Position numbers and translations under genes: made by a program | In this document: positions 1 through 38,006 of the stretch, piece after piece | Layout of the letters: each line of letters opens with the position of its first letter | Position numbering within the stretch: the stretch's first letter is position 1 | Assembly: GCA_024278215.1 (NCBI GenBank) | Contig: JAJRTR010000148.1 | Span: 1 to 38,006 of the forward strand | Reading direction: 5' to 3' | DNA from: a bacterium | GTDB lineage: Bacteria > UBP15 > UBA6099 > JAJRTR01 | Length of the DNA: 38,006 bases | Notes under the pieces: generated by a model | What the model saw: only the letters and a program-made list of their open reading frames with translations | The model's database searches: none | What the model was told of the DNA's origin: nothing

Positions 1-1
1 G

Positions 2-427
2 GACCCGCTCACCGGCGAAGGTATTTATCATGCACAACGTACGGGGCACATCGCTTCGAGGGTGCTTCATAAATGCCTGCGCAGTCACACTCTCGACTCG
101 GAATCCCTCGCCGAATACCAACGCAGGTGGCACAGGGCTATCGTTCTTTACGACACATGTTACAATAGGAAATCCGCGAAGTTTCTTTTCGACTGCCCAC
201 ACCAGGACGCGGTCATCGACGCTATTCTTCATGTGTCGGACGGCAACGAAAAAGTACGCGAGGCGATGCTCTGGCTTTTCGCCGGCCTGAGATCGCAGAG
301 AGAAGTGATGTTGTATGCCGCGAGCCCGAGACTGCTGTATAACATTATCCAGAAACTGTCTCTTCAAAAAGTTGCGCCCCTTATACCGCGCTTCCTCAAA
401 ACATACAGCATCTCCGATCTTTTGTAG
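2..427 (+). CDS. Geranylgeranyl reductase-family FAD-dependent oxidoreductase, C-terminal part (5' end outside window)
   Basis: This frame is open from the first bases of the window to a TAG stop, so the gene starts to the left. The visible part begins with D-P-L-T-G-E-G-I, the conserved motif that follows the second FAD-contact segment in the geranylgeranyl reductase / digeranylgeranylglycerophospholipid reductase superfamily (usually GD-A-x(n)-DPLTGEGI). Known members reduce isoprenoid or other double bonds using FAD. The following 120 or so residues are helical and fit the family's C-terminal substrate-side region. The substrate cannot be inferred from this fragment. The next 226 bases to the His-rich gene hold no supported gene. 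Confidence 0.8.
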   Translation, partial: DPLTGEGIYHAQRTGHIASRVLHKCLRSHTLDSESLAEYQRRWHRAIVLYDTCYNRKSAKFLFDCPHQDAVIDAILHVSDGNEKVREAMLWLFAGLRSQREVMLYAASPRLLYNIIQKLSLQKVAPLIPRFLKTYSISDLL

Positions 428-653
428 GCCATTAAGAATGAAATCCGGCGCAAGGTGGTAAAGAAATGCTGAAAAGAGATCGGCAGGACGCAGGAGCTTC
501 CAGTTCCAGGCGTTTACAGGGTAGACCCTGGGAACGATGAAACTCTGTGTGCAGTGCTAAAACCGCATTTGTTTGGGCACTAAAATACGACCTGTTTGGT
601 TCCGGCTTTGCCGGGTCAGGATAAATGGGCATGGAAAGAAGGGAATGGAGAAT

Positions 654-944
654 ATGACACACGATCACGATCACAAACACTGCCATGATGAACATCATCA
701 TAACAGCCACGATCACAGCCATGATCACGGCCACGGTGTTGAACTCGACGATACGGAAAAGCTGAAAATAAGGATTCAGCACTGGATCGGGCATAACATG
801 CAACACCGTGATTCACTCGACGAGTGGAGCGACAGGGCCAGAGAATCCGGGTTGGAGAAGGTTGCCGACGCGCTGGACCGTTCATCACAAAAACTGTCCG
901 ATTCCGTCGACGAACTCGAGACCGCGCTGACGCTTTTTGATTAG
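654..944 (+). CDS. Small His-rich metal-binding protein of unknown function
   Basis: A protein of 96 residues. Roughly the first 30 are dominated by His and Asp (H-D-H-D-H, C-H-D-E-H-H-H, repeated S-H-D-H), which should bind Ni, Co, Zn or Cu. The rest is a predicted helical hairpin with a W-I-G-H-N-x-x-H segment, a second Trp and an A-x(7)-A heptad-like pattern, seen in small proteins that sometimes accompany metal transport or metallochaperone genes. I chose the ATG at 654 because AAGAAGGG lies about 10 bases upstream. An in-frame ATG at 645 is too close to that site, and the frame stays open back to 573. No signal peptide, so probably cytoplasmic. No metal transporter is adjacent in this window. 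Confidence 0.7.
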   Translation: MTHDHDHKHCHDEHHHNSHDHSHDHGHGVELDDTEKLKIRIQHWIGHNMQHRDSLDEWSDRARESGLEKVADALDRSSQKLSDSVDELETALTLFD

Positions 945-972
945 CAGGCAGACAACTTGTATAATACGAACA

Positions 973-3278
973 ATGACATTTTTATCCGGCATAGCGGCTT
1001 TTTCCGCAATGAACGGCGTAACCGCCGCCGCTGCAATAATCGGTGCGCGACGCATCGCTGGAACAAGAAAAGCTGATTTCGCACTTGCGGCAGGCGTATT
1101 GTTCTTCACACAGGTTGTTGTCACATGCGCTGTCGCCGGATTTACGGGAAATATTAACAGCAGTAGTTTTTATTTTATATGCCTGGCAGCCGCGACGGCG
1201 CTTATTTTGTTCTCAGGTTTTTCCGGTACTGGCGCTTCCGGCGTTCTCAGGATTCCGGCAGTCCCGATGAAACCTTTGCCCGTGGTTTTTTTTTTGCCTT
1301 TACGGCACTCGCTGTCACGTGCGTAATCATCTGGGGCATACTGACCCCGCCGCCGCCGGGCGGCGACCCGTTCATCTACAACCTGACATTTCCCGCAAGC
1401 TGGCTGAGCAGCGGCTCGATACATTATGTGCAGTTGCCTTTCGGCGCGCAGGCTGCTACGTACTATCCACTTAACACCGAGTTGTTTTATCTCTGGATCA
1501 TAAAACCCTGGCATGAGGACTTCCTCGTGAACTGCGGCCAGACGCCATTCTGGATATTGAGCGGGCTGGCAGTAGCGGCGCTGGCGCGCGAGACCGGGGT
1601 GGGCAGGCCGGGCGCGGTAGTCGCGGGAACAGCCGCGATGCTTATTCCCGGAGTGATCCAGCAGGCGACGGTGGCGCGTGTCGATATAGCGATGTCCGCA
1701 TGGCTTCTTATTTCAATATATTTCGCGTTGAGATGGTCAAAAACACGGCAGGCCGGACACCTGCTTTTGTTCGGTTTGTGTGTGGGACTGCTCGTGGGCA
1801 CAAAATCAATCGGGATTCTCTATTCAGTGGTCCCCGGCCTGATCTTTCTAAACGGATTAAGAAAACGAAAACTTCGCGTGTTTTCAGATATTATTATTGT
1901 TGCCGCGCTTGCAGCCGCTACGGGCGGCTTCTGGTACATTCGCAACTGGATGATAACCGGCAATCCCCTGTTTCCACTTAATGTCGAACTCGCGGGCCGA
2001 ACCGTCTTCGCCGGCGCTTACGGAAGCAGCGCGATGCAACTCTTCAGAGCCACGGACAATCTGGAGTTGTCCAGGATATTATCATTCTTTGTAGGGCTGC
2101 CGATGACGTTTCTGCTTACAGTTTCCTCAAGTGTCGCAATAGTGATGGTGCTGCTCAACAGGCGCGAAGGCAGCGGAAAGTTGTACCTGATGGCCGCTCC
2201 CTGGCTGCTCATAGCTCTTTTCTGGTTTATAAATCCTTACAACAATCTGACAAACGGACGTTTTCTTTTCCCCGCGTTTATGTTGTTGTGCTATTCTCTC
2301 GGAGTGATAGTGCATGACGGTAAGGGTGTGTTCACCGTATTCTGGGCTTTTGTCGCGGCGCTGTGCGTTGCGGCATCGAGCGCCATGCCGGGTTGCGACC
2401 ATCTTCCACGTATGCTCTCGAACCTTCTTGGCGGCGCTGCCGCCGCGACCGGTGTCACAATCGGCGCGTTCCCGCTGTGGATAACCATAAGTATTTTCGC
2501 AGTCCTTATTTTAATTGCCGTATGGTTTCGCAACCGGGTTCCATATCTCGCTGCGGCGTCGGCCACGGCACTTGCGATGTTGTGCATCTGGACATTTACA
2601 GGTATCGGCATTACGCCGAACAGCCTGTTAAAACCTGCTCAGTCCGCACTTGTCATGCTCATCGGGGCCGCCGCAGCTTTCCTTGTCGCTTCTGTTGCAC
2701 ATAAGAGAAAACTTATTTCCATCACCGCCGCCACCGTTTCACTTATCCTGCTCGTTGCCGGAATAAACGGAGCTCTGGCATATCACAGAGAGCATAAGTA
2801 CGACTGGTACAGGGCATTTCCGGTGGGCGCGGCATGGGCGCAACTGGATAAAATGACAGAGGGCGACTCCCTTACAATCGCTTCTGTCGGAAACGAACGC
2901 GCGTACGGACTTTTCGGCACGCGGCTGCGCCACAATGTTATTACGGTAAATGTCAGCGGAGGCAATGAACTGGGTTTTCACGACTACTGGCGGAGTGCGC
3001 GGCGCGAGGGGCTTGCGCCTGCGATCACGGACAGGCCGCAATGGCACCGCGAAAATGGAAATGCCGAAACATGGATCGCGAATCTGCGCGAGGCCGGTGT
3101 CGATCTCGTGTTCGCCACAACGCTCGAGCCCATGGCCCGCACCGTCATGGCTTATGATTCCCTGGGTTTCCCCCCGGAAGTGGGTTGGGCCGAATCCAGA
3201 CCGGACATCTTCAGGATAAAATATGCCAACAGTCAGGTACGCATCTTCGCGTTAAAACCCGATGCCGCTGATAGATGA
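973..3278 (+). CDS. Multi-membrane glycosyltransferase (PMT/ArnT-like, GT39 type), frame broken at T10
   Basis: Inferred product about 768 residues, read as two frames. The first (ATG 973, or TTG 937) encodes three hydrophobic helices up to about 1290. The second, one base back, continues with further helices to the stop at 3276-3278. The junction is a run of ten T at 1286-1295; one more T would fuse the frames. Before the run the second frame is Arg-rich and not membrane-like; after it the first frame soon stops at about 1326. Family features in the second part are G-G-D-P-F-x-Y-N near the first loop, V-G-T-K-S-I-G and W-Y-I-R-N-W-x-x-T-G-N-P-L-F-P, as in lipid-linked-sugar glycosyltransferases. 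The last 170 residues are a soluble domain. Likely an inner-membrane enzyme adding a sugar to a glycan or lipid. Read error, pseudogene and slippage are all possible. Confidence 0.75.
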
Positions 3279-3339
3279 GAATGCTTACTGTTCAAACGAA
3301 TCATTCTGAAATTACAAAAGCCGGAAGACGGGGAAAATT

Positions 3340-3663
3340 ATGATGAAAAAATCTGCTCCTGCATTACTATTGCCCGTTTCCGTGTTATGTATTACAGGTA
3401 TTGCATATATGTCTGCCGCCGATGAGCCGCAAACCGCAGAGAATTTCGAGATGTACATTGACAATGACACCGACCTTCTTCGGTCAAAATTACCACTTTC
3501 GCCGGAAAAGCTCGCAGTGCGCATCAACTGGAGACATTTACCGGACACTGGTTCCCGGTTTCATGCCATTGCCCATGAATCGGAATATCCCGCAGCCCGC
3601 CGCCAGGCAAATAAAGGGCATTATCGGATGTCGAAACATCGAGTAGCCGGTTATGCCGCCTGA
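3340..3663 (+). CDS. Possible small exported protein, overlapping the opposite-strand glycosyltransferase
   Basis: A 107-residue frame opening with a convincing signal peptide: MMKK, a hydrophobic stretch of about 17 residues, then A-Y-M-S-A before ADEPQ. A GGGGAAAATT leader precedes the ATG. The first 66 codons lie in otherwise empty DNA. The last 42 codons are antisense to the C-terminal helices of the glycosyltransferase at 3538-4894, where the composition becomes basic and unstructured. Either a short secreted protein with a convergent overlap, or the 5' remnant of a longer gene truncated when the glycosyltransferase arrived. I do not recognise a family. Confidence 0.35.
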   Translation: MMKKSAPALLLPVSVLCITGIAYMSAADEPQTAENFEMYIDNDTDLLRSKLPLSPEKLAVRINWRHLPDTGSRFHAIAHESEYPAARRQANKGHYRMSKHRVAGYAA

Positions 3664-4894
3664 TAATGCAACAAAATAGAAAACTACCATTAAAACAATA
3701 ATCAACAGTAATTTATTACTCATTGAATACGAACCGTGATTGATAACAGCATAAACACTCAGCAGCATAGGGAGATATAGAAAGATTGTAGTGTAACAAA
3801 GGCTGAAGATTGAGCGTGGACTGCCAAAAAGAGCGGCAATTTTTTTCCTGTCGTTTTTCACCGGACATTATTATCCCCAGAGGGCCGGGCAAATTCGATT
3901 TGCCGCCTGACATCCTGTTGAATTCCGATGTTCCCGGTTCAAGCAGTACAGCGACTATCCCCCTGAGGTACTGCTTCACAAATACCTTCTTGTTTTCCAG
4001 GATTATTTTCTTAGCTTCGCGGTGCATATAAGCATACTTTTTCACAACATCCGGCCCATGCGCCTTAGCTTTATCTGCAAAAATGCGTTGCTGCTTGGCA
4101 AAAGGGATATTGTTTTTTACGGCCATAATGGAAGCAGCCTGGTAATCGTAAAGGTTACTGTCGGAAATCGAACTGAACCCTTTATAGCCTGTCAACTCGA
4201 AGTTCCTGACGTGCCATGGGAATATCAATAGCACGCACAAAAGAAGAAAGTAAAATGAGGTTGCCACCGCAGCTGTAAATGACCTGCGTCGAAAAAGAAA
4301 GTACAAAAAAATGCCGAAGGCCACAAATATCGGAAGGAAATAACTTATCGGTCTCGTATAAATCGACGCAGTGAGCGCAAAGGCCGATAATATCAAATTC
4401 TGGAATTGTCTCCTGTCTAGATATTGTAGAAGGTAGTACAGAAACAACATAATAAAAAAAGCAAAAACTGTCTCGGATAGAAGCAGGCTGGAGTAAATTA
4501 TCGACAGAGGCTCAAGCGAATACAAGCCGGCACCGGCCAATGCCGCGCGCCGGCTGTTAAAGATGATAATCGAACATTTATACACGAGAACTACCGTGAG
4601 GCAGCTGAGAATAATCTGGATGAATATCGTTACGGGTTCGACTTTACCCAAGGCAATACCAGGTATTAGAACGAGCGGATATAGCGGGGTTCTGTGTATT
4701 TCCGGCACGCCATCTATTGCAAAGGAACCAGTATTAAGGATGGCAGTCGCCGGTGCAATGTTGGTTTTGCTGTCAGATCTATAAAAAATAGTAGTGTCGC
4801 CGGAATCGTGATAAGCAATAAATGCAAATGCAATTCTGATGATAAAAGCAAATATAATAATGTGCCGAAGTCTTAAATTTTTCAATTTTAACAA
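3538..4894 (-). CDS. Multi-membrane glycosyltransferase (PMT_2/ArnT-like), frame broken at A7
   Basis: The N-terminal frame (TTG 4894, running to 3716 if unshifted) encodes a first membrane helix, a loop with Y-H-D-S-G-D, then H-R-T-P-L-Y-P-L, several helices and F-P-W-H-V-R-N-F, all typical of PMT_2/GT39-like enzymes. The expected C-terminal helices, ending in M-F-R-H-P-I-M-P-F with a following Gly-rich helix, are in another frame (3861-3538). The frames meet at a run of seven A on the minus strand (T7 at 3840-3846). Removing one base would join them into about 450 residues. Codons are visibly rich in TTA, ATA and AAA, unlike the neighbours, which suggests transfer. The start is weak: no clear ribosome site before the TTG. 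Confidence 0.75.
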
Positions 4895-4905
4895 TATGTC
4901 ATTCT

Positions 4906-4925
4906 ATAGAGCCAATTGGCTCTAT
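4906..4925. repeat. 20-bp perfect palindrome, likely scar of the 179-bp repeat
   Basis: ATAGAGCCAATTGGCTCTAT is its own reverse complement. Its core GAGCCAATTGGCTC is exactly what remains if the two ends of the 179-bp repeat (GAGC-CAATTG-CAAAATT and AATTTTG-CAATTG-GCTC) recombine at the shared CAATTG. It sits 11 bp upstream of the glycosyltransferase start, matching the habit of that repeat to lie just before genes. It also overlaps the -10 element, so a repressor operator is the competing reading. Confidence 0.6.
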
Positions 4926-4929
4926 TATA
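4924..4929 (-). promoter_or_regulatory. Putative -10 element for the minus-strand glycosyltransferase
   Basis: The minus strand reads TATAAT here. No good -35 at 16-18 bp is visible. Transcription would start inside or near the 4906-4925 palindrome and give a very short leader. Confidence 0.35.
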
Positions 4930-4988
4930 TGAACTGCTCGATAAAACAAATCTGAATGGATAGTGATCTATCTTCCGTAACTGTCTAC

Positions 4989-5019
4989 ATGTCCCACATT
5001 GGTGAAATATGCGGGACAA
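4989..5019 (-). repeat. 31-bp stem-loop repeat, copy A (downstream of slipin)
   Basis: On the minus strand the left arm TGTCCCGCAT pairs with the right arm ATGTGGGACA (10 bp, one G-T pair) around the loop ATTTCACCA. It lies 41 bp past the slipin stop, in the slipin's orientation. Copies B (20219) and C (30790) share the loop and the CCC/GGG arms. Confidence 0.7.
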
Positions 5020-5060
5020 CAGATATGGAAGCGGATACTACAGACATTCGTTCTATGACG

Positions 5061-5840
5061 CTATTCGCCGCCCTTGTTCATACTCTTCATGAATGTGCTG
5101 AAGAGGTCGATAGGAATGGGGAACAGGGTTGTAGAGTTGTTTTCGGCGGCGACTTCGACAAGTGTCTGGAGAAAACGGAGCTGGATGGTGATGGGCTCCT
5201 CGGCCATGATGGCGGCTGCTTCTGCGAGGCGTTTGGATGCCTGGAATTCACCTTCGGCTGATATGATCTTGGCCCGGCGTTCTCTTTCGGCTTCGGCCTG
5301 TCGTGCCATTGCGCGTTTCATGTCCTGGGGGAGTTCGACGTCTTTAACTTCGACGGTGGAGACTTTGATGCCCCAAGGATCGGTGTGGTCGTCGATGATT
5401 TCCTGGAGTTTACGGTTGATTTTTTCACGTTGTGAGAGTAGTTCGTCGAGTTCGGATTCGCCGAGCACGCTGCGGAGTGTAGTCTGCGCTATCTGTGAAG
5501 TAGCAGCGACAAAGTTTTCAACTTCTATGACTGATTTGTTGGGTTCCATGACGCGGAAGTATATTACGGCGTTGACCTTTACGGGCACGTTGTCGCGAGT
5601 GATGACTTCCTGTTCGGGTACATCCATGGTGATGGTACGCAGGTCAATCTTTATCATCTTATCAACGAACGGGATGATGATGATAAGTCCGGGGCCGCTG
5701 CCTCCGATAAGTGCTTTCGAGACGCGACCGAGTCTGAATATTACGGCGCGTTCATATTCGGACAGCACCTTTACTGCCGAGAAAAGAAACACAATGATGA
5801 GTACAACAATAAATACCAACTGTGAGGGAAGACCTTCCAT
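5061..5840 (-). CDS. Slipin (stomatin/prohibitin-like SPFH membrane protein)
   Basis: 259 residues: one N-terminal membrane helix (about 7-25), then [13 protein letters not shown], the entry to the SPFH/band-7 domain, with [15 protein letters not shown] and W-G-I-K-V-S-x-V-E-V-K-D. An Ala/Glu-rich coiled coil follows ([12 protein letters not shown]). Full length for a slipin. AAGGAG stands eight bases before the ATG. Slipins form large membrane-bound oligomers and are commonly encoded beside NfeD proteases, which cut stomatin C-termini in the archaeal example. NfeD lies immediately upstream on the same strand, but 269 bp containing a repeat separate them, where such pairs are usually tight. 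Confidence 0.93.
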
Positions 5841-5889
5841 AATATCACATCTCCTTTTTTAAGGCTGCAAGTAAAACCTTTTTATCACT

Positions 5890-6067
5890 GAGCCGATTGC
5901 AAAATTCTGATTCGGCTGCGGTCGGCTGCTATTGTCCATAGCTGCGTTGTCGGCACAAAATCGTCCTCGACGTACTCTACAAGTACGCCTGCGAGGATTT
6001 TACACCTCTGCCTTGCTCTGAACAATTTCGCTCGACCTCGCTACGAACATAATTTTGCAATTGGCTC
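5890..6067 (-). repeat. Dispersed 179-bp inverted-repeat element, copy 1
   Basis: 178 bp bounded by GAGCCGATTGCAAAATT and AATTTTGCAATTGGCTC (17-bp ends, one mismatch). The centre is an imperfect palindrome: GTACT, a short loop, AGTAC, nested in TCCTCG/CGAGGA. Copies 2 (12051) and 3 (13939) align over the full length. It has no shared reading frame. It lies between the NfeD stop (42 bp away) and the slipin start (49 bp away), with its CAGAATTTTGC end toward slipin. Confidence 0.85.
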
Positions 6068-6109
6068 CACTGATGTTTTCAGTGCCGGAATTATAACAGA
6101 CAACCGTTG

Positions 6110-7816
6110 TTATGTCATCAATCTGACAATAATCTCCATTCCGTCAACTGAAACTATTTCCACCCGCGCGCCTGCTTCGATCGTTTCGCCCGACTGTGAC
6201 ACGGCGTTCCATAACTCGCCGTTTGCGAACACTTTTCCTTCAGGGTCGAGTTTTCTGCGTACTTTGCCCTTTTTACCGACCATTCCCTGTTTGCCCGTGG
6301 TGACCTGTGCTCTGTGCGATTTTATTACCGCCGCAAGCACCACGAGAAATAAGAACATTGTCGAAAATACAACGGTTGCAATAAGCTTCAGGTCTATCTG
6401 CATCGCGGGGTCTGTCGAATCTATAAGCATGAGAGAGCCCAATATCATTAGTGCTATCCCTCCAATCGTCAGCAGTCCATGACTGACTATTTTTATTTCG
6501 AGCATAAACATTACTACCGCACCGACGATCAGCAGTAGTCCGATGGTATTTATCGGAATCACCTGGAACGAGGTGAACGCAAGCACGAGACACACAGCGC
6601 CGATGACGCCCGGAACGACTGTGCCGGGGTGAGTCACTTCGAATATGAGCGCATAGACACCGATCATAAGTAGAATGTACGCTATATTCGGGTGGCCTAT
6701 GATGCTGAAGAATTTCTCGCGTAGCGACATTGCCACATCCTCGACGCGCGCGTCTTTTGTTTCAAACACATAAGTTGTGCCGCCGCTGATTTCTTCGCGG
6801 CCCGTGAGCAACCTCTTCAGTTCGTCGTCTATCTCGTCCACGGAAAGTTCGAGCTGGCCGCCGTAGTAATCTTCGCCCCTGATGCCCCGTTTTTTCAGCA
6901 TCTTCCGCAGTTTGCCGTCAAGGTCTTTGCCGGAGAGTAGCAATTGTGCAGGCTGCTCATTTTTTTCTATGATGCCGCGCTTGACAAGTGCTCCGCGCAG
7001 TTCGTCGTCGATGTCAGACGCCTCGACAACAATTTTGCCCGATGTCTTTTCGTTTTCGTCCGGGAGCAGTCCGCGTTTATCGAGTTCGGCCCTGAGGCTG
7101 TCGCTCATCTCGTCGAGATAGACGACATAGGTTTCCTGCCCGCCCTTGACCACCTCCATGCCGTCGAGTTGCGCGAGCAGGTCGTCGAAGTCGGAAGCGA
7201 TGATTTCGACGACATTTTTCGCCCTGGCTTCCTGCGCGGTGACAGAAATGCTTTTCACAACGGCGTTGCGCCCGATCTCGACGTTCCTGCCCCTGCGGCG
7301 CACGAGTTGTTCCATATATTTGACGGCATAGTTGGTCGTTTTTTCCTTCATTACATCGTCCATCTTCTGCCCGTCGCCCGACACGGGATGCGCCGAACCC
7401 GCGCTGGTATCGGGTGCCATGGCGGCGATGTCCGAGGCCATGAGAATGAAGAAACCAGCGGAAGTGGCCGTGCTGCCGTTGGGAAAAACGTAGACGACGA
7501 CAGGCAGGTGGGCATTGATCATCGCGGTGGCGATGTCTTTCATGGAGTCCATGAGGCCGCCGGGAGTGTCTATTGTAATGATGACGCAGTTAGCATTTAT
7601 TGATTCGGCGTGCCGGATGCCGCGCTCGACATAGTTTTTCGACGCGCCGCCGATGATACCGTCGATATCGAGGCGCACAATCGGCCCGGCGCGTTTCGCC
7701 CGCGCCGCCGACGAAGCCACGCACAGCAGCAGAACCGCGATTATCAACACGCGCACCGTTATGCGCACATTCGCCACCTGCCTATTGTGTCTGAAAATGT
7801 GTTGAAATCTGCTCAT
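6110..7816 (-). CDS. NfeD-family membrane serine protease (ClpP-class) with a tandem-repeat linker
   Basis: 568 residues. A signal or membrane segment at 20-40 is followed by a ClpP/crotonase-fold protease domain: D-T-P-G-G-L at 83-88, then S-T-A-T-S-A-G-F-F with the likely nucleophile Ser119, and K-T-T-N-Y with Lys159 as the partner by analogy to Pyrococcus 1510-N. Residues about 229-372 hold four or five copies of a 26-32-residue unit (x-D-x-L-R-x-x-L-x-K-R-G). Four membrane helices follow (about 378-500), then a C-terminal NfeD OB-fold-like domain. Its start overlaps the M48 protease stop by ATGA-type coupling, and slipin follows. Known relatives cleave stomatin-like proteins at the membrane. 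Confidence 0.93.
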   Translation of the reverse strand: MSRFQHIFRHNRQVANVRITVRVLIIAVLLLCVASSAARAKRAGPIVRLDIDGIIGGASKNYVERGIRHAESINANCVIITIDTPGGLMDSMKDIATAMINAHLPVVVYVFPNGSTATSAGFFILMASDIAAMAPDTSAGSAHPVSGDGQKMDDVMKEKTTNYAVKYMEQLVRRRGRNVEIGRNAVVKSISVTAQEARAKNVVEIIASDFDDLLAQLDGMEVVKGGQETYVVYLDEMSDSLRAELDKRGLLPDENEKTSGKIVVEASDIDDELRGALVKRGIIEKNEQPAQLLLSGKDLDGKLRKMLKKRGIRGEDYYGGQLELSVDEIDDELKRLLTGREEISGGTTYVFETKDARVEDVAMSLREKFFSIIGHPNIAYILLMIGVYALIFEVTHPGTVVPGVIGAVCLVLAFTSFQVIPINTIGLLLIVGAVVMFMLEIKIVSHGLLTIGGIALMILGSLMLIDSTDPAMQIDLKLIATVVFSTMFLFLVVLAAVIKSHRAQVTTGKQGMVGKKGKVRRKLDPEGKVFANGELWNAVSQSGETIEAGARVEIVSVDGMEIIVRLMT

Positions 7817-10608
7817 GTGGCTTTTAGTCTTTCCGCCATTCTCGCCATGCGCTCGTCGTCGGGCGCCAGCTTCGCCGCCTTTGAAAGCATGTCGATCGAC
7901 TCTTGCAACATACCCTTTTCGTAATAAAGCAGCCCAAGATTTACGTAAATACCGACATGACTGTATTCGTATTTATTCAGCAACCCTTCATAAACAGCTA
8001 TCGCCTGATCAAGGTTGCCCGACATGGCGTCTGAATAAGCCTTTGAAGCGAGTACAACAGGATTGTCCGGCGAGTATTGCAAGGCACTCACGTATTCATT
8101 GAGTGCATCCTCGTAGCGTTCGAGATTCGCGAAAGTGTTTGCCAGCAGCAGGTGTCCGTAAACGCTTTCGTTATGTTTGTCGACGGCATGTTTGAAGTTG
8201 TCGAGCGCAGCTTCGTAGTCTTCACCAATGTTGCGCTGGGCAAGACCGAGCAGAAGGTGGCTGAGAGCGGTGGCGGGCTCGGACTTCCCGCGTTCCGTGA
8301 TGATGTCGACAGCCTCGCGAGCATTGCCTTCGTCGATAGAGTGCGCGGCACGCACAAGCATGTCGTCGGCGCTGTCGATGTAAGCAGCGATGACGTCGGC
8401 AGCGGGCGGGTCGGGTTCCGGTTCGAGATTGAGCAGTGCGCCCTGTTGCGTGATACTGAGCAGATCGTTGGAGGCGAAGTGCAGGAGCAGCGAGTCCGCG
8501 CCGGCTGTGCCTTCGGCGTCCTGTTGTTTTATCAGGAAGTCGTCGATGTACATTTTTTCCGGATCGTAGTCTTCGAGCAGTTCGAGCGGCTTGAGTCCGG
8601 TTCTGCGCGAGCGGCCCGCCAGAAGTACCATATCGGCATAGCCGAGGCCACTCGCTTTGAGTTTCGCGATAAGTTCGCCGGACATGCCGAATCTGCGCTG
8701 CATCATTTTCGCGAAAACATTTTCTTCGGCGGTAGTGAGCATGGCGGCGTTGAAGTTGAGAACGGCACGTTTCAGTCGAAGGCGTTGTTCCTGTAGTGTT
8801 TCCCGCGCGATTTTTGCTTTTCGCGCCGCGCTGTCGAGGTGGTCGATACCGGTCTTGATACTTTCGTTCATCTCGGTGGCAACCATGAATAGCGCGTGGC
8901 GGTTGTCCACGTCGAAAGTCTCCCCGAGTTGAGCGAGGCTGTTGTGAGTGTTGACGAAGCCCGCCTGAGTTTCGTCGATGGCCTCGTCGAGGGCGCTCTG
9001 TATGCGGGGCGATTCGGTTGTGAGGTTTTCCGCGACATAGGCCAGGTCTTCGGCGGCCCATATCGCATCGCTGCCCAGAGCGGATTTGTTTTGCAGGTAA
9101 TACCTCATTTCACGCGCGTTGCGTTCCGCCTCGCGTGTTGTTTCCGACAGCCTGGCGCCGTCCGACTCGAGTTCGGCCAGCGTATTGAACATTCCACTAA
9201 AGAATAAGCCTGCATTATTCAGCACGCTCACCCTGTATTCGTCGTAGGATGAAACTTCTTTTGCTGTCTCCGAGTAGCCGCGCAGGTTCTTGTAGAATGA
9301 CCTCTCGATTCCCGCTCTACGGTCTGCGATATCCAATTGTTGATTCCTTCCATTGATTGCCGTAGCCGATATTTCAGGGATCACCCTGTCCAGCCATGCG
9401 ACCGTGCCGTCTATGTCTTTTTCGGTAGCCGCCGGCAGTTCGGCGATAGTACCGGTATCATCGGACGTGTCGCTGTCGAGTCTTTCGAGACCCGCGACGG
9501 CTTCATCGTTGCCGGGATCGATGTCGAGCGCGTAGTTGTACCACTCGGACGCATCGTCTTTAAGGTCGAGAGCGGCAAACGAACGCGCCGCGCCAAGTGC
9601 CGCCTTTTCGTTTTCAGGATCAATATCGAGTATCTGTTTGTAGCGGTCGATCGCTTCGCGGTAATGGTATCTGTTCTCGTATGAGTTCGCGATATGCAGA
9701 AGGTTTTCCGGTGTCTTCTCCATCTGTGCAGTACGCGAGAAAGCCGCAATACGATTAGGAGTTTTCGGGTGGCTCTGCATGGCGACATCCATTTTATCGA
9801 GGTTGCCCGAAGGATGTTCGCGTTCGAGTTTGTGGAACATGGTAATCATCTGTTCCGGGTCGTAACTTGCGTCGAAAGCATACTCTGCGCCAAGGTGGTC
9901 GGCCTGATATTCGTCTTCGCGCGAATAATGAAGCTGCATCAGTGAGAAAGCGGTCCCGATGATACGGCCCGCCGCCTCGCTGGTATTGTTGTTAAGCAGA
10001 ATCGAACCGGCGATGAGAAGCGGCATTTGTTTCACTCTTTTCTTTCCATGATTCGCGGCCACGTGCCCGACTTCATGGCCCATCACGGCAGCAAGCTCAT
10101 CGTCGCTGTCGACCTTTTCCATCATGCCCCTGGTGACAAAAACAAAACCACCCGGTGCCGCGAATGCGTTCACTTCATCCGTGTCGACAATGTGGAATTC
10201 GTATGGTATATCTGTTCGGTGGCTCACGGCGGCCAGGCTCTGCCCTATATCGTTCACATAATTCTGCAATATCGGGTCTTCGACGAAACCGTATGTCCGG
10301 CGCATCTCCGCCACAGTGCCTTTTCCGATATGCTTTTCCGCTTTCCATGTCAGCTTGTCGAGCAAACCCGCCCTTGCCGGTGTCGCGAAAACCGCGGCCT
10401 GCGCCGTCAAAAGAAACAAAAGTATTGCGAGAACTGCTGGCATAGCTGTTTTGCGCGAAGGCGTCCCGTCGACCGCTGTGAACTCCGGACATACAAGTGT
10501 TTCCGCATTGTCCCGGCACCTGTGAGACGGGCTGAAACCGTTTTCCTTCCGGGCATGGGCATGCCTCGAACGGTATGCGTGAAATATCATTTCTGTAAGG
10601 GTAAACAT
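7813..10608 (-). CDS. M48-family zinc metalloprotease with TPR repeats (BepA-like)
   Basis: 931 residues from the ATG at 10608. An in-frame ATG at 10443 gives a cleaner signal peptide (MPAVLAILLFLL...PARA) and may be the true start. The M48 catalytic domain has HEVGH (178-182) binding zinc and E-Y-Q-A-D (from 233) giving the third ligand; N-A-F-A-A-P-G-G-F-V-F-V is also diagnostic. TPRs lie at about 300-380 and 780-930, separated by roughly 350 residues of charged helical sequence of no family I recognise. Known relatives (BepA/YfgC, LoiP) degrade or assist misassembled outer-membrane proteins in the periplasm. Stop and NfeD start overlap, so the pair is co-translated. It is nearly twice the size of BepA. 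Confidence 0.92.
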   Translation of the reverse strand: MFTLTEMIFHAYRSRHAHARKENGFSPSHRCRDNAETLVCPEFTAVDGTPSRKTAMPAVLAILLFLLTAQAAVFATPARAGLLDKLTWKAEKHIGKGTVAEMRRTYGFVEDPILQNYVNDIGQSLAAVSHRTDIPYEFHIVDTDEVNAFAAPGGFVFVTRGMMEKVDSDDELAAVMGHEVGHVAANHGKKRVKQMPLLIAGSILLNNNTSEAAGRIIGTAFSLMQLHYSREDEYQADHLGAEYAFDASYDPEQMITMFHKLEREHPSGNLDKMDVAMQSHPKTPNRIAAFSRTAQMEKTPENLLHIANSYENRYHYREAIDRYKQILDIDPENEKAALGAARSFAALDLKDDASEWYNYALDIDPGNDEAVAGLERLDSDTSDDTGTIAELPAATEKDIDGTVAWLDRVIPEISATAINGRNQQLDIADRRAGIERSFYKNLRGYSETAKEVSSYDEYRVSVLNNAGLFFSGMFNTLAELESDGARLSETTREAERNAREMRYYLQNKSALGSDAIWAAEDLAYVAENLTTESPRIQSALDEAIDETQAGFVNTHNSLAQLGETFDVDNRHALFMVATEMNESIKTGIDHLDSAARKAKIARETLQEQRLRLKRAVLNFNAAMLTTAEENVFAKMMQRRFGMSGELIAKLKASGLGYADMVLLAGRSRRTGLKPLELLEDYDPEKMYIDDFLIKQQDAEGTAGADSLLLHFASNDLLSITQQGALLNLEPEPDPPAADVIAAYIDSADDMLVRAAHSIDEGNAREAVDIITERGKSEPATALSHLLLGLAQRNIGEDYEAALDNFKHAVDKHNESVYGHLLLANTFANLERYEDALNEYVSALQYSPDNPVVLASKAYSDAMSGNLDQAIAVYEGLLNKYEYSHVGIYVNLGLLYYEKGMLQESIDMLSKAAKLAPDDERMARMAERLKAT

Positions 10609-10719
10609 ATCGTAGTGAACCTGTCATTTCTCCGCTTCATGTTGGCAGGTTCCCTTTTCCCTCCCCTTTTTTGATAATTTACTGTATATTTTATTATCGT
10701 TTTTCACTGTTTTAAATAC

Positions 10720-10748
10720 ATTATATAAGGAATCAAAGAGAGTTTACA
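10720..10748 (-). promoter_or_regulatory. Weak putative promoter for the M48-NfeD-slipin cluster
   Basis: The minus strand has TATAAT (10725-10720) with TGTAAA 17 bp upstream (10748-10743), matching three of six -35 positions. The leader would be about 110 nt and contains an inverted repeat GAACCTG/CAGGTTC (10617-10652) just before the first start codon. Confidence 0.3.
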
Positions 10749-11922
10749 CGCTGTCCGAATGTGCCAGGTCGTAATCGGCGTAAGTACGTTCGTGCGGTTC
10801 GATGTCGGGCCAGTATGTCCGCCACTTCGGATGGGTGATGTACCAGATTCTTTCCAGTTTTTTATTTCTCGCGTACCATTCGAGAGTGACTTTCATGCCG
10901 AGAGCGGTTTCAGGATATTTGAGCACATAGCCGGTGGCGGCAAGTTTGCTGTTGTCGTAAACATAATGTGATTTAAAAAAGGCGAAGTCGTCGCGTTCCA
11001 TATTGACAAAAGGCACCTTTATGCCTTTGGGCAGCAGGTTGTAGAAAGCGTCGGCCAGCCGGTCCGGTGTGCCGACGATAGGGATTCTGACTCTGAGCCT
11101 GCTCGCGCATTCCTCGAACATTTCCCTGAATGTGTTCGGTGTGTTGTCGGCGACATTGAATACCTGCCCGGAGATGTCCATGTTCGCGAGGCAGTATATA
11201 AGATGCATCGCCGCACCGACCACATCATCAATGTGCACCGAACTGAACATGTTGTTGCCGCTTCCGGGAATCGTAATGAAAGGGATGATCCCGCCCCATG
11301 AGAGCGGTGTAAGCGCCTTGGACATGGCATATTCGCCTCGGGGACCGTACACGCTTGCCGGTCTGATAATCACCAGCGGCATACCGTCGCGCTCATACTC
11401 CAGCGCTGCCTCTTCCTGTCTCAGCTTGGATTCCGAATAGTTGTTTACGGGGTTCGGCGTTTTGTCTTCCGTAATCGGGGCCGGACTGCTCGCACCGCCG
11501 TAGAGCATGACAGTACTCCATATTGCAACGCCCATGAGATCGGGCGCATATATCGAGGCGGTATCCAGAAGATTGCATGTACCGCCGACGTTAACCCTGT
11601 TCAGGGTACCGCGCGAAGCGCTCATATCGAATATCGCCGCAGGGTGCATTATGTATTGAACCCGCCGCTTCTCGAAAAGTTTCTTTAGCGAACTTCTCTC
11701 CGTAAGGTCCGCCGCTACGATGTCCAGTGTAACATCCGCATATCGCCCGGGGTGCGCTTCCATATAGTTCCTGTGCCTTCGCACCGCGCGAAAATCCGAA
11801 CCCGGCAGGTCCGTCGCAAGCACCGGGTAGCCGTGCTGGAGCAGGTAGTCGACTGCCGTTGAACCCGTAAATCCCGATGCGCCGGTTACCAGTACTACCC
11901 CCAACTCATCTGCTGTGCTCAT
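10744..11922 (-). CDS. Extended SDR, NAD-dependent epimerase/dehydratase or 3-beta-HSD-like
   Basis: 392 residues. T-G-A-S-G-F-T-G at about 14-21 is the Rossmann nucleotide motif. H-P-A-A-I-F-D, then W-S-T-V-M-L-Y-G with a Thr at the catalytic Ser/Thr position, and Y-S-E-S-K, the YxxxK catalytic pair, are intact. R-P-A-S-V-Y-G-P-R and the H-I-D-D-V-V segment fit sugar-nucleotide epimerases and 3-beta-hydroxysteroid-dehydrogenase-like SDRs. About 60 residues beyond the usual end are rich in aromatic residues. It stands alone, convergent with nothing and divergent from the response regulator, with repeat copy 2 128 bp upstream. Substrate unknown. Confidence 0.85.
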   Translation of the reverse strand: MSTADELGVVLVTGASGFTGSTAVDYLLQHGYPVLATDLPGSDFRAVRRHRNYMEAHPGRYADVTLDIVAADLTERSSLKKLFEKRRVQYIMHPAAIFDMSASRGTLNRVNVGGTCNLLDTASIYAPDLMGVAIWSTVMLYGGASSPAPITEDKTPNPVNNYSESKLRQEEAALEYERDGMPLVIIRPASVYGPRGEYAMSKALTPLSWGGIIPFITIPGSGNNMFSSVHIDDVVGAAMHLIYCLANMDISGQVFNVADNTPNTFREMFEECASRLRVRIPIVGTPDRLADAFYNLLPKGIKVPFVNMERDDFAFFKSHYVYDNSKLAATGYVLKYPETALGMKVTLEWYARNKKLERIWYITHPKWRTYWPDIEPHERTYADYDLAHSDSV

Positions 11923-12050
11923 AACTGCTTTTCCTCATCATGAAACATAAAATGGCACTTCTTATACATTTATCCTGATACGTAACGCGCTAAACATAAC
12001 TTCCGCTCCTGATTTTCCCCAGCCGTATTCAGCGGTGATAATTCTCTGAT

Positions 12051-12230
12051 GAGCCAACTGCAAAATTCTGATTTGGCTGCGGTCGGTTGCAATTGTCAAC
12101 AGTTGCGTTGTCGGCACAAAATCTTCCTCGACGTACTCTACTAAGTACGCCTGCGGTGATTTTGCAGCTCAGCCTTGTTTCTGAACAATTTCGGTCGACC
12201 TTGTTTCGAGCTTATTTTGCAATTTGCCCT
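12051..12230 (-). repeat. Dispersed 179-bp inverted-repeat element, copy 2
   Basis: About 180 bp with ends GAGCCAACTGCAAAATT and ATTTTGCAATTTGCCC, so the outer end is more decayed than in copy 1. The core CGACGTACTC with a short loop and AGTACGCCTGC is conserved. Its CAGAATTTTGC end faces the SDR at 11922. The 486-bp space between the SDR and the response regulator holds this element and the promoter at 12347; I see no gene in it. Confidence 0.8.
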
Positions 12231-12346
12231 TATTTCATATTTTAGACTATTTTGTTCAATTAATGGTATATTCTCCGACAAAGCATTGCAGAAGGAACCA
12301 GCGTACAATTGCTGATTTGAATAATATGCAACGAATACTTTGTTTG

Positions 12347-12355
12347 TGATATAAT
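12347..12355 (+). promoter_or_regulatory. Extended -10 promoter for the response regulator
   Basis: TGATATAAT matches the extended -10 consensus TGnTATAAT, which needs little -35 contact. The transcript would start near 12362, giving a leader of about 47 nt before the ATG at 12409. Confidence 0.5.
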
Positions 12356-12408
12356 GTAGGCATTACTAAAATCACTCGAGCCTGAAATGCCCTGAACGGA
12401 TAGTTGCC

Positions 12409-13074
12409 ATGCGCGGAAAAAAGAAGTCCGAGAAAACAAAAAGGGAACTTCCACTGATAAAAGTCAATATTGAATGCCTCGAAGACGGTATGAGAGCGGC
12501 AAGTGATATCTGCAACGATTACGGTACTCCGATTATCAGGCGTATGAGAAAAATCGAGAGCAAGCATATAACACAATTTCGCATGGCCGGCATCGAGATA
12601 ATAGACGTATGGGACGAGGAGCATGACGAGCATAACCGGAAAGAACAGGTTCCCTCAATCCACATAGACGACTACCCAAGGCATCTGTCGCGGCTTGTGA
12701 ATACAAATGTGCTTATAGTGGACGACTCGAAGTCGGCACGCATGGTACTACGCTATCTGATCGAGGACACCGGTTTAAAAGTCGTAGCGGAAGCAGGGGG
12801 CGGACGCGAGGGCATCGAAAAAGCACGCGAGTTCAAACCTACTCTCATCACACTCGACATTTCCATGCCCGACGTCGATGGCCTCACAGCACTTCCCGAC
12901 ATCCTTTCAGCCTCGCCGGGCTCGAAAGTCATTATGATCTCATCGCTCGGCTACAAAGACAGAATAGTAGAAGCGCTCACACTCGGTGCCGCGCAGTTCG
13001 TCACAAAACCATTCAGCCACAGCGGACTCCAGAAAGTAGTCATCAACACAATCATCGGCCACAAACCCGTGTGA
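12409..13074 (+). CDS. Response regulator: N-terminal unannotated domain plus CheY-like receiver
   Basis: 221 residues. A basic N-terminus leads to a domain at about 17-68 (I-x-C-L-E-D-G-M, G-T-P-I-I-R-R, I-T-Q-F-R-M-A-G-I) resembling the short domain often found ahead of HD-GYP proteins. The receiver domain at about 98-218 is complete: acidic pocket D105-D106, phospho-acceptor D150 in L-I-T-L-D-I-S-M-P, Ser178/179 for Thr, and Lys200 in K-P-F. There is no output domain after it, so it may act by protein contact, like CheY, or through the N-terminal domain. Receiver-last order is less usual. No histidine kinase is adjacent. The PilZ gene lies about 1 kb away. Confidence 0.9.
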   Translation: MRGKKKSEKTKRELPLIKVNIECLEDGMRAASDICNDYGTPIIRRMRKIESKHITQFRMAGIEIIDVWDEEHDEHNRKEQVPSIHIDDYPRHLSRLVNTNVLIVDDSKSARMVLRYLIEDTGLKVVAEAGGGREGIEKAREFKPTLITLDISMPDVDGLTALPDILSASPGSKVIMISSLGYKDRIVEALTLGAAQFVTKPFSHSGLQKVVINTIIGHKPV

Positions 13075-13098
13075 TCCCACAGCTACACCTCTGATGGC

Positions 13099-13701
13099 TT
13101 ATCTGTTGCCGGCGCAATCTATTGTCTCTGTTTCGGTAATAATAAAGTCAACTTTCTTATCGTGATCCTCGAAAGGAACAACGTCCAGCACTTGGTACGA
13201 GAAAGCGAGCGCGGCATAAGCCACCCCCGGTCTGAGGCGCTCTCTGAAGCGATCGTAGAATCCTTTGCCGTAGCCGATCCTGTTCCCTTCGCGGTCAAAA
13301 ACCGAACCCGGAACCACGACAAAATCGATCTCCTCAGGATCGACGGGCCGTATGAACTCCCTGACCGGCTCGGGGATGCCGAAAGTGCCCTCGCGCAGTT
13401 CGCTGTCGTAGTCCCTGATTTCCGTCGGCAGCAGGGATGTGTCTTTCAGGATCGAGACCGGAACGACAACCCTCTTTCCCTCGGCAATAGCGCGGCGGAT
13501 TATAGCTTCCGTCGGAACTTCGCTGCGGAATGATACAAAAAGCATGACCGTTTCAGCGTCTGCGAAAGGTGCGAAATCGAAAAGGCGGTCAGCAATCGAC
13601 CTGCCGGCTGCGGCTCGCTCGTCCGCAGGCATGCCGTCTCTTATTGCAAGTACCCGGCTTCGCATTTCCTTTTTTTCTTTTTTTATGTCTTTGCGCGTCA
13701 T
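13099..13701 (-). CDS. 5-formyltetrahydrofolate cyclo-ligase
   Basis: 200 residues from the ATG at 13701, preceded by AGGTG five bases away; a GTG at 13707 is the alternative. The enzyme converts 5-formyl-THF plus ATP to 5,10-methenyl-THF, recycling folate. Family marks are a Lys/Arg-rich start (M-T-R-K-D-I-K-K-E-K-K), F-R-S-E-V-P-T near 60, F-G-I-P-E-P, D-F-V-V-V-P-G-S-V-F-D and the ATP/folate loop R-I-G-Y-G-K-G-F-Y-D-R-F. Length is normal. It converges on the response regulator with only 24 bp between the stops. Confidence 0.95.
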   Translation of the reverse strand: MTRKDIKKEKKEMRSRVLAIRDGMPADERAAAGRSIADRLFDFAPFADAETVMLFVSFRSEVPTEAIIRRAIAEGKRVVVPVSILKDTSLLPTEIRDYDSELREGTFGIPEPVREFIRPVDPEEIDFVVVPGSVFDREGNRIGYGKGFYDRFRERLRPGVAYAALAFSYQVLDVVPFEDHDKKVDFIITETETIDCAGNR

Positions 13702-13919
13702 ATTCACCTGGAAACCATTCCTAATCTGTATTTTTAATTCGAAATTTCATGTTGAAAATATCCCTTTCCCGAGATTGATTATAGTTGCTTACAGCATTCT
13801 CATGCAAATGAGATAGTGTCAATCAGGAACAAAGAAGAATTTGAGGAATAATCATAAAATACACAACACGTATATTCCGTATTTTTTTCGTAATCAATAT
13901 GAAAAAAAACGCAGCTCCA

Positions 13920-13928
13920 TGTTATAAT
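13920..13928 (+). promoter_or_regulatory. Extended -10 promoter ahead of repeat copy 3 and the PilZ gene
   Basis: TGTTATAAT is an extended -10. Transcription would start near 13935, at the outer edge of repeat copy 3 (13939), so the whole repeat would be in the leader of the PilZ mRNA. Confidence 0.4.
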
Positions 13929-13938
13929 ATCATTGTAA

Positions 13939-14117
13939 GAGCTAATTGCAAAATTATATTCGTAGAGAGGTCGAACGAAATTTTTCAGAAGCAAGGCGGA
14001 GGTGTAAAATCCCCGCAGGCGTACTCGCCGAGTACGTTGAGGATGATTTTGTGCCGACAATGCAGCTATGTACAATTGCAGCCGACCGCAGCCGAATCAG
14101 AATTTTACAATTGGCTC
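13939..14117 (+). repeat. Dispersed 179-bp inverted-repeat element, copy 3
   Basis: 179 bp, ends GAGCTAATTGCAAAATT and AATTTTACAATTGGCTC, orientation opposite to copies 1 and 2. The central hairpin is GTACTC-GCC-GAGTAC. Its right end is 20 bp before the PilZ ATG. The 430-bp gap between the cyclo-ligase and PilZ genes is this element plus AT-rich DNA. One frame happens to be open through it into PilZ, but the other copies have stops and indels in that frame. Confidence 0.85.
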
Positions 14118-14137
14118 GTAAGAGAAAGCAGAACATC

Positions 14138-14527
14138 ATGGCACCGGCTACAGAGAGACAACAGGACAGGCGCAGATCGAAGCGTATCCCGCTGAGAGGT
14201 GCAAGCATGGCATGTCGCGGGGATAGAGGCGATCTGCTTAACATATCAACACTGTTTGATATCAGTGAAGGCGGGGTTGGGTTCTGCACACGGGACAAAG
14301 TTGACATCGGCACAAAAATAAAATTTGACTTCTACCTGCCGATCTCAAGAAAAGGCGAAGATATAAACGGAGAAGGTAAAGTAGTATGGATAGTACAGTA
14401 CTGCGACGTATTCGGAGATAATGTAATGCGATGCGGGCTGCAATTTCTGAATCTGCCGTCAAGATCACAACAGGGAATCCGCAAATATATAAAAATCACA
14501 TTGAAACAGAAGAAAAACGGTATCTGA
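14138..14527 (+). CDS. PilZ-domain protein (probable c-di-GMP receptor)
   Basis: 129 residues. R12-x-x-x-R16 in R-R-R-S-K-R followed by D41-x-S43-x-x-G46 in D-I-S-E-G-G are the two c-di-GMP-binding motifs of PilZ, here both intact. V-V-W-I-V-Q-Y and the final helix G-I-R-K-Y-I-K complete the beta-barrel fold. It is a stand-alone PilZ protein with no other domain. The ATG at 14138 is chosen because it lies just before the domain with AAGAGAAAG upstream. The frame is open further upstream only through repeat copy 3. Such proteins alter motility, surface polysaccharide or secretion when c-di-GMP rises. Its partner is not evident here. Confidence 0.85.
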   Translation: MAPATERQQDRRRSKRIPLRGASMACRGDRGDLLNISTLFDISEGGVGFCTRDKVDIGTKIKFDFYLPISRKGEDINGEGKVVWIVQYCDVFGDNVMRCGLQFLNLPSRSQQGIRKYIKITLKQKKNGI

Positions 14528-14546
14528 ACTGAACGCCGTTCAGTTC
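14526..14546. other. Perfect 9-bp hairpin overlapping the PilZ stop codon
   Basis: GAACTGAAC, loop GCC, GTTCAGTTC. It begins within the TGA stop. No T-run follows, so it is not a standard intrinsic terminator; it may protect the 3' end or serve in Rho-dependent termination. Confidence 0.5.
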
Positions 14547-14618
14547 GACATGAAGAACGCCGGTCCAGGATAAATAACCCCGGAAAAACACAGAAAATAA
14601 CTCTCTTAAAAAATATAC

Positions 14619-14648
14619 TTTACCCGGAAGTAATAAATGTATTATAAT
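14619..14648 (+). promoter_or_regulatory. Putative promoter for the TPR protein
   Basis: TTTACC (14619-14624), 18-bp spacer, TATAAT (14643-14648). A second pair, TTGACT (14652-14657) with TATTTT 16 bp on, is an alternative. Confidence 0.45.
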
Positions 14649-14742
14649 AGTTTGACTTTCAGTTCATTGTGGGTATTTTATAAGGAGCATTCCTTGTAGA
14701 GTATAAGCAATGCTAAAAGATAAAGATTGGACAGGATCGCCC

Positions 14743-15807
14743 ATGAAGCGGTTAGCTATTACAGGGTTAATGTTAATGATATTTGCGGCAGTGCCGGCAC
14801 TGGCAGTTGTCAATGATGCTGGAATTCTCAACAATCAGGGTGTTGAGCTGTACGAGCGGGGCAGTGCAGAGGAAGCCGTGTACAAGTTCTATCATGCGCT
14901 CGAGTTCGATCCGTACAACCCGGCTATTTACACAAACCTTGGTTATGCATTCCAGGCACTGGATGAACACAAAAAAGCGGCTAATGCTTTTAAAAAAGCG
15001 CTAAGCTTCGATCCGAGCAACCTCGAGAACCATAATAGTCTTGGCGTCAGTCTCTACAATATGGGCGAAAAGGACCGCGCAATCGCAGAATGGGAATTCG
15101 TGCTTTCAAACGACCCGAGCAATACTGCCGCGGCAGCCAACCTCGGCATTGTCCGCCACCCCGAGAAAGCCGACAAGATTGTCGAACAAACTAAAGAGGC
15201 ACTCGGCGGCGAATATGCCGCAAGTGAATACGATCAGGCTATCGAACTTAAAACGCTCTTCGGTAACGGCAAGGCCGCTTTCATGGTCGGCAAATACGAC
15301 GATGCAATCGGCAATTTCGAAAAAATCATGGAGCGCAAACCCGAATCAAAATTCTCACACTACTATGCGGGCATGGCCTACGCATATCTACAGATGAAAG
15401 AACCGGCGCTAAAAAATCTTAGAGAATATCTCATCCTCGAGTCATATCCTCCACAGAGCCAGGAGGCTTATGAAACCGCAAAGGACGCATACAACACGCT
15501 CCGTGATGGTGGCGATGTCAAACCGGTAAGAAGGTCTTCGGCCATGGCGGCCAATTCTTTCAACCTCGGCAAGAAAGCTTACAATGACAAAGACTACTTT
15601 AAGGCTATAAAATTTCTCAGCGAGGCATACAAACTCAAACCGAATTCTTATGCCACGAACTATTATCTGGGTATGTCATACAAGGAAGTAGACGATACCG
15701 AACGCGCGGTTTACCATCTCAACAAATGCCTGTTTGCAGGCCCCGAATATCGCTCGAAAGAAGATGCAAGAAAGATCGCTGAAGTCCTTAAGAAGCTTGT
15801 AGACTGA
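14743..15807 (+). CDS. Exported TPR-repeat protein
   Basis: 354 residues from the ATG at 14743; an ATG at 14710 would add 11 residues before the signal peptide. Residues 1-21 are a classic signal peptide (M-K-R-L, hydrophobic core, P-A-L-A cleavage). TPR units follow: G-V-E-L-Y-E-R-G, N-L-G-Y-A-F-Q-A-L-D, S-L-G-V-S-L-Y-N-M-G, then after a less regular stretch G-K-A-A-F-M-V-G-K-Y-D-D-A and a last pair ending Y-Y-L-G-M-S-Y-K-E-V. About six to seven repeats. Probably periplasmic, a scaffold for protein contacts. It starts a plus-strand run leading to PCMT and mfd, but nothing defines a specific partner. Confidence 0.85.
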   Translation: MKRLAITGLMLMIFAAVPALAVVNDAGILNNQGVELYERGSAEEAVYKFYHALEFDPYNPAIYTNLGYAFQALDEHKKAANAFKKALSFDPSNLENHNSLGVSLYNMGEKDRAIAEWEFVLSNDPSNTAAAANLGIVRHPEKADKIVEQTKEALGGEYAASEYDQAIELKTLFGNGKAAFMVGKYDDAIGNFEKIMERKPESKFSHYYAGMAYAYLQMKEPALKNLREYLILESYPPQSQEAYETAKDAYNTLRDGGDVKPVRRSSAMAANSFNLGKKAYNDKDYFKAIKFLSEAYKLKPNSYATNYYLGMSYKEVDDTERAVYHLNKCLFAGPEYRSKEDARKIAEVLKKLVD

Positions 15808-15988
15808 CCCCGCGCCGATTTGCCGGGTTGGTGTATCCACTTGTTGTCGTTTCCGGAACATTGCAGTTTTTTGTGACAGCTTGATTTTATGGATTATTGT
15901 TTCCTCGATATTTTGTTTTTCTCCCATTTCAAATATCATTGGAGTAAACATCATCTCATTCAATAAGTCTGCAAACAACGACGATCTT

Positions 15989-16621
15989 ATGGATATGGTC
16001 GAACTCAGGCGCAATTACCTGGGAATCCACAGGTTCAGCGAACATATAATTGATGTTATGAGAAATACCGACCGTGCGATGTTTGCGCCTCCGGACACGG
16101 AACATATCTATGAAGACGACCCGGTACCTATCGCCTGCGGACAGACATGTTCGCAGCCGAGCATGGTGGCGGCTATGGCCGATTTTCTGCAACTGGAGCC
16201 CGGACATAAGATTCTCGAAGTAGGCACCGGTTGCGGGTACAGCGCGGCGATTACGGCGCAACTCATCAGGCCGGGCGGCATACTGCATACTGTCGAATAT
16301 ATTTCCGAGCTGTCACATAGCGCACGAAAGAATCTGTCGAAGCTCAGAATTATCGATAACATTCGTTTTGTAACGGGCGACGGCTCTATCGGTTTGCCCG
16401 ATGAAGCTCCGTTCGACCGTATATACCTTACCGCAGGCGTCGGACGCTGTTTCAACGAACAGATATTACTCGACCAGTTGGCACCGGAAGGTATTCTGGT
16501 CTACCCGGAAGCACACGGCTCGATGTATATACTGAAACAAACGGCGACAGGTGTCGATAAGCAGACGCTCGGCGGCGTTGGTTTCGTATTTTTGCGTGGC
16601 GTCAACAGTGGTTTCGGTTAA
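15989..16621 (+). CDS. Protein-L-isoaspartate O-methyltransferase-like enzyme
   Basis: 210 residues from the ATG at 15989. SAM-dependent methyltransferase fold of the PCMT family, which repairs isoaspartyl residues in aged proteins. Diagnostic parts are Y-E-D-D-P-V-P-I, then G-Q-T-C-S-Q-P (usually G-Q-T-I-S-Q-P, active-site loop), the SAM motif E-V-G-T-G-C-G-Y-S-A-A, and V-T-G-D-G-S-I-G-L-P. The C-terminal part (P-E-G-I-L-V-Y-P) fits. The start is uncertain: the frame is open back to 15881 and GGAG at 15941-15944 is followed by ATC codons, not ATG, while the ATG chosen lacks a ribosome site. Lack of G-G at the cofactor-side motif after V-Y-P makes a divergent member possible. Confidence 0.85.
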   Translation: MDMVELRRNYLGIHRFSEHIIDVMRNTDRAMFAPPDTEHIYEDDPVPIACGQTCSQPSMVAAMADFLQLEPGHKILEVGTGCGYSAAITAQLIRPGGILHTVEYISELSHSARKNLSKLRIIDNIRFVTGDGSIGLPDEAPFDRIYLTAGVGRCFNEQILLDQLAPEGILVYPEAHGSMYILKQTATGVDKQTLGGVGFVFLRGVNSGFG

Positions 16622-16754
16622 TCGAATTCGTTCTGTTTCGCAACCGGATATGTGACGGGCCGACGGCAAAGGAAATTTTACCGATTATCATTTATTCGGA
16701 GGAACAATGGGTGTAAACTGTTTGTCCGAAGGGTGACACCGGATACACACAGCA

Positions 16755-19700
16755 ATGAGTCTGCTTGAGAAAACATTTAACAGCCCCGGCATGCAAAGGG
16801 CGCTCGAGGCTGCGGGTGATTCCAGGCAGCCGATCTCTATCACAGGCGTTCTAGGCATGTCGCTGATGCTGTTCGGCCTTGCCTTTGCAAACGACACCCG
16901 CCTGCCCCTGATGATGATATTCCCCGACGAAGACCGCCTCTATCTTTTTGACACCGAACTGCACTGGCTGCTCGAACAGGAATCGATGTCCGGTATCTGG
17001 CAGGTGGCGTCGCTGCCCGATTTCGACGCGCACGAAATAGAAGAACCAGCGATGGTGAAGAACAAGAATTCACACCGTATGAGGGCGCTTACTGCGCTGT
17101 ATAGCGACAGCGGCGGCATCCCCTGGATACTTGCCACGCCCGGCGGCGCGCTCCGAAACGCAATGAACCGCGAAAACTTCCGAAAACACACCGTCTGTTT
17201 CGATATGGGTGCTGAGATAACACCCGCCACCGCCGCCGAGCGGCTCGTCGCCGCCGGTTATGAACGAAAAAAGATTGTCAAATCACCCGGCCGGTTCTGC
17301 ATACGCGGCGGTATGATAGACGTGTTCCCAATACAGGGCGACGCGCCGGCAAGGATAGAACTCGCAGGCGATATTATTGATGAAATAAGAATATTCGATC
17401 CGGATACACAGCGCTCCAGCGCTAAGATCGAATCGTTGACAGCCGCGCCGTGCTCCGAGACGCTCGCGCATCTTGCCCGAGGTGAGCGCGACCATCTTCG
17501 CAAAGACCACAGGCACCTGGCCGAACACGGCATGTCGTTTACTGAGTCGGCACTGTATCCGACGGCTTTTTCGGCTGGCGAGAACCTGCTCGAAAGCGGC
17601 GCTGTCGATAGAATAATCATTGTAGACGAGACCCGGTGCCGCGAAGCCTTTGCGGCGCGGCGCGAAGTGATGTCTCTCCGGCTCGAGAACAACGATTTCA
17701 CAGACCCGGAAAAAGTATTGGATGGTATTTATTCGAGTGAATTCGATGATATTTTGAAAAACTCCGGAACTGTGTCATTGAACCCGCGCCCGGCAGCAGA
17801 GCAGCCCGGCACGGTCTCGCTCCCGGTTTCCTCGCTCCCGCCGCTGCCCCTCAGCCTTGACGCTATAGCGCAAAGCATCCGCCGCGACCTCAAACACGGT
17901 GAAGTCGCCGTCATATCAAAATATAAAAAACGCCTCGACAGTTTTCTCGCGGGGGAAGGGATTCATAACGCTGAAATGTTCGAGGGCGATATACGGGGCG
18001 GTATAAAAATCACCGACATTCCTTTTTTCATTTATACAGATTCGGACATGTTCCAGCGCCCTCCGCCGAGAAAAAAGAAGCGCGCCCACGCAGTGGCTGA
18101 AAAAAGCAGAGCGACGATAAAAACGCCGGATGACATATCCGAAGGCGACTATGTCGTACATGTTGACCACGGTGTAGGCATCTACAAAGGCATAGAGCGA
18201 CAATCGTCGGGAGACGGCTACGACCGCGACTTTTTCCGCATCATGTACGGAAAAGGAGATGCACTTTTCGTGCCGGTCGACCAGTTGAGCCGCATCGAGA
18301 AATATATCGGAGCGGGCGCGTCACTGCCGAAGATATATCCGCTCAACTCGAAGCGCTGGGGCAATGTGAAAAAGAAAGTGCAGGAAAAAGTCGACAGGTT
18401 TGCCGCGCAGCTATACTACCTTTACCAGGAAAGAATGAATGTGCGCGGTTACAAATTCAGCGGAGACAACATTTTTCTACATGAACTCGCGGCATCCTTT
18501 CCCTATGAAGAAACAGCGGATCAGTTGACGGCCATTGAAGATGTTTACAGGGATATGGAAGCCGAAAAACCTATGGACCGGCTCGTATACGGAGACGTCG
18601 GTTACGGCAAAACAGAAGTCGCCGTGCGCGCGGCGTTCAAGGCGGCTGTCGACAAAAAGCAAGTCGCTATACTCGCTCCCACAACGATTCTCGCGCATCA
18701 GCATGGCGAAACATTCAGGGAGCGGCTCGCAAGATTCCCCGTCACTGTCGATGTCATATCACGCTTCAAGTCGCGCAAAGAACAGAAAGAAATCATCGCC
18801 CGTCTCGCATCCGGCGAGCTCGACGTAGTCATCGGCACACATCGGATTCTGTCGAAGGACATCAAATTCAAAAACCTTGGTTTGCTCATAATCGACGAAG
18901 AACAGCGCTTCGGCGTCAAACACAAGGAAAAACTCAAAATGATGAAAACCAATATGGATGTGCTCACACTGACCGCGACACCGATACCACGCACAATGAA
19001 TATGTCCATGCTTAATTTGCGGGACATGAGCATGATATCGACGCCGCCCGAAGACAGGCGCGCGGTGATGACATTTGTCGAAGAGTCCAATCAGCAATCG
19101 CTTAATATCGCCATCGGCAGGGAACTCGCCCGCAGGGGCCAGGTGTATTTCGTACACAATGTCATCGAGACAATAGGTAAGGTGAAGGAGAATCTCGAAG
19201 CGGCGTTTCCACGCGCCCGAATCGCAACATGCCACGGAAAAATGCCCGAGAAACAGATCGAGCAGACTATGGTCGATTTCTACAACGGTGTCCACGACAT
19301 TCTCGTGAGCACAACGATAATCGAGAACGGGCTGGACATCCCGAATGTGAATACACTGATTGTCGAGGGCGCGGAAAACTTCGGACTCGCGCAACTTTAC
19401 CAGCTAAGGGGCCGAGTGGGACGCTCATATCGACAGTCCTACGCATACTTTTTCCACGGCCCGCGCGCGTTCATGAACGATAAAGCGAAAAAACGGCTCG
19501 AAGCGATCAGCGACTTCGCCGACCTCGGCTCCGGCTATCAACTTGCCATGAAGGACTTCGAGATACGGGGTGCCGGCAACCTGCTGGGACGCGAGCAGCA
19601 TGGCTATATCACTGAAGTCGGCTTCCACCTGTACTGCCGGATGCTTTCCGATTCCGTGAACAAAATGCGCGGCATTCAGGAAGAACCGCGAAAACCGCTC

Positions 19701-20159
19701 GAGGTCGATTTCACCGTAAGCGCATTTATTCCCGAAGACTACATCGCGGAGATGTCCGAACGCACATCACTGTACAAGAAACTTGTGCAATGCGAAACGA
19801 TCGAAGAAGTCGAGGCGGTCGAGGCCGAAACCACAGACAGGTTCGGCGAACCGCCCCTGTCGCTCAGGAGAATATTGAAACAGGCGAAAATCCGCGTACT
19901 TGCGAACGCGCTTGGTGTCGCTAAAATCAAAACCCACCCACGCTCGGATTCCACAGACATCACCTTCCAGACAGATGAAGACAGAATACGATTCCATGAC
20001 GGCCCCTACCCCATCGCCGTCCATGCCGAGATCGAGCATATAGGTGACATCACGCGCCTTGTCCACAGGGGATACAACCCCGACCAGGTTATGGACCAGT
20101 TCTTTTTCTACTTCAAATTCATCTATGACGAACTTACGGAAATCGCGGAATCGGAATAA
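16755..20159 (+). CDS. mfd: Transcription-repair coupling factor Mfd
   Basis: 1134 residues, full length. Mfd binds RNA polymerase stalled at DNA damage, pushes it off with its translocase and recruits UvrA. The N-terminal UvrB-like part includes K-S-P-G-R-F-C-I-R-G-G-M-I-D-V-F-P near 175-195. The RNA-polymerase-interaction domain begins about 455 at G-D-Y-V-V-H-V-D-H-G-V-G. The helicase core has G-D-V-G-Y-G-K-T (613-620, Walker A), D-E-E-Q (714-717), T-A-T-P-I-P-R-T, and R-G-R-V-G-R-S late in domain 2. The TRCF C-terminal domain follows. The ribosome site before the ATG is weak. A terminator-like hairpin and a 31-bp repeat lie after the stop. Confidence 0.98.
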   Translation: MSLLEKTFNSPGMQRALEAAGDSRQPISITGVLGMSLMLFGLAFANDTRLPLMMIFPDEDRLYLFDTELHWLLEQESMSGIWQVASLPDFDAHEIEEPAMVKNKNSHRMRALTALYSDSGGIPWILATPGGALRNAMNRENFRKHTVCFDMGAEITPATAAERLVAAGYERKKIVKSPGRFCIRGGMIDVFPIQGDAPARIELAGDIIDEIRIFDPDTQRSSAKIESLTAAPCSETLAHLARGERDHLRKDHRHLAEHGMSFTESALYPTAFSAGENLLESGAVDRIIIVDETRCREAFAARREVMSLRLENNDFTDPEKVLDGIYSSEFDDILKNSGTVSLNPRPAAEQPGTVSLPVSSLPPLPLSLDAIAQSIRRDLKHGEVAVISKYKKRLDSFLAGEGIHNAEMFEGDIRGGIKITDIPFFIYTDSDMFQRPPPRKKKRAHAVAEKSRATIKTPDDISEGDYVVHVDHGVGIYKGIERQSSGDGYDRDFFRIMYGKGDALFVPVDQLSRIEKYIGAGASLPKIYPLNSKRWGNVKKKVQEKVDRFAAQLYYLYQERMNVRGYKFSGDNIFLHELAASFPYEETADQLTAIEDVYRDMEAEKPMDRLVYGDVGYGKTEVAVRAAFKAAVDKKQVAILAPTTILAHQHGETFRERLARFPVTVDVISRFKSRKEQKEIIARLASGELDVVIGTHRILSKDIKFKNLGLLIIDEEQRFGVKHKEKLKMMKTNMDVLTLTATPIPRTMNMSMLNLRDMSMISTPPEDRRAVMTFVEESNQQSLNIAIGRELARRGQVYFVHNVIETIGKVKENLEAAFPRARIATCHGKMPEKQIEQTMVDFYNGVHDILVSTTIIENGLDIPNVNTLIVEGAENFGLAQLYQLRGRVGRSYRQSYAYFFHGPRAFMNDKAKKRLEAISDFADLGSGYQLAMKDFEIRGAGNLLGREQHGYITEVGFHLYCRMLSDSVNKMRGIQEEPRKPLEVDFTVSAFIPEDYIAEMSERTSLYKKLVQCETIEEVEAVEAETTDRFGEPPLSLRRILKQAKIRVLANALGVAKIKTHPRSDSTDITFQTDEDRIRFHDGPYPIAVHAEIEHIGDITRLVHRGYNPDQVMDQFFFYFKFIYDELTEIAESE

Positions 20160-20174
20160 GATTATCCTCCCCCC

Positions 20175-20206
20175 CCTTATTACGTTGTGAGCGATAAGGC
20201 GTTTTT
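20175..20206 (+). terminator. Probable intrinsic terminator after mfd
   Basis: CCTTAT (20175-20180) pairs with ATAAGG (20194-20199), followed by CGTTTTT. It is preceded by a C8 run (20169-20176). The stem is short, so efficiency is uncertain. Confidence 0.5.
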
Positions 20207-20218
20207 CAGCTATAACCC

Positions 20219-20249
20219 TTATCCCACATATTTCACCAATGCGGGCTAA
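20219..20249 (+). repeat. 31-bp stem-loop repeat, copy B (downstream of mfd)
   Basis: Left arm TTATCCCACAT, loop ATTTCACCA shared with copy A, right arm ATGCGGGCTAA (the arms overlap the loop edge by one A-T). It lies 59 bp past the mfd stop, after the terminator hairpin, in the mfd orientation. Confidence 0.7.
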
Positions 20250-20262
20250 ACAGTACTATTCT

Positions 20263-20291
20263 TAGACCGCGGCGGCATCTTTCGTTATAAT
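20263..20291 (+). promoter_or_regulatory. Putative promoter for the M16 protease
   Basis: TAGACC (four of six -35 positions), 17-bp spacer, TATAAT at 20286-20291. The leader to the ATG at 20323 would be about 25 nt and contains GGAGGA. Confidence 0.5.
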
Positions 20292-20322
20292 CCTTGAGAT
20301 GACTATTTGCCGGAGGAAGAAC

Positions 20323-23085
20323 ATGAAACAAAGAATCCTGACATCAACACTTGCAATTGCTGTTCTTATTATGGTTTCGTCTGCCGCCGTTGCAGAACCC
20401 GGCAACGATATAGGCACCACAAAAAAAACGATACTCGACAACGGGCTTACTGTGATCACAAAAGAAATACACACCGCGCCGGTAGTCTACTTCAGTATAT
20501 GGTACAAAGTGGGTGCGCGAAATGAGACAACCGGAATTACCGGCATATCTCATGCGCTCGAACACATGATGTTTAAAGGTTCCACGAAATTCCCACGGGC
20601 CGGCGAGTCGGACGAACTTGTCCGGCGCATCGGCGGCATGGGCAACGCGGGCACGAGTACCGACTACACGGTATTCTACGAGACCGTGCCGACCGGCATG
20701 GAAGATAAGGTCATCGATATCGAGTCCGACCGTATGTCAAACGCTCTGTTGCGTGCCGATGATTTCGCCTCTGAGATCAAAGTGGTAATGGAAGAGCGGA
20801 AGATGCGTAATGAAGACAGCGCGAAAGGTCTTTTCTGGGAAGAGATCAACGCCGCCGCCTTTAAAGTACATCCATACGGATGGCCGATTGTCGGCTGGAT
20901 GAACGACCTGAAAGCAATGAAGATTGAAGACCTTCGCAAGTATTACAAAAGCCACTACGCGCCGGATAATGCTATTGTGGTAATGTGCGGTGATTTCAAC
21001 ACGGAAGAAGCAATGAAAAAAATATCCGCGACTTTCGGGAAGGTGGCGAGAGCCGAAACTCCGGCCCCGAAAATGAACCAGGTCGAACCACAACAGGAAG
21101 TCGAAAAACGTATTGTATATCCATCGAAAAAATCAAATCTCGCCTATGTTGTTTACGCGTATCACGCGCCGACTTATGGGCACCCTGACAGCCCTGCGCT
21201 CGAAATTGTGGACAGCATTCTGAGCAGCGGCCGCCTTTCGCGCCTCTCGCAAACCTTCGTGGAATCCGGACTTGCCAGTTCGGCCGACGCTGTGCACGAC
21301 ACCAATACGGACCCTTACCTTTTCTACTTCGAGATAGAGCTCGTGCCAGGTGTCGACACTGACCTGATCGAGAAAAAACTCGCCGAACTCATAGAAGACC
21401 TGAAGCAGAATCCGGTCACCGAACATGAGCTTCAAAAGGCCAAAAACAGGTTCATCGCGGAGGAAGTCCTGTCTTCGCAGAGCATATCGAGCTATGGCCG
21501 CAAGCTCGGCTGGTTCGACCTCACAACCGGCGACCCGGATTTCTGGGACAAATATATAAAAGAAATAAACGATGTAACCGCCGATGATGTGATGAACGTC
21601 GCAAAGAAATATTTCAGGCCGACAAACCGAACTGTGGGCATCCTGATACCGGAAGGCAATGGTGCCGGTATGTCGTCTGAAAAACCGGAACATAACACCG
21701 GACCCCGGAAGGAATACGCCTACACAGGCGCGAAACACGACGAGATGCCCAATGCCGGTACCGAAATTAAACCCTTTGCATCTATCGCGGCAGACGGGGA
21801 CACCGAATTTCCCGGAATAGACTTCGCGTCACGTGTAAAGAAAAAGGTACTGTCCAACGGACTCACTCTTTTAATATACGAGAACCCGGCATTCCCGGTG
21901 GTTGTTGTGAACGGTGTCATTCGCGGCGGCGGATCATACAGCGACCCGGAAGACTTGAGCGGACTGGCAAAACTCACCGCGGCCACAATGCGCAGAGGCA
22001 CGAAAACAAGAACATACGATGAGATAAATGAAGCGCTGGAGTTCGTCGGCGCAAGCGTCGAACTGTCCGCGGGCAACGAGGCTTCGGTTTTCAGCGGCGA
22101 GTTTCTGAAAAAAGATTTTTCGACGGGTTTCGAACTTTTGTCCGACATCCTTCTCAACCCGTCATTCCCGGAAGACGGTTTCGAGATCGAAAGAAACATC
22201 GCTGTCGCGCAATATACCGCTATGCAGAAAAATACGCGCAGCATGGCATGGAAAAAATACATGAACATGATGTACAGAGGACATCCGTATTCGAACCCGG
22301 TCGACGGTTCGGAAGCCGGACTTGCGGCGGCTACTGTCGAAGCCATGAAAACATTCCACGATAATAACTATCGTCCGGAAAACACGATAATCGCCGTGGC
22401 GGGAGACGTAACCGCGGCAGAGGCAGGACAACTCGCCGAAAAACTGCTGGGCAAGTGGGAACGCGGCGGCAGGAAATTCAACCCGCCGCCCGTCGCTGAT
22501 CTCAAGGGCTTCAGCAGCGAAACGATCGACATGCCCGAGAAAATGCAGGATGTTTTCGTGATGGGTTTCCGATCGCCGAGACCGGCGGATGATGACTATG
22601 AAACTTTTGATATGATGACCGACATACTGGCGGGCACCGACCTCACATCGAGGCTCTACACGACAATCAGAGAACAGGAAGGTCTCGTCTATTATGTGTA
22701 CGGTTTCGATCTCGCGAAAACCGCCGCCGCCGCTTTCCAGATATCCGGCGGCGTCAGTCCGCAGAATCTCAACCGCGCAATCGAGCTTACGAAAAAGGAG
22801 ATCGCGAGGATAAGCGAGGAACCGGTCGGCGACGAGGAACTCGCGGACGCTAAGAGTTACGCCGTCGGCCACCTGCCGCTGACGATAGAAACAAATTCGC
22901 AAATCGCGAAGTTGCTTACTTCCTATGAATATCACGGTCGCAGCTTCGACGACATCGATAATTATGCCGACAAGGTTAACAAAATCACGATGGATGATAT
23001 AATGAATGTTGCCCGCAAGTACCTGGTTATCGACAAGTGTGTGCTCGCAGTGGCAGGGCCGGAACCCGGCGATATTGAAAAATAA
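20323..23085 (+). CDS. M16 zinc protease, two-domain (active plus inactive halves), exported
   Basis: 920 residues from the ATG at 20323, seven bases after GGAGGA; an upstream ATG at 20299 lacks this. A signal peptide covers 1-24 (A-A-V-A). The first half carries the inverted zinc motif H77-A-L-E80-H81 and the distal Glu157 in V-V-M-E-E-R, so it should be catalytic. The second half (from about 505, K-K-V-L-S-N-G-L-T-L-L) has the same fold but no HxxEH and supplies the other wall of the chamber, with the usual R-x(n)-Y near L-T-S-R-L-Y. In many bacteria these halves are separate neighbouring genes; here they are fused. Likely a periplasmic peptidase that degrades small peptides. Confidence 0.95.
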   Translation: MKQRILTSTLAIAVLIMVSSAAVAEPGNDIGTTKKTILDNGLTVITKEIHTAPVVYFSIWYKVGARNETTGITGISHALEHMMFKGSTKFPRAGESDELVRRIGGMGNAGTSTDYTVFYETVPTGMEDKVIDIESDRMSNALLRADDFASEIKVVMEERKMRNEDSAKGLFWEEINAAAFKVHPYGWPIVGWMNDLKAMKIEDLRKYYKSHYAPDNAIVVMCGDFNTEEAMKKISATFGKVARAETPAPKMNQVEPQQEVEKRIVYPSKKSNLAYVVYAYHAPTYGHPDSPALEIVDSILSSGRLSRLSQTFVESGLASSADAVHDTNTDPYLFYFEIELVPGVDTDLIEKKLAELIEDLKQNPVTEHELQKAKNRFIAEEVLSSQSISSYGRKLGWFDLTTGDPDFWDKYIKEINDVTADDVMNVAKKYFRPTNRTVGILIPEGNGAGMSSEKPEHNTGPRKEYAYTGAKHDEMPNAGTEIKPFASIAADGDTEFPGIDFASRVKKKVLSNGLTLLIYENPAFPVVVVNGVIRGGGSYSDPEDLSGLAKLTAATMRRGTKTRTYDEINEALEFVGASVELSAGNEASVFSGEFLKKDFSTGFELLSDILLNPSFPEDGFEIERNIAVAQYTAMQKNTRSMAWKKYMNMMYRGHPYSNPVDGSEAGLAAATVEAMKTFHDNNYRPENTIIAVAGDVTAAEAGQLAEKLLGKWERGGRKFNPPPVADLKGFSSETIDMPEKMQDVFVMGFRSPRPADDDYETFDMMTDILAGTDLTSRLYTTIREQEGLVYYVYGFDLAKTAAAAFQISGGVSPQNLNRAIELTKKEIARISEEPVGDEELADAKSYAVGHLPLTIETNSQIAKLLTSYEYHGRSFDDIDNYADKVNKITMDDIMNVARKYLVIDKCVLAVAGPEPGDIEK

Positions 23086-23155
23086 GCGCAGGACATATTA
23101 GTATGAACCGCACTGTGCACTTCTTCCGATGGTATACAGGCCCTGGAGGTATCTG

Positions 23156-24244
23156 ATGAACGCTGAACATCTATATGCTGTCGTAATGGCGGGCGGCCGA
23201 GGCTCACGGTTCTGGCCCCGCAGCAGAAAAAAATGTTCCAAACAGACTCTGAATATCATCGGAAATAATACGATGATCCAGGACTCTGTCTACAGGCTCT
23301 CGGACATCATAGGCCCCGACAGGATTTTTATTATGACCAACTCGCTTCTGCGCGACCAGATACTCGAGCAGGTGCCCGAAGTTCCGCCTGCGCAGGTGAT
23401 TGCCGAACCGGCGAGCCGCAATACCGCGCCATGTATCGGGCTTGCGGCTGTAATACTCCGCAGGCGAGACCCGGACGCGATCATGGCCGCATTCGCAGCC
23501 GACCACTTGATAAAGGATGTCGGACGCTTCCACCGCGACCTTGTGATGGCCGCCAGCTTCGCCACCGACCGTAAAGAGATTGTAACATTCGGGGTGCCGA
23601 CTGAAAGGCCGGAAACAGGATTCGGCTATCTCCAGGCAGGCGAGGTGGTTGCAGATTCGGGCAACGGCGATGTTGTTCGGAAGGTCAGGCGATTCGTGGA
23701 AAAACCGGATGTCGAACGGGCGGAAATGTTTCACAAAGACCCGGACTATTATATAAACAGCGGTATGTTTGTGTGGCATGTCTCCACGATACTCGAGGAG
23801 ATCGAACACTACCTTCCCGACATGGCCGCGGGACTTTATGAAATCGAAAAGAACCTTGGCACACCGCTGGAATTCAAATCGCTCGGCGAGGTTTTTCCGG
23901 ACCTCGAACCGGTCTCCATAGACTATGGCGTAATGGAAAAGTCGGAGCGGGTTGTTATGGTCGCCGCTGGTTTCGGATGGAACGATATAGGCAGCTGGGG
24001 TTCGCTGTACGATGTGTGGCCTAAAGACAAACAGGGCAACGCCTGTATATGCAGAAAGTTGACGATCGACACAAATAACAGCCTTGTTTACAGCCCCGGC
24101 AAACTCGTCGCGGTGATCGGAATGCATGACGTGATTATTGTGGAAACGGAAGACGCGCTGCTTGTGTGTCACAAGGACAGGGCGCAGGATGTCAGCAAAG
24201 TTATCGATCTTTGCAGAAAGAACCGAATGGAAGAATATCTATAG
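23156..24244 (+). CDS. manC: Mannose-1-phosphate guanylyltransferase
   Basis: 362 residues from the ATG at 23156, six bases after GGAGG. Makes GDP-mannose from mannose-1-phosphate and GTP for mannose or rhamnose/fucose-type glycans. The nucleotide signature is G-G-R-G-S-R-F-W-P-R-S-R followed by K-C-S-K-Q (usual form x-P-K-Q). Also seen are A-E-P-A-S-R-N-T-A-P, A-A-D-H-L-I, T-G-F-G-Y-L-Q and F-V-E-K-P. W-N-D-I-G-S-W is the conserved metal/sugar loop. It lacks the C-terminal cupin isomerase domain of bifunctional ManC-type enzymes, so it is the short, monofunctional type. It follows the M16 gene by about 70 bp and may share its transcript. Symbol given for the activity; the short form is also called manC in many genomes. 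Confidence 0.93.
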   Translation: MNAEHLYAVVMAGGRGSRFWPRSRKKCSKQTLNIIGNNTMIQDSVYRLSDIIGPDRIFIMTNSLLRDQILEQVPEVPPAQVIAEPASRNTAPCIGLAAVILRRRDPDAIMAAFAADHLIKDVGRFHRDLVMAASFATDRKEIVTFGVPTERPETGFGYLQAGEVVADSGNGDVVRKVRRFVEKPDVERAEMFHKDPDYYINSGMFVWHVSTILEEIEHYLPDMAAGLYEIEKNLGTPLEFKSLGEVFPDLEPVSIDYGVMEKSERVVMVAAGFGWNDIGSWGSLYDVWPKDKQGNACICRKLTIDTNNSLVYSPGKLVAVIGMHDVIIVETEDALLVCHKDRAQDVSKVIDLCRKNRMEEYL

Positions 24245-24250
24245 GTAAAT

Positions 24251-24297
24251 GCCAATTGCGGCTGACCTGTGCCGGACCAGAATTTTGCAATTGGATC
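24251..24297 (+). repeat. Internally deleted copy 4 of the 179-bp repeat
   Basis: 47 bp: the left-end motif GCCAATTGC joined to a sequence matching the last 46 bp of copy 3, ending CAGAATTTTGCAATTGGATC. About 130 bp of the interior is missing. It lies 25 bp before the alanine dehydrogenase ATG, in the same relative orientation as the full copies. Confidence 0.7.
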
Positions 24298-24322
24298 ATA
24301 AGATGAAAAGGGGACAAGAAAA

Positions 24323-25426
24323 ATGATTATCGGCGTACCGAAAGAAATTAAAGAAGAAGAATACCGGGTTGCGATAACACCTGCCGGTGTGAGATCGTTC
24401 GTGGAGTCCGGGCACAAGGTGATAATTGAAAAAACCGCGGGAGTTGGCAGCTACATAACTGCCAGGGAATACAAGGAAGCAGGCGCGAATATTGCCGCGA
24501 ATATTGCGAACGTCTATAAAAGAGCAGACATGATTTTAAAGGTCAAGGAACCGCTTCCGCCCGAATATGATCTTATACGCGAGGGACAGCTTCTGTTCAC
24601 CTACCTGCATCTCGCGGCGAACGAAAAGCTGACACGACATCTCATGAAGAGCGGTTCGACCTGCATCGCGTATGAAACCGTCACGAGGAGCGACGGGCAC
24701 CTACCGCTGCTACGGCCCATGAGCGAAGTTGCGGGAAAAATGGCGGTCCAGGTGGGCTGCCAGTTCCTCGAAAAAAGAAAAGGCGGCCGGGGTATTCTCA
24801 TCAGTGGAGTGCCGGGAGTACCGCCTGGCGATGTTGTGATCATAGGCGGCGGTGTGGTCGGACTGAGCGCCGCGCAGCTTGCTGTCGGACTCGGTGCGCA
24901 GGTGGCGATACTCGATGTCAGCACAAAAGTGCTGCGCCATGTCGACGAGAACATGCACGGCCGTGTAATTACTATTAAATCCACTCCCCAGTCCGTGGAA
25001 AGCGCTGTGAAATATGCAGACCTCGTCGTCGGCGCAGTTCTCGTAACCGGCGCGAAAGCGCCCAAAGTCGTCACGCGGCGCATGATCAAAGAAATGAAGC
25101 CCGGCTCCGTTATCGTCGATGTCGCCATCGACCAGGGGGGCTGCATCGAAACAAGCAAACTGACCACTCATTCGCATCCGACATTCACTTACAACGATGT
25201 CGTCCATTATTGTGTGGGTAACATGCCCGGCGCTGTGCCGCGCACATCAACACTCGCTCTGACAAACGAAACACTTCCATACGCCCTCGAACTCGCTAAC
25301 AAAGGATTCATTGATGCTGTGAAAGGTAACGAAGGTCTCGCCAACGGTGTAAATATTCACGATGGTAAATGCGTTCATCAGGGCGTGGCTGAGGCATTCA
25401 AACTTAAACTTTCGGAGATTTTTTGA
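24323..25426 (+). CDS. ald: Alanine dehydrogenase
   Basis: 367 residues, full length. NAD-dependent interconversion of L-alanine with pyruvate and ammonia. The N-terminus G-V-P-K-E-I-K-E-E-E-Y-R-V is diagnostic. The substrate residues are the Lys in K-V-K-E-P and the His in T-Y-L-H-L-A, as in the Mycobacterium enzyme (K75, H96). The NAD fold begins G-G-G-V-V-G and binds in the middle third. D-Q-G-G-C-I-E and V-P-R-T-S-T-L-A-L-T near the end are also conserved. AAAGGGG stands nine bases before the ATG, just after the truncated repeat. It could allow alanine catabolism or, in a sporulating or fermenting cell, alanine synthesis; the context does not decide. Confidence 0.97.
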   Translation: MIIGVPKEIKEEEYRVAITPAGVRSFVESGHKVIIEKTAGVGSYITAREYKEAGANIAANIANVYKRADMILKVKEPLPPEYDLIREGQLLFTYLHLAANEKLTRHLMKSGSTCIAYETVTRSDGHLPLLRPMSEVAGKMAVQVGCQFLEKRKGGRGILISGVPGVPPGDVVIIGGGVVGLSAAQLAVGLGAQVAILDVSTKVLRHVDENMHGRVITIKSTPQSVESAVKYADLVVGAVLVTGAKAPKVVTRRMIKEMKPGSVIVDVAIDQGGCIETSKLTTHSHPTFTYNDVVHYCVGNMPGAVPRTSTLALTNETLPYALELANKGFIDAVKGNEGLANGVNIHDGKCVHQGVAEAFKLKLSEIF

Positions 25427-25480
25427 TAATGTTGACCGTTGCCGAATAGTTACTATTAACAGACAAAAGGAGACAAAACT

Positions 25481-26155
25481 GTGGCTGAAGAAAAAAAGGA
25501 TTCGCAAAAAAATCCGCCGGATGATGGCAAAAAGCAGATTATCGTCCGTGGCAGGATAACAAAAGTCGTTGCTGAAAAAATAAAGGACGGCCCGGTTTCC
25601 GGTATGGAATTGTTCGTCCAGCCGTCTGAGGTCAAGGCAAACGGCAAATTCCTGGAAGTATGGTTTGAATACAAAGTTACATACCAGGAAAAGATCGGAT
25701 CGATAGAACTGCGCGGTGTGTTGCTGTTCGAACTCGACGAGATAACCGCCCGGAAGGTCTCGGACGATTTCGCCGCGAAAGGTTATTTCGAAAGTCCATG
25801 GGCGGAAACAGTCGCGAACAATATCAATTTCAAATGCAGTACGGACGCCGTGTTCCCGGCAAAAATCATGGAACTTCCCGCGCCGATCATGCCGCCGCGT
25901 ATCGCTATGGCAAACCAGCCCGGCGCGAAGCAGAGCGCGGACGATGCCGCTGGAAAGGCTGCGGGCGTTGCTCCGGGACAATCTGCCCCTGCCTCAACAC
26001 CACCGCCCAAAAGACCTGTCGCACGACCCGACCTTAGAAAAAAGGAAGAGGAGAAAAAGATAAAACTGGGCAAGGGCACCGTAAGAAAACCAGGTTCCAC
26101 GAAAACAGGATTCCCTTTCCCGCCTGCCGCTCCGCCTCCGTTTACAAAAGACTGA
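25481..26155 (+). CDS. Unrecognised protein with a SecB-like-looking core and a Pro/Lys-rich tail
   Basis: 224 residues, GTG start at 25481 with AAAAGGAG eight bases upstream. I do not recognise the family. Residues about 20-145 form a compact beta-rich domain (I-I-V-R-G-R-I-T-K-V, S-G-M-E-L-F-V-Q-P, V-W-F-E-Y-K-V-T, R-G-V-L-L-F-E-L-D) ending in W-A-E-T-V-A-N-N-I and L-P-A-P-I-M-P-P-R-I. The ending resembles the last helix and Pro-rich strand of SecB-fold chaperones, but this is a guess. From 148 on the chain is low complexity: Ala/Gly, then Pro, then a Lys-rich stretch and F-P-F-P-P-A-A-P-P-P-F. No signal peptide. It follows ald by 54 bp and ends at a strong terminator. Confidence 0.8.
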   Translation: MAEEKKDSQKNPPDDGKKQIIVRGRITKVVAEKIKDGPVSGMELFVQPSEVKANGKFLEVWFEYKVTYQEKIGSIELRGVLLFELDEITARKVSDDFAAKGYFESPWAETVANNINFKCSTDAVFPAKIMELPAPIMPPRIAMANQPGAKQSADDAAGKAAGVAPGQSAPASTPPPKRPVARPDLRKKEEEKKIKLGKGTVRKPGSTKTGFPFPPAAPPPFTKD

Positions 26156-26174
26156 ACATTTATTACAACAAACA

Positions 26175-26215
26175 AACCGGTGGAACCTGTCTGGTTCCGC
26201 CGGTTTTGCGTTTTT
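26175..26215 (+). terminator. Strong intrinsic terminator
   Basis: A 13-bp stem: AACCGGTGGAACC (26175-26187) pairs with GGTTCCGCCGGTT (26193-26205), one G-T pair, loop TGTCT, then TTGCGTTTTT. It closes the ald/unknown-protein transcript. Confidence 0.9.
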
Positions 26216-26250
26216 ATTTCTATTTTCTCTTTTATTTTATCAAGAACTGT

Positions 26251-26278
26251 TTGGTTTTCCGTTTGTCTTACATATAAA
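26251..26278 (+). promoter_or_regulatory. Putative promoter for the alpha-2-macroglobulin gene
   Basis: TTGGTT (26251-26256), 16-bp spacer, TATAAA (26273-26278), in T-rich DNA after the terminator. Leader about 33 nt. Confidence 0.35.
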
Positions 26279-26317
26279 GTATATGGTAGACAGTATATAT
26301 CCATTGGAGTTGACTCG

Positions 26318-29300
26318 ATGAATAAGAAAACATTTCCTGTAATCTGTTTTATTACAGCCTTTCTGCTGCTGTTCGCCGGAGGCATACTTTCAGGCCGCGA
26401 CAACATATACATCAACATCAACCTGAGGCCCAACTTCTCGCTCGAAGACGAGATAAACGGCGGTGTAAATGGCAGGGGATTCTCGAAAATCGATATGACT
26501 CTGTACAGGGTCGATATGGAAGAAGTAATAAAAACGATAACTAAAGCCGTCGAACGGCCGAAGGATGGTTTTTCGGACATTTTGCGCGGCGAAACTATCA
26601 AAGAATGGACTATGAATTTCGAGATGCCCGAACGCGGCAACTGGGTCAGAAATGATTTTAATATCGATAATCCCGGTACTGGCTCTTATCTGCTCGAAGC
26701 GAAAACTGAAGGAAAAACTGTACGTCGTTTTTTCATCGTAACGAGCATTGCCGCAATATCAAAATACGACGACAGCAAACTGATAGTATTTGTCGTGGAC
26801 CGCCGGACCGGCGAGCCGAGAGAAGGCGCGAAAGTCGGCATTGTAAATAATGGTGAAATATCACGCGGTACAACAACAGGCAAAAACGGTATTGCTCGAT
26901 TCATGAATGTCAGGCAAGCCGGCTCTGCGCCGGTAATCATCACATGGAAAGGGCAACCGGCCGCGCTGAATTTCTACAATTACAGCAGTCACGGCACCGA
27001 TGAAAAATTATATATATATACCGACCGCCCTGCATACAGGCCCGGCCAGACCGTACATATAAAAGGTGTCGCGCGTAATGCCGACAATTACAGCTACAGT
27101 ATACCGTCCGACAAAACGGTTGAAGTCGTCGTCACCGATCCGCGTGGAAATGAAGTAATGCGGCGCAGTACTGCATTAACTGAATTCGGCACGTTTACTA
27201 TTGACTGCGAACTCGGCGACGAGCCGCCGCTCGGTTATTACAACATCCGGATTATCTCTTCAGGCGGAAACCACTATTCAGGTTTCAAGGTCGAGGAATA
27301 CAGAAAACCCGAATACCTTGTCACCGTTACACCGGAAAAGGACATCGCAGTGCGCGGCGACGAACTTTCTTTCACTATCAACACGAAATACTATTTCGGC
27401 GAGCCGGTAACGGATGCGGACATAAAATACAAAATAACGAAACGGCGTTTTTTCGACTGGTACGGCGGCGGCGTCAAGTATCCATGGTACGCGAACAGCC
27501 GCTCCCGGAGAATTGCGCCACCTTATTACAGGGGCGGCGAACCTGTTGCCGAGGGAACAGTTAAATCAGATGAAAAGGGATCAGCATCAATAAAGTTCGA
27601 TAAAACCAATGTCGATTATCAAACGACTTTCATTCTGACGGCAACCGTAACCGACAGGAGCAGGCGCGAAGTGACCGGTTCGGGATCGGTGAAAGTCATG
27701 ACAGGCGAATTTCGTGTATTCGTCGATACAAACAGATACCTCGTAAAACCCGGCGAGAAACTGTGGATCACTGTCAACACACTTGACATACATGATAAGC
27801 CTGTATCACGTGCATTGACGATGAAAATATCGAAAATCACGTGGAACAAACAGGAAAAGACAACAAAAGAAATAATGCGCCGGACTATCGAGACATCGGA
27901 ATCCGGCAGAACAAAAACCAATTACATTCCCGATGAGGCCGGTTATTACGAGATCGAAGTATTCGGTGCCGACTCGCGCGACAACCCCATCAAAAAATCA
28001 GCGTTCTTCAGTGTTGCCGACAGGAAACATTATTATAGTTACTACAGCCGGGGCGAAGTCGAGATGATCGCGGATAAAGACACATACAAACCCGGCGATA
28101 ACATTCAGGTGCTGATTACAACACCATTTGTCGGAGCGAGCGCGCTTATTACTATCGAAGGAAAAAACATCCTGCACTCGGAAGTTCAGCGCCTCGAAAA
28201 CGGAATGGCGCTTGTCGATTTCATGGCCGACGCTCGGCACCAGCCCAACGTGTTTGTCGCGTTCACTACCATATACAACAATGCTGTAGTGCAACAGAAA
28301 ACCAATATTATTGTGCCGCCTGAAGATAAATTCCTTGATGTGCGCATCGAGTCGGACAAAGAAATATATGAACCGGGCGACAAAGCTGAAGTAAAGGTTA
28401 CTACTCTGGACGCGGACGGCAGACCGGCGCGTGCCGAGGTGTCGCTCGGGGTTGTCGACGAATCACTGTACGCGCTTTATCCGGAATCCGTGCAGGATAT
28501 ACGCGCTGTTTTCTACGGTCCTCGCTGGAGCAGGGTCAACACTTCCAATTCATTGTATTTTTATGCAAACAGATGGGCGCTGAACAATACGGAAGTCAAA
28601 ACAAAAAGCGCATCCGGAGGCGGTGTTATCGAAGGAAACATCAGAATGATGTCCGAAAAAGCGGCACCGCGTGCGATGGCTGATTCCTTACAGTACGCTC
28701 CACCCGTCATCCGGTCCGATTTCCCCGACACTGCCTACTGGCGCGCGAATGTCGTCACCGGCGACGACGGCACGGCGCATGTAACATTCACTATGCCCGA
28801 TTCGCTCACCACGTGGAGACTGACATCACGCGGAGTTACGCTTAATACAAGAGTCGGACAAACGACAGCAAGCACGATAACGAAGAAAAACATCATCGTC
28901 AGACTCGAAACTCCGCGTTTCTTCATACAGAACGACAGGCAGAATATAACGGCGGTCGTCCACAACTATCTCGAAACCGACAAGCGCGTTAAAACAATCC
29001 TGAACACCAAAAGGTTGAAACTCGAAGGCAGCAACGAAAAGACAATCACCGTGCCCGCGGGCGGAGACGCGCGCGTCGAGTGGCCCGCATTTGTCGAAGC
29101 CCCACAGAACGCGTGGATTACAGTTAAAGCAATGACGAACGAAGAATCCGACGCGATGCAACTGACTGTTCCAGTGTTGCCGCACGGCAGCCCGGGACGT
29201 GATGCCGCAGCCGGCGAAGTCGATAAAACGGAAACATTCACCCTGCTGCTTCCCGAAGACTATATCCCCGGCACAGACGAACTTTCGCTCACATTTTCCG

Positions 29301-30784
29301 CTTCGCTCACAGCCGGCATGTTCGATGTGCTCGAATACCTTGCCGGATATCCTTATGGATGCGTCGAACAGACAATGAGCCGTTTCCTGCCGGATGTAGT
29401 GATAGCCGAAGCGTACCAGCGCGCGGGCCGCCCTCTCGAGGGCAGGCTCGAAGAACTCCCGAAGATGGTAGACAAAGGTATGCAGCGGCTCAGCGACTTC
29501 CAGAAACCGGACGGCGGCTGGGGCTGGTGGCGCGGCGATGCAGTAAATCCATACATGACCGCTTATGTTGTGATGGGACTCGCCCAGGCGCGCCGCGCGG
29601 ACTTCTCAGCACCCGCCGGGATGCTCGAACGCGGCATCGAAGCACTGAAAAAGACGCTCGACACGAAGTATAAAAAAGACGAAAAACCAACACCCGACCA
29701 GTATGCCTATATCCTTTACGCGCTGTCCGAAGCAGGCGATTCATCACAAAAACATTCCGTAAAACTATTTGACAACCGAAATAAATTGTCGAATTACGGC
29801 AAGGCCGCGCTTGCGCTCGCAATGCACAGGAATGGACAGAGCAAACATGCTCGCACACTTATGGAAGAGCTTGCCGCTGCTGCCGACTCCACCGGCACAT
29901 CTGTGAGATGGACCGGCGCAAAGAATCGGTACGGATGGACGGACAACGAGGTGGAAACAACATCGCTCGTTCTTATTGCTATGATCGAGATCACGCCGGA
30001 CAGCGACCTGATCCCCAGAGCTGTGCGATTCCTTAATATGTCACGCCGCGGCAACCGCTGGTACTCGACAAAAGACACTGCGATGGCGGTCATGGCCCTC
30101 ACACGCTATATGACGAAGTTCGAGGACCCGCACCCGGATTATTCCTTCACAGTGTCACTTAACGGCGACAATATACTTTCTTCGACAATGACCGGCGATG
30201 ATATTGCCGGAACCGGTCTTCGCAAATCTTTCAAGGATCGTTTGAAGCCCGGCGGCAATATAATAAACATAAACAAAACCGGCACCGGCAACCTTTATTA
30301 TTATGTGTCCACAAATTATTTCGAAGGCTCGGATTTTCTCGAAGCGCAGGAGGCCGGTATTCGGGTCGAGAGATTCTACAGCGAGGATTACGAGGGCGAG
30401 AAAAAACTTGAGAGCCCCATCAGGCTGAAACCCGGCGACCGGATATGGAGCCAGGTCAGGATACATTCCGAGAGTGCGTTCGATTACGTAATGGTCGAAG
30501 ATTTCCTGCCGAGCGGGTTCGAGGTCGTGAAAGATGAAATGCCATACGGGATTCACCCGTTGATGCGTCGCTGGTGGCACGGCTACATGAACAAAGAAGT
30601 GCGCGACGAAAAAGTGGTTTCATTCTTCACGAGAACATATCGAAACGAAATGGCGATCGCCATGCCCCTGCGCGCGGAGGTTCCCGGCGAAGTGTCCGCA
30701 ATGCCGTGCAGGGCATCGCTCATGTACTTTCCGGAAGTCGGCGGTCGCTCGTCCGAAACGCGATTCATAGTCGAAGATAAATAG
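26318..30784 (+). CDS. Bacterial alpha-2-macroglobulin with thioester (protease trap)
   Basis: 1488 residues from the ATG at 26318, eight bases after TTGGAG; the frame is open further up only through the terminator. An N-terminal signal or anchor (about 5-25) has no lipobox Cys. Many beta-sandwich MG domains follow (D-R-P-A-Y-R-P-G-Q-T-V-H near 237, E-Y-R-K-P-E-Y, D-K-x-I-Y-E-P-G-D). A flexible bait-like stretch lies at about 760-805, followed by W-R-A-N-V-V-T-G-D-D-G and P-D-S-L-T-T-W-R. The thioester is C1015-V-E-Q1018 in Y-G-C-V-E-Q, inside an alpha-helical TED with G-G-W-G-W-W. Such proteins trap attacking proteases in the periplasm by covalent linkage. The usual partner PbpC (penicillin-binding protein 1C) is not adjacent. 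Confidence 0.95.
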   Translation: MNKKTFPVICFITAFLLLFAGGILSGRDNIYININLRPNFSLEDEINGGVNGRGFSKIDMTLYRVDMEEVIKTITKAVERPKDGFSDILRGETIKEWTMNFEMPERGNWVRNDFNIDNPGTGSYLLEAKTEGKTVRRFFIVTSIAAISKYDDSKLIVFVVDRRTGEPREGAKVGIVNNGEISRGTTTGKNGIARFMNVRQAGSAPVIITWKGQPAALNFYNYSSHGTDEKLYIYTDRPAYRPGQTVHIKGVARNADNYSYSIPSDKTVEVVVTDPRGNEVMRRSTALTEFGTFTIDCELGDEPPLGYYNIRIISSGGNHYSGFKVEEYRKPEYLVTVTPEKDIAVRGDELSFTINTKYYFGEPVTDADIKYKITKRRFFDWYGGGVKYPWYANSRSRRIAPPYYRGGEPVAEGTVKSDEKGSASIKFDKTNVDYQTTFILTATVTDRSRREVTGSGSVKVMTGEFRVFVDTNRYLVKPGEKLWITVNTLDIHDKPVSRALTMKISKITWNKQEKTTKEIMRRTIETSESGRTKTNYIPDEAGYYEIEVFGADSRDNPIKKSAFFSVADRKHYYSYYSRGEVEMIADKDTYKPGDNIQVLITTPFVGASALITIEGKNILHSEVQRLENGMALVDFMADARHQPNVFVAFTTIYNNAVVQQKTNIIVPPEDKFLDVRIESDKEIYEPGDKAEVKVTTLDADGRPARAEVSLGVVDESLYALYPESVQDIRAVFYGPRWSRVNTSNSLYFYANRWALNNTEVKTKSASGGGVIEGNIRMMSEKAAPRAMADSLQYAPPVIRSDFPDTAYWRANVVTGDDGTAHVTFTMPDSLTTWRLTSRGVTLNTRVGQTTASTITKKNIIVRLETPRFFIQNDRQNITAVVHNYLETDKRVKTILNTKRLKLEGSNEKTITVPAGGDARVEWPAFVEAPQNAWITVKAMTNEESDAMQLTVPVLPHGSPGRDAAAGEVDKTETFTLLLPEDYIPGTDELSLTFSASLTAGMFDVLEYLAGYPYGCVEQTMSRFLPDVVIAEAYQRAGRPLEGRLEELPKMVDKGMQRLSDFQKPDGGWGWWRGDAVNPYMTAYVVMGLAQARRADFSAPAGMLERGIEALKKTLDTKYKKDEKPTPDQYAYILYALSEAGDSSQKHSVKLFDNRNKLSNYGKAALALAMHRNGQSKHARTLMEELAAAADSTGTSVRWTGAKNRYGWTDNEVETTSLVLIAMIEITPDSDLIPRAVRFLNMSRRGNRWYSTKDTAMAVMALTRYMTKFEDPHPDYSFTVSLNGDNILSSTMTGDDIAGTGLRKSFKDRLKPGGNIININKTGTGNLYYYVSTNYFEGSDFLEAQEAGIRVERFYSEDYEGEKKLESPIRLKPGDRIWSQVRIHSESAFDYVMVEDFLPSGFEVVKDEMPYGIHPLMRRWWHGYMNKEVRDEKVVSFFTRTYRNEMAIAMPLRAEVPGEVSAMPCRASLMYFPEVGGRSSETRFIVEDK

Positions 30785-30789
30785 TGCGA

Positions 30790-30820
30790 TTATCCCGAAT
30801 ATTTCACAAATGCGGGTTAT
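30790..30820 (+). repeat. 31-bp stem-loop repeat, copy C (downstream of alpha-2-macroglobulin)
   Basis: Left arm TTATCCCGAAT, loop ATTTCACAA (one change from copies A and B), right arm ATGCGGGTTAT. It begins 6 bp past the macroglobulin stop in that gene's orientation, and supplies the stop codon of the GGDEF remnant on the other strand. Confidence 0.7.
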
Positions 30821-31230
30821 CGGTGTTTACAATAATGTCGTCTTTTGTCAAACTGTCGAGATAGCAGGCAACCCCGATGCTCATTGTAGCATCCAGCTCC
30901 TTCTCGACATTTTCCCGAAGTCTCTCCGCAACTTCCCGTGCCGATTCAAGATCGGTTTCAGGCAAAAGAATAAGAAATTTATCACTGCCGTAGCACACTG
31001 CGAGGTCCATCAACCATATATTTTCAATAATCGTAGTCGCCATCTCCATCAGCGCCCTGCCGCCTTCAGCATGGCCGTATGTATCGAAAGAGACATTATT
31101 AGCTTACTTTCTTCGCGCCCACATCTTCCTGTTGCTAATGTCAGTATAAGTGCGTTAAAATATCCGATTTGCTTATTGGCAACAATATATCCTTTCCTGT
31201 CAGCTTTTCAAGGTGCAGCTTCACATGGAT
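30804..31230 (-). pseudogene. Degenerate diguanylate cyclase (GGDEF) remnant
   Basis: Across several frames the minus strand spells a GGDEF domain: L-E-K-L-T-G, then G-Y-F-N-A-L-I-L, R-E-E-S-K-L-I-M, then after a frame change D-T-Y-G-H-A-E-G-G-R-A-L, and K-F-L-I-L-L-P-E-T-D, A-E-R-L-R-E-N-V, M-S-I-G-V-A. The signature loop reads C-Y-G-S-D-K-F instead of R-Y-G-G-D-E-F, so it could not make c-di-GMP. At least one frameshift and a missing C-terminus (no A-D-x-A-L-Y-x-A-K helix) confirm decay. The frame runs out inside stem-loop repeat copy C. The longest intact piece is 81 codons (31049-30804). Confidence 0.75.
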
Positions 31231-31263
31231 AGAGTGTTACCATGAATCAAAGTTGACACGACA

Positions 31264-31794
31264 CTATATTTCAGGCGGGGATGTGGGTGATACGACAAAA
31301 GAGATTGATGTTGTTCCCGTGTTGCCGGCGGCATCCTTTATAGAAACATCAATCTTCATATTGAATGTATCCGTGTTATTGTTAAAACAGAAGAGCCGGT
31401 CTTCCTCGGGCAATACGCAACTGCATAACTCCCCAAAATCCGAGTTTTCTTTTATTGTCGTTTCATCAATTTTTGAAAAGAGTGCTGTAATATCCTTTAT
31501 CTTTTCACCTGTTGCCGCACCGACACTGGTAATAGTCGCGGAGAATGTGCTGAAATCCATCAGATTTTCATCGGAATAGCTGATTTGAACAACTTGCGCT
31601 CCAACACTCACATGGCAGAAGTCCGCTTCTGAAACACTTTCTCCCGACTGTGGTTTTATCGCACTGAGAACAGGCGAAGTCGTGTCGACAGCCGGTGTCG
31701 CCGGAGTGCCGCCACCACCACCACCACCGCAGCCTGCTGCCGAGGTGAGCGAAACAACAATAATTGTAAGGATTAAACGGAATACTTTGCTCAT
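31264..31794 (-). CDS. Lipoprotein with an Ig-like domain
   Basis: 176 residues. The signal peptide ends in a lipobox, T-S-A-A-G-C, with Cys22 as the lipidation site. Seven Gly follow, encoded by a GGT/GGC-type microsatellite, a common flexible tether. Then T-T-S-P-V-L-S-A-I-K-P and, near the end, V-S-I-K-D-A-A-G-N-T-G-T-T-S-I, the pattern of bacterial Ig-like/cadherin-like domains. Two Cys pairs (around D-F-C-H and C-S-C) could form disulfides. Membrane-tethered, probably facing the periplasm or outside. 98 bp after the nucleotidyltransferase gene on the same strand; no clear ribosome site. Confidence 0.75.
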   Translation of the reverse strand: MSKVFRLILTIIVVSLTSAAGCGGGGGGGTPATPAVDTTSPVLSAIKPQSGESVSEADFCHVSVGAQVVQISYSDENLMDFSTFSATITSVGAATGEKIKDITALFSKIDETTIKENSDFGELCSCVLPEEDRLFCFNNNTDTFNMKIDVSIKDAAGNTGTTSISFVVSPTSPPEI

Positions 31795-31892
31795 ATATAT
31801 ATTGTCTCAAATTATTACGACAAAAACAACCGCACCCGATAAATTCACCTGTCGTTCCGGGGCGGGAGACCCCAAAACGATTACTGGAACCG

Positions 31893-32885
31893 CTATACAT
31901 TCTCTACAGGGACAATATCGCTGCCGACGACAACGGAACCGGTAATCGCAGCACCCTGCGATATCGTCGACCCCGGAAACGCGACGGATTGTTTAACGCA
32001 GGCACCTTTTCCGATTTTTGTGCCTGAACCGATGACTGCGTAGGGCCCGATGACAACGTTTTTTTCGATCTCTACGTTGTGACCGATATATACAGGTTCC
32101 CTGACGACTGCCGGGCAGACATCGGGTTTCGCGAAATTCGCGCGTGCGAGGCATCTGCTTGTGCCGGTTCCGTCGAGGGCGTCGAAATGCGCCTGCAAAT
32201 AATCCGCCGGTGTGCCGATGTCGTTCCAGTAGAATTGCGTGTTCCTGTAGATCATTACCGGCTCATTATTTGCGAACAATTTCGATATAAGTCCCTCTTT
32301 ATCAGCGAACCCGAACGGAGTATATTCCGATGCGTATTCACGCAGTATGCTGCTTTCGTAGACAAAAACGCCGAGGTTGACGTAGTAATCCCTGGGTTCA
32401 CCCTCGCCGGAACAGTGGTCGCGGATGCAGTGGACGCGGCCTGATTTGTCCGCGCCTACGACATGGATTCGAGGGCGGGAGCGGATTTTGCCGGCGGCGA
32501 GTGTAAGCGCCGCGCCTGAGCGCTTGTGGAAATCGATAATCGCGCGGAGGTCGATGCCGAAAAGGATATCGCCGTTGATCACAGTTATCGGGCCGTCGCC
32601 GAGCAGTGGGAGCGCTTTTCTTATTCCACCTACCGCGCCCAGAATTTCATGTTCGTGCGAATATTCGATGTTCACGCCCGAATATTTGTCGCCCAGCGCC
32701 GCCTTCACTTTCCCGGGAAGATGATGAAGGTTCACAACGACATCTTCGATCCCGGAATCGCGGAGCAACTCGAGAGTATCGGCAACTGCCGGAACATCGA
32801 AAACAGGCACGAGCGGTTTGGGAACAGTGTTTGTGATGGGCCTCAGTCTTGTGCCGAGCCCGGCACAGAGCAGCATTGCTTTCAT
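31893..32885 (-). CDS. Sugar-1-phosphate nucleotidyltransferase with left-handed beta-helix tail (MurU-like or related)
   Basis: 330 residues from the ATG at 32885; an ATG at 32921 overlaps the kinase gene and puts extra residues before the conserved start. The first 230 residues are an NTP-transferase: M-K-A-M-L-L-C-A-G-L-G-T-R-L-R-P, K-P-L-V-P, V-I-N-G-D-I-L-F, and W-N-D-I-G-T-P. The last 80 are hexapeptide repeats (Y-I-G-H-N-V-E-I, V-I-G-P-Y-A-V-I-G) forming a beta-helix. The neighbouring kinase is AmgK-like, so by analogy to AmgK-MurU of Pseudomonas it may make UDP-MurNAc from MurNAc-1-phosphate in a recycling path. Short MurU enzymes lack the beta-helix, so a different NDP-sugar (for example GDP-heptose or GDP-mannose) is possible. 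Confidence 0.85.
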   Translation of the reverse strand: MKAMLLCAGLGTRLRPITNTVPKPLVPVFDVPAVADTLELLRDSGIEDVVVNLHHLPGKVKAALGDKYSGVNIEYSHEHEILGAVGGIRKALPLLGDGPITVINGDILFGIDLRAIIDFHKRSGAALTLAAGKIRSRPRIHVVGADKSGRVHCIRDHCSGEGEPRDYYVNLGVFVYESSILREYASEYTPFGFADKEGLISKLFANNEPVMIYRNTQFYWNDIGTPADYLQAHFDALDGTGTSRCLARANFAKPDVCPAVVREPVYIGHNVEIEKNVVIGPYAVIGSGTKIGKGACVKQSVAFPGSTISQGAAITGSVVVGSDIVPVENV

Positions 32886-32901
32886 AACACAGCCGTCGCT
32901 T

Positions 32902-33921
32902 TCATCGAAGTTCACCGACATATTTCGAGAGGGTATCGTGAAATGCCGTGAGTTCGTCGCCGAGCCGTTCCAGCGCGGGTTTCACCTTCGCAAGGCATGG
33001 CTGGAAATATTGAAGGTATCTGTTTTTCTTTTTAACAACGTCGAGATAGGCGAACGAACCTGCTGCTTTTATATTGCGCTGAACGGTCATGAAATCATAA
33101 ATTCTGTCGAAGCGTGTGCGGGTGTCCGGCGAGGGCGCGCGCCTGCTGTAGTTGCCGAAGTAGTATTCATACACGTCTTTCGCCACCCCGACCGGAAGCG
33201 ACACATAGGAGTCCATCAGCAGAGAAGCCAGGTCATATTGAGCGGGTCCCATGCGTGCGTCCTGAAAGTCGACCATCCCTAGAGCGCCGTCCGCGCGGAC
33301 CATGAGGTTGCGGCTGTGGTAGTCGCGGTGTGTGACGAAACGTGGTTCGGCGGCGAGCGTTTCCGAGATGTACAGAAAACCGCGCTTAATTATATTTTCA
33401 TCGGTGGTGCCCGGCGCTGCTTTTTTAAAGGCCAGAACAGCGTGCTTGTAGAAAAAATCGAACTCGAACATGAACTTCTCGACATCGAACGCATATTTGT
33501 AGACAATGCAATCTTCACAGATGTTTTTCCCGCTGCCGAACTGCATATCGAGTATCAGGTCGGCGGCTTTTTTGTATAGATCAAGTACCTTCTCGCGTTC
33601 TGCGCCTTCTATCGCTTCTTCGAGAGTGAGGTCGCCGTAATCTTCCATGAGAATCAGACCGTTTTCGATGTCGGCGATTATTATACCGGGTACGGGCAGG
33701 CCGGCGGAATCCATGTGACGCTGCACATTGAGATATGGAAGTTCGCCGCCATCGTGTGGTTCGCCCAGCAGCATCAGCACAGCGGTTTTTCGTCCATCAA
33801 TTCCCGCAGCGTCGAAAATGACGCGAAAGAAACTCCTGTCGGAGGCGTCGCCCGCCAGTTTTTCTATTTTGAAATCGGTTCTGTCGAGCAGGGCAGCAAG
33901 CCGCTGGTTCGGGTCAGGCAT
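32902..33921 (-). CDS. AmgK-like anomeric sugar kinase (aminoglycoside-phosphotransferase fold)
   Basis: 339 residues from the ATG at 33921, which overlaps the isomerase stop as ATGCCTGA. Kinase marks: the N-lobe G-D-A-S-D-R-S-F-F-R near 23, M-E-D-Y-G-D near the hinge, the catalytic loop H-R-D-Y-H-S-R-N-L-M-V and the metal motif D-F-Q-D-A with G-P-A-Q-Y-D-L-A-S-L-L. The last two match AmgK, which phosphorylates the anomeric carbon of MurNAc and GlcNAc. It lies directly upstream of a sugar-1-phosphate nucleotidyltransferase, the expected partner. I infer a salvage or biosynthetic path sugar to sugar-1-phosphate to NDP-sugar. The sugar is not proven. Confidence 0.85.
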   Translation of the reverse strand: MPDPNQRLAALLDRTDFKIEKLAGDASDRSFFRVIFDAAGIDGRKTAVLMLLGEPHDGGELPYLNVQRHMDSAGLPVPGIIIADIENGLILMEDYGDLTLEEAIEGAEREKVLDLYKKAADLILDMQFGSGKNICEDCIVYKYAFDVEKFMFEFDFFYKHAVLAFKKAAPGTTDENIIKRGFLYISETLAAEPRFVTHRDYHSRNLMVRADGALGMVDFQDARMGPAQYDLASLLMDSYVSLPVGVAKDVYEYYFGNYSRRAPSPDTRTRFDRIYDFMTVQRNIKAAGSFAYLDVVKKKNRYLQYFQPCLAKVKPALERLGDELTAFHDTLSKYVGELR

Positions 33922-34792
33922 CGGCGCACCCCACGTCTGTCTCTTCGCGGAGTTCGAGCAAGAGGTCGTAAGTGACTCTGCAATGCTCAAGTATTTCGCG
34001 ATATGACGCATCTTTGCGCGGCTCGAAAACGAAGCAGCCGTCATAATCAATCCTTCGGAGATTCTTCATAACAAGTTTCCATTTTATGCCGCCTTCGAGC
34101 GGGTAGAGGTGGTCGTCTGCCGTGCCATTGTTGTCGGAAGCGTGGATGTGGATGAGTTTCCGGGCGCAACTCTCGACAGCGAACGAAGGCTCTTCGTTTA
34201 TGTTGGCATGTCCAATATCTAGGCAAACGCCCATCCGGTTGAAGGCGTATTGTTCGAGCAGATATGTCATATAGCCCGCCATTGAAATCTGTGTTGCGAC
34301 ATTCTCGAATGCGATTGCGACACCTGATCCCTTGATCCTGTCGTCAATGAGAATCAGAGAAGAAACGATATTGGAAAGGACCTCGCCTTTGAGGAAGTCG
34401 CCGAACATGCCGAAATGGACAACGACGATTTTCGCTCCCAGCGTGTTTGCCGCGTCGACAGTTCTGAAAATCGAATCGAGAGTCCTGGCGCGTCGCTTCG
34501 AATTGCCGAGTGAAATGGAGATACCGCGGCGTGGCCGCGTGCCGCTCATCATCTCTGCGATGGGGGCATGAACCGAGGCGACGCGGATTCCTTCATCGGC
34601 GAACCAGCCAGCGGCGTTGCGCACAAGTGTCTCGTCGGAGCAGTCGAAATGCGGGGACATGCCGTAAATCTCGGCGGCCGCAAAATCCGAAGCGGCGATA
34701 GCTTTCACATGTTCGGCGGTCAGCTTTTCGCCCCTGAATATCTGTGTGGAAATTCCCGGATACAACCCTGACACCTCATTATGCCCGGCCAC
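33914..34792 (-). CDS. Sugar phosphate isomerase/epimerase-type TIM barrel (xylose isomerase-like)
   Basis: Up to 292 residues from GTG 34792. A TTG preceded by GAGG at about 34766 would give a shorter protein beginning Y-P-G-I-S-T-Q; the start is uncertain. AP-endonuclease-2/xylose-isomerase fold with the metal-binding residues: E in A-F-E-N-V, D and H in C-L-D-I-G-H-A-N-I, H-I-H-A-S-D-N-N-G and D-D-H, and the last Glu in F-V-F-E-P-R. Members isomerise or epimerise sugars or related polyols. It overlaps the AmgK-like kinase and follows the esterase by 42 bp, so it likely prepares a sugar for that kinase. Substrate unknown. Confidence 0.85.
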   Translation of the reverse strand: MAGHNEVSGLYPGISTQIFRGEKLTAEHVKAIAASDFAAAEIYGMSPHFDCSDETLVRNAAGWFADEGIRVASVHAPIAEMMSGTRPRRGISISLGNSKRRARTLDSIFRTVDAANTLGAKIVVVHFGMFGDFLKGEVLSNIVSSLILIDDRIKGSGVAIAFENVATQISMAGYMTYLLEQYAFNRMGVCLDIGHANINEEPSFAVESCARKLIHIHASDNNGTADDHLYPLEGGIKWKLVMKNLRRIDYDGCFVFEPRKDASYREILEHCRVTYDLLLELREETDVGCADA

Positions 34793-34834
34793 TGTCGCTT
34801 ACGGCGCGACATGGGGCTGAACAGCAACATATAG

Positions 34835-35929
34835 TCACAACGTATGTTTGAACCATTTCAAGCTGTCTACGACAACACTGTCGAAGGGCAGAATATGGCC
34901 GGATTCATACCAGATCATTTTCTTCTTTTTCGTTCCGAGTAATTTGAAAAGCCTGTTGATCGCCGGAGTGCTCAGCGTGGTGTCCTCCCTGCCGTTCATC
35001 AGCAGCACGGGCCTGTCTTTGATGTGCGGCACGAAAACAGCAGGCTCTACATACTTGAAAGCATCGACGAACGCTTCAGGCTGCATGTTGTTGTCTTTCA
35101 TATATTCCCTTATTCTCTGCAAGGAACCGTAGTCGGAATTCTCGAACATGAGAGAGAAGTCCGCAGCGCCGTCGGCGAGTATAATGGTTTTTATTCTCTT
35201 ATCGAGAGTAACGGCGACACTTCCGGTCAGTGATCCCATGCTTATGCCCATGAAGCCGATACGACCGGGGTCGATCCCTTTCCACTGAGCCAGCACATCG
35301 AATCCGCGCAGGATGTCTAATATCTGCATCTTCATATACTTCGCGCTCTGAACCGGGTCGGGCATGAGGATATCTTTTCCGTCTTCATGCCGCTCGCCGC
35401 GGAACAGCCCGTCGATCGCCATGACCGCAATACCCCGTCCGGTCCAGCCGCTTAAAAGGTCCGCAAAGCTTTTGTCGGCAACGTGAAAGTGCATAAAAAA
35501 CACGACCGGGTACGCATCGTCCACAGTCGAGCGTCCGGGCTTCATCGGCCTGACACGAGCGACGGGCATCATCAACACAGCGGGCACCCTGCCGCCACCG
35601 GGGCTGTCGTAGGAGAAATATATCTTGCGTCCGGCCGGAACGATCTCTTTCTCGGAAGTGATCTTGATATTCAGAGGCAGGCTGTGGTCGTATTCGTATG
35701 ATTTTCTGATTTCATCGAAATCGACTGCAATGCCTCCGACGTCGAGAGATTTCGCGATCCATGGCCCGGCTGCCGTTTTGCTCTGCGCAGTGCCGCCGAC
35801 ATTTGTTTCAGCCGAGACGCTTGACGGAAACAACAACGAATTGCAAAAGGAACCGGGAACGGGATGCGCGGGATTCAACAAAAAGATCGCTGCCGCAATC
35901 AGTATTTCTGAAATAATTTGTATTCTCAT
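34835..35929 (-). CDS. Exported alpha/beta-hydrolase (dienelactone hydrolase/acetyl esterase type)
   Basis: 364 residues from the ATG at 35929, six bases after GGAGG; a start at 35950 lacks a ribosome site. A signal peptide covers about the first 25-40 residues (ending near V-S-A-E-T). Catalytic Ser lies in G-F-M-G-I-S-M-G-S, Asp in N-G-R-E-D-T-T-L-S and His in E-S-G-H-I-L-P, in the right order and spacing. The lid-side V-V-F-F-M-H-F-H resembles acetyl-xylan esterases and bacterial acyl-ester hydrolases. First gene of the esterase-isomerase-kinase-nucleotidyltransferase cluster, so deacylation of a sugar outside the cytoplasm is a reasonable guess. Confidence 0.85.
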   Translation of the reverse strand: MRIQIISEILIAAAIFLLNPAHPVPGSFCNSLLFPSSVSAETNVGGTAQSKTAAGPWIAKSLDVGGIAVDFDEIRKSYEYDHSLPLNIKITSEKEIVPAGRKIYFSYDSPGGGRVPAVLMMPVARVRPMKPGRSTVDDAYPVVFFMHFHVADKSFADLLSGWTGRGIAVMAIDGLFRGERHEDGKDILMPDPVQSAKYMKMQILDILRGFDVLAQWKGIDPGRIGFMGISMGSLTGSVAVTLDKRIKTIILADGAADFSLMFENSDYGSLQRIREYMKDNNMQPEAFVDAFKYVEPAVFVPHIKDRPVLLMNGREDTTLSTPAINRLFKLLGTKKKKMIWYESGHILPFDSVVVDSLKWFKHTL

Positions 35930-35950
35930 ATTACCTCCGTAGTTGCTCAA

Positions 35951-36358
35951 ATATATAAAACCGCACAGTGCCAGGTTCTCGTAAATATACTAACTCTTTT
36001 TCATTGATTTGCGAAGCCTGGCGAGTTCGACGGACAGATCGATCCATTCATTCACCGGTAAGTTTTTTGAACTGCTGGTAGTTTTTCACTTGCTTTCATT
36101 GACTGCATAACACTATACAATATTTACTAATTTCTGGGATTGTGCTCCATCAAGCCGCGCAACAATCATGGACACCACGGCTACAGCCTCAGAGAAAAGA
36201 TAACCGGGAAGCAACGGAGTAGTGTACGGGAAAAAAAGTGTTCCTGCGAGACATCTTCGACACGATGTATTTGAGAATGCTCCAGGCCCTGTCCACGGAA
36301 AAAGAACGCGCGCCTTCAGTACATGCGTATCATCCTTACGTGGCATGAAATGTTGTTG
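35951..36358. other. Gap without a supported gene; possible decayed coding tail
   Basis: About 400 bp. The minus strand has a short in-frame stretch with a protein-like end (N-E-W-I-D-L-S-V-E-L-A-R-L-R-K-S-M-K-K-S, stop at 35990-35992), preceded by a stop about 30 codons up. It may be the remnant of a gene. I see no promoter, repeat or RNA structure in the rest. Confidence 0.4.
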
Positions 36359-36387
36359 TTGAAAAAGCAATTGAGTTTCGCTATATT
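36359..36387 (+). promoter_or_regulatory. Sigma-70-like promoter for the small basic protein
   Basis: TTGAAA, exactly 17 bp, TATATT. Five of six bases match at each box. Transcript start near 36394, leader about 30 nt containing GAGGA. Confidence 0.6.
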
Positions 36388-36424
36388 ATGGCAGTAAACC
36401 ACAGCCAGATGAGGATAAATGGAC

Positions 36425-36691
36425 ATGGCATCTAATGTCGGAGGCAACGGCGGGAAAAAGACGCGCAAAAAAGAGCGTAATTCCTGTGAAGCTAAAAAGA
36501 ACTCAAAAGATGCGGTATGTGTTTCGGCAAGGAAAAAAGAAATATCGAAAGAACTCGAATCGACATCCGGCAATGGTTCAAAAAAGAAGAATTCCTCGGA
36601 CAAGATAATGGAAGACAGTATAATAGCATTAAAAAGACGGATGCACAAAGAGATATTCGATAGATGTGTTGATAAGTATTTTCTCATGTAA
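36425..36691 (+). CDS. Small Lys-rich protein of unknown function
   Basis: 88 residues from the ATG at 36425, nine bases after GAGGA; an ATG at 36419 is only three bases away from it. The first 60 residues are basic, Ser/Lys/Asn-rich and probably disordered (G-G-K-K-T-R-K-K-E-R, S-K-K-K-N-S-S). The last 30 look like a helix (I-M-E-D-S-I-I-A-L-K-R-R-M-H-K-E-I-F) ending C-V-D-K-Y-F-L-M. No family recognised. The well-formed promoter and ribosome site argue that it is real. The basic tail could bind nucleic acid; that is inference. Confidence 0.55.
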   Translation: MASNVGGNGGKKTRKKERNSCEAKKNSKDAVCVSARKKEISKELESTSGNGSKKKNSSDKIMEDSIIALKRRMHKEIFDRCVDKYFLM

Positions 36692-36759
36692 ATGTGTTTC
36701 CTCAAGACTGTGAAAATGTGTCTGCCGACGAGAATCGTCGATAGCGAATAATTAGAGAA

Positions 36760-36802
36760 CCCCGCTGTAAGCGAGAGCCTGCAAATGTTAATGCGGGGGA
36801 GG
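36760..36802 (+). promoter_or_regulatory. Hairpin that could mask the ribosome site of the SDR gene
   Basis: CCCCGC (36760-36765) can pair with GCGGGG (36793-36798), which overlaps GGGGGAGG (36795-36802), the ribosome site of the gene at 36807. The loop is 27 nt, so the effect may be small. Confidence 0.3.
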
Positions 36803-36806
36803 AAAA

Positions 36807-37805
36807 ATGGAAGAGAAGTGTTTGATAACAGGCGGAAGCGGAATGCTTGGCCGAGAGTTGGCAAGCCAGTTGATTTGCGCAGGTGTCGTTGTCAGGATTC
36901 TCGACGAAAAGGTGGATCACAACCCTGTGGACGGCGTCGAGTATATAGTCGGGGATATAAGGAATCCTGAGTTTACTGATACGGCATGTGACGGCGCGAC
37001 AACGATTTTTCATCTTGCGGCCGCACCGCTGGACGCGGACCCGGATGTGATTCGGGACGTAAACATAAACGGCACGGCAAACATGCTCCAGAGTGCCGAA
37101 CTGACAGGAGTGTCGAAGTTTGTTTTCGCGTCGTGCTGCACGGTGTACGGTTATCCGCCGGAGCGGGTACCATGCACGGAGGACACGCCTCTTTATTCGT
37201 CGGGCGCTTTTTCTCTGTCAAAAGTCATAGGTGAGGAATTGTGTTTCGAGGCGATGGAGCGCATCGGTATTATGGCGTCTGCAATAAGAGCGCCGGTGAT
37301 ACTGGGGCCGGGAATGAAAGATGAATTCATCACAAAATGGATCGTCGAGCGGGCGGTCGAGAACCAGCCGATTTTTCTGCCGGGCTCTGAAAAAGCGAAG
37401 CGACATTATGTGGATGTTCAGGACTGCGCGAGAGCGTTTATCGCAGCGGCGGCGACTCCTGAAGCTGCGGGCCTGAGCTTCAATGTCGGATATGCCCGCA
37501 CTCATACCGACGAGCATGTCGCAAGAGCAGTTATAAAAGCGGCGCGGTCTTTTTCTCTGACAATCGCCGTGCCCAAACCGATTGTGGAACTCGCCCTTCG
37601 CGTTATGAAAATGACGGACGAGCGAGGGCCGTTGCATCCCGAAACCGCCGGTATGCTTTTCAATGATTACTACTATGATATAAGCAGGGCCGGGGAAATC
37701 CTCGGATGGAAACCCGACAAAAGCCTGTCTGTAACTATGTATGAATACATGAGATGGTATCGTCGAAGGCAACTGAAAAAAGAACGCGCCGAAGCCGCTG
37801 TCTGA
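36807..37805 (+). CDS. Extended SDR (NAD-dependent epimerase-like) with catalytic Ser and Tyr replaced
   Basis: 332 residues, ATG after GGGGGAGG. The Rossmann start T-G-G-S-G-M-L-G (8-15) and G-D-I-R (acidic pocket) are intact, as are H-L-A-A and R-A-P-V-I-L-G-P-G. But the GalE-type S-S-S-A-T-V-Y-G reads A-S-C110-C-T-V-Y-G, so the catalytic Ser is Cys, and the YxxxK motif reads F135-S-L-S-K139, so the proton-donor Tyr is Phe while the Lys remains. The 25-residue spacing between the two sites matches GalE (124 to 149). It may bind nucleotide without normal redox chemistry, or use other residues. Downstream DNA to the window edge holds no further gene I can support. Confidence 0.85.
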   Translation: MEEKCLITGGSGMLGRELASQLICAGVVVRILDEKVDHNPVDGVEYIVGDIRNPEFTDTACDGATTIFHLAAAPLDADPDVIRDVNINGTANMLQSAELTGVSKFVFASCCTVYGYPPERVPCTEDTPLYSSGAFSLSKVIGEELCFEAMERIGIMASAIRAPVILGPGMKDEFITKWIVERAVENQPIFLPGSEKAKRHYVDVQDCARAFIAAAATPEAAGLSFNVGYARTHTDEHVARAVIKAARSFSLTIAVPKPIVELALRVMKMTDERGPLHPETAGMLFNDYYYDISRAGEILGWKPDKSLSVTMYEYMRWYRRRQLKKERAEAAV

Positions 37806-37979
37806 AGATTATTGGTTATACACAATTTATTATTCGTTCCAACAAATACGACACGCAATATATTCATAAAGTTTCTGTGGGGCATCCGGGAATCAAGTGG
37901 GTGACCACAACATGTAGTGTAGAAAGGATAGAAAGGCGAGTTTATCGCATTCAGGACGATAACTGGAGAGAAAAAGAAA

Positions 37980-38005
37980 GAGAGGCCCCATTGAGAGGGC
38001 CTCTC
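37980..38005. terminator. Hairpin at the right window edge, probable terminator
   Basis: A perfect 9-bp stem GAGAGGCCC / GGGCCTCTC with loop CATTGAGA. On the minus strand it is followed by CTTTCTTTTTC, so it can end transcription arriving from the right. The plus-strand tail is cut by the window edge. Confidence 0.65.
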
Positions 38006-38006
38006 C

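Follow-up and report, generated by a model that had tools for sequence, protein, structure and literature searches.

The 178-bp element described here, found in a 38,006-nucleotide stretch of bacterial DNA (the window), is a MITE, a mobile non-autonomous DNA transposon. Covariance models show it as part of a bacteria-wide superfamily whose members share a ~180-nt hairpin core under different terminal repeats and at different target sites. Bacterial MITEs are usually regarded as local products derived from local insertion sequences; in this case the interior appears old and shared while the ends change, and a supposedly local repeat now seems to be a branch of an old family with a wide distribution. 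No Rfam family was found at gathering score in the window or over the distant copies, and we found neither an Rfam entry for the superfamily nor a description of it in the literature.

Copies, mobility and the search for a parent

The window contains four copies (Table 1). Copies 1 to 3 align end to end over 178-180 bp, as the preliminary description had it, with copy 3 reversed. The 17-bp inverted ends reported there, of the form GAGCCAATTGCAAAATT, are present in copy 1 (16-17 of 17 positions identical) and in most full copies of the genome, but the right end of copy 2 is degenerate. Copy 1 is flanked by CACT on both sides (5886-5889 and 6068-6071), copy 3 by GTAA (13935-13938 and 14118-14121), and copy 2 by the imperfect pair TGAT/TTAT. 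Copy 4 had been called truncated; it is instead a mini form, of a class that carries exact 4-bp duplications elsewhere in the genome.

Table 1. Positions of element copies and associated features. Locations without a contig label refer to the window.
Feature	Location	Strand	Remarks
Copy 1, full 178-bp element	5890-6067	-	listed strand is the one modelled as RNA, the more stable of the two
Copy 2, full-length	12051-12229	-	100 bits against a covariance model
Copy 3, full 179-bp element, reversed	13939-14117	+	
Copy 4, 49-bp mini hairpin	24249-24297	+	same ends as the long copies
Band_7/SPFH gene	5061-5840	-	follows copy 1 on the strand modelled as RNA
Promoter-like site ATGACA-17-TATAAT	6090-6118	-	11/12 match, TG before second hexamer; consensus match only
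Mini hairpin, exact 4-bp duplication	C67:15841-15889		same 49-bp size class as copy 4
Mini hairpin, exact 4-bp duplication	C199:8779-8826		48 bp
Mini hairpin, exact 4-bp duplication	C182:13840-13878		
Mini hairpin, exact 4-bp duplication	C6:16952-16997		
Second-family copy	C115:38073-38247		
Second-family copy	C160:34437-34635		
Second-family copy	C112:54796-54993		
PF13701 gene	G277:C139:3029-4375		

The genome to which the window belongs comprises 4.55 Mb in 207 contigs. A genome search at up to 3 mismatches returned 288 left ends and none for a reversed-pattern control, and a first-look search scored 40 full copies among its first 500 candidates. Many contigs end inside element copies (C25, C174, C62, C64, C78, C85 and others), which probably makes the count lower than the real number of copies. 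Over 0.78 Mb, 29 of the 46 copies with both ends intact are bounded by an exact 4-bp target duplication, where 0.6 would be expected; the count rises to 37 when one mismatch is allowed, and other duplication lengths of at least 3 bp account for 0-2 cases. The targets, which include CACT and TTAC, show a C-NNNN-G tendency. Lengths of 178 and 179 bp dominate, with rarer forms of 39-49, 103-107 and 162-169 bp, some of which carry exact target duplications. At 39-49 bp, the mini hairpins share the ends of the long copies and show exact 4-bp duplications, which makes them a mobile form of very small size. Across 2.12 Mb, all 143 full copies lie outside the genes called by our simple script, by which about 80% of the DNA is coding. 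The element is short, without coding capacity, and present as many dispersed intergenic copies. Together, the ~290 copies and the exact target duplications identify it as a MITE and bear out the mobility implied when it was first called MITE-like.

According to the preliminary description, a transposase with matching ends would make the element a plain MITE. None was found in the 2.1 Mb examined of the 4.55-Mb genome; since this is only about half of the genome and MAG assemblies often lose insertion sequences, a parent's absence is not proven. Within the same 2.1 Mb, no pair of ends 0.5-4.5 kb apart encloses a transposase. The three PF01609 loci of the genome lack element ends, PF05598 is absent from its profile search, and a Pfam search gave no convincing PF13701 parent for the window family. 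Likewise, no matching-end transposase lies near the unpaired ends in G092, a genome that carries relatives of the element. Many described bacterial MITEs similarly have no known parent (PMC2229807). Two further candidates were rejected as parents. The C84 cluster looks like chance or separate insertions, as does a DUF342/FapA-like gene lying between two half elements at C175:1696-3518 (L091) with TTAT on both outer sides; the latter arrangement is probably chance, although it could be a captured gene. A weak, stop-containing PF13701 match was also observed ~145 bp from a full copy (C44:16102-16254, L144).

A conserved hairpin core with differing ends

BLAST against 40 other genomes gave a match in one only (G005), where a 179-bp copy with a 71% identical core has the same fold and different ends. 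The exact left-end pattern was found in no other GTDB genome, and blastn against phages and plasmids returned no match. R1, a covariance model of 43 local copies against which copy 1 scores 211 bits, was run on 385 other genomes and detected relatives over the full length in 15 of them (E 1e-4). A second model, R2, built from 28 distant copies, detected such full-length relatives in 47 of the 385, about one in eight; these are mostly 177-183 bp long, usually several per genome, and mostly in other phyla. For most R2-positive genomes the domain is the only taxonomic rank in common with the window, whose own phylum is represented by 7 genomes in the set. Covariance E-values are rough; at 1e-4 per genome the chance expectation is well under one genome. 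The superfamily hairpin carries the motifs TTCGTNGCGAG, CAAGG, CCGNAGGCGTAC, GTACGTCGAGGA, AACGCAG and CGCAGNAGAA, and the window element fits this pattern.

Covariation shows a conserved single-strand fold, in line with the earlier suggestion of an RNA-forming element. In the A3 alignment of 28 distant copies, 86% of cells are paired, compared with 56% when shuffled and 33-42% when slid; two-sided changes occur at 64 of 68 stem pairs, with 549 two-sided cells against 181 in shuffles. Genomes outside the R2 training set (17 copies from 16 genomes) gave 89% paired cells against 55%, two-sided changes at 66 of 68 pairs, and 410 two-sided cells against 135. These alignments were fitted to the model and their matches selected by its score, which leans them toward pairing, but the pairing excess is too large and the copy numbers too high for this lean alone. 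Covariation in the local family exceeds that of shuffles by a small margin only; there is accordingly little sign of selection on pairing among recent copies, and RNA-level selection inside the local family is not demonstrated by covariation within local copies.

The conserved letters occupy internal loops and the positions next to them, and are arranged symmetrically over the two arms. On inspection, a single asymmetric internal-loop module recurs three times among them, with C[RA]G facing C[GNA]G: UUCGUNGC-GA-G / C-GCA-GNAGAA, C-AA-GG / AAC-GCA-G, and CC-GNA-GGCG / CGUC-GA-GGA. The predicted fold of copy 1 spans its full length, with -74.9 kcal/mol (z -7.6) for the minus strand and -65.9 kcal/mol (z -6.6) for the plus strand, and none of its shuffles folds as well. 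Of the two possible RNAs, the modelled minus-strand one has the greater stability in 134 of 143 local copies and in 27 of 28 distant copies, and core cells number 143 for G-U against 52 for A-C. Part of this strand asymmetry could stem from the conserved letters or from the model, whose training on minus-strand sequence may lead it to prefer G-U.

The ends differ from group to group. The window family has GAGCCAATTGCAAAATT ends of the GAGCC type and a 4-bp target duplication, the G005 copy has GAGGCTCTAACAAAA beside TTA/TAA, and the G092 copies have GAAGCGGTTTCATAAGTC, mostly beside TA. Members in G041, G277, G354, G154, G213, G362 and G200 have CCCG[CG]A..TCTCA-like ends beside YTAR, and G003 has a related form. 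YTAR flanks 19 of 42 left ends and 21 of 42 right ends, and exact duplications with left equal to right (4 cases, 2.4 expected) are not above chance. In G092 there is also a variant of 161-166 bp that has these TA-flanked ends, with a core that is shorter and different (C63:35599-35759 and C96:66206-66371).

The window's own genome contains a second hairpin family of 175-200 bp, CCCGGATTTCTCACAAAG ... GGTGAAATATGCGGG, with CCCG-type ends and TTAA/YTAR flanks. Its copies are sometimes inserted into copies of the first family, and its flanking duplications are equal in 11 of 30 cases against 3.2 expected. All five of the weakest R2 matches in this genome fall on second-family copies; as judged by the model, this family belongs to the superfamily as a distant member. 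That one genome contains two families of the superfamily, differing in ends and targets, is the best single argument that the core outlives its ends.

IS1380-type (PF13701) transposons have CCCG ends and YTAR/TTAA flanks, as the YTAR-type members do, whereas the window family ends in GAGCC. The window element thus lacks the ends and target of an IS1380 derivative, and the second local family has both. PF13701 transposases occur in six of nine member genomes searched and in one of 14 controls, which is consistent with their moving the YTAR type. They are likely, if putative, agents of its transposition.

ERIC and other described repeats

ERIC repeats have been known since 1990-91. Like the window family they are intergenic, form a single long stem-loop, and encode no transposase (PMC2229807, PMC2267715). 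ERIC, also described as IRU or RU-1, has a TA target and a reported orientation-dependent effect on mRNA (PMC2229807, PMC2267715); in Yersinia, orientation is crucial for the effect on mRNA decay (PMC2229807). The motifs CAAG(G), AGG.G.TAC / GTA.GT and AACGCAG are shared, in the same order, between ERIC and the superfamily core. Against R2, which had no ERIC in its training, a Pantoea ERIC scored 29.0 bits in register (E 7e-6), and against the core-only model R3 it reached E 0.0016. Copies from Klebsiella and Enterobacter scored up to 10.4 bits (E 0.12) and those from E. coli 4.6-9.5 bits against R2, which are not significant alone; a Serratia copy gave no match in register. With both R2 and R3, one of seven ERIC loci was significant. 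On these model scores ERIC is a probable rather than a proven relative. Its length of 127 bp, TA target and own ends differ from the 178 bp, 4-bp C-NNNN-G target and GAGCC ends of the window element, which is therefore an ERIC relative at most and not an ERIC. We found no link of ERIC to other phyla in the literature.

Other short repeats resemble the element in part. YPAL / RU-2 of Yersinia (168 bp) is by description of similar size, palindromic, intergenic and mobile (PMC2229807). Chunjie of Geobacter, QMITE1/2 of Coxiella, Nezha, and Correia/NEMIS are likewise short MITEs, which have inverted ends, duplicate their targets and give rise to stem-loop transcripts (PMC10969869); all are single-lineage families by description, and none is reported to have a cross-phylum core under different ends. 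REP/BIME and IS200/IS605 derivatives are likewise palindromic, intergenic and of high copy number, but REP/BIME consist of 20-40 bp GTAG/CGTC-tagged units, unlike a 178-bp element with inverted ends and 4-bp duplications (PMC3733652).

Orientation near start codons and competing explanations

All four window copies have the same orientation relative to start codons. Their reported distances of 49, 128, 20 and 25 bp are correct: the left end of copy 2 faces the start of an epimerase gene (10744-11922, minus) at 128 bp, that of copy 3 a PilZ gene (14138-14527, the start at 14138 giving the 20 bp), and that of copy 4 an alanine dehydrogenase gene (24323-25426) at 25 bp. The bias suspected from these copies extends across the genome. 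In the first 1.16 Mb, 16 left ends and one right end lie within 60 bp of a start codon. The held-out 0.95 Mb gave left/right counts of 13 vs 5 within 60 bp (p=0.10), 17 vs 5 within 80 bp (p=0.017) and 22 vs 7 within 100 bp (p=0.008), and the overall count within 80 bp is 35 vs 9 (p=1e-4). Stop-facing ends number 22 left and 27 right. Over all codirectional gene pairs the bias is weak (44 vs 30, p=0.13), and such pairs in other genomes gave 17 vs 12; neither count is significant by itself.

The distance from near-start copies to the start codon is 16-60 bp. A promoter-like site (at least 10/12) is present upstream in the sense direction in 18% of them, compared with 2% in shuffles, 0% antisense and 3% for other copies. 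Together with the orientation skew, this suggests from sequence that near-start copies are transcribed 5' leaders with the structured strand as sense. At copy 1, transcription from the promoter-like site (6118-6090, minus) would traverse the entire hairpin and reach the Band_7 gene 49 bp further on. NfeD1b and Band_7/SPFH genes usually form an operon pair; in the window the NfeD1b gene (6110-7816) and the Band_7/SPFH gene are separated by copy 1 and the promoter-like site.

We consider it fairly probable that the element represents a family of non-autonomous transposons which share a conserved hairpin core and are moved by different transposases, with one strand tolerated or used as RNA. The mobile MITE, the wider family, the conserved fold, the differing ends and the near-start skew are shown; we infer mobilisation in trans by different transposases, a function at the RNA level, and ERIC as a branch. 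In the proposed mechanism, a MITE with 17-bp GAGCCAATTGCAAAATT ends that duplicates 4 bp of target, and whose hairpin core with its three C[RA]G / C[GNA]G modules belongs, by the covariance models and covariation, to the bacteria-wide superfamily, would be moved in trans by DDE transposases matching its ends. The core would outlast changes of the ends because the folded strand is under selection. Copies near starts tend to lie as 5' leaders, the minus strand of copy 1 being structured sense RNA, and the structured strand may be compatible with, or tune, expression of the downstream gene, for which the effect of ERIC on Yersinia mRNA decay offers a comparison. The opposite strand would be selected against near start codons. 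The reason for this avoidance is presumptive: the plus strand is C-rich and G-poor (28% vs 22%), which could favour Rho-dependent termination.

The target duplications, inverted ends, intergenic sites and size would all be fully explained if the element were a palindrome left by deletion from a local insertion sequence, with the fold a by-product and the skew due to chance or insertion bias. The weak local covariation agrees with this, and the C-NNNN-G preference is itself a site bias. Such a derivative should not, however, share its core with elements of other phyla under other ends; core covariation and conserved unpaired motifs recur in genomes outside training, and the skew was repeated in the held-out half. 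We regard this explanation as unlikely and already disfavoured. A little less improbable is that the hairpin matters as DNA, either as an extruded strand or through CTGCG/CCTCG-type duplex motifs, for recognition by a transposase or host protein, with no RNA role. The element is plainly mobile DNA, its conserved motifs occupy both arms symmetrically, and G-T pairs form in single-stranded DNA too. Against this, near-start copies are placed as leaders with one strand sense and promoter-like sites upstream, and the same core appears to serve different transposition systems, making a single transposase unlikely as the selective agent.

The skew might also arise if near-start insertions survived when the left end supplied an outward promoter, as in Correia elements, and with 16-60 bp to the start codon there is hardly space for a second promoter. 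At the left end, however, promoter-like scores are not above those of the right end read outward and are not higher in near-start copies (8.2 vs 8.6), and the promoter-like excess is instead upstream of the element; an outward promoter in the left end is thus unsupported by these scores, and we judge it improbable. 

Returning to the conserved core moved by different transposases, we tentatively extend this reading to a single ancient core that would have persisted as RNA structure in different bacterial phyla and repeatedly changed its ends for unrelated transposases, with ERIC as one branch; it would be a mobile regulatory RNA cassette older than any of its transposons. If true, this would account for the origin of ERIC and provide one testable model for many bacteria: a mobile, orientation-sensitive RNA leader at hundreds of loci per genome.
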